39,140 nucleotides of DNA from an uncultured Flavobacteriaceae bacterium. GTDB taxonomy: Bacteria; Bacteroidota; Bacteroidia; Flavobacteriales; Flavobacteriaceae. Of this stretch, positions 1-39,140 are shown piece by piece; the stretch's first letter is position 1, and every line of letters begins with the position of its first letter. The notes below the pieces were generated by a model. It did not search any database. It saw nothing but the letters and a program-made list of their open reading frames with translations, and was not told where the DNA came from. The translations under genes and the position numbers were made by a program. Location of the stretch: assembly GCA_905182575.1 (NCBI GenBank), contig CAJJCA010000019.1, forward strand, positions 1 to 39,140. Direction: 5' to 3'.

Positions 1-604
1 TTTGATAGGGTAGGTAATCGATAGTGAATAATCTATCTCACTAAACTCATCTAATTGCTTTAAAGTATTTATAACATTCAAAGGATCTGAAAAGTCATAG
101 CCTTCAGCAAGTTGAGATACTGTAAAGTTTTTGTTTGTAAGTGATTCTTTTGGTCCGCTTCTAAAGCCCACTCCTAACTTTACATTTAGGTTGCTTATAA
201 TGTTATATCCCAGGGTGAGCCAATAAGATCTTGTTAGAGAGGAATAACTTCCATTAAACCCCCTAGGCTTCCAAACAGCTCCATTATTATCAAACTTTTC
301 TAAATACAGGAATTCATCTGATAATTGGAAACCCACAATGAATTTTTTATAATAAAAATCAATTGTAAAATGATAAGCGCCATCATTAAATAATCCATCA
401 ACTTTAGGGCCATAATATGGGTTAGGATATTTAGATTGTCCCTGAAATAGAATGCCTAAAGAGATTCCTTTAAAACTCATCCAGAGAGTCTCCTCTTTCA
501 AGTAGTTTTGCTGGAGTAACGCTTTGAAAACCATTATTTTTTTTGGTTTGAGAAAATAAAAACAAAGGGAGTATCAGCATTAAAGTCAAACTCTTATTAA
601 GCAT
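1..604 (-). pseudogene. Outer-membrane/secreted protein, N-terminal part, frameshifted and cut by window edge
   Basis: Read on the minus strand from ATG at 604, the first ~20 residues form a classic signal peptide (MLNKSLTLMLILPLFLFSQ). This frame stops at 470. A second frame, open from about 540 to the window edge, encodes an aromatic-rich, beta-strand-like sequence (e.g. YPNPYYGPK, YYKKFIVGFQLSDEF, YWLTLGYNI, LGVGFRSGP). The two frames can be joined by one indel in the A8 run at 537-544, just after the signal peptide. Alternating hydrophobic strands and the signal peptide suggest an outer-membrane beta-barrel, loosely like the PorP/SprF family, but I do not recognise a specific family. The C-terminus lies outside the window. 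Confidence 0.5.
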
Positions 605-724
605 AATAAGATGTGGTTTTCATAGAATCTATTTACATCACAATATACCAATACTATCTTAATTTAAATCACACAACAGATTTAGCGACCTGCACTTTTA
701 ATTTTAATACTCATTCTCTGGATT

Positions 725-748
725 AGGTGGTGTGCTTTCCACCTTTTC
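725..748 (+). terminator. Hairpin AGGTGG/CCACCT with short T run
   Basis: Arms at 725-730 and 739-744, 8-nt loop, followed by TTTTCT. A short terminator-like hairpin, the first of four in a row. There is no obvious gene directly upstream on this strand. Confidence 0.4.
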
Positions 749-755
749 TAGAATT

Positions 756-785
756 AAGCCCCCTGACTCCACAGGGGGTTTTTTT
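756..785 (+). terminator. Rho-independent terminator
   Basis: Stem CCCCCT (759-764) / AGGGGG (773-778) with an 8-nt loop, followed by seven T residues (779-785). Canonical terminator architecture on the plus strand, without a recognisable gene ending just before it. Confidence 0.75.
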
Positions 786-796
786 AACAAAACAAT

Positions 797-824
797 AACA
801 CAAACCTCATAGGGGTTTTGTGTT
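797..824 (+). repeat. Inverted repeat AACACAAACC/GGTTTTGTGTT
   Basis: Ten-base arms with one bulged T. No long T run follows. Third hairpin of the tandem set. Confidence 0.45.
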
Positions 825-936
825 TCTCGATTGTCTTATATATAGAACAGATTTTATGTTTGAAATTTGTTTTAAAAATACTTATTACGGTTTGGTTTCA
901 TATCCTTCTGTTTTTAATGTATTTTAGTTAAAGTTA

Positions 937-966
937 AAACCCTCTGGTGGTTCGGAGGGTTTTTTT
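937..966 (+). terminator. Rho-independent terminator
   Basis: Perfect stem AAACCCTC (937-944) / GAGGGTTT (955-962) running into a T7 tract. It lies 58 bp before the BspA-like lipoprotein start and would insulate that gene from upstream transcription. Confidence 0.75.
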
Positions 967-1024
967 ATGCTTAATTATATTTTAGTTCTCTTTTCATTTC
1001 TTTAAACATCTAATAACCAACATT

Positions 1025-2344
1025 ATGAAAAATATACTTCTTGTTTTAAGTCTTTTTTTATTGATTTATGCTTGTGGACAGGATGAACCCGATGCTTCTG
1101 ATACCTCCAATAAAATCTACCTTGAATCAAATGATAAAACGATCAAGTGTCCAAATGCAAATGTTGGAGATAAATTTACTGTTAAAGGAGCGGAATATAT
1201 TGTTGTTGATAATACTACTCTAAGAGATATGATAGCAAAGGATTTCAATATGTCTTTAGTTTGTACCTCCCTAGTAACAGATATGTCTGCAAAGATTTTG
1301 TCACAAGGATAGATTGGGTGTATCGAAGGTCAATTTTTTATCAATAATGCAACGGGTGGTCGTGAATCTGGATGTAAAGTCTCGTTTTTTTGGAGTCCAG
1401 AAAATGCTCAACTTGTTTATATTTATGAAGACGGAGTGAGCACAAATACAACTGAACCAAACGTCATCAGCGAATTTAATAGTGACATAAGTAGTTGGGA
1501 CGTTTCCAATGTGACTAATATGAGTGGTATGTTTTATGGTAATACTCATTTCGATCAGGACATAAGTAGTTGGGATACCTCTAGTGTAACGAGTATGCAA
1601 GGGATGTTTAAGGATGCAGCGTTATTGGTAATACATATAAACCGTTAGAATATTTTCTTGACATCGCTGATTGGGACGTTTCCAATGTGACTAATATGAC
1701 TTATATGTTTTATGGGAGCTTCTTCATTCAATCAAAATATAGGGAATTGGGATACTTCTAATGTAACAAATATGACAAGTATGTTTGAAAATGCCAGAGT
1801 AGCGGACCGAGACATAGGAAATTGGAATACTGGAGCAGTAGATTGGTCAGACTGGTATGTTTTCAGGTGCAACTTCTTTCAATCAAGACATAGGTAATTG
1901 GGATGTTTCTAATGTAACAAATATGTATCAAATGTTTGCAAATACATAATGTTTAATCAAAACATAGGTAATTGGGATGTTTCAAATGTTACTAATATGA
2001 CTTATATGTTTTATGAGACCCTAATTAATCAGGATCTTTCCAATTGGTGTGTTGCTAGTGTGATTAATATGTCATATATGTTCAAGAAAAATTACTTTTT
2101 CAATCAAGACATTGGTGACTGGGATGTTTCAAATGTTACTAATATGTTTTCTATGTTTAATCAAGCTATTAGGTTTAACCAAGATATATCTGGTTGGTGC
2201 GTTTCAAAAATATTTACTGAGCCATCTTTTTTTACAGATTGTCAGGAATTAATTAATAATAATATAGTAAGCTGTGATTATAATGAACCGACGAAATCAT
2301 CTTTAATAGAATCTAATAAACCCGTGTGGGGAACTTGTCCTTAA
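1025..2344 (+). pseudogene. BspA family (DUF285) repeat lipoprotein, broken in several places
   Basis: The N-terminus is a lipoprotein signal with lipobox (LLIYAC, Cys17), so the product would be lipid-anchored. From about 1470 the sequence is made of ~25-residue DUF285/BspA repeats with the pattern FNQ(D/N)I(G/S)xWDxSNVTNMxxMF, at least six units, as in surface proteins of many Bacteroidetes. The reading is interrupted: a TAG at 1310-1312 in the same frame as the repeats; a frame change between about 1620 and 1665 and back near 1715; shifts near 1840-1860 and 1945. The last piece (1949-2344) is open to a natural stop with Cys-rich C-terminal repeats. Total length is a multiple of three, so the shifts compensate. 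It may be a decayed gene or an error-laden assembly. Role: probable surface adhesion or interaction; substrate unknown. Confidence 0.7.
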
Positions 2345-2506
2345 TACTTGGCATATCATCTTCTGTAAGTTCAGGTATTTCTAATCCTCTTAAATATGTC
2401 ACCTGGAGAATATCACTCGTAGAGAATCCAGTGTAATATATCTTAGATGATTATTTACAGTGAGAGTAGCTGATTAAGGCTAGTTTAAAATATTCTAGTT
2501 CTTATA
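2345..2506. other. Short gap between BspA-like gene and integrase
   Basis: On the minus strand an open stretch (about 2460-2330) reads YYTGFSTSDILQVTYL and runs into the antisense of the lipoprotein end. It has no start and no recognisable family; I treat it as non-coding or a remnant. Confidence 0.3.
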
Positions 2507-3584
2507 TTAACTCCAAGCATCAATAATAGACTTGTTTAGCCTTTCCTTGTCGAATTTAATATACCCCTGAAGCGTTTTAACGCTCTTTATTCCTGTCACC
2601 TGCATAATTAACGAATGAGGCACATTGCGTTGTGCTGAGAGCGTTATAAACGTCCTGCGTGCGGTGTGCGATCCAATTAGTTTCCACCTAGGAACTTTTT
2701 TTGAAACCTTTTTATTTCCGTAGAACTTATCGATTTTAATAATTTCATCAAACCCTGCAATCTTGCAAATTTTTTGAATGTTTATATTAAAATTTTGACT
2801 AGCTATCTTTTTAAGCATCCAGTCATATTTGTTCAAAATCCTTTTTAGTTTAGAGTTTAATGGAATGTATGAAAACTGACCAGTCTTTTTTGCTCTAATT
2901 ACAATGTTGTCTCCGTCTACATGTCTTCCTTATCAAACCTTCCATAATCCGAATACCTCTGACCTGAGTAAATGCCAATTAAAAAAAGGTCTCGATAATA
3001 ACCCAGGGCCTCATCAAGTTCAATCTCCTCCAAGATTTTTAATTCTGCATCTGTGAGGCTTACATGTGATGTCTCTCTGGGTTTAATGTTAAAAGTCTTA
3101 TAAGCTGTATTTACACTATATCCATTGTTCACGCACCAATTTAAAAAGGATTTAAAAAACCTATTTTCCTGCGTAGAGTATTGTCAGAGATATTTTTTTC
3201 GTTTCGGAAATAGGATATAAAATTCATTAAAAACGCATTGTCAAAGCTTTGAAGATAATAAGTCCTTTTAGATTTCTTTTGCATTTCTAAAATAGCTGTA
3301 TGAATCCGAGTGTATTTCTGCCAACTGTCTTTCTGAACAGACCGAGAGTTTTTCTTTTGCTCAATATATATTTCAAAGTAGTCTGAGTAAGTAAGTTTTT
3401 TTACGGTTTGGGCAAGGTGAAAATGGATGTTGAACTTTTCTTTTACGATTTCCTTAGTTAAACTCTCCTTATACTTTTCTTTTAAAGTATTAAAAGCTCT
3501 CTGGTATTCGTTAAGTTCATCAGTAATTTTTCTGTTTTCTTCACCAGCAGCTCCTCTTCTAACTTTGGGCCTTTGAATGGACAA
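2507..3584 (-). pseudogene. Tyrosine recombinase (phage integrase family), frameshifted
   Basis: Three overlapping frames on the minus strand reconstruct one integrase of ~360 residues. The N-terminal segment (3584-3141) has a SAM-like core-binding domain. The middle segment (to 2917) contains the first catalytic Arg in IGIYSGQRYSDYGRF. A piece readable only in the third frame (about 2915-2837, VDGDNIVIRAKKTGQ) restores the beta-sheet. The C-terminal segment carries the H-x-x-R box (SHTARRTF) and the nucleophile Tyr in TLQGYIKF. Breaks lie near 3165 and 2920; each is explained by one missing base. Coding potential in the same frame continues upstream of 3584 (KVNRSEWD), so the true start is probably about 60 bp further out; no ATG is seen there. 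It lies 260 bp from a tRNA-Asp 3'-end fragment, the expected attachment site. Confidence 0.85.
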
Positions 3585-3728
3585 GTCCCATTCTGATCTA
3601 TTGACCTTTATTTTAGTGCTGTATCTGTATATATTTACCGTTATAGTAAAATGTTAAATAAACATAGATTGTTTTGCCATGTATAGAAAGCCCATTGGTG
3701 ATGCGTTTTGGTGATTCAGCTATTAAAT

Positions 3729-3780
3729 GATTAAAAAAAGTTAAAAAAAGTAAAAAAAGTAAAAAAATTAAAAAAAACCC
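3729..3780 (+). repeat. A-tract direct repeats beside the attachment site
   Basis: Four to five A-tracts of 6-8 residues separated by GT/GTT/TT give a repeated AAAAAAAGT-like unit with about 9-bp spacing. Phased A-tracts bend DNA, and this one lies between the integrase start and the putative att core. It could be a recombination accessory region; this is inference. Confidence 0.45.
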
Positions 3781-3840
3781 TATATTTAGGGGATAGTTTT
3801 AAGTTCTTTTTAAAAAATTAAATCTAATTAAACCTTTAGA

Positions 3841-3860
3841 CGAGTCCCGTCCAGACCGCA
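3841..3860 (+). repeat. tRNA-Asp 3'-end fragment, putative integrase att core copy 1
   Basis: These 20 bp equal the end of the T-loop, the T-stem 3' strand, the acceptor 3' strand (CCAGACC) and the discriminator G of a tRNA-Asp, and match 4765-4784 exactly. The upstream bases do not continue the tRNA. A terminator follows at 3876-3908, as expected at a genuine tRNA end. With the integrase 260 bp away, this fits the restored tRNA end created by element integration. Confidence 0.65.
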
Positions 3861-3875
3861 ACCACTTCTAAATTT

Positions 3876-3908
3876 ATAACCCCTTGATTTTCAAGGGGTT
3901 ATTTTTTT
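3876..3908 (+). terminator. Rho-independent terminator
   Basis: Perfect 11-bp stem ATAACCCCTTG (3876-3886) / CAAGGGGTTAT (3892-3902) with a 5-nt loop and a T7 tract. It would terminate a tRNA transcript ending at 3860 and insulate the ffh start at 4030. Confidence 0.85.
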
Positions 3909-4029
3909 AGGTGGTTCGAGTCACTCCCTATTTTATGGAGAGAATGTTTTCATTCAATAGTAATCAGTAGTTAATATTCTCTTCGCATTTCTTATTTTTG
4001 TTTTTTGATATTTAATATTCACAATTAAT

Positions 4030-4163
4030 ATGTTCGATAATCTTACCGGTAAATTAGATAAAGCTTTCCAAGTTCTTAAAGGTCATGGAAAAATTACAGA
4101 AATTAATGTTGCTGAAACACTTAAGGAAGTTCGTAGAGCTTTATTAGATGCCGATGTTAACAT
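4030..4163 (+). pseudogene. ffh: Signal recognition particle protein Ffh, N-terminal ~44 codons only
   Basis: The first residues (MFDNLTGKLDKAFQVL, then KGHGKITE, EVRRALLDADVN) are a textbook start of bacterial Ffh, the SRP54 GTPase that targets nascent membrane proteins. Homology ends abruptly after ADVN. The usual continuation into the GTPase domain is absent and the same frame runs directly into sequence of an integral-membrane methyltransferase. Full-length Ffh is about 440-450 residues, so this is a fragment. An intact copy must exist elsewhere because Ffh is essential in most bacteria. The start, the A/T-rich leader and the upstream terminator look native, so the junction at about 4162 marks a recombination, deletion or chimeric join. 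Confidence 0.85.
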
Positions 4164-4597
4164 TTCTAAAATATCTCCTCCAATTTTTGTAATAATTTTA
4201 ATTATTTCTGTCTATTTTTCGTCAAAGAAAACAGAATTAATTCACTTACCATACAGATATTTAATTTCAACTATTTTACTGTCCTTTAGGATCAATTTCT
4301 TCTTTTATTAACTTCATAAAATCAACAGCAGGAGTTAATCCAATTAAATTTAAAAATGTAAATAGACTTGTTACATCAGGAATTTTTAAAATCTCAAGAA
4401 ATCCGATGTATTTGGGTATGATTATAATTGTTTTATCATCAACAGTTTTTTACTTAAATATTTACTCGATATTCACCCCTTTTATTTTTTACTTTTGGAT
4501 AAATAGATTTCAAATAAAAAGAGAAGAAAAATTTCTCACAGAAAAATTTGGAGAAGAGTATTTATTATATAAAACTAGAACTAGAAGATGGATTTAG
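4164..4597 (+). pseudogene. Isoprenylcysteine carboxyl methyltransferase (ICMT)-like membrane protein, lacking own start, frameshifted
   Basis: Directly after the ffh fragment the frame reads KISPPIFVIILIISVYF, a first TM helix typical of the ICMT/PEMT family. A frame change near 4285 is needed to continue into SISSFINFIKSTAGVNP, then TSGIFKISRNPMYLG and the C-terminal RFQIKREEKFL, FGEEYLLY and RRWI. NPMYLG and the EE-FGEEY-RRWI tail are family signatures (SAM binding at the membrane interface). The protein seems to lack only its first few residues, its initiator being replaced by the ffh N-terminus. Probable function: SAM-dependent methyl transfer to a lipid or small substrate; substrate unknown. 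Confidence 0.75.
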
Positions 4598-4671
4598 TTG
4601 ACTTTTCACAAAAAGGAGTAATAATATAACACACCAAAAATTGTATAACACATAGTAACATAATAACCTAC

Positions 4672-4703
4672 ACTATTATAACAACACACCGTGTTATAAT
4701 AGT
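4672..4703. repeat. Perfect 12-bp inverted repeat
   Basis: ACTATTATAACA (4672-4683) and TGTTATAATAGT (4692-4703) with an 8-nt loop. Related TATAACACA-like half-sites occur just upstream (about 4625-4635 and 4643-4652). There is no T run, so it is not a typical terminator; an operator or extruding hairpin is possible. Confidence 0.7.
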
Positions 4704-4754
4704 AAAATAAAAATGAAGTTAAGTAGTTGATATAATGCTATTTACATTCTAAAT

Positions 4755-4784
4755 GTCGCGGGTTCGAGTCCCGTCCAGACCGCA
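4755..4784 (+). repeat. tRNA-Asp 3'-end fragment, putative att core copy 2
   Basis: Thirty bp match the variable-loop end, complete T-arm (GCGGG TTCGAGT CCCGT), acceptor 3' strand and discriminator of tRNA-Asp. The T-arm is as in well-known bacterial tRNA-Asp genes. The anticodon arm, D-arm and 5' acceptor strand are absent: the upstream 70 bases cannot be folded into them. The last 20 bp are identical to 3841-3860. A terminator-like hairpin follows (4799-4828). This is a second restored or remnant tRNA end. Confidence 0.75.
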
Positions 4785-4796
4785 CAAAAGCTCGTA

Positions 4797-4828
4797 AAGT
4801 CCTATTAAAATTAGGGATTTATTTTTTA
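4797..4828 (+). terminator. Terminator-like hairpin after tRNA-Asp fragment
   Basis: GTCCTA (4799-4804) pairs imperfectly with TAGGGAT (4812-4818), followed by a T-rich tract ending in T6. It sits 15 bp after the tRNA-Asp fragment. Confidence 0.5.
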
Positions 4829-4847
4829 GCGTGCGCTATTGCGTGCG
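4829..4847 (+). repeat. Direct repeat GCGTGCG x2
   Basis: Two identical heptamers at 4829-4835 and 4841-4847, 12-bp period, G+C-rich in an otherwise A/T-rich stretch and 45 bp from the tRNA-Asp fragment. They could be arm-type integrase binding sites; this is inference from position only. Confidence 0.4.
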
Positions 4848-4871
4848 GTTCAGCTAAAAGTTAGCTAGTTT

Positions 4872-5062
4872 TTACAAGTCCATAAGGCAGTTGATAGCAG
4901 TATGTCCACCTAAAACAACAGCATTTCCTATTGCTGGTTTTTTTTCCAGCTTTAGCGTAGGCCATTGCATAGCTAGAAAAATCAATACCACAACCAACTT
5001 GGCATCCCCAAATTTTAAAATTTCTTCCGACAGAATATTCTGTACAGGCTTACGTGTGCAAA
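4872..5062 (-). pseudogene. Unrecognised protein C-terminus, remnant with two frame changes
   Basis: The minus strand gives a plausible C-terminal peptide if frames are switched: LSEEILKFGDAKLVV, then GCGIDFSSYAMAYAKAGKK in a second frame, then PAIGNAVVLGGHTAINCLMDL-like sequence to a stop at 4872. The second switch falls in an A8 run. I do not recognise the family. The sequence breaks off at about 5063, where an unrelated fragment on the opposite strand begins. Best read as a gene remnant in a recombined region. Confidence 0.35.
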
Positions 5063-5065
5063 TGA

Positions 5066-5257
5066 CCTTGGCATTTAATAAATTGGACAGATTGGGATGG
5101 AGAAGACTTAATAGCACCATCTGAAAATTTTGATAATAAATACGCACACAAGCCTTGGGTAATAAAATGGAAGGGTGTTGTCTACCATTTTTACAATGCT
5201 GTAGGTGATAGTGGTAGGGTGATTGCATTAGCAACATCGAAAAATTTAACAAAGTGA
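5066..5257 (+). pseudogene. Glycosidase C-terminal fragment (GH43-like beta-propeller end)
   Basis: An open frame without a start encodes WTDWDGEDLIAPSE, then YAHKPWVIKWKGVVYHFYNA and GRVIALATSKNL before a stop. This resembles the last ~60 residues of bacterial GH43-like / five-bladed propeller glycosidases, in which a HKPWV...G.VYHFY..V...R.IALATS tail is common. It starts abruptly at about 5063 just after a stop in the same frame. A degraded remnant, probably of a larger glycan-utilisation gene. Confidence 0.5.
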
Positions 5258-5603
5258 GTTGACATAACAAAACCTACAAAAGGGGGTTGAATAGGGTTTA
5301 GGTTATATACCCATTTCACCAGCGTATCCCCAAAAGGAAAATAGATTTATTTTGAAGGGGTGGGGTGTTAAATTGAGAGTTTTAGGTTGGATTTTTTATG
5401 AAACCTCTTTAATTAAATCTCTTAACATTCAATTATTTAACTTGTTTTAGTAACTTTGTCTAAATTTAAGTATAAAAACCATTTGGATTAATTTTTAATC
5501 CTTTCTTGATATAAAGATGTTGTGTGTTGTTAAAATTGGGAAACCAATAGTTTAGCAACTGATGAGAAGCTTTCCAGTATAACGGGGAGCTTTTTTTAGT
5601 TTA
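5258..5603. other. Intergenic, no gene seen
   Basis: 346 bp of A/T-rich sequence with G-rich patches (about 5282-5296, 5357-5368). No convincing ORF or RNA gene. A terminator-like hairpin closes it on the right. Confidence 0.5.
5567..5597 (+). terminator. Plus-strand terminator-like hairpin
   Basis: AAGCT(TTCC) at 5567-5575 pairs with (GGGG)AGCTT at 5584-5592, one mismatch and G-T pairing in the upper stem, followed by T7. It lies between the remnant region and the convergent lipid kinase gene. Confidence 0.55.
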
Positions 5604-6485
5604 TTAGACAGGAACAATCACTTCTAAAGCATGTTTTAGAGTAATGATCTTTAGGAAGTCGTCTTTCAGAGGTAAATGTTCTCCATCAATTTGCATACAG
5701 ATTTTTTTAGCGTTGTTTGGAGTAACTTTAAGTTCTTTAACACTAATCGAATTGAATTTTTTAAGCTTAATTCTTTCACAAAATAATACTTGAGCAGTAA
5801 ATCGCAAAAGGGTTAACCAAGAAGATTTTTCCATCCACACCATTTTTAATTTTCCGTCATCACTCTTAGCATCTTTGGTAATTGAAAAATTATATCCTTG
5901 CTGATTTGTGTTGGATAGCATAAATATAAAAGGTTTCATTTTTTTATTCAGTCCCTCATATTCGACTAGAATTTCAGGGCGTTTGAAAACACTCAAAGCA
6001 TTCATAAAAGCTATGAAATAGGCCCAGGAACCATGCGATTTATTCTTTCCATATTGTTGAATAAAGCGCGCTTCAAAACCAATTCCCATATTACAGAAAA
6101 AATAATTATCATTAACACTTCCTACATCAAAGGGCACTGTTTTTTTGATTAAAATATTATGCACCGCCTTGGCATTGTTCAAAGAGATTTTTAAGTGTCT
6201 TGCCAAACCATTTCCCGAGCCTAACGGAATAATTCCAAGAGGAATTGCACTATGAACCATGGCCTGTCCCACCTCATTAATTGTTCCATCTCCTCCACAA
6301 GCGACAATGACATCAGCTTTTTCATTGACTGCTTTTTTTGACAACTCGATCGCGTGACCTTTATAAAGAGAGTTCCATAGAAATAGGGTTATGGACTCTT
6401 CTTTAAAAGTAGTTTTTATAAGAGATTCAAGCCGCTTTGATTTGCTTGTTGAAAGCGGTTTTATTATGAAATAAATATTTTTCAC
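5604..6485 (-). CDS. Diacylglycerol kinase family lipid kinase (YegS/DgkB-like)
   Basis: A complete 293-residue soluble kinase of the DAGK_cat family. It has the nucleotide-binding GGDGT motif (residues 64-68, in VACGGDGTINEVG) and the substrate-loop signature PLGSGNGLARHL (about 87-98); the C-terminal half is the beta-sandwich domain, ending near a hydrophobic VIVPV tail. Expected reaction: ATP-dependent phosphorylation of diacylglycerol or a related lipid at the inner membrane face. The GTG start (6483-6485) overlaps the stop of the upstream phosphoglycerol-transferase-like gene (GTGA), so the two are translationally coupled. This suggests that the kinase recycles diacylglycerol released by its partner (inference). 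Confidence 0.88.
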   Translation of the reverse strand: MKNIYFIIKPLSTSKSKRLESLIKTTFKEESITLFLWNSLYKGHAIELSKKAVNEKADVIVACGGDGTINEVGQAMVHSAIPLGIIPLGSGNGLARHLKISLNNAKAVHNILIKKTVPFDVGSVNDNYFFCNMGIGFEARFIQQYGKNKSHGSWAYFIAFMNALSVFKRPEILVEYEGLNKKMKPFIFMLSNTNQQGYNFSITKDAKSDDGKLKMVWMEKSSWLTLLRFTAQVLFCERIKLKKFNSISVKELKVTPNNAKKICMQIDGEHLPLKDDFLKIITLKHALEVIVPV

Positions 6486-8428
6486 TCTTCGCTTTTTGTT
6501 GGATACATTTTATTATCTACGATACTATTAAAGTAATTTTGAAGGAAAACCCCACACTTTTTTTCCAATCGATTCATCGATTCATTTCGTTCATCAATCA
6601 GATTGTTTTGCATGTTTTTATCCTTGCTGTCATAAAATCCAATTGCTTTCCCTCCATCATGAACACAGATGTATTTTTCGTCCATCATGAAATAACTCCC
6701 TCCACTAAAATAATTGATTACAAATGGACTTTGTTGTTCATCAGAAATCAAACTTCTCCCCCAACTCCTAAAGGGCTCTTCATAGCCAATAAGATCAGCA
6801 ATGGTGGGGAAAACATCCATGTGGCTTGCGAGTGCATTGTCAATGCCCTTGAGCGTATCATTGGGCTTGTAGAACATTATCGGATTGGCAAAACGGTTGA
6901 CAGTTTCTTCATAAAACGGAAAATGGGATTGATTCCCATGATCTGCTGTAAAAACAAAGATTGTATTTTCAAACCAAGGCTCTTTTTTGCTTTTTTCAAA
7001 GAATTGTTTTAACGCATAATCAGTATACCCAACACATTGATGCATGGGGATAAAGCCCTTGTCAAACTCACCGTCGTACTTCTTGGGAATAATATATGGC
7101 TCATGAGAAGTAACTGTAAATACGGCACTCAGAAAGGGTGTTGATTTTGTGTCTAAAACAGACTTCATGTATTGCAAAAAGGGTTCGTCCCAAATGCCCC
7201 AAAACCCATCAAATTCCTTTTCGTCGTTAAACTCTGTACGGCCATAATAATGATTAAATCCCAATGTATTTGAAAACCCCAAAAAACCCATAGATCCATT
7301 GGCAGCCCCATGAAAAAATGAGGTATCATAATCCAGGTCATTTAGCAACAGAAACGACCGATTCTACTTTCTTGTTTGGCATAGGGCGATGAGGCATAGG
7401 AAACTTCGAACGAAGGAATTCCAGCCAAAATAGAGGGCATTCCATGAATTGATTTTCTGCTGGTGGCAAATGCATTCGGAAAGATCATACTTTCTGACTT
7501 AGAAACTGAATCTAAAAAAGGAGTATAACTCACAAAGTCAGGGATGTCATATCCTTCATTTAATGCTCCCCAATATTCTCTGCCCATGCTTTCAAGAATG
7601 AAGATTATAACATTGGGCTTGGGTTCTAATTTTTCAGCTTGAGGATATTGCTTTATGGGACTTAGTATTTGATTAACTTCTTGCTCGCTGTAGCGATTTG
7701 ACTTCTTGAATTTATTTTTATTAATGGTTCTAATTAATGTAAAAGTACTGTTCAATACCAAGTCAGCGTGCTGCGGATTGTCGACATTGTCCATTGCGTC
7801 AATCAATGATATTGGTCGCGTACTTTTTTTAAAATCCCCTCCTCGAGCACCCATGATTGTTAGAGTAACAGTTCCAAAAAAGAAGATCAGAGAACTGAGG
7901 GTGTATTTGGTGTAACTGAGAATTCCAAAGGGAATTACTTTAATTTTTTTGTATGCCCATATCCAAGCAACCAATATAACGACAAATAATATAAGGAGAT
8001 GAAAATAGGTAGCGAGGAAGTGAAAAAGTAATACTGATTTATTCGATTCTGACTGAATTGTTTCCATAACATTCATCATCATCCGATTTAAATTAAACCG
8101 ATAATAGGCAAAGTCGATGAAGTTGATGAGCATTCCCAAAGTGTTAAAAGTAAAATAGATCCAAATTAAAAACCTCTGATAACCTTCCGAAGTGATTTTA
8201 ATAATTGGAAGTATTGACAGTAAAATAAACGGCATATTGGTGTAAGCAATTGGCAGTATTGTCAAATCGGAGTCCGAAATAACAAAGCTCTAAGAGCTGA
8301 ACAAAACCTGTGACTTGAATTAAATCTTGATTGAAGTAATAAAAAAGAAGTCGACAAATTGTGTAACTGAAATAGACCAATAGAATTCTGTACAAAAACA
8401 CTTTAACTTCCTGAAGTCTTATATCCAT
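6482..8428 (-). CDS. LTA synthase / phosphoglycerol transferase-like sulfatase-fold membrane protein, frameshifted
   Basis: Reconstructed from three minus-strand frames: N-terminal TM region (8428 to about 8265), further TM helices plus start of the catalytic domain (about 8265-7350), and catalytic C-terminus (about 7345-6482); ~650 residues in all. N-terminal helices are followed by the extracytoplasmic alkaline-phosphatase/sulfatase-fold domain: PNVIIFILESMG (metal-binding Glu), ATSRKSIHGMPS (nucleophile region), FFHGA, and VFTADHGNQSHF (metal Asp/His). This matches the LtaS/MdoB/OpgB family. Breaks: near 8262 (GLRFD joins LTILPIAYTN), and two close together at about 7340-7365, where VESVVSVAK is readable only in the third frame. 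Total length is 3n, so the shifts cancel. Likely reaction: transfer of phosphoglycerol or a similar head group from a phospholipid, releasing diacylglycerol. Confidence 0.8.
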
Positions 8429-8560
8429 CGGTGAGATTTAAATCAATCAAAAATAACAAATAATTAAGATTAATACGGCATTTGGATAAAAGCGCAAGGA
8501 ACTGTTTTTAAGTCATAAAAATTTATTTGTTTACTTTAAAGAAATTATTATTTAAAATTT

Positions 8561-10007
8561 ATGAAATCGAACCAGGCCATTACTCGACGTTTTACGGTGT
8601 TGCTTTTTGGACTTTTTATATCGCAAACCATCTTTTCACAAACTACTGTGACTCCTCCCCCCAATATCGTTTTTATTATTGCAGATGATTTAGGTTGGAT
8701 GGATGTAGGTTACAATGGACAGCAGTTTTATGAAACGCCCAACATTGACCGATTGGCAAAAGAAGGAATGGTTATGAATAGGTTTTATCCGGGGGCTGCA
8801 AATTGTGCTCCTTCAAGAGCTTGTTTACTTACAGGAAACTATACTCCACGTCATAAGGTCTATTTGCCTCAGGGTGTTTCTCGAGGAGGTTTGGTTTCGA
8901 AAATGCGTTATAAAGTCCCCACCAAGAATCAAGATGCTACTTTTAACACATTTCCAGTAAATATAAATCAGGTTGATGATGAGTTTATTTCTTTGGCTGA
9001 ACTGCTTAAAGCAATCGGGTTACAAGACAGGAATGTTTGGGAAATGGCATTTGGGGGTCAGCTTCCTAGGGTTCTTGCCCAACTTTAGTTCCGCAAATGG
9101 AGATCCACAGTTTTATACCAACAAAAACGGAGATGAAGCTCGATTTTATAAAGACATTCATGTCGCAGAAAAATTGACAGACGGTGCCATAGCTTTTATT
9201 GAAAACCACCAGAAATCTCCCTTCTTTTTGTATCTGTCACATTGGGAAGTTCACACGCCAATCGTTGCTAGAAAAGAAAGAATTGAATACTTCGAAAAGA
9301 AAAACAAAACGAATCCACTTTGGCAAGAGTTTGACCCAGTTTATGCTGCTGAGGTCGAGCAAGTAGACTTAAGCGTTGGTAGGGTTCTTAAAAAACTAGA
9401 GGAATTGGGTTTAGAGGAAAACACGGTGGTGTTTTTTACCTCAGACAATGGAGGACTTCTAGACAGAACATCAAATTTACCCTTGAGAGCAGGAAAAGGA
9501 ACCTATTATGAGGGGGGAATTCGCGTGCCTTTTTGTGTTAAGTGGCCAGGAGTAATTCCTCCAGATTCTAAAACCGACGTCGCAGTAACTGGGGTGGATA
9601 TGATGCCGACTTTTGCGAAAATCAGCAACACTAAATTATTCGAAAATCAAATAGATGGACGTTCGATTGTTCCGTTATTTAATAACAAACCTTTTGATAA
9701 AAACCGAAATATATTTTTTCATTTCCCCTTATACCTGGGGAAAGGCAAAGCGTCAATTCTTCCTGCTTATGATGGCACAAAAAATTATTGGCGGGCAGTT
9801 CCATCCACGACGATGATCTCAGGAGATTATAAAGCCATATATTATTATGAATACGATCGGATGGAATTGTTTAATATTAAAAAGGACATTGGAGAGCAAT
9901 TAGATCTTAGCCTAATAGAATTAGAAATCGCTTCAAGAATGAGGGAGGAAATCACCTCTTGGGTGGATAGGGTCAAAGCTCCAGTCCCGAGTTTAATTAA
10001 CTTATAA
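8561..10007 (+). CDS. S1 family sulfatase (arylsulfatase type), one frameshift
   Basis: Starts with a Sec signal peptide (cleaved about residue 26, ...TIFSQ). PNIVFIIADDLGW gives the first metal ligands (Asp42/Asp43); Cys82 in NCAPSRACLLTG is the formylglycine site of the CxPxR motif; GMFGKWHLG contains the active-site Lys/His; FFTSDNGG supplies further metal ligands. The frame changes near 9013: LAELLK in the first frame continues as QSGYKTGMFGKWHLG in the second, consistent with one extra base (length 3n+1, ~481 residues). Expected activity: hydrolysis of sulfate esters, probably on a carbohydrate, in the periplasm. The next sulfatase starts 12 bp downstream, so the two form an operon. Confidence 0.9.
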
Positions 10008-10019
10008 AATTAAATTTTA

Positions 10020-11397
10020 ATGAAAATCTTTATTTTTTTGTTCGTTTTAATGACTTTTTATGGCTGTCACAACGAGCCGAATCTTCCTAATATTGTGTTT
10101 ATTCTAGCAGACGATCTGGGTACAGATCAAGTAAGCTCTTATGGAAACGCTTATTATGAAACTCCAAACATAGACCGCCTTTCGGAAAGAAGGCATGTTG
10201 TTTCAACAGGCCTATACTGCAGCAGCGATATGCTCGCCTACCCGTGCTTCGATTATGACGGGGAAGCATCCAGCAAGACTTCACCTCACCAATTATCTTG
10301 TAGGGTCTAGTCCAAAAAATAAGCCACTTTTAGTTCCCGATAATTGGCAGAAATTTCTTCCATTGGAAGAGATTACGATCGCCGAAATGTTGAAAAAAGC
10401 GGGTTATGAAACTGCCCTTTTTGGAAAGTGGCATCTGAGTAAAGAAAAAACCCCTCCCAAAAGCATTTCGCACAATCCTGGCAAACAGGGTTTTGATTTT
10501 TCTTTTGTAACCTACAAACCGATCCGATCCTTAAAAAGAGCATGGCAAGAGCCTGAGAAAGATGCTCACAATATCGATACAATTTCTAGGCTGGGAATTG
10601 ATTTTATGAAAAGAAAATTGAAAAAACCTTTTTTTTTAATGCTTTCTCATAATGCGATTCATGATCCGCTGGTTTCTAAAAGTGAGTTGATTAAGAAATA
10701 CGAACAAAAGGATCAAAATAACAAACCAGAAAACCATCCTATAATCGCATCGATGGTTCAAGAGTTAGATAATAGTGTAGGGGATATATTGAATACCATT
10801 CAAGAATTGGGAATCAGTGATAATACGCTGGTCATTTTTTATTCAGACAATGGAGGGAATGACGCCTATGCTTTTCAAAAACCATTCCGTAAAGGAAAAG
10901 GATGGCTCTACGAGGGGGGAATTAGAGTCCCGTTAATTGTTTGTTGGCCAGGAAAAATTAAACCAGGGACAACTTCAGATGCGATGATATCCTCCGTAGA
11001 CTTCATGCAAACTTTTATGGAAGTTGCTGGCGTTGTTCCAGATGAGGAAAACAAATTAGATGGAATTAGCATGATCCCTGCGTTCAAACAAGAGGGCCTA
11101 AAGAGAGAAAAACTCTTTTGGCATTATCCTCATTATCACAAAGGTTCTGGAATGGTTCCAGCCAGTGCGATGCGTTGGAAAAATTATAAATTGATAGAAT
11201 GGCACGAACAAATGCTTAAAAATGAAAAGGGACAAATAGAACTCTATGATTTAAGTAATGATATTGGAGAGCAGGTCAGTCTTGTTGATGAAAAGCCTGA
11301 AATCGCAACGGCAATGCGCGAAGAACTTCATAAATGGTATAAAGAAGTGGGGGCACAATTTCCTTCTATAAATGAAAATAATAAAATATTTAAATAA
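10020..11397 (+). CDS. S1 family sulfatase, lipoprotein, one frameshift
   Basis: Lipoprotein signal with Cys16 (TFYGC) implies membrane anchoring. Sulfatase motifs follow in order: NIVFILADDLG, NIDRL, AICSPTRASIMTGKHP (CxPxR formylglycine site), ALFGKWHLS, SHNAIHDP, IFYSDNGGND, and C-terminal LIEWHE/ELYDLSND. The first ~55 codons are in one frame and the rest (from about 10190) in another; one extra base in GGAAAGAAGGC resolves it (length 3n+1, ~458 residues). The KHPARLHLTNYL stretch after the FGly motif is typical of carbohydrate-type S1 sulfatases. It follows the preceding sulfatase by 12 bp but differs considerably in sequence, so the two probably act on different sulfate positions (inference). 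Confidence 0.9.
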
Positions 11398-11449
11398 TTT
11401 TTTGAAAACCTCAGCCGGGTTATAGATATAACATTTAAAATTACACATC

Positions 11450-12382
11450 ATGAAATTAATAAAACTTTCTACTTTAGTATTAATTGCCACTTCTTTTATT
11501 GCTTGCGATAAAGGATCAGAAAGTAGCTTTTCCGAAAACTTAAGCACAACAACTGTCTTAGAAACCATTAATTCACTTTCTTTTAATGAGGATGTTGATG
11601 AAATGGTAGCTGAAAGTATGGAGCTCACAGACCGATCTGCAAGTTCCTCTAGAAGTGCAGATGCAACTGCTGACAAAGGACCGAAACATTTTGAAGGGGA
11701 CAAGTATGGTAAGTGTGCAACAGTTGTTGATGATGAAGAAAACAACATCAAAACCGTTACATTCTCAGGCGAGTGCTATGGAAAAAGAGGTCAACTTCGC
11801 CGTGGAACCATTGTCATTACCTATTCAGAAACTCGGGATGAGGTAGGAAGCTTTAGACAAGTCGAATACAGTGATTTTTACATGAACGATGTAAAAATAG
11901 AAGGAACCCGTAGATCAGAAATTTTAACGATAGATGTAAATGGAAATAGAACCACTCAAACCACCCATTCTGGTGGAAAAATGATTTATGACGACGGTAC
12001 TTTTTCTACAAAGTCATCTGAAATGATCAGGTATACAAGCAAAGAAGACGGTGTAAGAGCATACAGCACGCTTACAGGTTCATCTTCTGGAATAAGTACA
12101 GAAGGAGTAAGCTTTAGCATGGAAATCACTTCTCCAATAAAATTTGTTTACAATTGTGATATTGATGGTAAATTAAAAAGAGGTAAAGTACCAGTTGAAG
12201 GTGTAAAAACAACTACGGACGGTGAGAGTACAATCCTCACTGATTTTGGAGACGGTACTTGTGACACTTTGGTTGAGATCACCAAAGATGGCGAAATAGA
12301 AACCGTAGATTTGAAAGACATTAAAAGAGGAGATCGATTTAAAAATATCCTTAAAAAGAAAAAGAAAAAGAAAAAATCTTAA
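11450..12382 (+). CDS. Hypothetical lipoprotein with poly-Lys tail
   Basis: 310 residues beginning with a lipobox signal (ATSFIAC, Cys19). The mature part is Ser/Thr/Asp-rich with repeated beta-strand-like segments (FSGECYGKRGQLRRGTIVITYS, later FVYNCDIDGKLKRGKVPVEG), suggesting two related beta-rich modules, each with a C...G(K)xxRG pattern. It ends in about nine Lys in a row encoded by an AAA/AAG tract. No family is recognised. It lies 92 bp upstream of an ECF sigma-factor gene on the same strand, so it may be a surface sensor or target of that regulon (inference). Confidence 0.7.
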   Translation: MKLIKLSTLVLIATSFIACDKGSESSFSENLSTTTVLETINSLSFNEDVDEMVAESMELTDRSASSSRSADATADKGPKHFEGDKYGKCATVVDDEENNIKTVTFSGECYGKRGQLRRGTIVITYSETRDEVGSFRQVEYSDFYMNDVKIEGTRRSEILTIDVNGNRTTQTTHSGGKMIYDDGTFSTKSSEMIRYTSKEDGVRAYSTLTGSSSGISTEGVSFSMEITSPIKFVYNCDIDGKLKRGKVPVEGVKTTTDGESTILTDFGDGTCDTLVEITKDGEIETVDLKDIKRGDRFKNILKKKKKKKKS

Positions 12383-12426
12383 TAATACATCTAGTTCATT
12401 TTGTTTAAATTAGTTAATTATTGTTC

Positions 12427-12460
12427 AATAATCTCTTTAGATTTCTCTAGAGGGATTATT
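12427..12460. repeat. Inverted repeat before the sigma-factor gene
   Basis: AATAATC (12427-12433) and GATTATT (12454-12460) enclose a partly paired CTTTAGA/TCTAGAG stem. It is followed by A9 rather than T, so it is not a normal plus-strand terminator. It may be an attenuator or operator in front of the sigma gene. Confidence 0.5.
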
Positions 12461-12474
12461 AAAAAAAAATAAAT

Positions 12475-12960
12475 TTGACAGCTCAAGAGTTTAAAATGGT
12501 TTACGACGCACATTTTGACGCCATCAGGAGATATTTGATCTACCGGTCAGGGGATCGGGATTTGTCAAGTGACATTGCCCAGAATGTCTTTATGAAAGTT
12601 TGGACAAAGAAAATGGAAATAGCCAATGGTAACATTAAGAGCCTATTGTATAAAATGGCTGGAGAAGATTTTATCAGCCATTTAAGACGTAAAAAGGTAG
12701 AAAGTAATTACATTAATACTTTAGACTTTAAGATTATAAATGAAGCTGAAGATGGGGATTTTTACAATGAAAAGAAAAAAGAATTTGAGAAGGCGCTAAC
12801 AGAATTGCCCGAGAAACAGCGCACCGTATTGTTGATGAATAAAATGGAAGGCTTAACATATAACGAAATTGCCGAAAGTTTAGGATTGAGTAACAAGGCA
12901 ATAGAAAAAAGAATGGGTCAAGCACTAAGCACACTTAAAACAAATCTTCGAGCATCATGA
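12475..12960 (+). CDS. ECF-type RNA polymerase sigma factor
   Basis: 161 residues: sigma70 region 2 at about 8-72 (YDAHFDAIRRYLIYRSGD, DIAQNVFMKVW) and region 4 at about 105-155 with the HTH LTYNEIAESLGLSNKAIEKR. There is no region 3, as in ECF sigma factors. The best start is TTG at 12475; there is no in-frame ATG near it. The stop overlaps the next gene (ATGA at 12957-12960), coupling it to a one-TM protein. The group directs RNA polymerase to a small regulon after release from a membrane anti-sigma; the downstream periplasmic and outer-membrane genes are likely part of the same unit. Confidence 0.88.
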   Translation: MTAQEFKMVYDAHFDAIRRYLIYRSGDRDLSSDIAQNVFMKVWTKKMEIANGNIKSLLYKMAGEDFISHLRRKKVESNYINTLDFKIINEAEDGDFYNEKKKEFEKALTELPEKQRTVLLMNKMEGLTYNEIAESLGLSNKAIEKRMGQALSTLKTNLRAS

Positions 12961-13358
12961 ATAAAAATAAAAATTCAGAGCAGGAAATAAATGACTTTTT
13001 AAGTAAAGTTGAAATCCCTTTGGGCAAAAGTAAAGAAGAAATCTGGGCTGAAAAGTTTGAAAAAGTTATTTTATCAAAAGAATCGCAGCAGTCGAAAAAA
13101 ACAAAGACTACTCCTAAAGTCAGAAGTTTATTTCAATACAAATGGACCTATGCAATTGCTGCTTCTATAATGGTTTTATTGACCGTAACCCTTTACAACA
13201 GTGTGGTGAAGTCTGATAATTCTATCGACGATAAAAACATAACATTCTCCGGGGAGATCGTTGCCTCTAACGACACAACCATCGAGTCTCTATTTGTAGA
13301 AGACAATGAATTTGATGATTGGTTTGAAGAAGAATATGTCCTTCAAATCATTAATTAA
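12957..13358 (+). CDS. Single-TM protein, probable anti-sigma factor
   Basis: 133 residues: a charged N-terminal cytoplasmic part of ~62 residues with a helical SKEEIWAEKFEKV segment, one TM helix at about 64-81 (YAIAASIMVLLTVTLY), then a short acidic periplasmic tail (FVEDNEFDDWFEEEY). This topology, the 4-bp overlap with the ECF sigma gene and its place just before a Spy-like protein point to an anti-sigma factor, though it shows no named anti-sigma domain that I can identify. Its frame runs until 13358; the next gene starts 10 bp later. Confidence 0.7.
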   Translation: MNKNKNSEQEINDFLSKVEIPLGKSKEEIWAEKFEKVILSKESQQSKKTKTTPKVRSLFQYKWTYAIAASIMVLLTVTLYNSVVKSDNSIDDKNITFSGEIVASNDTTIESLFVEDNEFDDWFEEEYVLQIIN

Positions 13359-13368
13359 GAAACGAAAA

Positions 13369-13878
13369 ATGATCATGAAAACGATAAAATATTTTTCATT
13401 AATTTTAATTTTGAGTCTTATTTCGACTCAGTTTTCTGTGGCTCAGGAGACCGCTCAGCCTCGTGAAAAAATATATAGCTCTAAGCAATTGGAAATGCTT
13501 AAAACACAACGGACTTTAGTAAAAGAAAACCGAGCATCATTCAAGAAAAGTTTATCTAAAGAACAACTATCGATTCTTACCAACAAAGAACTTTCAAAAA
13601 GTCAAAGGCAAGAAGCATTGATGTCTTCTTTTTCAGAAATCCAAAAAACGCTACTCAAAGAAAATAGAGAAAGTATAAGAGGATTGAAAAGTGAGTTTAC
13701 TAAATCCCTCACGGACAATCAAAAAATGGCGATTAAACAACGCGGAAAAAATCTCAAAGAAAGACGTCAGAAAATCAAAGAATACAAAGGTGAAATGAAG
13801 GGGCAAAAAGATAAAGTAAAAGAGAGAAAACAAAATATTAAGAATCGAATAAAAAAGGGTGGGGGTAAAAAAAAATAA
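13369..13878 (+). CDS. Spy/CpxP-like periplasmic protein (sensor of ECF-type sigma factor type)
   Basis: About 169 residues from ATG 13369 (a second in-frame ATG is at 13375). An upstream in-frame start at 13306 lies inside the anti-sigma-like gene and is less likely. Sec signal peptide (ILSLISTQFSVAQ), then an almost all-helical, Lys/Glu/Arg-rich chain with two LTxxQ-like motifs (LSKEQ and LTDNQ), as in Spy/CpxP periplasmic stress chaperones. The C-terminus is very basic and ends in GGGKKK. In Flavobacteriia small proteins of this kind commonly follow ECF sigma/anti-sigma pairs and are thought to sense envelope stress; applying that here is inference from context. Confidence 0.7.
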   Translation: MIMKTIKYFSLILILSLISTQFSVAQETAQPREKIYSSKQLEMLKTQRTLVKENRASFKKSLSKEQLSILTNKELSKSQRQEALMSSFSEIQKTLLKENRESIRGLKSEFTKSLTDNQKMAIKQRGKNLKERRQKIKEYKGEMKGQKDKVKERKQNIKNRIKKGGGKKK

Positions 13879-13935
13879 GACATTGGGGTTTGCCTGATTA
13901 ATGAATTGTCCTCTACTTTTTGTTATATTTAGACA

Positions 13936-14775
13936 ATGGGAAAAATTATTTTCTTTGTCTTTTTATTTTCTGCCAGCTTTGTTTTTTCTCAAACTGAAAA
14001 AGAGGAATTAGAATTAGACAATATTCTTAACGAACTTTTTAACACAGAAGAATTGAGCATTGAAGCTAAAAAGTTGAGTTACCTTTATTACACTCTTTCA
14101 TACAGCGATAAAGCATATTTTGCTGGTCGTGACTTTGGTATTGACCAATATGGAATTACTCCAAGTCTATCCTTTATGAGTTCCAATAATTTATTTGTAA
14201 GTCTTGGTTCGGCATGTTATAGTGAACTTGATCCACAATGGGATTTGATTTCTTTAAGCGCAGGCTTTTCTAAATTTCTTGGAAAGGTTGAAAAGTTAAG
14301 TTTAACAGGAATTTTTTCTAGAAGTTTTTTCCTCTCTAATATCTCCGATTTGAATCCAAATAGAATATCAACTTCCATTTCTTTCACTGATAAAAACTTT
14401 AAAATCAGAGGCTCGGGAGGTTATCTTTTTGGCGGCTCAAGTACTTTTTACGCCTCTGCTGATGCCGAATATAAAATAAAGTTGATTGAGGGTCAAAAAC
14501 TCACACTTGATTTTTGCCCAGAAGTTAGCTTTCTTTTTAGTAAACAAACTATTAGCGAGGAGATTTCATTTTCTTCATTCAATTCGATTGTCAATGAAAC
14601 AGATGTTTTTGACCTTATTAATACACAATTCAGCTTCCCTTTTGAGGCGGATTATGGAAATTGGGATTTTCAATTTGCTTACGCAATTAATGCACCGAAA
14701 GCAATTGGAAATGAAACGGATATAAGTCAAAATGGTTTCCTCAGTTTTGCAATCGGATATTTGGTTGGGTTATAG
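13936..14775 (+). CDS. Outer-membrane beta-barrel protein, hypothetical
   Basis: 279 residues with signal peptide (FLFSASFVFSQ, cleaved about 19). After a short helical segment the chain alternates aromatic/hydrophobic strands (ITPSLSFMSSNNLFVSLGSA, LSLTGIFSRSFFL, GGYLFGGSSTFYASADA) and ends in FAIGYLVGL, which looks like a terminal barrel strand. It follows the Spy-like gene by 57 bp without a terminator and so is probably in the sigma-factor operon. No specific family recognised. Confidence 0.65.
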   Translation: MGKIIFFVFLFSASFVFSQTEKEELELDNILNELFNTEELSIEAKKLSYLYYTLSYSDKAYFAGRDFGIDQYGITPSLSFMSSNNLFVSLGSACYSELDPQWDLISLSAGFSKFLGKVEKLSLTGIFSRSFFLSNISDLNPNRISTSISFTDKNFKIRGSGGYLFGGSSTFYASADAEYKIKLIEGQKLTLDFCPEVSFLFSKQTISEEISFSSFNSIVNETDVFDLINTQFSFPFEADYGNWDFQFAYAINAPKAIGNETDISQNGFLSFAIGYLVGL

Positions 14776-14831
14776 TTTTTAAGGGTTTTTGAATTAGCAA
14801 TAAAAATACAAGTAAAAACAACAAATCTAGA

Positions 14832-14905
14832 GTAGTACTTCCCCTAACCTCATCTGTATTATGTAAAGAAGAAAGTATATTATGTAGAGGAGTAATAATT
14901 TTTTT
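14832..14905 (+). promoter_or_regulatory. Candidate operator/promoter region before the phosphatase operon
   Basis: Within the 210-bp gap are an imperfect direct repeat (GTATTATGTAAAGAAG at about 14857 and GTATATTATGTAGAGGAG at about 14875) and the stretch AGTAGTACTTCCCCTAAC just upstream. The repeat spacing of roughly 19 bp (two helical turns) suits a dimeric regulator. No regulator can be assigned from sequence alone. Confidence 0.35.
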
Positions 14906-14985
14906 TTAGAATTTAAAGTTTTTAAAATTTAATAAAAACACTTATCTTTTACTAATTAATAATTTACTGTAATAATACAGAATAA

Positions 14986-16609
14986 ATGATATTGCCCAAA
15001 TTTATAAACCAATTTTTATTACTTTCTTTAAGTGTTTTACTCTTTTATTCTTGTCAACAGGAATCCGAAAAAAGTTATTTAAAATCTCCTTTCACTAAAT
15101 TAGACAGCTTGTCGACAAATGATTGGTGGAAACGAGGAGTATCAAAAATAATTGACATGAAGGTAGATCGTGATAAAGTAATTGCCTTTGGTATTTATAC
15201 AACGTCTAACAATACATTGAAATTATCGGCCCAGCTATTCCCCCTTTATCCTAAAGAAACGAGATCAGTAACATTGGCGATTTATCAAAATGACCGTTGG
15301 GAGCAATTACAAACTCAAGAAGTCAACGAACTGGGTTGGTCAGCTCAATTTAGGATTGAAAACTGGGATATGAATCAATCTTTTAGATATAAACTTTTAC
15401 ATGGTCCGTCTGCAAGTTTTGAAGGGCTGATACGAAAAGACCCAATAAATAAAAAAGAAATTAAACTAGCTGCGCTTTCCTGTAATAGCAACAAAGACCG
15501 AGGTGATCGTGAAAATTATGTCAATAACATTAATGCCCTAGACCCGGATCTGATTTTTTTTGCTGGGGATCAGTCTTATGATCACAAAGAACATACAGCT
15601 GCTTGGTTAAAATTTGGCTTGCAGTTTAGAGATGTTTTTAGAACTCGACCTGCCATAACCATTCCGGATGACCATGACATTGGTCAAGGAAATTTGTGGG
15701 GAGAAAACGGGAAAAAGTCCTTAAGACCTGATGGAAACGATGGAGGATATTTTTTTCATACAGAATATATCAAAATGGTAGAGCGTGCACAAACCTCACA
15801 TTTGCCAGATCCATTTCACAAAGAACCTCTGGAGCAAGGAATAACCTCTTACTTCACAAACCTAGTAATCGGAGGGATAGATTTTGCAATTATAGAAGAC
15901 AGAAAGTTTAAATCTGGGCCCAACGGAAAGATTCCTCAACAGGGTCCTAGGGCTGATCACATTTTAAATCCAGATTATAATCCAGATGATATTAATCTTC
16001 CAGAATTGAAACTACTCGGGGACCTTCAGTTAAATTTCTTAAATCAATGGGCACAAAACAAAAATCAAAAACAAAATGAAAGCCGTGCTCTCTGCAACTG
16101 GCTTCTGTGGCGGCGCTCACCTTCATGGGAAGCAAAGTAATCGATTGCATGCTGATTTAGACTCTAATGGATGGCCACAACACGGAAGAGACAAAGCTCT
16201 TGAGTTAATAAAAAAAGCTGGAGCTATTCATATTGCTGGCGATCAACACTTACCTACCTTAATAAAGCACGGAATAACAGAATTTGATGACGGTCCCTGG
16301 GCATTCGTAGTTCCCGCTATTATTAATGATTATTACAGCCGCTGGTGGTGGCCAGAAGACGAAAAACCCGGAAAAAATGCTAACGATCTACTTCCATGGA
16401 CTGGGCAATATTTAGATGGGTTTAACAACAAAATCACAATGCACGCCTATGCAAATCCAGATTCCGATTCTAATGGTTCTGGCTTTGGTTTTATTCGATT
16501 TGACACCACTTCAAATGAAGTCACATTTGAGTGTTGGCCTCGTAATATTGATGTAACCAATAAAGACGCAAAACAATTTTTAGGGTGGCCTTTAAAAGTA
16601 AAATATTAA
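14986..16609 (+). CDS. PhoD-like metallophosphatase (alkaline phosphatase D family), one frameshift
   Basis: Lipoprotein signal (LLFYSC, Cys23). An N-terminal ~150-residue beta-rich domain is followed by the metallophosphatase core: LAALSCNSN, DPDLIFFAGDQSYDH (metal Asp), ITIPDDHDIGQGN (DDHD), and, in the second frame, VLSATGFCGGAHLHG and IAGDQHLPTL. The frame changes near 16076 in an A-rich stretch just before MKAVLSATG; one extra base restores ~540 residues (length 3n+1). Expected activity: phosphomonoesterase or phosphodiesterase on extracellular esters. It is followed immediately (TAA then ATG, no gap) by the SUMF1-fold gene, so it leads a four-gene operon running to 19880. Confidence 0.85.
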
Positions 16610-17575
16610 ATGATATATAAAACAGTAATAATATTTGCTATTTTTTTAAGTTTCAATCAGACGATTGATTTAAATGAGGCGCCCTATAAACAATCTATTC
16701 CGGGAACTTCTGAGAAAATTGACATGGTTTATGTACCGGGAGGTAGCTTTATGATGGGCAGTCCAAAATCTGAGAAAAATCATTTTGGAGATGAAGGCCC
16801 ACAACATGAAGTTGAGATCGCCCCCTTTTGGATGGGAAAATATGAAATCACTTGGGAGTTATACGAGCTATTTGTCGCCAGAGAGATTGATAATAAAAAA
16901 CCAGAAAAAACAGAAGGAAACGAAGTAGCAATTGATGTGGATGGTGTCTCGGGTGCCACCGCACCTTACATAGAAATGAGTTTTGGAATGGGTACAGAAG
17001 GGTATCCTGCAATTTGTATGACCCAGTTGGCTGCTGTTAAATTTTGCAAATGGCTTTCTGCAATGACAGGTAATTTTTATCGTTTACCAACTGAAGCCGA
17101 ATGGGAATATGCTTGTAGAGCTAATACTAAAACTGCTTATTCGTTTGGCGATGATGCTTCCCTTTTGGATGAATATGCTTGGCATGATGGAAATAGTAAT
17201 GGAGCATATAAAAAAGTTGGTGTCAAAAAACCCAATCCATTTGGATTGCACGACATGCACGGAAATGTTTCTGAGTGGACGTTAGATCAATATGTTCCGA
17301 CGGAATACAAATCAAGAAAAAGAAAAAAATCAATCAATCCTTATGTTCAACCCACTAAAACTTATCCGAAATCAGTTAGAGGTGGCGCATGGACTGATAG
17401 TGAAAGCAGACTCAGAAGTGCTGCGCGAAGACCTTCTTCTAAACAATGGAAGAAAAGAGACCCTCAAATACCAAAGAGTCTTTGGTGGCATACTGACGCT
17501 CCCTTTGTTGGATTCAGAATTGTGCGCCCTGAGACTCCACCCTCACCCGAGGAACAAAAATTATATTGGAATTAA
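16610..17575 (+). CDS. SUMF1/FGE-sulfatase-fold protein lacking the FGE cysteines
   Basis: 321 residues with a probable N-terminal signal or TM (residues 5-16) and a complete FGE-sulfatase (SUMF1) domain: MVYVPGGSFMMGSP, EGPQHEVEIAPFWMGKYEIT, LPTEAEWEYACRA, NPFGLHDMHGNVSEW, and the C-terminal RGGAW...RSAARR...VGFRIVRP. Genuine formylglycine-generating enzymes carry two catalytic copper-binding cysteines just after the RGG(S) motif. Here that region reads RGGAWTDSESRLRSAARR with none. It is therefore more likely one of the many SUMF1-fold proteins of other function (binding or oxidative) despite its location near sulfatases. No gap to the phosphatase gene; the next gene begins 12 bp later. Confidence 0.82.
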   Translation: MIYKTVIIFAIFLSFNQTIDLNEAPYKQSIPGTSEKIDMVYVPGGSFMMGSPKSEKNHFGDEGPQHEVEIAPFWMGKYEITWELYELFVAREIDNKKPEKTEGNEVAIDVDGVSGATAPYIEMSFGMGTEGYPAICMTQLAAVKFCKWLSAMTGNFYRLPTEAEWEYACRANTKTAYSFGDDASLLDEYAWHDGNSNGAYKKVGVKKPNPFGLHDMHGNVSEWTLDQYVPTEYKSRKRKKSINPYVQPTKTYPKSVRGGAWTDSESRLRSAARRPSSKQWKKRDPQIPKSLWWHTDAPFVGFRIVRPETPPSPEEQKLYWN

Positions 17576-17587
17576 AAAACAAAAAAA

Positions 17588-18931
17588 ATGAAATCAAACG
17601 AAAATCTGTCAAGAAGAAATTTTGTAAAACGAACAACGTTGGCGACCACGGGAATTCTTTCCGCTACTTTGCCACTTGAAGCCATGGCAAATGTCCACGC
17701 TGAGAAGAAGCTAAAAATAGCTTTGGTCGGTTGTGGAGGTCGAGGAAGTGGCGCAATTGTTCAAGCTTTAACCGCTGATGAAAATACTGAGCTGGTTGCG
17801 ATGGCTGACGCATTTCCAGATAGAATTGAAAAAAGTTTAGCTGGAATTCAAGAACACTTTGATGGTGTTAAAAAAATAAAAGTCAATCCAAAACATCGAT
17901 TTTCAGGATTTGATGCTTATAAAAAAGCCATAGACATGGCTGATGTTGTGATTTTAACAACTCCTCCTGGATTTAGACCTTATCACTTTGAATACGCAAT
18001 TGCAAATGACAAGCACGTTTTTATGGAAAAACCCTTAGCAACTGATCCTGTTGGGATTAGAAAGGTTCTAGAGGTAGCTAAAATAGCCAAGCAAAAGAAA
18101 CTGAATGTGGTCGTTGGACTTCAGCGTCACTACCAAAAGAAGTATACTGAGTTGTATGCAAGAATTCAAGATGGGCAAGTTGGAAAAATAATGAGTGGTC
18201 AAGTCTACTGGAATGGACGTGGAGTTTGGGTTCGAGAAAGACAAGCGGGTCAGACCGAGTTAGAGTACCAGATGAGAAATTGGTATTATTTTAATTGGTT
18301 ATGTGGGGATCATATTCTTGAACAACACATACACAACATTGATGTTGCCAACTGGTTTGTAGGAGGCTACCCAACAGAGGCACAAGGAATGGGAGGAAGA
18401 GAAGTTAGAAATGGAATAGATCATGGAGAAATTTTTGACCATCATTTTGTAGAATTCAGCTATGCAAATGGAGCTGTGATTTCTAGTCAATGCCGTCATC
18501 AGACTGGATGCATGAACAAGGTTGAAGAAAATTTCCAAGGAACTAAAGGGACCGTCTCAACTCGAAAAGGGATCATTAAAAACTTAGACGGTGATGTTAG
18601 TTATAATTATAACGGAATCGAGAACCCCTCTTCTTCTATGAAAAATAAAGGGGGCGGGAATCCCTACCAAGTAGAGCATGATAAATTATTTGCTTCAATT
18701 AGAAATGGAGACGTAATTGCAGATGCAGAAAATGGAGCAAAAAGCACATTGACGGCTATCATGGGAAGAATGGCGACTTACTCGGGTAAAGTAATTACTT
18801 GGGATCAGGCGCTAAATTCCGACTTACAGCTGATGCCTGAAATGATGACTTGGGGGAGCACGCCACCGACACTTCCAGATAGTGAAGGCAGATATAAAAT
18901 ACCTGTTCCTGGAAAAACAAAATTCTACTAA
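17588..18931 (+). CDS. Gfo/Idh/MocA family oxidoreductase, Tat-exported
   Basis: 447 residues. A twin-arginine signal (LSRRNFVKRTTLATTG) is followed by the NAD(P)-binding Rossmann start IALVGCGGRGSGA and the family EKPLATDP motif with the nearby VVGLQRHYQKKY stretch. The C-terminal domain contains the CGDHILEQHIHNIDVANW segment seen in the exported Bacteroidetes/Planctomycetes subfamily. Expected role: NAD(P)-dependent oxidation or inversion of a sugar, with cofactor bound before Tat export. Forms an operon with the downstream TIM-barrel isomerase (22-bp gap) and upstream SUMF1-fold gene. Confidence 0.9.
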   Translation: MKSNENLSRRNFVKRTTLATTGILSATLPLEAMANVHAEKKLKIALVGCGGRGSGAIVQALTADENTELVAMADAFPDRIEKSLAGIQEHFDGVKKIKVNPKHRFSGFDAYKKAIDMADVVILTTPPGFRPYHFEYAIANDKHVFMEKPLATDPVGIRKVLEVAKIAKQKKLNVVVGLQRHYQKKYTELYARIQDGQVGKIMSGQVYWNGRGVWVRERQAGQTELEYQMRNWYYFNWLCGDHILEQHIHNIDVANWFVGGYPTEAQGMGGREVRNGIDHGEIFDHHFVEFSYANGAVISSQCRHQTGCMNKVEENFQGTKGTVSTRKGIIKNLDGDVSYNYNGIENPSSSMKNKGGGNPYQVEHDKLFASIRNGDVIADAENGAKSTLTAIMGRMATYSGKVITWDQALNSDLQLMPEMMTWGSTPPTLPDSEGRYKIPVPGKTKFY

Positions 18932-18953
18932 TATCACTTTTAAATACAACTAA

Positions 18954-19880
18954 ATGGAAAGAAGATCATTTATAAAAAAAAGCGCGGCAGCAGCCTCTAT
19001 TTTAGGTGTTGGCATACAAGGAGTAAACGCTTTTAACTCTCCAGAATCAAATGGATTAGTGGGTGGACACAATTTTAACTTAAAATATGCTCCTCATCTT
19101 GGTATGTTTAAAAATCATGCAGGAAATGACCCTATTGATCAGTTAAACTTTATGGCGGATCAAGGTTTTACCGCTTTTGAAGATAACGGTATGATGAAAA
19201 GGGATATTGCAACTCAAACCAAAATGGGAGAAACACTTGCCAAACATAATATGAGCATGGGTGTATTCGTGGTTGACAAAGGTGGTAATATGAATAACAC
19301 TCTTGCGGCAGGTAAAAAAGAGTATGTTGATATATTCTTAGATGGTTGTAAAAAAGCGGTCGAAGTAGCTAAACGTGTGAATGCAAAATGGATGACTGTT
19401 GTACCTGGAGGTTATCAAAGAAGATTACCTATTGGAGTTCAAGATGGACATGTGATTGAAGCATTACGCAGGGGAGCAGAAATTTTTGAACCACATGGAT
19501 TAACGATGGTTTTAGAACCACTATCAGATTCCCCAGACTTGTATTTACAGCGCTCTGATCAAACTTATATGATTTGTAAGGCAGTTAATAGTCCTGCATG
19601 TAAAATTTTATTTGACATCTATCACCTTCAAAAAACAGAAGGGCATATCATTCGAAACATGGATCTTACATGGGATGAAATCGCTTATATCCAAATAGGA
19701 GATAATCCAGGAAGAAAAGAACCTACTACAGGAGAAATAAATTATAAAAATGTATTTAAACATATCCATACTAAAGGTTTTAATGGTATTCTAGGAATGG
19801 AACACGGAAATTCATTGAAAGGTAAAGAAGGCGAACAAGCCGTTATAACTGCTTATAAAAAAGTGGATTCTTTTTTATAA
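18954..19880 (+). CDS. Sugar phosphate isomerase/epimerase-type TIM barrel (hydroxypyruvate isomerase-like), Tat-exported
   Basis: 308 residues with Tat-type signal (ERRSFIKKSAAAASILGVG). The body is an AP-endonuclease-2/xylose-isomerase-like TIM barrel: QGFTAFEDNGM, WMTVVPGG, TMVLEPLSDSPD (catalytic Glu region), LFDIYHLQ (metal Asp/His), IQIGDNPGRKEPTTGE, and GILGMEHGNS (second Glu). The GDNPGR...TGEINY pattern is shared with hydroxypyruvate isomerases. Together with the upstream Gfo/Idh/MocA oxidoreductase it likely processes the same sugar derivative outside the cytoplasm. An A/T-rich inverted repeat (19914-19922 with 19937-19945) follows and may end the transcript. Confidence 0.87.
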   Translation: MERRSFIKKSAAAASILGVGIQGVNAFNSPESNGLVGGHNFNLKYAPHLGMFKNHAGNDPIDQLNFMADQGFTAFEDNGMMKRDIATQTKMGETLAKHNMSMGVFVVDKGGNMNNTLAAGKKEYVDIFLDGCKKAVEVAKRVNAKWMTVVPGGYQRRLPIGVQDGHVIEALRRGAEIFEPHGLTMVLEPLSDSPDLYLQRSDQTYMICKAVNSPACKILFDIYHLQKTEGHIIRNMDLTWDEIAYIQIGDNPGRKEPTTGEINYKNVFKHIHTKGFNGILGMEHGNSLKGKEGEQAVITAYKKVDSFL

Positions 19881-19913
19881 GTTAAATCACTTTAAATTTG
19901 TATTTCAAAACAT

Positions 19914-19945
19914 GAAAAATTTTATTTAAAAAAATTAAATTTTTC
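19914..19945. repeat. A/T-rich inverted repeat after the isomerase gene
   Basis: GAAAAATTT (19914-19922) and AAATTTTTC (19937-19945), perfect 9-bp arms. A possible transcription end structure between the isomerase and the DUF1800 gene, although no T run follows. Confidence 0.4.
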
Positions 19946-19996
19946 GCCTAAATTTAATAGAATTAAGGTAAGATAATAACAAATAAACACAATAAT

Positions 19997-21419
19997 TTGA
20001 AAGTATTCATTCCATCAAATTCAAATCCTTGGAATAAGGAAAAAGCTAAACTTTTATTAAGGCGGATGGGATTCTGTACTGATCTTAATTCGATTAACCG
20101 TTATCTACTTATGACTCCAGGTGACGTAGTTGACGAATTACTCCAAGAATCTACCGACTTACCCCCAACCACTGCTCCAGAATGGGCGTATTGGGACAAT
20201 AAAGAATTTAATGATTCTGGCAATAATAAGGGATATTATCATACGATTTGGCAAAAACAAGCTTTTGCTGATTTTCAAAAAAATGCTTTTAGAGAACGCT
20301 TGGTTCTCTTTTGGAGTAATCATTTTGTAGTTGAGTATTTAGATGTAAATCAACCAGCATATCTATATCAATATTATGCCTTGTTGCAGACTCAAGTACT
20401 GGGTAATTTTAAAACTTTCGTTCATCAGATTGGTTTAAATCCTGCAATGTTACGATACCTTAATGGCTATGACAATAAAAACTCCAGTCCCAATGAGAAT
20501 TATGGAAGGGAATTATATGAGCTTTTTACTTTAGGCCAAGGGAATGGTTATGTCCAAGAAGACATAACAGAAACCTCTAGGGCTTTGACAGGCTATAATA
20601 AAACCGTAAGATATGGCCCAATTACTTTTAATGAAAAAACTTTTGATAAAGGGAGTAAGACGATTTTTGGAAGATCTGGTAACTGGGGATATGATGATGT
20701 AATTGACATCTTATTTGACGAGAAAAAAGATATTATTGCAAGATATATTTATGAAAAAAATATATAAATATTTTGTTAGTCCTAAAGCTGATGAAGCTAT
20801 CGTTTCATCACTCGCCGCAACTATGATTTCAAACAACTTTGAATTGGCCCCTGTTTACAGTCAACTGTTTAAAAGCGAGCACTTTTTTGATGAAAAAAAT
20901 AGTAATGTTTTAATAAAAAGCCCCATCGACTTAATGTTAGGATTACATAAAACCCTTGGATTTAAACTAGATGATACTTTAGATTTAGAGGTTCAATTTA
21001 GAAACAAATGTAGAGACATGGGGCAGATAATTTTCTCTCCTGTTGACGTTGCCGGATGGCAAGGAAATCAAGATTGGATCAATTCTGAAACCTTACCCAA
21101 ACGTTGGGAATTTTCGGATTATTTATTAATAAAATATTGGAAAAAAAATAAAAATCAATTTAAGAAATTAATCATTTCATTAGTTGGAAATAAGGAAACC
21201 GAACTTAAAGTAATTGTAAACGCCTTAAAAGATTTTATGTTTTGTCCTTGTAAAATTAAGGATGAGGAACTCTCCGAAGCCATAGCTGTTTTTATCGGTG
21301 AAGTTCCAGAAAATTATTTTGAGGATGGGACATGGAGTATCAATGACGATTCGGTTCCAAAACAAGTTTATGATCTGATGCGTTTTTTTATAACACTTCC
21401 TGAATTTCAATTAAAATGA
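19997..21419 (+). CDS. DUF1800 family protein, one frameshift
   Basis: The start is TTG at 19997 (no nearby ATG). The sequence has the DUF1800 features: KAKLLLRRMGFCTD, PEWAYWDNKEF, QKNAFRERLVLFWSNHFVV, NYGRELYELFTLGQGNGY, SRALTGYN, and in the second frame YFVSPK, FKSEHFFD, IKSPIDLMLG, VAGWQGNQDWINS. The frame changes at about 20750 inside an A7 run: with A6 the text reads YIYEKIYKYFVSPK without interruption (length 3n+1, ~473 residues). DUF1800 proteins are exported or cell-surface proteins that nearly always pair with a DUF1501 protein; the biochemical role is unsettled. The stop overlaps the start of the DUF1501 gene by 4 bp. Confidence 0.88.
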
Positions 21420-23024
21420 AAGAAGACAGCGCCAACAAAGACAAAGGTAAAGCCCATGACGAAGAGCATGCGCAATGGGACAGGCGTGGTTTTTTAAAGA
21501 CCCTGGGGGTTGCAGGAGCCGGTGCCATTTCTTTTGGCAGTAGTTCACTTTCCGTAGTAGATTCTCAGATGTTAACCGCTGCTTTGGCTGAGGTTGATAA
21601 TGATCGAGTGTTGGTTTTAATTCGTTTAAAGGGTGGTAACGATGGCTTAAATACTATCGTCCCTATCTATGATTTTGACACATATGCAAACAAACGTCCT
21701 AAAATTCATATTCCACAAAACAGCCTCTTAAAACTCAACGATGATTTTGGAATTCCAAATTATATGAAAAACCTTGATGGACTTTGGAAAAATGGAGCAA
21801 TGAAAGTAGTTCATGGAGTGGGTTACGAAAATCAAAATTTATCACATTTCAAGTCTTCCGAAATCTGGGCTTCTAACTCAGAGGATAGCTCAGTTACCTC
21901 AGGTTGGATGGGAAGGTATTATGAGGAAAAATATATGGATTACATGATCAACCCTCCTAAAAAACCATTGGCTATTCAGATAGGAAACGGAGGAAATTTA
22001 GTTTTTAATGGGGATTTGACCTCTTATGCTTTTTCAGTATCCAGTCCTGAAAGACTTAAGAAAGTTGCTGAAAGTGGAACTATATTTGACACCAGTAATC
22101 CACCGGCTTCGCTTCACGGAAACCAGGTAAGTTTTCTCAGGGAAGCTGCTAACACTACCTATAGATACGCTTCGGTCATTCATGAAGCATATGACAATTC
22201 AAAAGAATACAGTGGGTATCAAGACAACTCCATAGACCTTCAGTTGAGTTTGGTTTCCCGATTTATTAAAGGAGGTTTGGGTTCAAAAGTTTATATGGTA
22301 ACTTTAAACGGTTTTGATACCCATGCCAATCAGCCGACACGTCACCAAACGCTGATGACCAGACTGTCTGATTCCATTAAAACTTTTTACACAGATTTAA
22401 AAAACCATGGAGTTGACGACAAAGTTTTATCCATGACTTTTTCAGAATTCGGAAGGCGTGTTGCAGAAAACGGATCTAGCGGAACAGATCATGGGTCTGC
22501 TGCACCTATTATGCTTTTTGGACCGGCACTCAACGGATCTTCATTTGTCGGAGATCACCCCAGTCTAATTACTTTAGACAAAAAAGGGAACATGGCCAAC
22601 AGTACAGACTTTCGATCTGTTTATGCTACGCTATTAACGGATTGGTTGTGTGCAGACTCTGACTTAATCAAGCAAGGCAATGATTGGAACTGAGTACAAT
22701 CTTTTGGGCTTGGGCTTGGGTTGTAATGGAGAACAGTTTTTAAAATTGACAAATGATCCGATTTTACCGTTACACGCAGCAGTTTATTCAGGAAATGATA
22801 TTGATTTATTTCTTAATATTAATAAAAGTAGTCAGGTAGAAATCGTTGTTTATGATCTATTGGGAAGAAAAGTAGGGACCGTATTTAAAAATATTTTGAC
22901 CTCCGGAAAACACAACCTCCCCCTTCGGGTTGATCCCTATAACAAATTACCTTCAGGCCAATATTTCTATAAAATTGAAGTCGATGCTAGCAGTACTTAT
23001 AGTAAGGCATTTTTGGTTAAGTAA
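21416..23024 (+). CDS. DUF1501 family protein with T9SS sorting domain, one frameshift
   Basis: Residues 1-50 hold a Tat-like signal (DRRGFLKTLGVAGAGAISFG). The DUF1501 (sulfatase-fold-related) domain follows: VLIRLKGGNDGLNTIVP, VVHGVGYENQNLSHFKS, VTLNGFDTHANQ, MTFSEFGRRVAENGS, TDHGSAAPIMLFG. The frame changes near 22685 (GNDWN to EYNLLGLGLG); one extra base restores ~535 residues. The last ~75 residues form a Por/T9SS type A C-terminal sorting domain: VEIVVYDLLGRKVG, LPSGQYFYKIEVD, and terminal KAFLVK. The protein would be exported through the outer membrane by the type IX system. Partner of the overlapping DUF1800 gene. Confidence 0.9.
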
Positions 23025-23031
23025 GATTTAT

Positions 23032-24003
23032 TCAGTTCTTAATTCCACTAATATCTCGGACTTTTTCAATCAATAATGCCAGTTCTAGAGCGTTTTGGTT
23101 ACTCCAAAGTGAACTTTCTGTTAGACTTTGGGCGATGCATTGATTGACCTCATTGATTTCATGTGTATAGCCGACTCCTACGGTAGGTAAGTTGGTAGTT
23201 GATACTTCATCATTTCTGATTAAAGTAATGAATTCCGTATCGTGCCATCTTCCGGGTAAAACAATTTCAGCTTCTGTTCCACAAATTTTAGCTTCGTTGC
23301 TGCTATTGTTAGTAATTCCACAATATAAAACTGCTTGAGCATTTTTATATTGAAAAATCATTGAAGTTTGAACATCCACACCTGTTGGACCTAACTGTGA
23401 TTGCGCACTTATTTTTTCAGGCATGCCTAGGATTAAATAGGCTAAAAAAATAGGGTAAATACCGATGTCATACAAAGCTCCACCTCCTTTATTTAAATCC
23501 ATAAGGCGATGGGTAGGATCCGCATCCATTTTATAAAAAGAAAATTCAGAATATAAAAATTTAACTTGTCCTAACACACCCTCATCTGCCCACTGTTTTG
23601 CTTTTTGAATTGCAGGATTAAACCGAGACCACAATGCTTCCATAAGAAAACAGTGATTGTTATATGCCGCCGCAATCATTTGCTTAATTTCTCCAGAATT
23701 TAAGCCCAAAGGCTTTTCGCACAAGACCGCTTTGCCTTTTGCGATGGCAGCAAGCACAACCGTTTTGTGATGGTTGTTAAGCCCCGCTACATAAACAACC
23801 ACAACTTCGGGATCATCAAATAAATCCTCATAACTACCATAACACCGATCGACATTGAAGTCTCTTTTAAAACTTTCAGCCCGATGAATGTCACTAGAAG
23901 CGACAGCTACCAACTGGGCTTCGGGAACTAAATTCAGATCAGAAGCGAATTTCTTTGCAATATTTCCAAGCCCAGCGATGCCCCATTTGATCTTTTTATT
24001 CAT
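23032..24003 (-). CDS. Gfo/Idh/MocA family oxidoreductase, cytoplasmic
   Basis: 323 residues without signal peptide. Rossmann start WGIAGLGNIAKKFASDL, family motif VLCEKPLGLNSGE and the C-terminal domain LMDLNKGGGALYDIGIYP (the substrate-binding GGGALxDIGxY motif). Closest in type to cytoplasmic dehydrogenases acting on sugars, cyclitols or diols. Convergent with the DUF1501-T9SS gene (7-bp gap) and divergent from the third sulfatase (157-bp shared upstream region). Complete and uninterrupted. Confidence 0.9.
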   Translation of the reverse strand: MNKKIKWGIAGLGNIAKKFASDLNLVPEAQLVAVASSDIHRAESFKRDFNVDRCYGSYEDLFDDPEVVVVYVAGLNNHHKTVVLAAIAKGKAVLCEKPLGLNSGEIKQMIAAAYNNHCFLMEALWSRFNPAIQKAKQWADEGVLGQVKFLYSEFSFYKMDADPTHRLMDLNKGGGALYDIGIYPIFLAYLILGMPEKISAQSQLGPTGVDVQTSMIFQYKNAQAVLYCGITNNSSNEAKICGTEAEIVLPGRWHDTEFITLIRNDEVSTTNLPTVGVGYTHEINEVNQCIAQSLTESSLWSNQNALELALLIEKVRDISGIKN

Positions 24004-24159
24004 GTTAGATATTTTAATCCAATTTAGTGAAATTCATGATTATATTTTTTTCTAAGCCTAACAATAGTTTGCATTTTTTAAAAATAAAAGCGATCTAAAA
24101 CTCAAATACTCCTTTGATATTTTATAAATTGTTGGCGATAACGAAAACCAACTAAACTA

Positions 24160-25749
24160 ATGAAAAAGTATATTTTATTAATCTTTCTAACCTTTGTTCT
24201 TATTTCATGTGAAGAAAAACAACCGCCAAACATAGTTTTTATAATGTCTGATGATCATGCCTATCAGGCCATTAGTGCTTATGGTCATGACCTAAATAAC
24301 ACCCCAAATATTGATCGAATCGCAAATGAAGGAGCCTTATTTGAAAAAGGTTTTGTCACCAATTCAATTTGTGCCCCCAGCCGTGCAGTAATGTTGACAG
24401 GAAAACACAGTTTTGTGAATGGAAAAGTTGACAATGTTCAAAAATTTGATTGGGACCAGCCCAATTTTGCAAAAGTTTTAAAAGCCAATGGCTATCAAAC
24501 TGCAATGATTGGTAAAATCCACTTGAACGGACTTCCTCAGGGGTTTGATTATTCTGCTGTTTTGCCTGGTCAGGGTCATTATTATAATCCAGATTTTATT
24601 ATCAATGGAATTAAGGAACGGATTCAGGGTTATGTTACCAAAATCACAACTGAGTTAAGCCTGGATTGGTTAAAAAATAAAAGAGAAAAAGACAAGCCAT
24701 TTTTACTATTATACCATCAAAAAGCACCCCACAGAAACTGGCAGTCTGAAGAAAAATATTTAACACTTTTTGATGACAAAACTTTTGATTTCCCCTCCAA
24801 TTTTTTTGATGATTATAAAGGGAGAAATGCTGCTGCAGCTCAAGAAATGTTAATTTCCGCGACCGAAGAGCAGATTGAGGCTGCCCACGGAAATGGAGGT
24901 CATGGACGTTGGGGTCACGATTTTAAATTTTTAGTAGACCCTTATGGAAACAAAACCAGCTTTAAGCGAGAGCTAGATCGATTTACTCCGGAACAAAAGG
25001 AAGCGTGGCTAAAAGTTTATACCCCTAAAAATGACGCCATGAAAGCTGCCAATCTTGAAGGAAAAGAATTGGCTTTGTGGAAATTCAATCGTTATTTAAA
25101 AGATTATCTAAGAACCATTCAATCCGTTGATGACGGTGTTGGGGAAGTATTAGATTACTTGGATGAAAATGGTTTAGCAGAAAATACTATCGTGATTTAT
25201 ACTTCGGATCAAGGATTTTACTTAGGAGAACACGGTTGGTTTGACAAAAGATTCATGTATGAAGAATCTTTAAGAACTCCAATTTTGATGCGATATCCAA
25301 AAGAAATTAAGGCAGGAACTAAGGTCAATCAAATGATTCAAAACTTAGATTTTGCACCAACATTTTTAGATTATGCAAATGTTCCGATTCCTGAGGACTT
25401 ACAAGGAGAATCTTTTAGGAAAATAGTCAGCAAGGAACAAAGCGAATGGAGAGATGCCATTTATTATACTTATTACGAATACCCATCTGTTCACATGGTG
25501 AAAAGACACAATGGCGTTAGAACAGACCGATATAAATTAATTCATTTTTATTATGATATTGACGAATGGGAGTTGTTTGATCTACTCGCTGACCCTCAGG
25601 AAATGAAAAATCTATACGGGACTCCTGAATATGCAGAAGTTCAACAAATGATGCATAAAAGATTTACTGAAATGCGAGATAAATATGGTGATTCAGATGA
25701 GTTGGATCAAATGCATATTGAAAGTTATTTAAGTAAAATAAAAAAATAA
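24160..25749 (+). CDS. S1 family sulfatase, lipoprotein, intact
   Basis: 529 residues in one frame. Lipobox FVLISC (Cys17); metal Asp31/Asp32 in VFIMSDDHAYQAISAYG; NTPNIDRIA; formylglycine site Cys71 in SICAPSRAVMLTGKHS; MIGKIHLNG (Lys/His pair); HQKAPHRNWQ; YTSDQGFYLGEHGWFDKRFMYEESLRTP; C-terminal DRYKLIHFYYD...ELFDLLADPQE. DQGFxLGEHGWxDKR with EESLRxP is characteristic of the S1 group that includes N-acetylglucosamine-6-sulfatase and iduronate-2-sulfatase-like enzymes, so a glycosaminoglycan-like or algal sulfated sugar is plausible; the exact substrate cannot be read here. Membrane-anchored, periplasmic or surface. Divergent from the Gfo/Idh/MocA gene. Confidence 0.93.
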   Translation: MKKYILLIFLTFVLISCEEKQPPNIVFIMSDDHAYQAISAYGHDLNNTPNIDRIANEGALFEKGFVTNSICAPSRAVMLTGKHSFVNGKVDNVQKFDWDQPNFAKVLKANGYQTAMIGKIHLNGLPQGFDYSAVLPGQGHYYNPDFIINGIKERIQGYVTKITTELSLDWLKNKREKDKPFLLLYHQKAPHRNWQSEEKYLTLFDDKTFDFPSNFFDDYKGRNAAAAQEMLISATEEQIEAAHGNGGHGRWGHDFKFLVDPYGNKTSFKRELDRFTPEQKEAWLKVYTPKNDAMKAANLEGKELALWKFNRYLKDYLRTIQSVDDGVGEVLDYLDENGLAENTIVIYTSDQGFYLGEHGWFDKRFMYEESLRTPILMRYPKEIKAGTKVNQMIQNLDFAPTFLDYANVPIPEDLQGESFRKIVSKEQSEWRDAIYYTYYEYPSVHMVKRHNGVRTDRYKLIHFYYDIDEWELFDLLADPQEMKNLYGTPEYAEVQQMMHKRFTEMRDKYGDSDELDQMHIESYLSKIKK

Positions 25750-25862
25750 TATTTTTTTGGAGGGAATGAAAAAAACTCTTGAAATCCTAGATATTTTTTC
25801 ATTTGATTTTAAATCTGAAATATTGCAATGTTTTCAATAAAAAGAACTTTGATAAAAAAAAG

Positions 25863-26720
25863 ATGAAGACCCTAAAAGAACTTATCGACCTTATTTCACT
25901 TAAAAAAATTGATGAAAATCGATTTGAAGGAGAAAACTTTCAAACCCCTTGGGGAAGAGTTTTTGGTGGACAGGTATTGGCGCAATCTCTTCATGCGGCT
26001 TATCAAACAGTACCCAAAGACCGATTTGCGCATTCTATGCACGGATATTTTATTTTGGGAGGAAACCTAGATTTACCCATAACTTATGAGGTAGACATCA
26101 TTAGAGATGGAAAGAACTTTACGACCCGACGAGTGGTTGCCTTTCAAGAGGGGCGGGCCATATTTAATATGTCAGCTTCGTTTCAATTAAAACAGCCTGG
26201 GGTGGACCATCAAAACGGAATGCCTAATTATATTCCACCCGAGAAACTATTGAGTGATCTAGAGCAATTAGAAATACAAAATATTTCTCCTAAAGTCTAT
26301 GAAATGTTTAAAAAAATAAAACCAGAAGCCATTGAATTCCGCCCCGTTGAGCAGTTTAACCTTGTGAGTGAGGTTAATACTGCCGCAGAAAGTAATTTTT
26401 GGTTAAAATCAAATGAAGTTACTCCTTTCGAAATGCCCATGCAGCATCAACTATTAGCCTACATATCCGACTATGGGCTATTGCGAACCGCAACCTTACC
26501 CCACCGTAAAGAATTGAGTAAAGGGACGACTTTCTTTGCCAGTCTGGATCACGCTTTGTGGTTTCATCGTGATTTTAGTTTTGATCAGTGGTTGCTTTAT
26601 TCCGCGGATAGCCCTAGTGCTTCTAATTCAAGAGGGTTTTCTAGGGGCTCTATTTTTGACAGAAATGGACTGTTGATTGCCTCTGTTGCACAAGAGGGAT
26701 TAATCAAACAGACACTTTAA
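25863..26720 (+). CDS. tesB: Acyl-CoA thioesterase II (TesB family)
   Basis: Chosen start ATG 25863 gives 285 residues, the usual TesB length; the frame is open 20 codons further upstream but that extension is A/T-rich and unlike the family. Double-hotdog fold motifs: TPWGRVFGGQVLAQSLHAA, HSMHGYFILGG, RRVVAFQEGRAIFNM in the first half; TFFASLDHALWFHRDF (catalytic Asp region), YSADSPSASNSRGFSRG, IASVAQEGLIK in the second. Hydrolyses acyl-CoA to free fatty acid and CoA in the cytoplasm. Housekeeping gene; not obviously tied to the sulfatase neighbours. Confidence 0.93.
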   Translation: MKTLKELIDLISLKKIDENRFEGENFQTPWGRVFGGQVLAQSLHAAYQTVPKDRFAHSMHGYFILGGNLDLPITYEVDIIRDGKNFTTRRVVAFQEGRAIFNMSASFQLKQPGVDHQNGMPNYIPPEKLLSDLEQLEIQNISPKVYEMFKKIKPEAIEFRPVEQFNLVSEVNTAAESNFWLKSNEVTPFEMPMQHQLLAYISDYGLLRTATLPHRKELSKGTTFFASLDHALWFHRDFSFDQWLLYSADSPSASNSRGFSRGSIFDRNGLLIASVAQEGLIKQTL

Positions 26721-26810
26721 AATACTACTTTAGGAATGTTTATTAATTTTAGTAGACTTCCGTTAGTCTTGGCCGATTTATTTTTAATTTGCATCTAATT
26801 ATTTTATAAA

Positions 26811-28094
26811 ATGGAGATTGTTTTATTGCTTATTTCAGCAGCGATTCTGTTGCTACTAATATTTCAGCTTTTTATAAAAAAGGAAGAAACAACTGATCCT
26901 ATTCCAGAGTTTCGGCAGCTGATTCAGCATGAATTCAATCAAAATCGAGAGGAGCTTGCTAAGAATTTTAGAGAAAATCGGATAGAATTTACTCAAAGTA
27001 TTGAAAGACTCAATGAGGCGCTAGGTAAAAAGGCCAAAGAGGATCGTGAGGAATTAAGGAATACGCTAAAAGATTTTCAAGAAGCTTTTTCCAAGAATGT
27101 CCACGCTTTCAATGAACTGCAAAAACAAAATTTCGCAAGTATGGGACTCAAGCAAGATGAGCTTGTTAAATCCACCGAATTGAAGTTGGAGAAAATGCGT
27201 CAAACGGTTGATGAGAAGTTACACAAAACGCTTGAAGATCGACTGGGTAAATCTTTTGAAGTTGTTACCCAACAATTGTTGAGAGTTCAGAAAGGTTTGG
27301 GAGAAATGCAAACTTTGGCCTCCGGAGTCGGTGACTTAAAAAAGGTTTTAAGTAATGTTAAAACCAGTGGTGTTTTGGGTGAAATTCAATTGGGAAATAT
27401 ATTAGAACAAGTTTTGGCCCCTGAACAATATGCTGCCAATGTAAAAACTAAAAAAGGTTCAGATGCTTTGGTTGAATTTGCCATTAAGATGCCGGGTCGG
27501 AACACTGAAGAAGGCGCGGTTTACCTTCCAATAGATGCGAAGTTTCCTCAAGAAGATTATCTAAGACTACAAACGGCCTATGAGAATGCGGATGTATTAG
27601 CAATTGAAACTTCTTTAAGAGACTTGCTCAATACCATCAAGAAATTTGCTAGAGACATTTCTCAAAAATACATTGATCCCCCACACACAACAGACTTTGG
27701 AATTATGTTTCTGCCTTTCGAAGGACTTTATGCAGAGGTAACGCGTCACCCAGCATTGATTGCTCTGTTACAAAGAGAGTATAAGATAATTATCACTGGT
27801 CCAACAACATTGGCCGCCATGCTCAATAGCCTTCAGATGGGCTTTAAAACGCTTGCAATTCAAAAGCGGAGCAGTGAGGTCTGGGAAATTTTGGCGAGTG
27901 TAAAAAAGGAATTTTCGACTTTTGGAGAAGTGCTAGAAAAAGCGCAAAAGAAAATCAACGAAGCAGATCAAGAGCTAAACAAGTTGGTGACAACAAGAAC
28001 TAAAATGATGTTATCCAAACTGCGTAAAGTGGAGCAAATAGAGTCCATAAAACCAGACGAAATTGATGAAGAAGATTTGCTAAAGCTGGATTAA
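26811..28094 (+). CDS. rmuC: DNA recombination protein RmuC homologue
   Basis: 427 residues, intact: N-terminal TM anchor (2-22), long coiled coil (about 30-175, rich in Glu/Lys heptads), then the RmuC domain at about 190-390 with SGVLGEIQLGNILEQVL, VEFAIKMPGR, YLPIDAKFPQEDYLRL, IDPPHTTDFGIMFLPFEGLYAEV, TGPTTLAAMLNSLQMGFKTL. The domain is related to restriction-endonuclease-like folds and limits inversions at short repeats in E. coli. The stop is one base from the stop of the convergent cytochrome gene. Confidence 0.94.
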   Translation: MEIVLLLISAAILLLLIFQLFIKKEETTDPIPEFRQLIQHEFNQNREELAKNFRENRIEFTQSIERLNEALGKKAKEDREELRNTLKDFQEAFSKNVHAFNELQKQNFASMGLKQDELVKSTELKLEKMRQTVDEKLHKTLEDRLGKSFEVVTQQLLRVQKGLGEMQTLASGVGDLKKVLSNVKTSGVLGEIQLGNILEQVLAPEQYAANVKTKKGSDALVEFAIKMPGRNTEEGAVYLPIDAKFPQEDYLRLQTAYENADVLAIETSLRDLLNTIKKFARDISQKYIDPPHTTDFGIMFLPFEGLYAEVTRHPALIALLQREYKIIITGPTTLAAMLNSLQMGFKTLAIQKRSSEVWEILASVKKEFSTFGEVLEKAQKKINEADQELNKLVTTRTKMMLSKLRKVEQIESIKPDEIDEEDLLKLD

Positions 28095-28095
28095 A

Positions 28096-29458
28096 TTAAT
28101 AACCGACCATCACCTCAATATTTGGGTACTGAGCAGTAAATTGTGCAACTCCTTTTTTAGTTACCCGCGTTTTCCAAAGGAATAGTTTTTTTAGTCCTTT
28201 CATTTTAGAAAACACTTCAAAAGATGCATCTGTTATCCGGGTTCCATAAAGGTTCAATTCTGATAAGTTATCTAGACCTTCCAGAAATGCGACCCCCCTT
28301 ATTACTGATAAAATTTTTCTGAATTTTTAATCGAGTTAGATTTTTTAAGTTGGGTAAATAAGCCATTTCATCGTCACTTAACTTAGAATCTATAATGGAC
28401 AACCAAACAACATGCTCCTTTATTTTATCTAATGATTTAAGATTTTCTTTTGTTATGTTTTCCCCCATGAACTTGAGATCTAAAACAGCGTTTTTATTAG
28501 ACAGAAATCGGAACTCAAAATTTTCATTTTCTAAATAAATTAAATCGTTTTCTGAGAGATCTTCCAAAACTAAGGTTTCAAGAAAAGGCTTTTCGCGAAT
28601 ATCCACTTCGTATAGGTGGAGGAGTAATTTCTGAATTTTAGCATCTTCTCTAAACGACGTGATGGGTTGCTCAAGTTTAGCGCCTTCTTCTATCCACCAC
28701 TCGAGAATTTTGGTTTGATCGAAAGAAAGCGGTATTCCTGTTGGCGGCATAAACTTTTCATTTCTTTGGGACATAACAACCCGACTGAAAATCGAACTCT
28801 TGTAGGCATTTCCTTTCGATATTCCAGTTTCATTTTCGCCACCTTTTACCAGCAACTCAAAAACCGTCATATTCAACCCTCCAGAAGTGTTCTCATCATT
28901 GTGACAGGCCATGCATTTATCTTCTAAAAAGGGATGAATCAAGTCTTCATAAACAAAAAGAGAATCAATAGATCGCGATGAGATGGTGCTTATTTCTTCA
29001 TAATCATCTCCAAGTTTTTCTTTAATTATTTCGGGGAGATTTTCAGTTAAATAATCTTCTCCATGGGTCATCGAACCACCATAATGTCCAGTAACAGTCA
29101 ACAGTGTGATTACAATAACATTTCTAAACCGAGAGAGGAAAGTGTTTGTGGGAAGATTTAATGATTTATAGACCCAAACGAGAAAACAAACAACGACAAA
29201 TAGAATTCCACTCCAACGATGAATATCGATTTGAGATTCAAAATAATAACCATTGTCTCCAAGAAACCATCCAAACAAGGAAGCAATTAAACTGCTTATA
29301 AAAGTGAAAAGCCAGCCCAAAGAGATCATTCTGTTTTGGATAATACTTTTTGAATCAGCAAAAAACTCAAAAATCATTGTGAGTAAAACAAATCCGATGG
29401 GAAGATGAACAACAAGTGGATGAAGGCTGCCTAAAAAATTTAATAAATCGTAAAACAT
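28096..29458 (-). CDS. DUF2231 / c-type cytochrome / leucine-rich-repeat membrane protein, one frameshift
   Basis: Order: N-terminal membrane domain of about four TM helices (DUF2231-like, LHPLVVHLPIGFVLLTMIFEF) at residues 8-130; a c-type haem site CMACHNDENTSGG; EKFMPPTGIPLSFDQTKILEWWIEEGA as in planctomycete-type cytochrome domains; then LRR-like units ending the protein. The frame breaks at a G6 run at about 28300. With G5 the text continues KGVAFLEGLDNLSELNLYG, ITDASFEVFSKMKGLKKLFLW and stops at 28096 (length 3n+1, ~453 residues). It is the third gene of an operon, 9 bp after the DUF1501 gene. Likely an inner-membrane cytochrome linked to the exported PSD1 and DUF1501 partners. Confidence 0.82.
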
Positions 29459-29467
29459 ATAAACTTA

Positions 29468-30928
29468 TTAAGAAAGAATTTCATTAACAACATTTCCACT
29501 AACATCGGTCAGGCGGTACCTTCTGCCTTGAAATTTAAAAGTGAGTTTTTCGTGGTCAATGCCCAACAGGTGCATCAATGTTGCCTGAAAGTCGTGTACA
29601 TGTACAGGTCTTTCAGTAATATTATATCCGAATTCATCAGTAGCTCCCAGCGTAATTCCTTTTTTAATTCCTGCACCTGCCATAAAAATAGTAAAACACC
29701 TTGGGTGATGATCTCTGCCATAGTCGTCAGGTTTCAATAAACCCTGAGAGTAATTTGTTCTTCCAAATTCTCCTCCCCAGACCACTAAAGTGTCTTCCAA
29801 AAGACCTCTTTGTTTTAAGTCTTTAATCAACCCTGCAGTTGCTTGATCAACTTCCCTAGATTTATTACGAATACTTTTAGGCAAGGTGCCATGCATGTCC
29901 CAACCTTGGTGATATAGCTGGATGAATTTAACATCTTTTTCTGCAAGTTTTCGCGCCATTAGACAATTGGCTGCAAAAGTACCAGGAGTTTTACTGTCTT
30001 TTCCATAAAGGTCAAAGATGTATTCTGGTTCATCTGATAAATCCATTACTTCAGGAACTGAAGTTTGCATTCTGAAAGCCATTTCATATTGAGACATACG
30101 AGCCAGAATTTCAGGATCACCAATATCGGCATGTTGAATTTGTTGAAGCTTGTTCAAATATTTAAGTTGTTCTTCTCTTATATTAGCTGAAACACCAGGT
30201 GGATTTTCTAAATATAAAACAGCATCTTTTCCAGCTCTAAACTGAACTCCTTGGTGTTCTGATGGTAAGAATCCATTCCCCCAGAGTTTAGAATATAGTG
30301 GTTGTCCAGTTTCTCCTTTTGTAATCAACACAACAAATTCAGGCAAGTTCTTGTTGTCAGATCCCAGACCATAGCTAAGCCATGAACCTATCGAAGGTCT
30401 TCCCGGTAGTTGCGATCCTGTTTGAATCAATGTCATCGCTGGATCATGATTAATCGCATCTGTATGCATTGATTTTATGAAGCACAATTCGTCAACGATT
30501 TTGGCAGTGTGCGGCATTAAATCACTCATCCAAGCCCCACTGTTTCCATGCTGCTTGAAATTAAAAAGCGATCCTGCCATTGGGAAAGAATTTTGTCCTG
30601 CTGACATTCCCGTCAGCCGCTGTTCTCCAATAATACTTTTTGGAACTTCTTGACCAAACATCTCATTGAGTTTTGGTTTGTAATCAAAAAGATCAAGTTG
30701 AGAGGGAGCGCCACTTTGAAATAAATAAATTACCCGTTTCGCTTTGGGTGCAAAATGTGGGAGTTTTTGTTTGTTGCTGTCTAAAAGATTAAGAAAGTTA
30801 CTGTTGCCATAGGCATCTGTTGGACTCATAAGGCTCCCCAAAGATAACGCCCCTAACCCTAATGAAGTTTTAGTTAAAAAATCTCTTCGGCTATAGTTTT
30901 TATCGGAATGGTCGTGATTACAATTCAT
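29468..30928 (-). CDS. DUF1501 family protein, Tat-exported
   Basis: 486 residues, intact. Tat signal SRRDFLTKTSLGLGALSLGSL, then the DUF1501 domain: KRVIYLFQSGAPSQLDLFDYKP, CFIKSMHTDAINHDPA, QTGSQLPGRPSIGSWLSYGLG, FIQLYHQGWDMHG, TLVVWGGEFGRTNYSQG, GRDHHPRCFTIFMAGAG. GRDHHP and GGEFGR are conserved in the planctomycete-type group. There is no T9SS domain, unlike the DUF1501 protein at 21416. It starts one base after the stop of the PSD1 gene, the standard PSD1-DUF1501 pairing. Function not experimentally settled; the sulfatase-like fold suggests hydrolysis of an ester. Confidence 0.92.
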   Translation of the reverse strand: MNCNHDHSDKNYSRRDFLTKTSLGLGALSLGSLMSPTDAYGNSNFLNLLDSNKQKLPHFAPKAKRVIYLFQSGAPSQLDLFDYKPKLNEMFGQEVPKSIIGEQRLTGMSAGQNSFPMAGSLFNFKQHGNSGAWMSDLMPHTAKIVDELCFIKSMHTDAINHDPAMTLIQTGSQLPGRPSIGSWLSYGLGSDNKNLPEFVVLITKGETGQPLYSKLWGNGFLPSEHQGVQFRAGKDAVLYLENPPGVSANIREEQLKYLNKLQQIQHADIGDPEILARMSQYEMAFRMQTSVPEVMDLSDEPEYIFDLYGKDSKTPGTFAANCLMARKLAEKDVKFIQLYHQGWDMHGTLPKSIRNKSREVDQATAGLIKDLKQRGLLEDTLVVWGGEFGRTNYSQGLLKPDDYGRDHHPRCFTIFMAGAGIKKGITLGATDEFGYNITERPVHVHDFQATLMHLLGIDHEKLTFKFQGRRYRLTDVSGNVVNEILS

Positions 30929-33900
30929 CTATCTTTTCGTGTATGTTTCATTGTGATTCAAAAGGGTATTGGCCACCAAAGTCATCGCCGCAGTTTTAGA
31001 AAGACTAAGCCCTCTGTTGTAGGGTGTTTCTCCTACATTAACCAATTTATATGCTTCTGAAGGTTTTGATTTATAATATTTAAGCTGAGAAGAATACATT
31101 TCTTTGAGAATTTCAACTTCTTCTTTTTCAGGGTGACGAGAAGTCGCTAGTCGGAAACCATAATCGATTTGTTCCTCAATTGTTTTTCCTGCTTCAAGAA
31201 GGATACGTTGCGCAAAAACTCTTGAAGCCTCAAAAAACTGAGGGTCATTGAGTAAAACCAAAGCTTGAAGTGGTGTGGACGTAGTTTGTCTTTTTATGGT
31301 ACAAACTTCTCTGGAAGTTGCATCAAAAGCCATCATGGAAGGTGGGGGGGAAGTTCTTCTTATAAAAGTATACAACCCACGGCGATACAAGTCTTCACCT
31401 TCCGATTCTTTATAATCAAGAAGAAACTGAGAGAAAGTATTTTTCTCTCTCCAAAGACCACTCGGTTGGTAAGGTTTTACGCTTTCTCCTCCAAATTTGT
31501 TATTGATCAAGCCACTCACTGAGAGAGCATTGTCTCTGATCATTTCAGCGGGTAAACGAGAACTATTTGCTCTGGACAAGTAAACATTTGTAGGGTCTAT
31601 TTCGGTTAAACGCTCATTACTTATTGATTGTTGTTGGTAAGTCTTTGACAGCGCCATTTTCTTAATTAATTTCCTAACATCCCATTTGTTTTCAACAAAA
31701 TCAATCGCAAGCCAATCTAAAAGTTGTGGATGAGAAGGCATGGAGCCTTGTACACCAAAATCAGTTGGAGTGCTCACCAAACCTTGCCCAAACATCATGA
31801 GCCAAAATCGATTTACGGTAACTCTTGCAGTCAATGGATTTTCTTTATCAAAAAGCCATTGGCTCAATCCCAGCCTGTTTTTAGGAAGGCCTTTTTTCAT
31901 CGGAGGAAGCACATGTGGCACTTTGGTCTCCACCGGAAAAGCAGGGGAGGTATAATCGCCTCTATTATAAAGGTAAGTCGTTCTGGGTTTTTCCATCTCC
32001 TCCATCACCATAACTTCTAAAACAGGAAAATATGCTTTTATGAATGCTTCCCTTTTTGTTTTTAAATCTTTTTCTAAAACTTTAATTTTAGCGTCAGAAT
32101 TTACCCAGTGATCTTTAATCAGCCTTTCATTGGGCTTTTCAATTTTGGATAAGGTGTTGTCATAGACCATTTTAACTTCAAGTGCAGTTAATTTATCTTT
32201 ATAAAATCTAAAATCATCCATTTTCCCTAAGAACAACCCGTTATCTCCTGTCGAAGCCTCTTTGGCTTTGCCAATCGTTAAAGGACGGGTTCTTTCTACT
32301 AATCCTTTTTGGAAAACTGGACTAACAGGCTTTATAGATTTATAAAGATTATTAATTATGGAATTGATAATTATTTTAGCACCATTTTTAAAAAGTTTTA
32401 TGCCATTGGATTTGCCACTTCCATCGTATGAAAAGGTTATTTGATTCCATTCATTAACTCGAATAGAATCTTCAGATTGAATGTGAATCATATTGGAAGG
32501 CATGACGTTGATCAGCCTTAAATTTAAAAAATTATTTTGATCGAGGTACAAATCCCAACCCCTCCACAATTCGTTTTTTCCACCAGCAGACCCCAGAATG
32601 GTTTGTGTGAAATTCGGCTTTTTTTGACTGGTATTGATCCAAATACTTGCAGCAAAGGCATCGTTCCATTCCAAATTAGGAATTAAGGTTTCTTTGATGA
32701 TTAATTGGTCATGATCATGCTTAAATTTTAAAGCATTTCCACTGATTCCCTCAACAACTTCAGGAGCTTCTGCCGCAGCTTTTATGTTTGAATTACCATC
32801 AATATAAATCTTTGGCTTCTTTCCAGTTTTTTCAAAAGGAAAGTGAGCGATTAATTTTTTATCGATAGATTTTTGGGAGGGTAATTCGTCCTTGTAGGCA
32901 TAAAAAGTTTCAAGATCTTTTTTGGTTAAAGAAATATTTTTTTCAATACTATTAATGTCTTTGTTAATCTGATCAATCTTACTTTGGGTTTCAGGGTCAG
33001 GGAGCGCTAAAAGAGGGCCGTAGTCTCCATCATCACCGGTCATTCCCAGTTCTCGTATGTTATTAAAAAATGAGGTAAGTTGATAGTAATCTTTTTGGGA
33101 AATGGGATCAAACTTATGATCATGACATTTTGCACAGGCCACGGTTAGCCCCAAGAAAGCAGTGCTAATGGTTTCTGTTCTGTCAAAAACGTAATTCAAA
33201 CGCCACTCTTCATCCACAACACCACCTTCGGCAGTCATGGGCGTATTTCTGTTAAACGCTGTTGCAAGCTTTTGGGTTGTTGTCGCATCGGGCAAAAGGT
33301 CTCCAGCGATTTGCCAAGTTACGAACTGGTCATAAGGCATGTTGGATTTGATTGCATCAATCACCCAATCTCGCCAAGGCCACATGGTTCTTGCTCCATC
33401 TGCGTGAAGACCATGGGAGTCTGCATAACGAGAGAGATCCATCCAGTCCACTGTCAATCTTTCTGCGTGAGCATCCGTGGAACAAGAGCCTGTCGATTAA
33501 TTTTTCGTAAGCATTTTCATCAGGATTTTCAACAAAACTATTAATCTCCTCAAGGGAAGGGGGAAGGCCTGTAAGGTCAAATGTTATCCTTCTTATCAAG
33601 GTTTCTTTTGAAGCTGGTGATGAAAAACCCAAACCTTTTTCATCAAGTTTAAGTTTTACAAATTGATCAATAGGATTTGTCAGTCCCGGAAATGCTTTAG
33701 AATCTAGATCTTTCTTTTTAGGAGGGATAAAAGACCAATGGTCTTTCCATTCCGCCCCTTGGTCTATCCATTTGAGTAGAATTGCTTTTTCTCGACTGTT
33801 GAGCGTAAGGTTTGAATCCGGATTAGGCATTATGACTGCAGGATCAGTACTCAAAATTCTGTGTGCGAGTTCACTGCTGTAGGTAGTACCAGGAGTAATA

Positions 33901-34148
33901 GCACGCTTTCCGCTATTTAATTTTGAAAACGCGATTGATTCTATGTCAAGTCTTAAACCTGCTTTTCGACTGTTTTCATCTGGTCCATGACAACTATAGC
34001 AACGGTCTGATAAAATGGGTTTGACATGGTAATTGAAATCAATGACTTCAGGAAGTTCTTCCTGAGCTGCAATAACCTCTGGAGGAACTTCAATTGTACA
34101 TGAAGCAAAAATCAAAAAGAAAAAATATATAGTAATAAATGATTTCAT
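30929..34148 (-). CDS. PSD1-type protein: cytochrome c + DUF1549 + LamG + DUF1553, one frameshift
   Basis: Lipoprotein signal (LIFASC). First haem site in SDRCYSCHGPDENSRKAGLR, with MPNPDSNLTLNSREKAILLKWIDQGAEW typical of PSCyt1. DUF1549 (PSCyt2) follows: HWSFIPPKK, LIRRITFDLTGLPPS, and across the break LLSTDAHAERL, WMDLSRYADSHG, second haem site CAKCHDHKFDP. Then a LamG/concanavalin-like domain (ASIWINTSQ, WNQITFSYDGSG, LGKMDDFRFY), then DUF1553 (PSD1): ENPLTARVTVNRFW, GLVSTPTDFG, SHPQLLDWLA, SKTYQQQS. The frame changes at about 33484; one extra T in LLST restores ~1072 residues (3n+1). First gene of the operon with DUF1501 and the DUF2231 cytochrome. Probably an exported carbohydrate-acting cytochrome; activity unproven. 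Confidence 0.9.
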
Positions 34149-34320
34149 TCCAAGCTTAAATTTATTTGTGTATAATATACAATTAATACGGATGAACTTT
34201 ATACTACCCTATCTTTTTTAGTATTTTTTCTGTGAATTGCTCCTGCATCGTGCTATATTTAGCTCAATTATTATGAACAAGCAGGAGTAAATTTTGATCA
34301 AAGTCTCCTAATATTTTTAA

Positions 34321-35540
34321 CTAAAAATCAGCCTTTACAAGTGAAGACTTAATATTTAAATACGACATAAGAAATTGATCACCAATAATTGCTTTGTCAG
34401 AGCGTGGATTATCCCTGTTGAAAACCTCTAGATCTTTGCGGTCTAAAACCTTAATAAAACTCTCATTGAGGGTACTTTTCCTGGAATATTTTTAAAGCTT
34501 AAATCAAGGTGTTTTTCAAAAAAAAGATAGGCCGCTTTTCTTTTAGAATAGCCGTAATCATGTTTTTCTAAAGCTAGGTGAACATTCTCTACATTTTCTG
34601 CTTTGCCATAAGCCTCATAAACTTTTTGTATGTAAGGAAATTCAACTTTATCTACGTTTCTTGTCCAGTCATCTCCATCAGAAATTAGTAATAATGGTCT
34701 GGGAGCTGCCAATGCAGCTATTTCTACATTATTGGTTTGATGAAATTCGCTCTTATGAATCGGCATTCCACTTTCACAAACACATCCTCCAAAGAAGTGA
34801 GCAGATACTTGAACAACAGGAATTGCGACCTTTATGCGTGGGTCGATGGCTGTTAAAATAAAAGTTTGAGTGCCACCACCCGAAGCACCTGTCATTCCAA
34901 TTTGCTCTTCGTCCACTTCTGGAAGAGCGGTTAAGTAATCTAAAACTCTCCTTACTGTTCCATGTTTGAAGTAACAATGCAATGGGCATTTTGTGATTAA
35001 TTTGATTGCTTTCTCCATAGCCGACCATTTCATCACTCAATCCACCGCACCCATTCTTGCCATAAAGGCACTCCTTATTTGGACATAATCAGTAAAGCGT
35101 TTGTTTGCAAGATGACCGTGAGGAGTCAATATGGCTGGGGATTTCCCTTCAGATTTCAAGGGACGGTATAGGTTTCCGGTGATATAAAAACCAGGAAAAC
35201 TTTCAATGGCAATGTTTTCCACACTATAGCCATCCATTATTTTTTTAGGAGAAATAATTGGATTAAAATTTCCTGAAATCTGAGGCATTTTATTCCATTG
35301 AATACCCTTTATAATGGTTTTTTTAATGATGTCGGCTCTTTCTTCCCACGAGAATTGATCGTTCCATTGGTTTGAAAACGTATCTAACATTTGTTTTCCT
35401 TCAGCCTCAGTCCAATGTTTACCTGTACACAAATCTGGGTTTTCCATGTAGATAAGTCCTTCTTCGGTTTGTACTTTCACTTGCTGCGAAAAGCCATGGA
35501 AACTCAAGGCCAATAGAAAAATTAGAATTTTTTTATTCAT
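34321..35540 (-). CDS. Secreted alpha/beta hydrolase, acetylxylan-esterase/DLH-like, three frameshifts
   Basis: Signal peptide ([15 protein letters not shown]) at 35540. The true protein threads three frames: [14 protein letters not shown] and [10 protein letters not shown] (to about 35040); [27 protein letters not shown] (about 35040-34955); [30 protein letters not shown] onward (GASGGG with the nucleophile Ser), [29 protein letters not shown] (catalytic Asp), [11 protein letters not shown] (catalytic His). A third break near 34465 leads to [16 protein letters not shown] and a natural stop at 34321. The motifs place it in an alpha/beta-hydrolase group related to acetyl-xylan esterases. It lies 173 bp upstream of the PSD1 gene on the same strand. 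Likely removes ester groups from a polysaccharide. Confidence 0.82.
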
Positions 35541-35547
35541 GATCTGA

Positions 35548-35864
35548 TTGTTTTATAACGAGGGGAATATTTTATCCAACTTCAAATATGTTTTTTCAAC
35601 CGGAGATTATATAGACTCTTTAAAAATTTCTGGTAATATTAAAAATGCTTTTAAAAGAGAGTCTGATAAATTTATTAGTACAATGTTATATCCAATAGAT
35701 GAAAATTACTCAGATTCTATAATTTATAATTCAATTAGAGCATAACGTAAAAAGATCCTGAGGAAGAATTGTTGGTTGTATATTTCACGCAACTTATACC
35801 GGCAAAAAATATTAATGATCATGGAAAGCTCAGAGCTCAAGTATACCATACATTAGTAGATTAA
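35548..35864 (+). pseudogene. Unrecognised gene fragment
   Basis: An open frame (35548-35745) reads YVFSTGDYIDSLKISGNI, then SDKFISTMLYPIDENYSDS; a second frame after about 35745 continues KDPEEELLVVYFTQLIPAKN to a stop at 35864. A single frame change joins them into ~105 residues. The start overlaps the upstream region of the divergent esterase, suggesting that only the C-terminal part of a gene remains here. No family recognised. Confidence 0.4.
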
Positions 35865-35876
35865 AAGCAAAGGCAT

Positions 35877-35913
35877 TAAAAAACCCTTTAAAACGTCTTT
35901 TGTCTTAAAGGGT
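35877..35913 (-). terminator. Minus-strand rho-independent terminator
   Basis: Perfect 9-bp stem ACCCTTTAA (35883-35891) / TTAAAGGGT (35905-35913); on the minus strand it is followed by a T6-7 tract (A run at 35877-35883). It lies directly after the putative tRNA 3' end, as in a tRNA gene transcribed leftward. Confidence 0.75.
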
Positions 35914-35919
35914 AATCTT

Positions 35920-35937
35920 AAAGTGGTACCTCCAGTA
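35920..35937 (-). repeat. Putative tRNA 3'-end fragment (second attachment site)
   Basis: Minus-strand reading CTGGAGGTACCACTTTA looks like the T-stem end, acceptor 3' strand (AGGTACC) and discriminator A of a Bacteroidetes tRNA, possibly tRNA-Phe. The T-loop sequence expected upstream is missing. With a terminator 7 bp downstream and phage-like DNA on the other side, it fits a tRNA end regenerated by integration of the right-hand element. The tRNA identity is uncertain. Confidence 0.4.
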
Positions 35938-35988
35938 CTAACACCATTGATTTAACTAACTAGACCTGAATATGTTATATCAATAGAC

Positions 35989-36056
35989 TTTACACAATGT
36001 GTAAAATTATATTCGTTTAGTTTATACATTGTGTAAAGAAATTTCTTCTGTGTAAA
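35989..36056. promoter_or_regulatory. Palindromic operator cluster at the element boundary
   Basis: A perfect 17-bp palindrome TTTACACAATGTGTAAA (35989-36005), a near-perfect one TTTATACATTGTGTAAA (36021-36037) exactly 32 bp later (three helical turns), and a third half-site TGTGTAAA (36049-36056). Regular spacing on one helix face is typical of cooperative repressor operators or recombination accessory sites. Confidence 0.65.
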
Positions 36057-36099
36057 GTTCGTAGAATAACTTAAACCTGAAAGTTTTTTTACTTATTTT

Positions 36100-36307
36100 C
36101 CAATATTTTTTTCGTTTTACCATTCAGGGTTATACTTATACTCAGATAGTAAGATTTATTGATTGTTGGTTTAATAAATTGTTTGAACTATTTAATGAGG
36201 GATTTGGTGGATTGACACCTTTATACCAAATCAGAAACGAAATCCAAAAGGAATCCGAAGACCTATCGTTGAGATACGATGAACTTGGAGGTGGGAAACC
36301 AAAGTAA
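36100..36307 (+). pseudogene. Unrecognised coding fragment, no start
   Basis: An open frame ending at TAA 36305-36307 reads GYTYTQIVRFIDCWFNKLFE, then TPLYQIRNEIQKESEDLSLR. It looks protein-like but lacks an ATG. An antisense frame (36387-36142) is also open; its composition (Ser/Asn/Tyr-rich, no motif) is less convincing. Family unknown. Confidence 0.3.
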
Positions 36308-36480
36308 TCTACATAGAGGATTGGTTGAGAGTAGGAATAGATTGAATAACTACCGTTGTGAACTCCCTTGGAAGTATCACGAAACATCTTAGGGAAAAAC
36401 TAAAAAGTTTCCTTAAGGTGGATTGTATCCTCTTTGGAAGTATAATTATAGTTATAGTTAGAAAAGTTTGAATAAGAAGT

Positions 36481-36530
36481 TAATAACCTCGAACTGATAA
36501 GTATATATAGTTAGAGGTTAATACATTTAA
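36481..36530 (+). promoter_or_regulatory. Inverted repeat around a -7-like box, upstream of the small basic gene
   Basis: TTAATAACCTC (36480-36490 region) and GAGGTTAATA (about 36513-36522) flank TAAGTATATATAGTTA, a -7-like stretch similar to the TCGTATATT boxes at 38541 and 38811. It lies about 20-45 bp before ATG 36541. Confidence 0.4.
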
Positions 36531-36540
36531 ATTAAACATT

Positions 36541-36735
36541 ATGATATCAAAAATATATAGTTCTAATAAACCATTATTCAAAGTTGGAGAGAGAAAGGGA
36601 CATAGTAAAAAGACCATAGAAAAAATGGTTGAAGAAAGATTAAAAACGAAAAAATCAAAGAAGAACTCAAAACCAATCCCTAAGAAAAAAAAGAAACTTG
36701 ATGAATGGTTTAGGGGTAAGAGAACAAGAAATTAG
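36541..36735 (+). CDS. Small basic protein, hypothetical (phage/plasmid-like)
   Basis: 64 residues, about one third Lys/Arg: KPLFKVGERKGHSKKTIEKM, then a run of KKSKKNS, PKKKKKLDEWF, ending RGKRTRN. Preceded by the A/T-rich leader AAATTAAACATT common to starts in this segment. A nucleic-acid-binding role is plausible from charge only; no family recognised. Confidence 0.55.
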   Translation: MISKIYSSNKPLFKVGERKGHSKKTIEKMVEERLKTKKSKKNSKPIPKKKKKLDEWFRGKRTRN

Positions 36736-36791
36736 ATCCTGTAGGATTATATGCTAATTTCTTAATATTTATATAGAAAGGAAAACAAATT

Positions 36792-37305
36792 ATGAAAAGA
36801 ATAAATTTAAAATGTAAAAACTTAAGTCCAAACCAGACGGAGGATCCGTCTCCAAGAATTATCTGGATTCCCTATCTCACAGAGGGATAAGAAAGAGGAT
36901 ATTGACTGAAAACTGTAGGCACGAATATCTACCTATGAAGTATCAGGCGATAGAAATAAGATCCAATCTTCAGTGATTAAATCAATGGGATATTGATGAG
37001 TTGGAAGATGAAGACGAGGTTGACTTAGAAGAGATTCTTAAAGAAATGGGGTATTCTGATGAAGAAGAAGAAGATTTGAAACCATGTGATGTTATGAACA
37101 TCATCAGACGAAGGAATTACAATCCATTCTAGATGAGTTAGAGGATGATTCCGTTAACGAATTCAATTCACCATCTAAAGGATACAAAGAAGGAAGAAAA
37201 CTCGTAGATACTCTTCGTAAAGGGTTGTTCAGAAAGTTCTCTGATGATGATTTAGATGAGTTTATGGATGTAATATCAAACTCATTTAATTTAGTAAGAA
37301 AATAA
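36792..37305 (+). pseudogene. Acidic hypothetical protein, phage-like, broken into frames
   Basis: ATG 36792 has an AAAGGAAAA motif 7 bp upstream. Its own frame stops after 32 codons, but strong coding character continues: SKNYLDSLSHRGIRKR and LPMKYQAIEI in a second frame to a stop at 36978, the same frame then reading WDIDELEDEDEVDLEEI and MGYSDEEEEDLKP, and finally a third frame TKELQSILDELEDDSVNEF, GRKLVDTLRKGLFRKFSDDD to TAA 37303-37305. It appears to be one or two acidic proteins (~170 codons in total) disrupted by indels. No family recognised. Confidence 0.4.
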
Positions 37306-37342
37306 CTGAAAAACTATTAGACAGTATATATTGCTGGGAGAT

Positions 37343-37493
37343 ATGTTTACTAAAAGAGATTACGAACAAAATCCGAATCAAGAATCACACAAATGGAAAC
37401 AAAAAGAAGGTTCTATCTTGTGATGATATAATCTTTACTAATGGGTTAAGAGAAATCGGATTTGATGAATGGATATCATTAGAATACAATTAA
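37343..37493 (+). pseudogene. Small hypothetical protein, frameshifted
   Basis: ATG 37343 reads MFTKRDYEQNPNQESHKW and stops at 37420. A shifted frame continues SCDDIIFTNGLREIGFDEWI to TAA 37491-37493. One missing base near 37415 would give ~50 residues. Function unknown. Confidence 0.35.
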
Positions 37494-37515
37494 CACTTAA
37501 AAGGAAATTAAAACT

Positions 37516-37689
37516 ATGTCAGAAAGATTATCAATCGAAGAATTAAAGAAAATTTACGGAGTTACTGAAAGAACTCTGAACACTTGGAAGAAAACTAAAT
37601 CTCTTCCATTATTACAAATATCCTCACAACACAAATACATCTATAAAGATGATTTGATGAAGTGGGAGAAAAGTTTTATCCACTCGTAA
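37516..37689 (+). CDS. Helix-turn-helix protein, excisionase/AlpA-like
   Basis: 57 residues: MSERLSIEELKKIYGVTERT, NTWKKTKSLPLLQ, YIYKDDLMKWEKSF. The order of an initial helix, a GVTERTLNTWKK recognition helix, a short beta-hairpin containing the SLPLLQ segment and KYIYKDDLMKW is that of MerR-fold excisionase/DNA-binding domains (HTH_17 type). AAAAGGAAA precedes the ATG by 8 bp and a good terminator follows (37713-37748). It is the only DNA-binding gene seen in the right-hand mobile segment and could be its excisionase or repressor. Confidence 0.7.
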   Translation: MSERLSIEELKKIYGVTERTLNTWKKTKSLPLLQISSQHKYIYKDDLMKWEKSFIHS

Positions 37690-37712
37690 TTTAGTTACTT
37701 TTCATCGGAGAG

Positions 37713-37748
37713 AGAGGGTTATCATTTAGTTGGTAATCCTCTTTTTTT
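37713..37748 (+). terminator. Rho-independent terminator after the HTH gene
   Basis: AGAGGGTTA (37713-37721) pairs with TAATCCTCT (37734-37742; one G-T pair), followed by T7. It lies 24 bp after the HTH stop codon and also separates it from the convergent minus-strand gene. Confidence 0.8.
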
Positions 37749-37749
37749 G

Positions 37750-38025
37750 TTACCACTCATATCTCTTATCACCCATCTCCTTACTCCACTCAATTACTGA
37801 TGAAAAGGAATGTTTCCCTTTGAAGAATTCTTTCCAATTAGAATGGAATACGTGATAACGAACATAAGTTGAGTAAATAACTCTTAGTTCATCCTTTACA
37901 TACTCAATTGGTTCTTTATTCCAATCTTCTTTGTAAAGATTACTTATCTCAGTTCTTACATCAACCTCACTACCTACGTGAAGATTTCTTGATACATCTT
38001 TTGTTCTAAGATAGACACACGTGTA
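37750..38025 (-). pseudogene. Unrecognised protein, C-terminal part, no start seen
   Basis: A 91-codon open stretch on the minus strand reads VYLRTKDVSRNLHVGSEVDV, then EDWNKEPIEYVKDELRVIYS, and ends SSVIEWSKEMGDKRYEW. Charged, with no signal or TM. It is bounded upstream by TGA at 38026-38028 and has no plausible start codon; the upstream coding frame appears lost through an indel. Probably co-transcribed with the minus-strand gene at 38108. Confidence 0.45.
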
Positions 38026-38107
38026 TCAAAGTCGGGGTTTCCCCTTAAATGTTGTTTGGTTTCTTAAATCTTGTTTACTTCCTTTCTTACCACTCTCATA
38101 ATCCTCC

Positions 38108-38479
38108 TTATTCTTTAGAATCTTTAAAAGTACGAACTTGAAAACCAATAGATATATTAAACTGAAAATCATCAGAATATTTTTGAACACCTTCATATCC
38201 CTTTACCATTTTAACTTTCCATCCTACACTTTCACCTAAACCTTTAGAATCATCACCATTGATTTGAAGTTTCTTACTCTTGATTTTATCTTTCAGTTTA
38301 GAGATTTCTTCCTCCCATTTCTTAATCTGAACCTTTCCGTTAAACATATAACGATGGTTATCCCTATACTTCTTATAGTTCTCTCTTTCCTTTGGTTTAA
38401 GTGAATCAAAAACCTCAGTTGGTAGATATTCTAAAAAGAACTTCTCCCCTTTACTACGATACTCTTTTTTTCTCTTCAT
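38108..38479 (-). CDS. Hypothetical charged/coiled protein of the mobile segment
   Basis: From ATG 38479 the product has 123 residues: MKRKKEYRSKGEKFFLEYLP, KPKERENYKKYRDNHRYMF, a short Lys/Glu-rich coiled segment (IKKWEEEISKLKDKIKSKK), and a beta-like C-terminus (DDFQFNISIGFQVRTF). The frame is open to TTG 38512, but that start would lie inside the inverted-repeat promoter at 38495-38533, so ATG 38479 is preferred. No family recognised. Confidence 0.6.
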   Translation of the reverse strand: MKRKKEYRSKGEKFFLEYLPTEVFDSLKPKERENYKKYRDNHRYMFNGKVQIKKWEEEISKLKDKIKSKKLQINGDDSKGLGESVGWKVKMVKGYEGVQKYSDDFQFNISIGFQVRTFKDSKE

Positions 38480-38494
38480 ATGTAAGGATTTATA

Positions 38495-38551
38495 TGTGGT
38501 GGTATCAGACAAATGTAGTGAAATACTACCACACTTACACTCGTATATTGT
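38495..38551 (+). promoter_or_regulatory. Inverted-repeat promoter cassette, copy 1
   Basis: TGTGGTGGTAT (38495-38505) and ATACTACCACA (38523-38533) form an inverted repeat with one mismatch. The right arm continues as CACTTACACTCGTATATTG, matching copy 2 at 38763. TCGTATATT resembles a Bacteroidetes -7 region. It sits between the divergent gene at 38479 (minus) and the small gene at 38623 (plus), with a ~75-nt leader containing a GAGG/CCTC hairpin. Confidence 0.7.
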
Positions 38552-38622
38552 TATTGTATTTGAGGGGTGAGGTTTTCCTCCTTCGTTTTGAAAAGTGAGA
38601 ATCAGTATTAAAATTAAAGATT

Positions 38623-38742
38623 ATGTATTACGAATTAACAGAAGAAGAAACTCAATTTATTATTAGTTGTATTCAAACATCAAAATACCTTCTTGATGAA
38701 AAGAATGAAAAGATTATTGAATCAATCGTGAGTAAATTCTAA
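38623..38742 (+). CDS. 39-residue hypothetical protein
   Basis: ATG 38623 to TAA 38742: MYYELTEEETQFIISCIQTS, KYLLDEKNEKIIESIVSKF. Predicted as two amphipathic helices. Leader TTAAAATTAAAGATT is like that of 38880 and 36541. Lies between the two copies of the inverted-repeat promoter. Too short to assign a function. Confidence 0.5.
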   Translation: MYYELTEEETQFIISCIQTSKYLLDEKNEKIIESIVSKF

Positions 38743-38762
38743 AAAAATTTGAATAAAACTAA

Positions 38763-38821
38763 AGTGGTGGTATCACTAAAAAAACAAACTAATACCACCA
38801 CACTTGTGTTCGTATATTAGT
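38763..38821 (+). promoter_or_regulatory. Inverted-repeat promoter cassette, copy 2
   Basis: Perfect 10-bp inverted repeat GTGGTGGTAT (38764-38773) / ATACCACCAC (38792-38801), then ACTTGTGTTCGTATATTAG. Same order and spacing as copy 1, 269 bp downstream. Followed by a ~60-nt leader with a GAGGT/ACCTC hairpin (about 38830-38848) and the gene at 38880. Confidence 0.75.
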
Positions 38822-38879
38822 AAGGTAATGAGGTTAAGGTTTCACCTCTTAAAGAAACTTAATTAAAATAGAAATTAAA

Positions 38880-39140
38880 ATGGGTTTTAGAAGTTTGATT
38901 ATTAGTGGAGTTCCAAAAGAGGAAATGGAAAAAGGTTTTGAGATTATTCCCAAAAGAGAAGTGGAGTGAAATCGTTGAGAAAGATGGAATGATTTTCTGT
39001 AAAAACGATATGAATTGGAAATGGTATGGAAGTTATGATATGGTGAATCGTTGGAATGAGTTTATGAGTGAATTGGAAGAAAAATATGAGGATGAGGGAT
39101 TCTTTACTATGGTTATAGGTGAAGATGGAGGAATGGATTA
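38880..39140 (+). CDS. Hypothetical protein, partial at window end, frameshifted
   Basis: ATG 38880 reads MGFRSLIISGVPKEEMEKGF and stops at 38969. Another frame continues without stop to the window edge: PKEKWSEIVEKDGMIFCKND, WKWYGSYDMVNRWNEFMSEL, GFFTMVIGEDGG. One extra C in the CCCAAAAGAG stretch at about 38950 joins them. Rich in Trp and acidic residues, typical of small phage or plasmid proteins of unknown function; the C-terminus is outside the window. Confidence 0.5.

Follow-up and report, generated by a model that had tools for sequence, protein, structure and literature searches.

Near the right end of a contig from an uncultured member of the Flavobacteriaceae, the same composite site occurs twice: a 10-bp inverted repeat followed, at a fixed distance, by a box resembling a -7 promoter element. 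The locus raises the question of whether these sites are regulated promoters and, if so, what acts on them and how far the regulation extends. The initial annotation proposed an element-wide regulon that also included a third, weaker site and a nearby helix-turn-helix (HTH) protein. Here, combining direct reading, shuffle tests and comparison with same-genus genomes, viral contigs and phages, we trace which parts of this proposal stand and outline how the two sites may work.

Results

An element integrated at tRNA-Phe

The window (the whole stretch of DNA analysed, 39,140 nt) is the entire contig C19 of a 1.97-Mb draft genome in 29 contigs. Gene content and the phage match described below point to a Flavobacteriaceae-like member of the Bacteroidota. 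Two same-genus genomes are 93-96% identical to it as far as 35547 (G012) or 35553 (G004), and the ~200 bases beyond have no match in the compared stretches. From 35754 the window matches a second G004 contig (C53) at 86%, and this match stops at 35935. In G004:C53 the tRNA-Phe gene is intact (L047:1427-1500) and lies between two chromosomal genes. Because the similarity covers only 13 bases of the tRNA-Phe 3′ end, we read the segment from 35936 to the contig end as an element integrated in this gene, for which G004, judged by sequence comparison, represents the empty site. The description of the segment as mobile is thereby upheld and given a left junction (Table 1). Just inside it lies an inverted repeat, CTTTACACAATGTGTAAA / TTTATACATTGTGTAAAG, that is a candidate pair of integrase arm sites.

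The chromosomal flank beyond tRNA-Phe and the second junction were not found in the draft genome, and the contig stops at 39140. The element fragment shows no integrase or ParB_N gene, unlike the sibling islands described below, and no structural, packaging or capsid-remodelling genes were recognised with confidence in nine ORFs or peptides of the window or in seven sibling pieces. Frameshifted-looking ORFs at 33.4, 35.0, 36.8-37.3 and 38.9 kb would reflect error or decay. In G012, a relative of the HTH protein lies ~1 kb from an intact tRNA-Phe, and the 64-codon ORF of the element is not among the ORFs of at least 50 aa listed there.

Several smaller differences were seen along the window. 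About 145 bases at 34164-34309 are absent from G004 and G012, and the adjoining 34309-34762 is 99% identical to contig C10 of the same genome (G000:C10:3642-4095), through duplication, insertion or an assembly join. The 36 bp at 36069-36104 belong to a small dispersed repeat, with 86% identical counterparts in G000:C5, G004:C30 and G012:C2, and 36792-37302 is related, in fragmented form, to a gene of contig G002:C18 (L023:9818-10215) whose frame is still open where that contig stops.

Table 1. Coordinates of the features discussed, numbered along the window
Feature	Position	Strand	Remarks
tRNA-Phe(GAA) 3′ end, left junction (attL)	35923-35935	-	13 bases, identical to G004:C53
Inverted repeat CTTTACACAATGTGTAAA / TTTATACATTGTGTAAAG	35988-36038		94% complementary, just inside junction
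AACCTC-N23-GAGGTT around TATATA box	36485-36519	+	before 64-codon ORF
64-codon ORF	36541-36735	+	after AACCTC cassette
HTH_17/MerR-like protein	37516-37689	+	57 aa
Divergent gene	38108-38479	-	123 codons, no family; opposite in direction to copy 1
Copy 1 inverted repeat GTGGTGGTAT-N17-ATACTACCAC	38496-38532
Copy 1 left arm GTGGTGGTAT	38496-38505		then 17-nt spacer
TACATTTG, TAnnTTTG -7 box for divergent gene	38510-38517	-	in copy 1 spacer
Copy 1 right arm ATACTACCAC	38523-38532
Copy 1 ACTT	38533-38536
Copy 1 -7 box TCGTATATT	38541-38549	+
Gene 3′ of copy 1	38623-38742	+	39 codons
Copy 2 inverted repeat GTGGTGGTAT-N18-ATACCACCAC	38764-38801
Copy 2 left arm GTGGTGGTAT	38764-38773		then 18-nt spacer
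Copy 2 right arm ATACCACCAC	38792-38801
Copy 2 ACTT	38802-38805
Copy 2 box TCGTATATT	38810-38818	+	-7 box as TTCGTATATT, 38809-38818
Gene 3′ of copy 2	38880-39140	+	two overlapping frames

Two composite sites beyond chance

The left arms of the two copies start 268 bases apart and the right arms and boxes 269; the distance from right arm to box is equal in both, and the arm spacer differs by one base. Conservation between the copies is confined to the arms, ACTT and the box (left arm 10/10, right arm 9/10, ACTT 4/4, box 9/9); elsewhere the identity is 0/4 in the N4 segment, 5-6/17 in the spacer, and 8/30 and 10/30 in the upstream and downstream flanks. The right half, ACCACACTT-N4-TCGTATATT, has two matches in the window, both exact, whereas 100 shuffles scanned with up to three mismatches yielded a mean of 0.05 and never two matches. 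Likewise, 200 dinucleotide shuffles of the 3.2-kb element, made with a custom, approximate shuffler, produced no pair of inverted repeats with a common arm. Direct reading and shuffle tests thus bear out the annotated positions of both copies and place their occurrence beyond chance. No third copy of the exact pattern was found in the 29 contigs of the genome, a draft of 70.7% completeness. The idea of an element-wide regulon is accordingly not supported by the two copies in this draft, from whose assembly the remainder of the element is absent, the contig ending 322 bases past the copy 2 box.

Relatives combining the same arms with the box were not encountered in any collection scanned. In viral contigs, the exact motif had six matches, all with ATACAACCAC on the right and all in frames of at least 388 codons, and none had TCGTATATT within 200 nt. 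In 84,980 species there were four matches, with no TCGTATATT in the surrounding 8 kb; two of the four fall within long frames (667 and 902 codons) that have an ATG ahead of the match. At L027:4220-4257, in an unrelated genome, the GTGGTGGTAT...ATACCACCAC arms fall in a 396-codon frame just before its first ATG and so are probably upstream of a gene, and at L029:5888-5923, in an unrelated Bacteroidetes draft, the same arms form a long hairpin with extended arms in a 60-codon frame; each pair may represent an independent operator or hairpin. Among 299 family genomes, which include three of the 22 same-genus genomes (the window's and two others), only the window's own carries the motif and the other 298 have none. 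Over a set of 202 loci it occurs in 18, solely the window's copies and the viral and species matches already given. With arms and box unmatched as a combination in these scans, the arms stand without phylogenetic support. Relatives of the neighbouring proteins were absent from viral contigs and, in 22 genus genomes, confined to the window; we found no DNA similarity of the window to phages and plasmids and no Rfam match at gathering scores. The archaeal element of PMC12324425 is unrelated.

A phage promoter box without its -33 zone

The box has a clear counterpart in viruses. In a 48-kb viral record (G341), TTCGTATATT occurs nine times, on one strand and always 5′ of an ATG (at 17-34 nt in eight cases, at 99 nt in the ninth), against once per strand for a backward control of the box; these nine promoter-like sites lie within frames of 19-128 codons. 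The record encodes a tail sheath, which shares 53% identity with the sheath of Flavobacterium phage vB_FspM_immuto, as well as a tail tube, a UvsX-like recombinase and a ribonucleotide reductase. In immuto itself, all five TTCGTATATT boxes in the 80 of 160 kb examined (two 40-kb parts) are gene-directed and sit just 5′ of annotated starts. Over 81 virus loci among the matches listed (L076-L157, L053 and L054, minus L082, L097 and L109, which repeat G341; some of the loci lie on a common contig), 409 of 437 distinct sites have the ATG of an ORF of at least 30 aa within 120 nt, at a median of 26 nt, compared with 39% of random positions having such an ATG. By its position, therefore, TTCGTATATT serves large contractile-tailed viruses, the cultured phage immuto among them, as a promoter box, and the promoter role assigned to the box downstream of the inverted repeat gains support from this placement in phages.

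The form common in G341, TTCGTATATTNAAGTATAA, is found in at least 120 stretches in the viral contig scan. At L076-L157, L053, L054, L201 and L202 we observed a recurrent, promoter-like combination of TTCGTATATT with a GAnTTGG zone and an AAGTATAA tail, the tail counts being biased because the virus locus set was chosen for that tail; this combination looks usable as a promoter signature of these viruses. Some viral TTCGTATATT sites also have a GC-rich hairpin before the box, with the -33 zone in its loop. Judging by titles, none of the papers listed for the TTCGTATATT box concerns it or its use as a phage promoter. A scan of viral contigs for the right half, ACCACACTT-N3-5-TCGTATATT, returned two related contigs that represent one orthologous promoter, which we do not count as shared ancestry because such a match is, by our estimate, about what chance could give in so large a collection. 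The gene after that promoter was tried as uvsX and rejected, its PHROGs matches being to DnaB-like and RecA-fold ATPases.

The four same-genus genomes searched, of 22 (G000, G004, G012 and G019), hold ten copies of TTCGTATATT, eight of them inside stop-to-stop frames of at least 118 codons, frame length being a rough criterion of placement. The two outside such frames are copy 2 and the promoter of an integrase gene in G019, both in tRNA-integrated elements; copy 1 reads CTCGTATATT and is outside this count. The backward control, counted over both strands, is commoner than the box (8 vs 3 in G000, 7 vs 1 in G012, 9 vs 3 in G004 and 9 vs 3 in G019). The G019 integrase starts 23 nt after TTCGTATATTAG, a site whose -33 zone is also poor (-2.2).

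Phage sites share an upstream zone whose consensus, GAnTTGG, lies at approximately -22 to -16 relative to the box; in a leave-one-out analysis of 606 distinct sites from 121 loci among the matches listed, 87% scored above the 95% shuffle level. Judged against these phage sites rather than host start sites, copy 1 scores -8.9 and copy 2 -3.2, compared with a phage mean of 5.7-5.8 and about -5 for shuffles, and only 4 and 10 of the 606 listed sites fall below copies 1 and 2, respectively. Both sites thus lack the -33 zone, and in its place stands the right arm of the palindrome, which ends 11 bases before TATATT. The lack is a matter of degree, since only 232 of 617 phage sites among the matches listed contain a strict TT[TG]G between -23 and -13. 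Of the Bacteroidota sigma-A motif TAnnTTTG (PMC9723704), the copies' TATATTGT (copy 1) and TATATTAG (copy 2) retain TAnnTT only. The motif TAnnTTGY (SM5), attributed in PMC9723704 to a second class of sigma factor in F. psychrophilum, is matched by TATATTGT and not by TATATTAG. With the flavobacterial -7 box spanning -12 to -5, as given in the same paper (PMC9723704), the predicted starts would be 38556 and 38825 and the centres of the repeats would lie at -42 and -42.5.

Genes and leaders around the two sites

Copy 1 lies in a divergent promoter region, as annotated: its spacer holds, on the minus strand, the exact TAnnTTTG match TACATTTG, which would leave the divergent gene a 26-nt leader if +1 lies 12 bases on, near 38505, and the only other minus-strand TAnnTTTG of the element is at 36555. 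The product of the divergent gene has weak matches to PHROG (E 0.0062) and Pfam (E 0.015) families and to NCBIfam bla-B1-FLAV (E 0.00055; 19.5 bits for a cut-off of 450), and its structure model is unusable (pLDDT 38.6); by position only, it is a candidate regulator.

Downstream, the expectation of a tiny gene after each site holds at copy 1 and is doubtful at copy 2, where the frame from the ATG at 38880 closes after 29 codons (38880-38969) and an overlapping frame from 38905 is open to the contig end. The GAGG/CCTC hairpins that had been described in the two leaders are not supported: their predicted folding is indistinguishable from that of shuffled sequence (z -0.20 and +0.67). The copy 1 leader hairpin (38562-38580) is one of two terminator-like sites in 36000-39140, compared with 1.2 in shuffles, in a scan that covered loops of 3-8 only and is blind to the 17-18 nt loops of the inverted repeats.

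A separate AACCTC cassette and its HTH protein

The AACCTC site had been taken for a third, weaker variant of the composite site. Its arms are unrelated to those of copies 1 and 2, and its box lies between the arms, not downstream of them. This cassette has two relatives in C10 and one in G019, and a 64-codon ORF and an HTH gene come after every one of them; the relatives read AACCTCGAACT...AGTACGAGGTT, with AGTACAAGGTT in the second C10 copy. In the sibling stretches L014, L015, L023, L024, L046 and L049, no GTGGTGGTAT...ATACYACCAC was found at up to two mismatches per arm. Because the AACCTC relatives stand in stretches without GTGGTGGTAT sites, the supposed three-site regulon resolves into two unrelated cassettes. 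A pattern built from the sibling cassettes, which omits the window's own copy with its shorter spacing, was recovered from 2 of 22 genus genomes and not from any viral contig. The 64-codon ORF of the window has no Pfam or NCBIfam match, and its best PHROG match has E 0.56.

The HTH protein follows the AACCTC cassette rather than the composite sites. It matches Pfam HTH_17 at E 8.5e-5 and 23.2 bits, under the cut-off of 27, and is 35-40% identical to HTH proteins of the sibling elements. Its structure model (pLDDT 84) has weak Foldseek matches, none reaching E<=0.001, to RdfS, Pukovnik Xis, the GIsul2 excisionase and BldC. We found no relatives of the window's HTH protein in phages or of the C10 HTH protein in plasmids. 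Because its relatives adjoin the AACCTC cassette in siblings without GTGGTGGTAT sites, we assign the protein to that cassette, probably as either an excisionase or the cassette's regulator. Its proposed role as regulator of the composite sites is not supported, on these grounds and on the excisionase/MerR kind of its model, itself drawn from weak matches.

The sibling islands have features of their own. On C10, two cassette copies, 93% alike over 1.17 kb, lie beside two tRNA-Pro(ggg) genes, and L014:8988-17050 together with L015 shows successive integrative elements at these genes, with further ~107-bp repeats that have a palindromic 30-bp core. In G019 (L024, contig C3), a 15-bp repeat of a tRNA-Met end at L024:9549 and 14854 bounds 5.3 kb carrying the AACCTC cassette, the 64-codon ORF, the HTH gene, a cation efflux gene, a ParB_N-DNA methylase gene and a tyrosine integrase gene; L024:9549-14930 is apparently a complete 5.3-kb island at tRNA-Met. 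By eye, a block of ~250 nt before the cassette region is alike in L023:9500-9740 (G002) and L014:9340-9600 (C10), and is possibly an attachment region or an RNA.

Discussion

The two composite sites are likely to be promoters of a mobile element and to be regulated. The reading that we favour, tentatively and at slightly less than even confidence, is that the palindrome is an activator site and that the copies are two operator-promoters of one small regulon in the tRNA-Phe-integrated element. We infer that a dimeric or paired DNA-binding protein sits on the repeat: with a phage-type -7 box, (T/C)TCGTATATT, that lacks its -33 and has the right arm of the 10-bp inverted repeat standing there, such a protein would replace the -33 contact and recruit RNA polymerase, and the two small genes would be activated together. 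Binding at copy 1 would in addition place this protein over the divergent -7 box, silencing the gene that the box serves and turning the site into a two-way switch. A position near -42, where the repeats are predicted to be centred, is that of an activator touching RNA polymerase. Against an activator stand the arms, which at 27-28 bp centre to centre and with a spacer changing by one base are unusual for a rigid dimer, as well as the restriction to two copies with no relative of the same arms and box in the scans. A box without a -33 could also serve as a weak constitutive promoter.

Palindromes around or just 5′ of -7 boxes are usual for the repressors of mobile elements, and the same sites might thus be operators at which a dimer silences both promoters until induction, the promoters being weak and independent of any activator. 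We consider this possible although rather unlikely: the box itself is intact and copy 1 overlies the divergent -7 box, but a strong repressed promoter would be expected to retain its -33, which is absent in both copies, and the repeat, ending 11 bases before TATATT, does not overlap the -7 box. The hairpin might instead be an upstream terminator or RNA element that forms a cassette with the promoter and is shuffled with small genes, like the PeSLs of T4-like phages. GC-rich hairpins are often found 5′ of the same box in phages, a repeat score of at least 14 being reached by 23 of 617 sites among the matches listed and by none of the 617 when each is shuffled once, and copies 1 and 2 score 14 and 16; copy 2, moreover, begins 21 nt after a stop codon, and as single-stranded DNA its hairpin beats 200 of 200 shuffles (z -4.24) and that of copy 1 187 of 200 (z -1.77). 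This explanation is nevertheless improbable to us, given that neither repeat is followed by a run of T (ACTTACACTC, ACTTGTGTTC), that the loop is 17-18 nt, and that the sequence of the arms is kept while that of the loop is not, a terminator having no need of arm conservation. Copy 1, lying between divergent genes, has no upstream co-directional gene to terminate, and many of the phage hairpins listed hold the -33 zone in their loop, which copies 1 and 2 do not.

Two explanations would make the promoter boxes incidental or the sites functionless. The mobile context, and the ability of two direct copies 269 bp apart to exchange, would suit recombination or replication sites of a lox/dif-like or iteron-like kind; this is very unlikely, however, as the distance to the promoter box is fixed in both copies, spacer lengths differ, which site-specific recombinases seldom tolerate, and candidate arm sites are found elsewhere, near the tRNA junction. 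A functionless origin, by chance or by recent tandem duplication, could be argued from the presence of only two copies near a contig end with frameshifted-looking ORFs, but shuffles do not reproduce the sites, and arms and box are kept where the similarity of flanks and spacers is down to background; we regard it as the least credible of all. A more speculative variant, to which we give only a small chance, is that the element senses an infecting phage by joining the helper's -7 box, which in the four same-genus genomes searched escapes long frames only in elements of this kind, to a palindrome in place of the -33: because the palindrome replaces the -33 box, the promoters would fire only with a factor made or induced by the phage. 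If the activator reading holds, the locus would provide a compact switch from uncultured Bacteroidota, in which the control of phage and island genes is little known, and would connect islands with a promoter box found repeatedly in large flavophages.

Comparison with known systems places these sites among several partial likenesses. Phage immuto and its kin share the (T)TCGTATATT box but possess the -33 zone and the AAGTATAA tail that copies 1 and 2 lack. In T4 middle promoters (PMC2988021) the -10 is kept, and a phage activator box takes the place of the -35 at a distance of 12 +/- 1 bp on the upstream side. With the right arm 11 bases before TATATT, the sites here agree with this MotA/AsiA arrangement in activator-box geometry, and in geometry only: the MotA box is a single short TGCTTtA for a monomer, in contrast to a 10-bp inverted repeat, and TGCTTtA is absent from both sites as read. 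PeSLs of T4-like phages are, according to PMC4503421, recurring modules of stem-loop and promoter that shuffle genes; a promoter directly 3′ of a stem-loop, repeated before small genes, is found here too (in two copies), but without a T run after the repeat and in a tRNA-integrated element instead of a T4-like genome. The haloarchaeal tailed virus HGTV-1, which PMC3950731 compares with PeSLs, has a TATA-box-like region and an inverted repeat before many ORFs, and thus many copies in an archaeal virus compared with two in a bacterial island. Closer to home, the C10 and G019:C3 islands share with the window's element a junction within or next to a tRNA gene, the AACCTC cassette, the 64-codon ORF and the HTH gene, and differ in having an integrase and a ParB_N gene and, in the stretches examined, no GTGGTGGTAT...ATACYACCAC.

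The late promoters of P2 and its satellite P4, served by Ogr/delta, are likewise phage-activator-dependent promoters with a two-part site. They are common to helper P2 and satellite P4, and the P2 activator site lies further upstream than the palindrome here. The P2 late consensus TGT-N12-ACA, given in PMC3931495, is absent on direct reading of 38496-38549 and 38764-38818. The phage-sensing reading, if true, would nonetheless make the present element a Bacteroidota counterpart, in a small tRNA-integrated island, of the piracy of promoter specificity known from P4 and P2.
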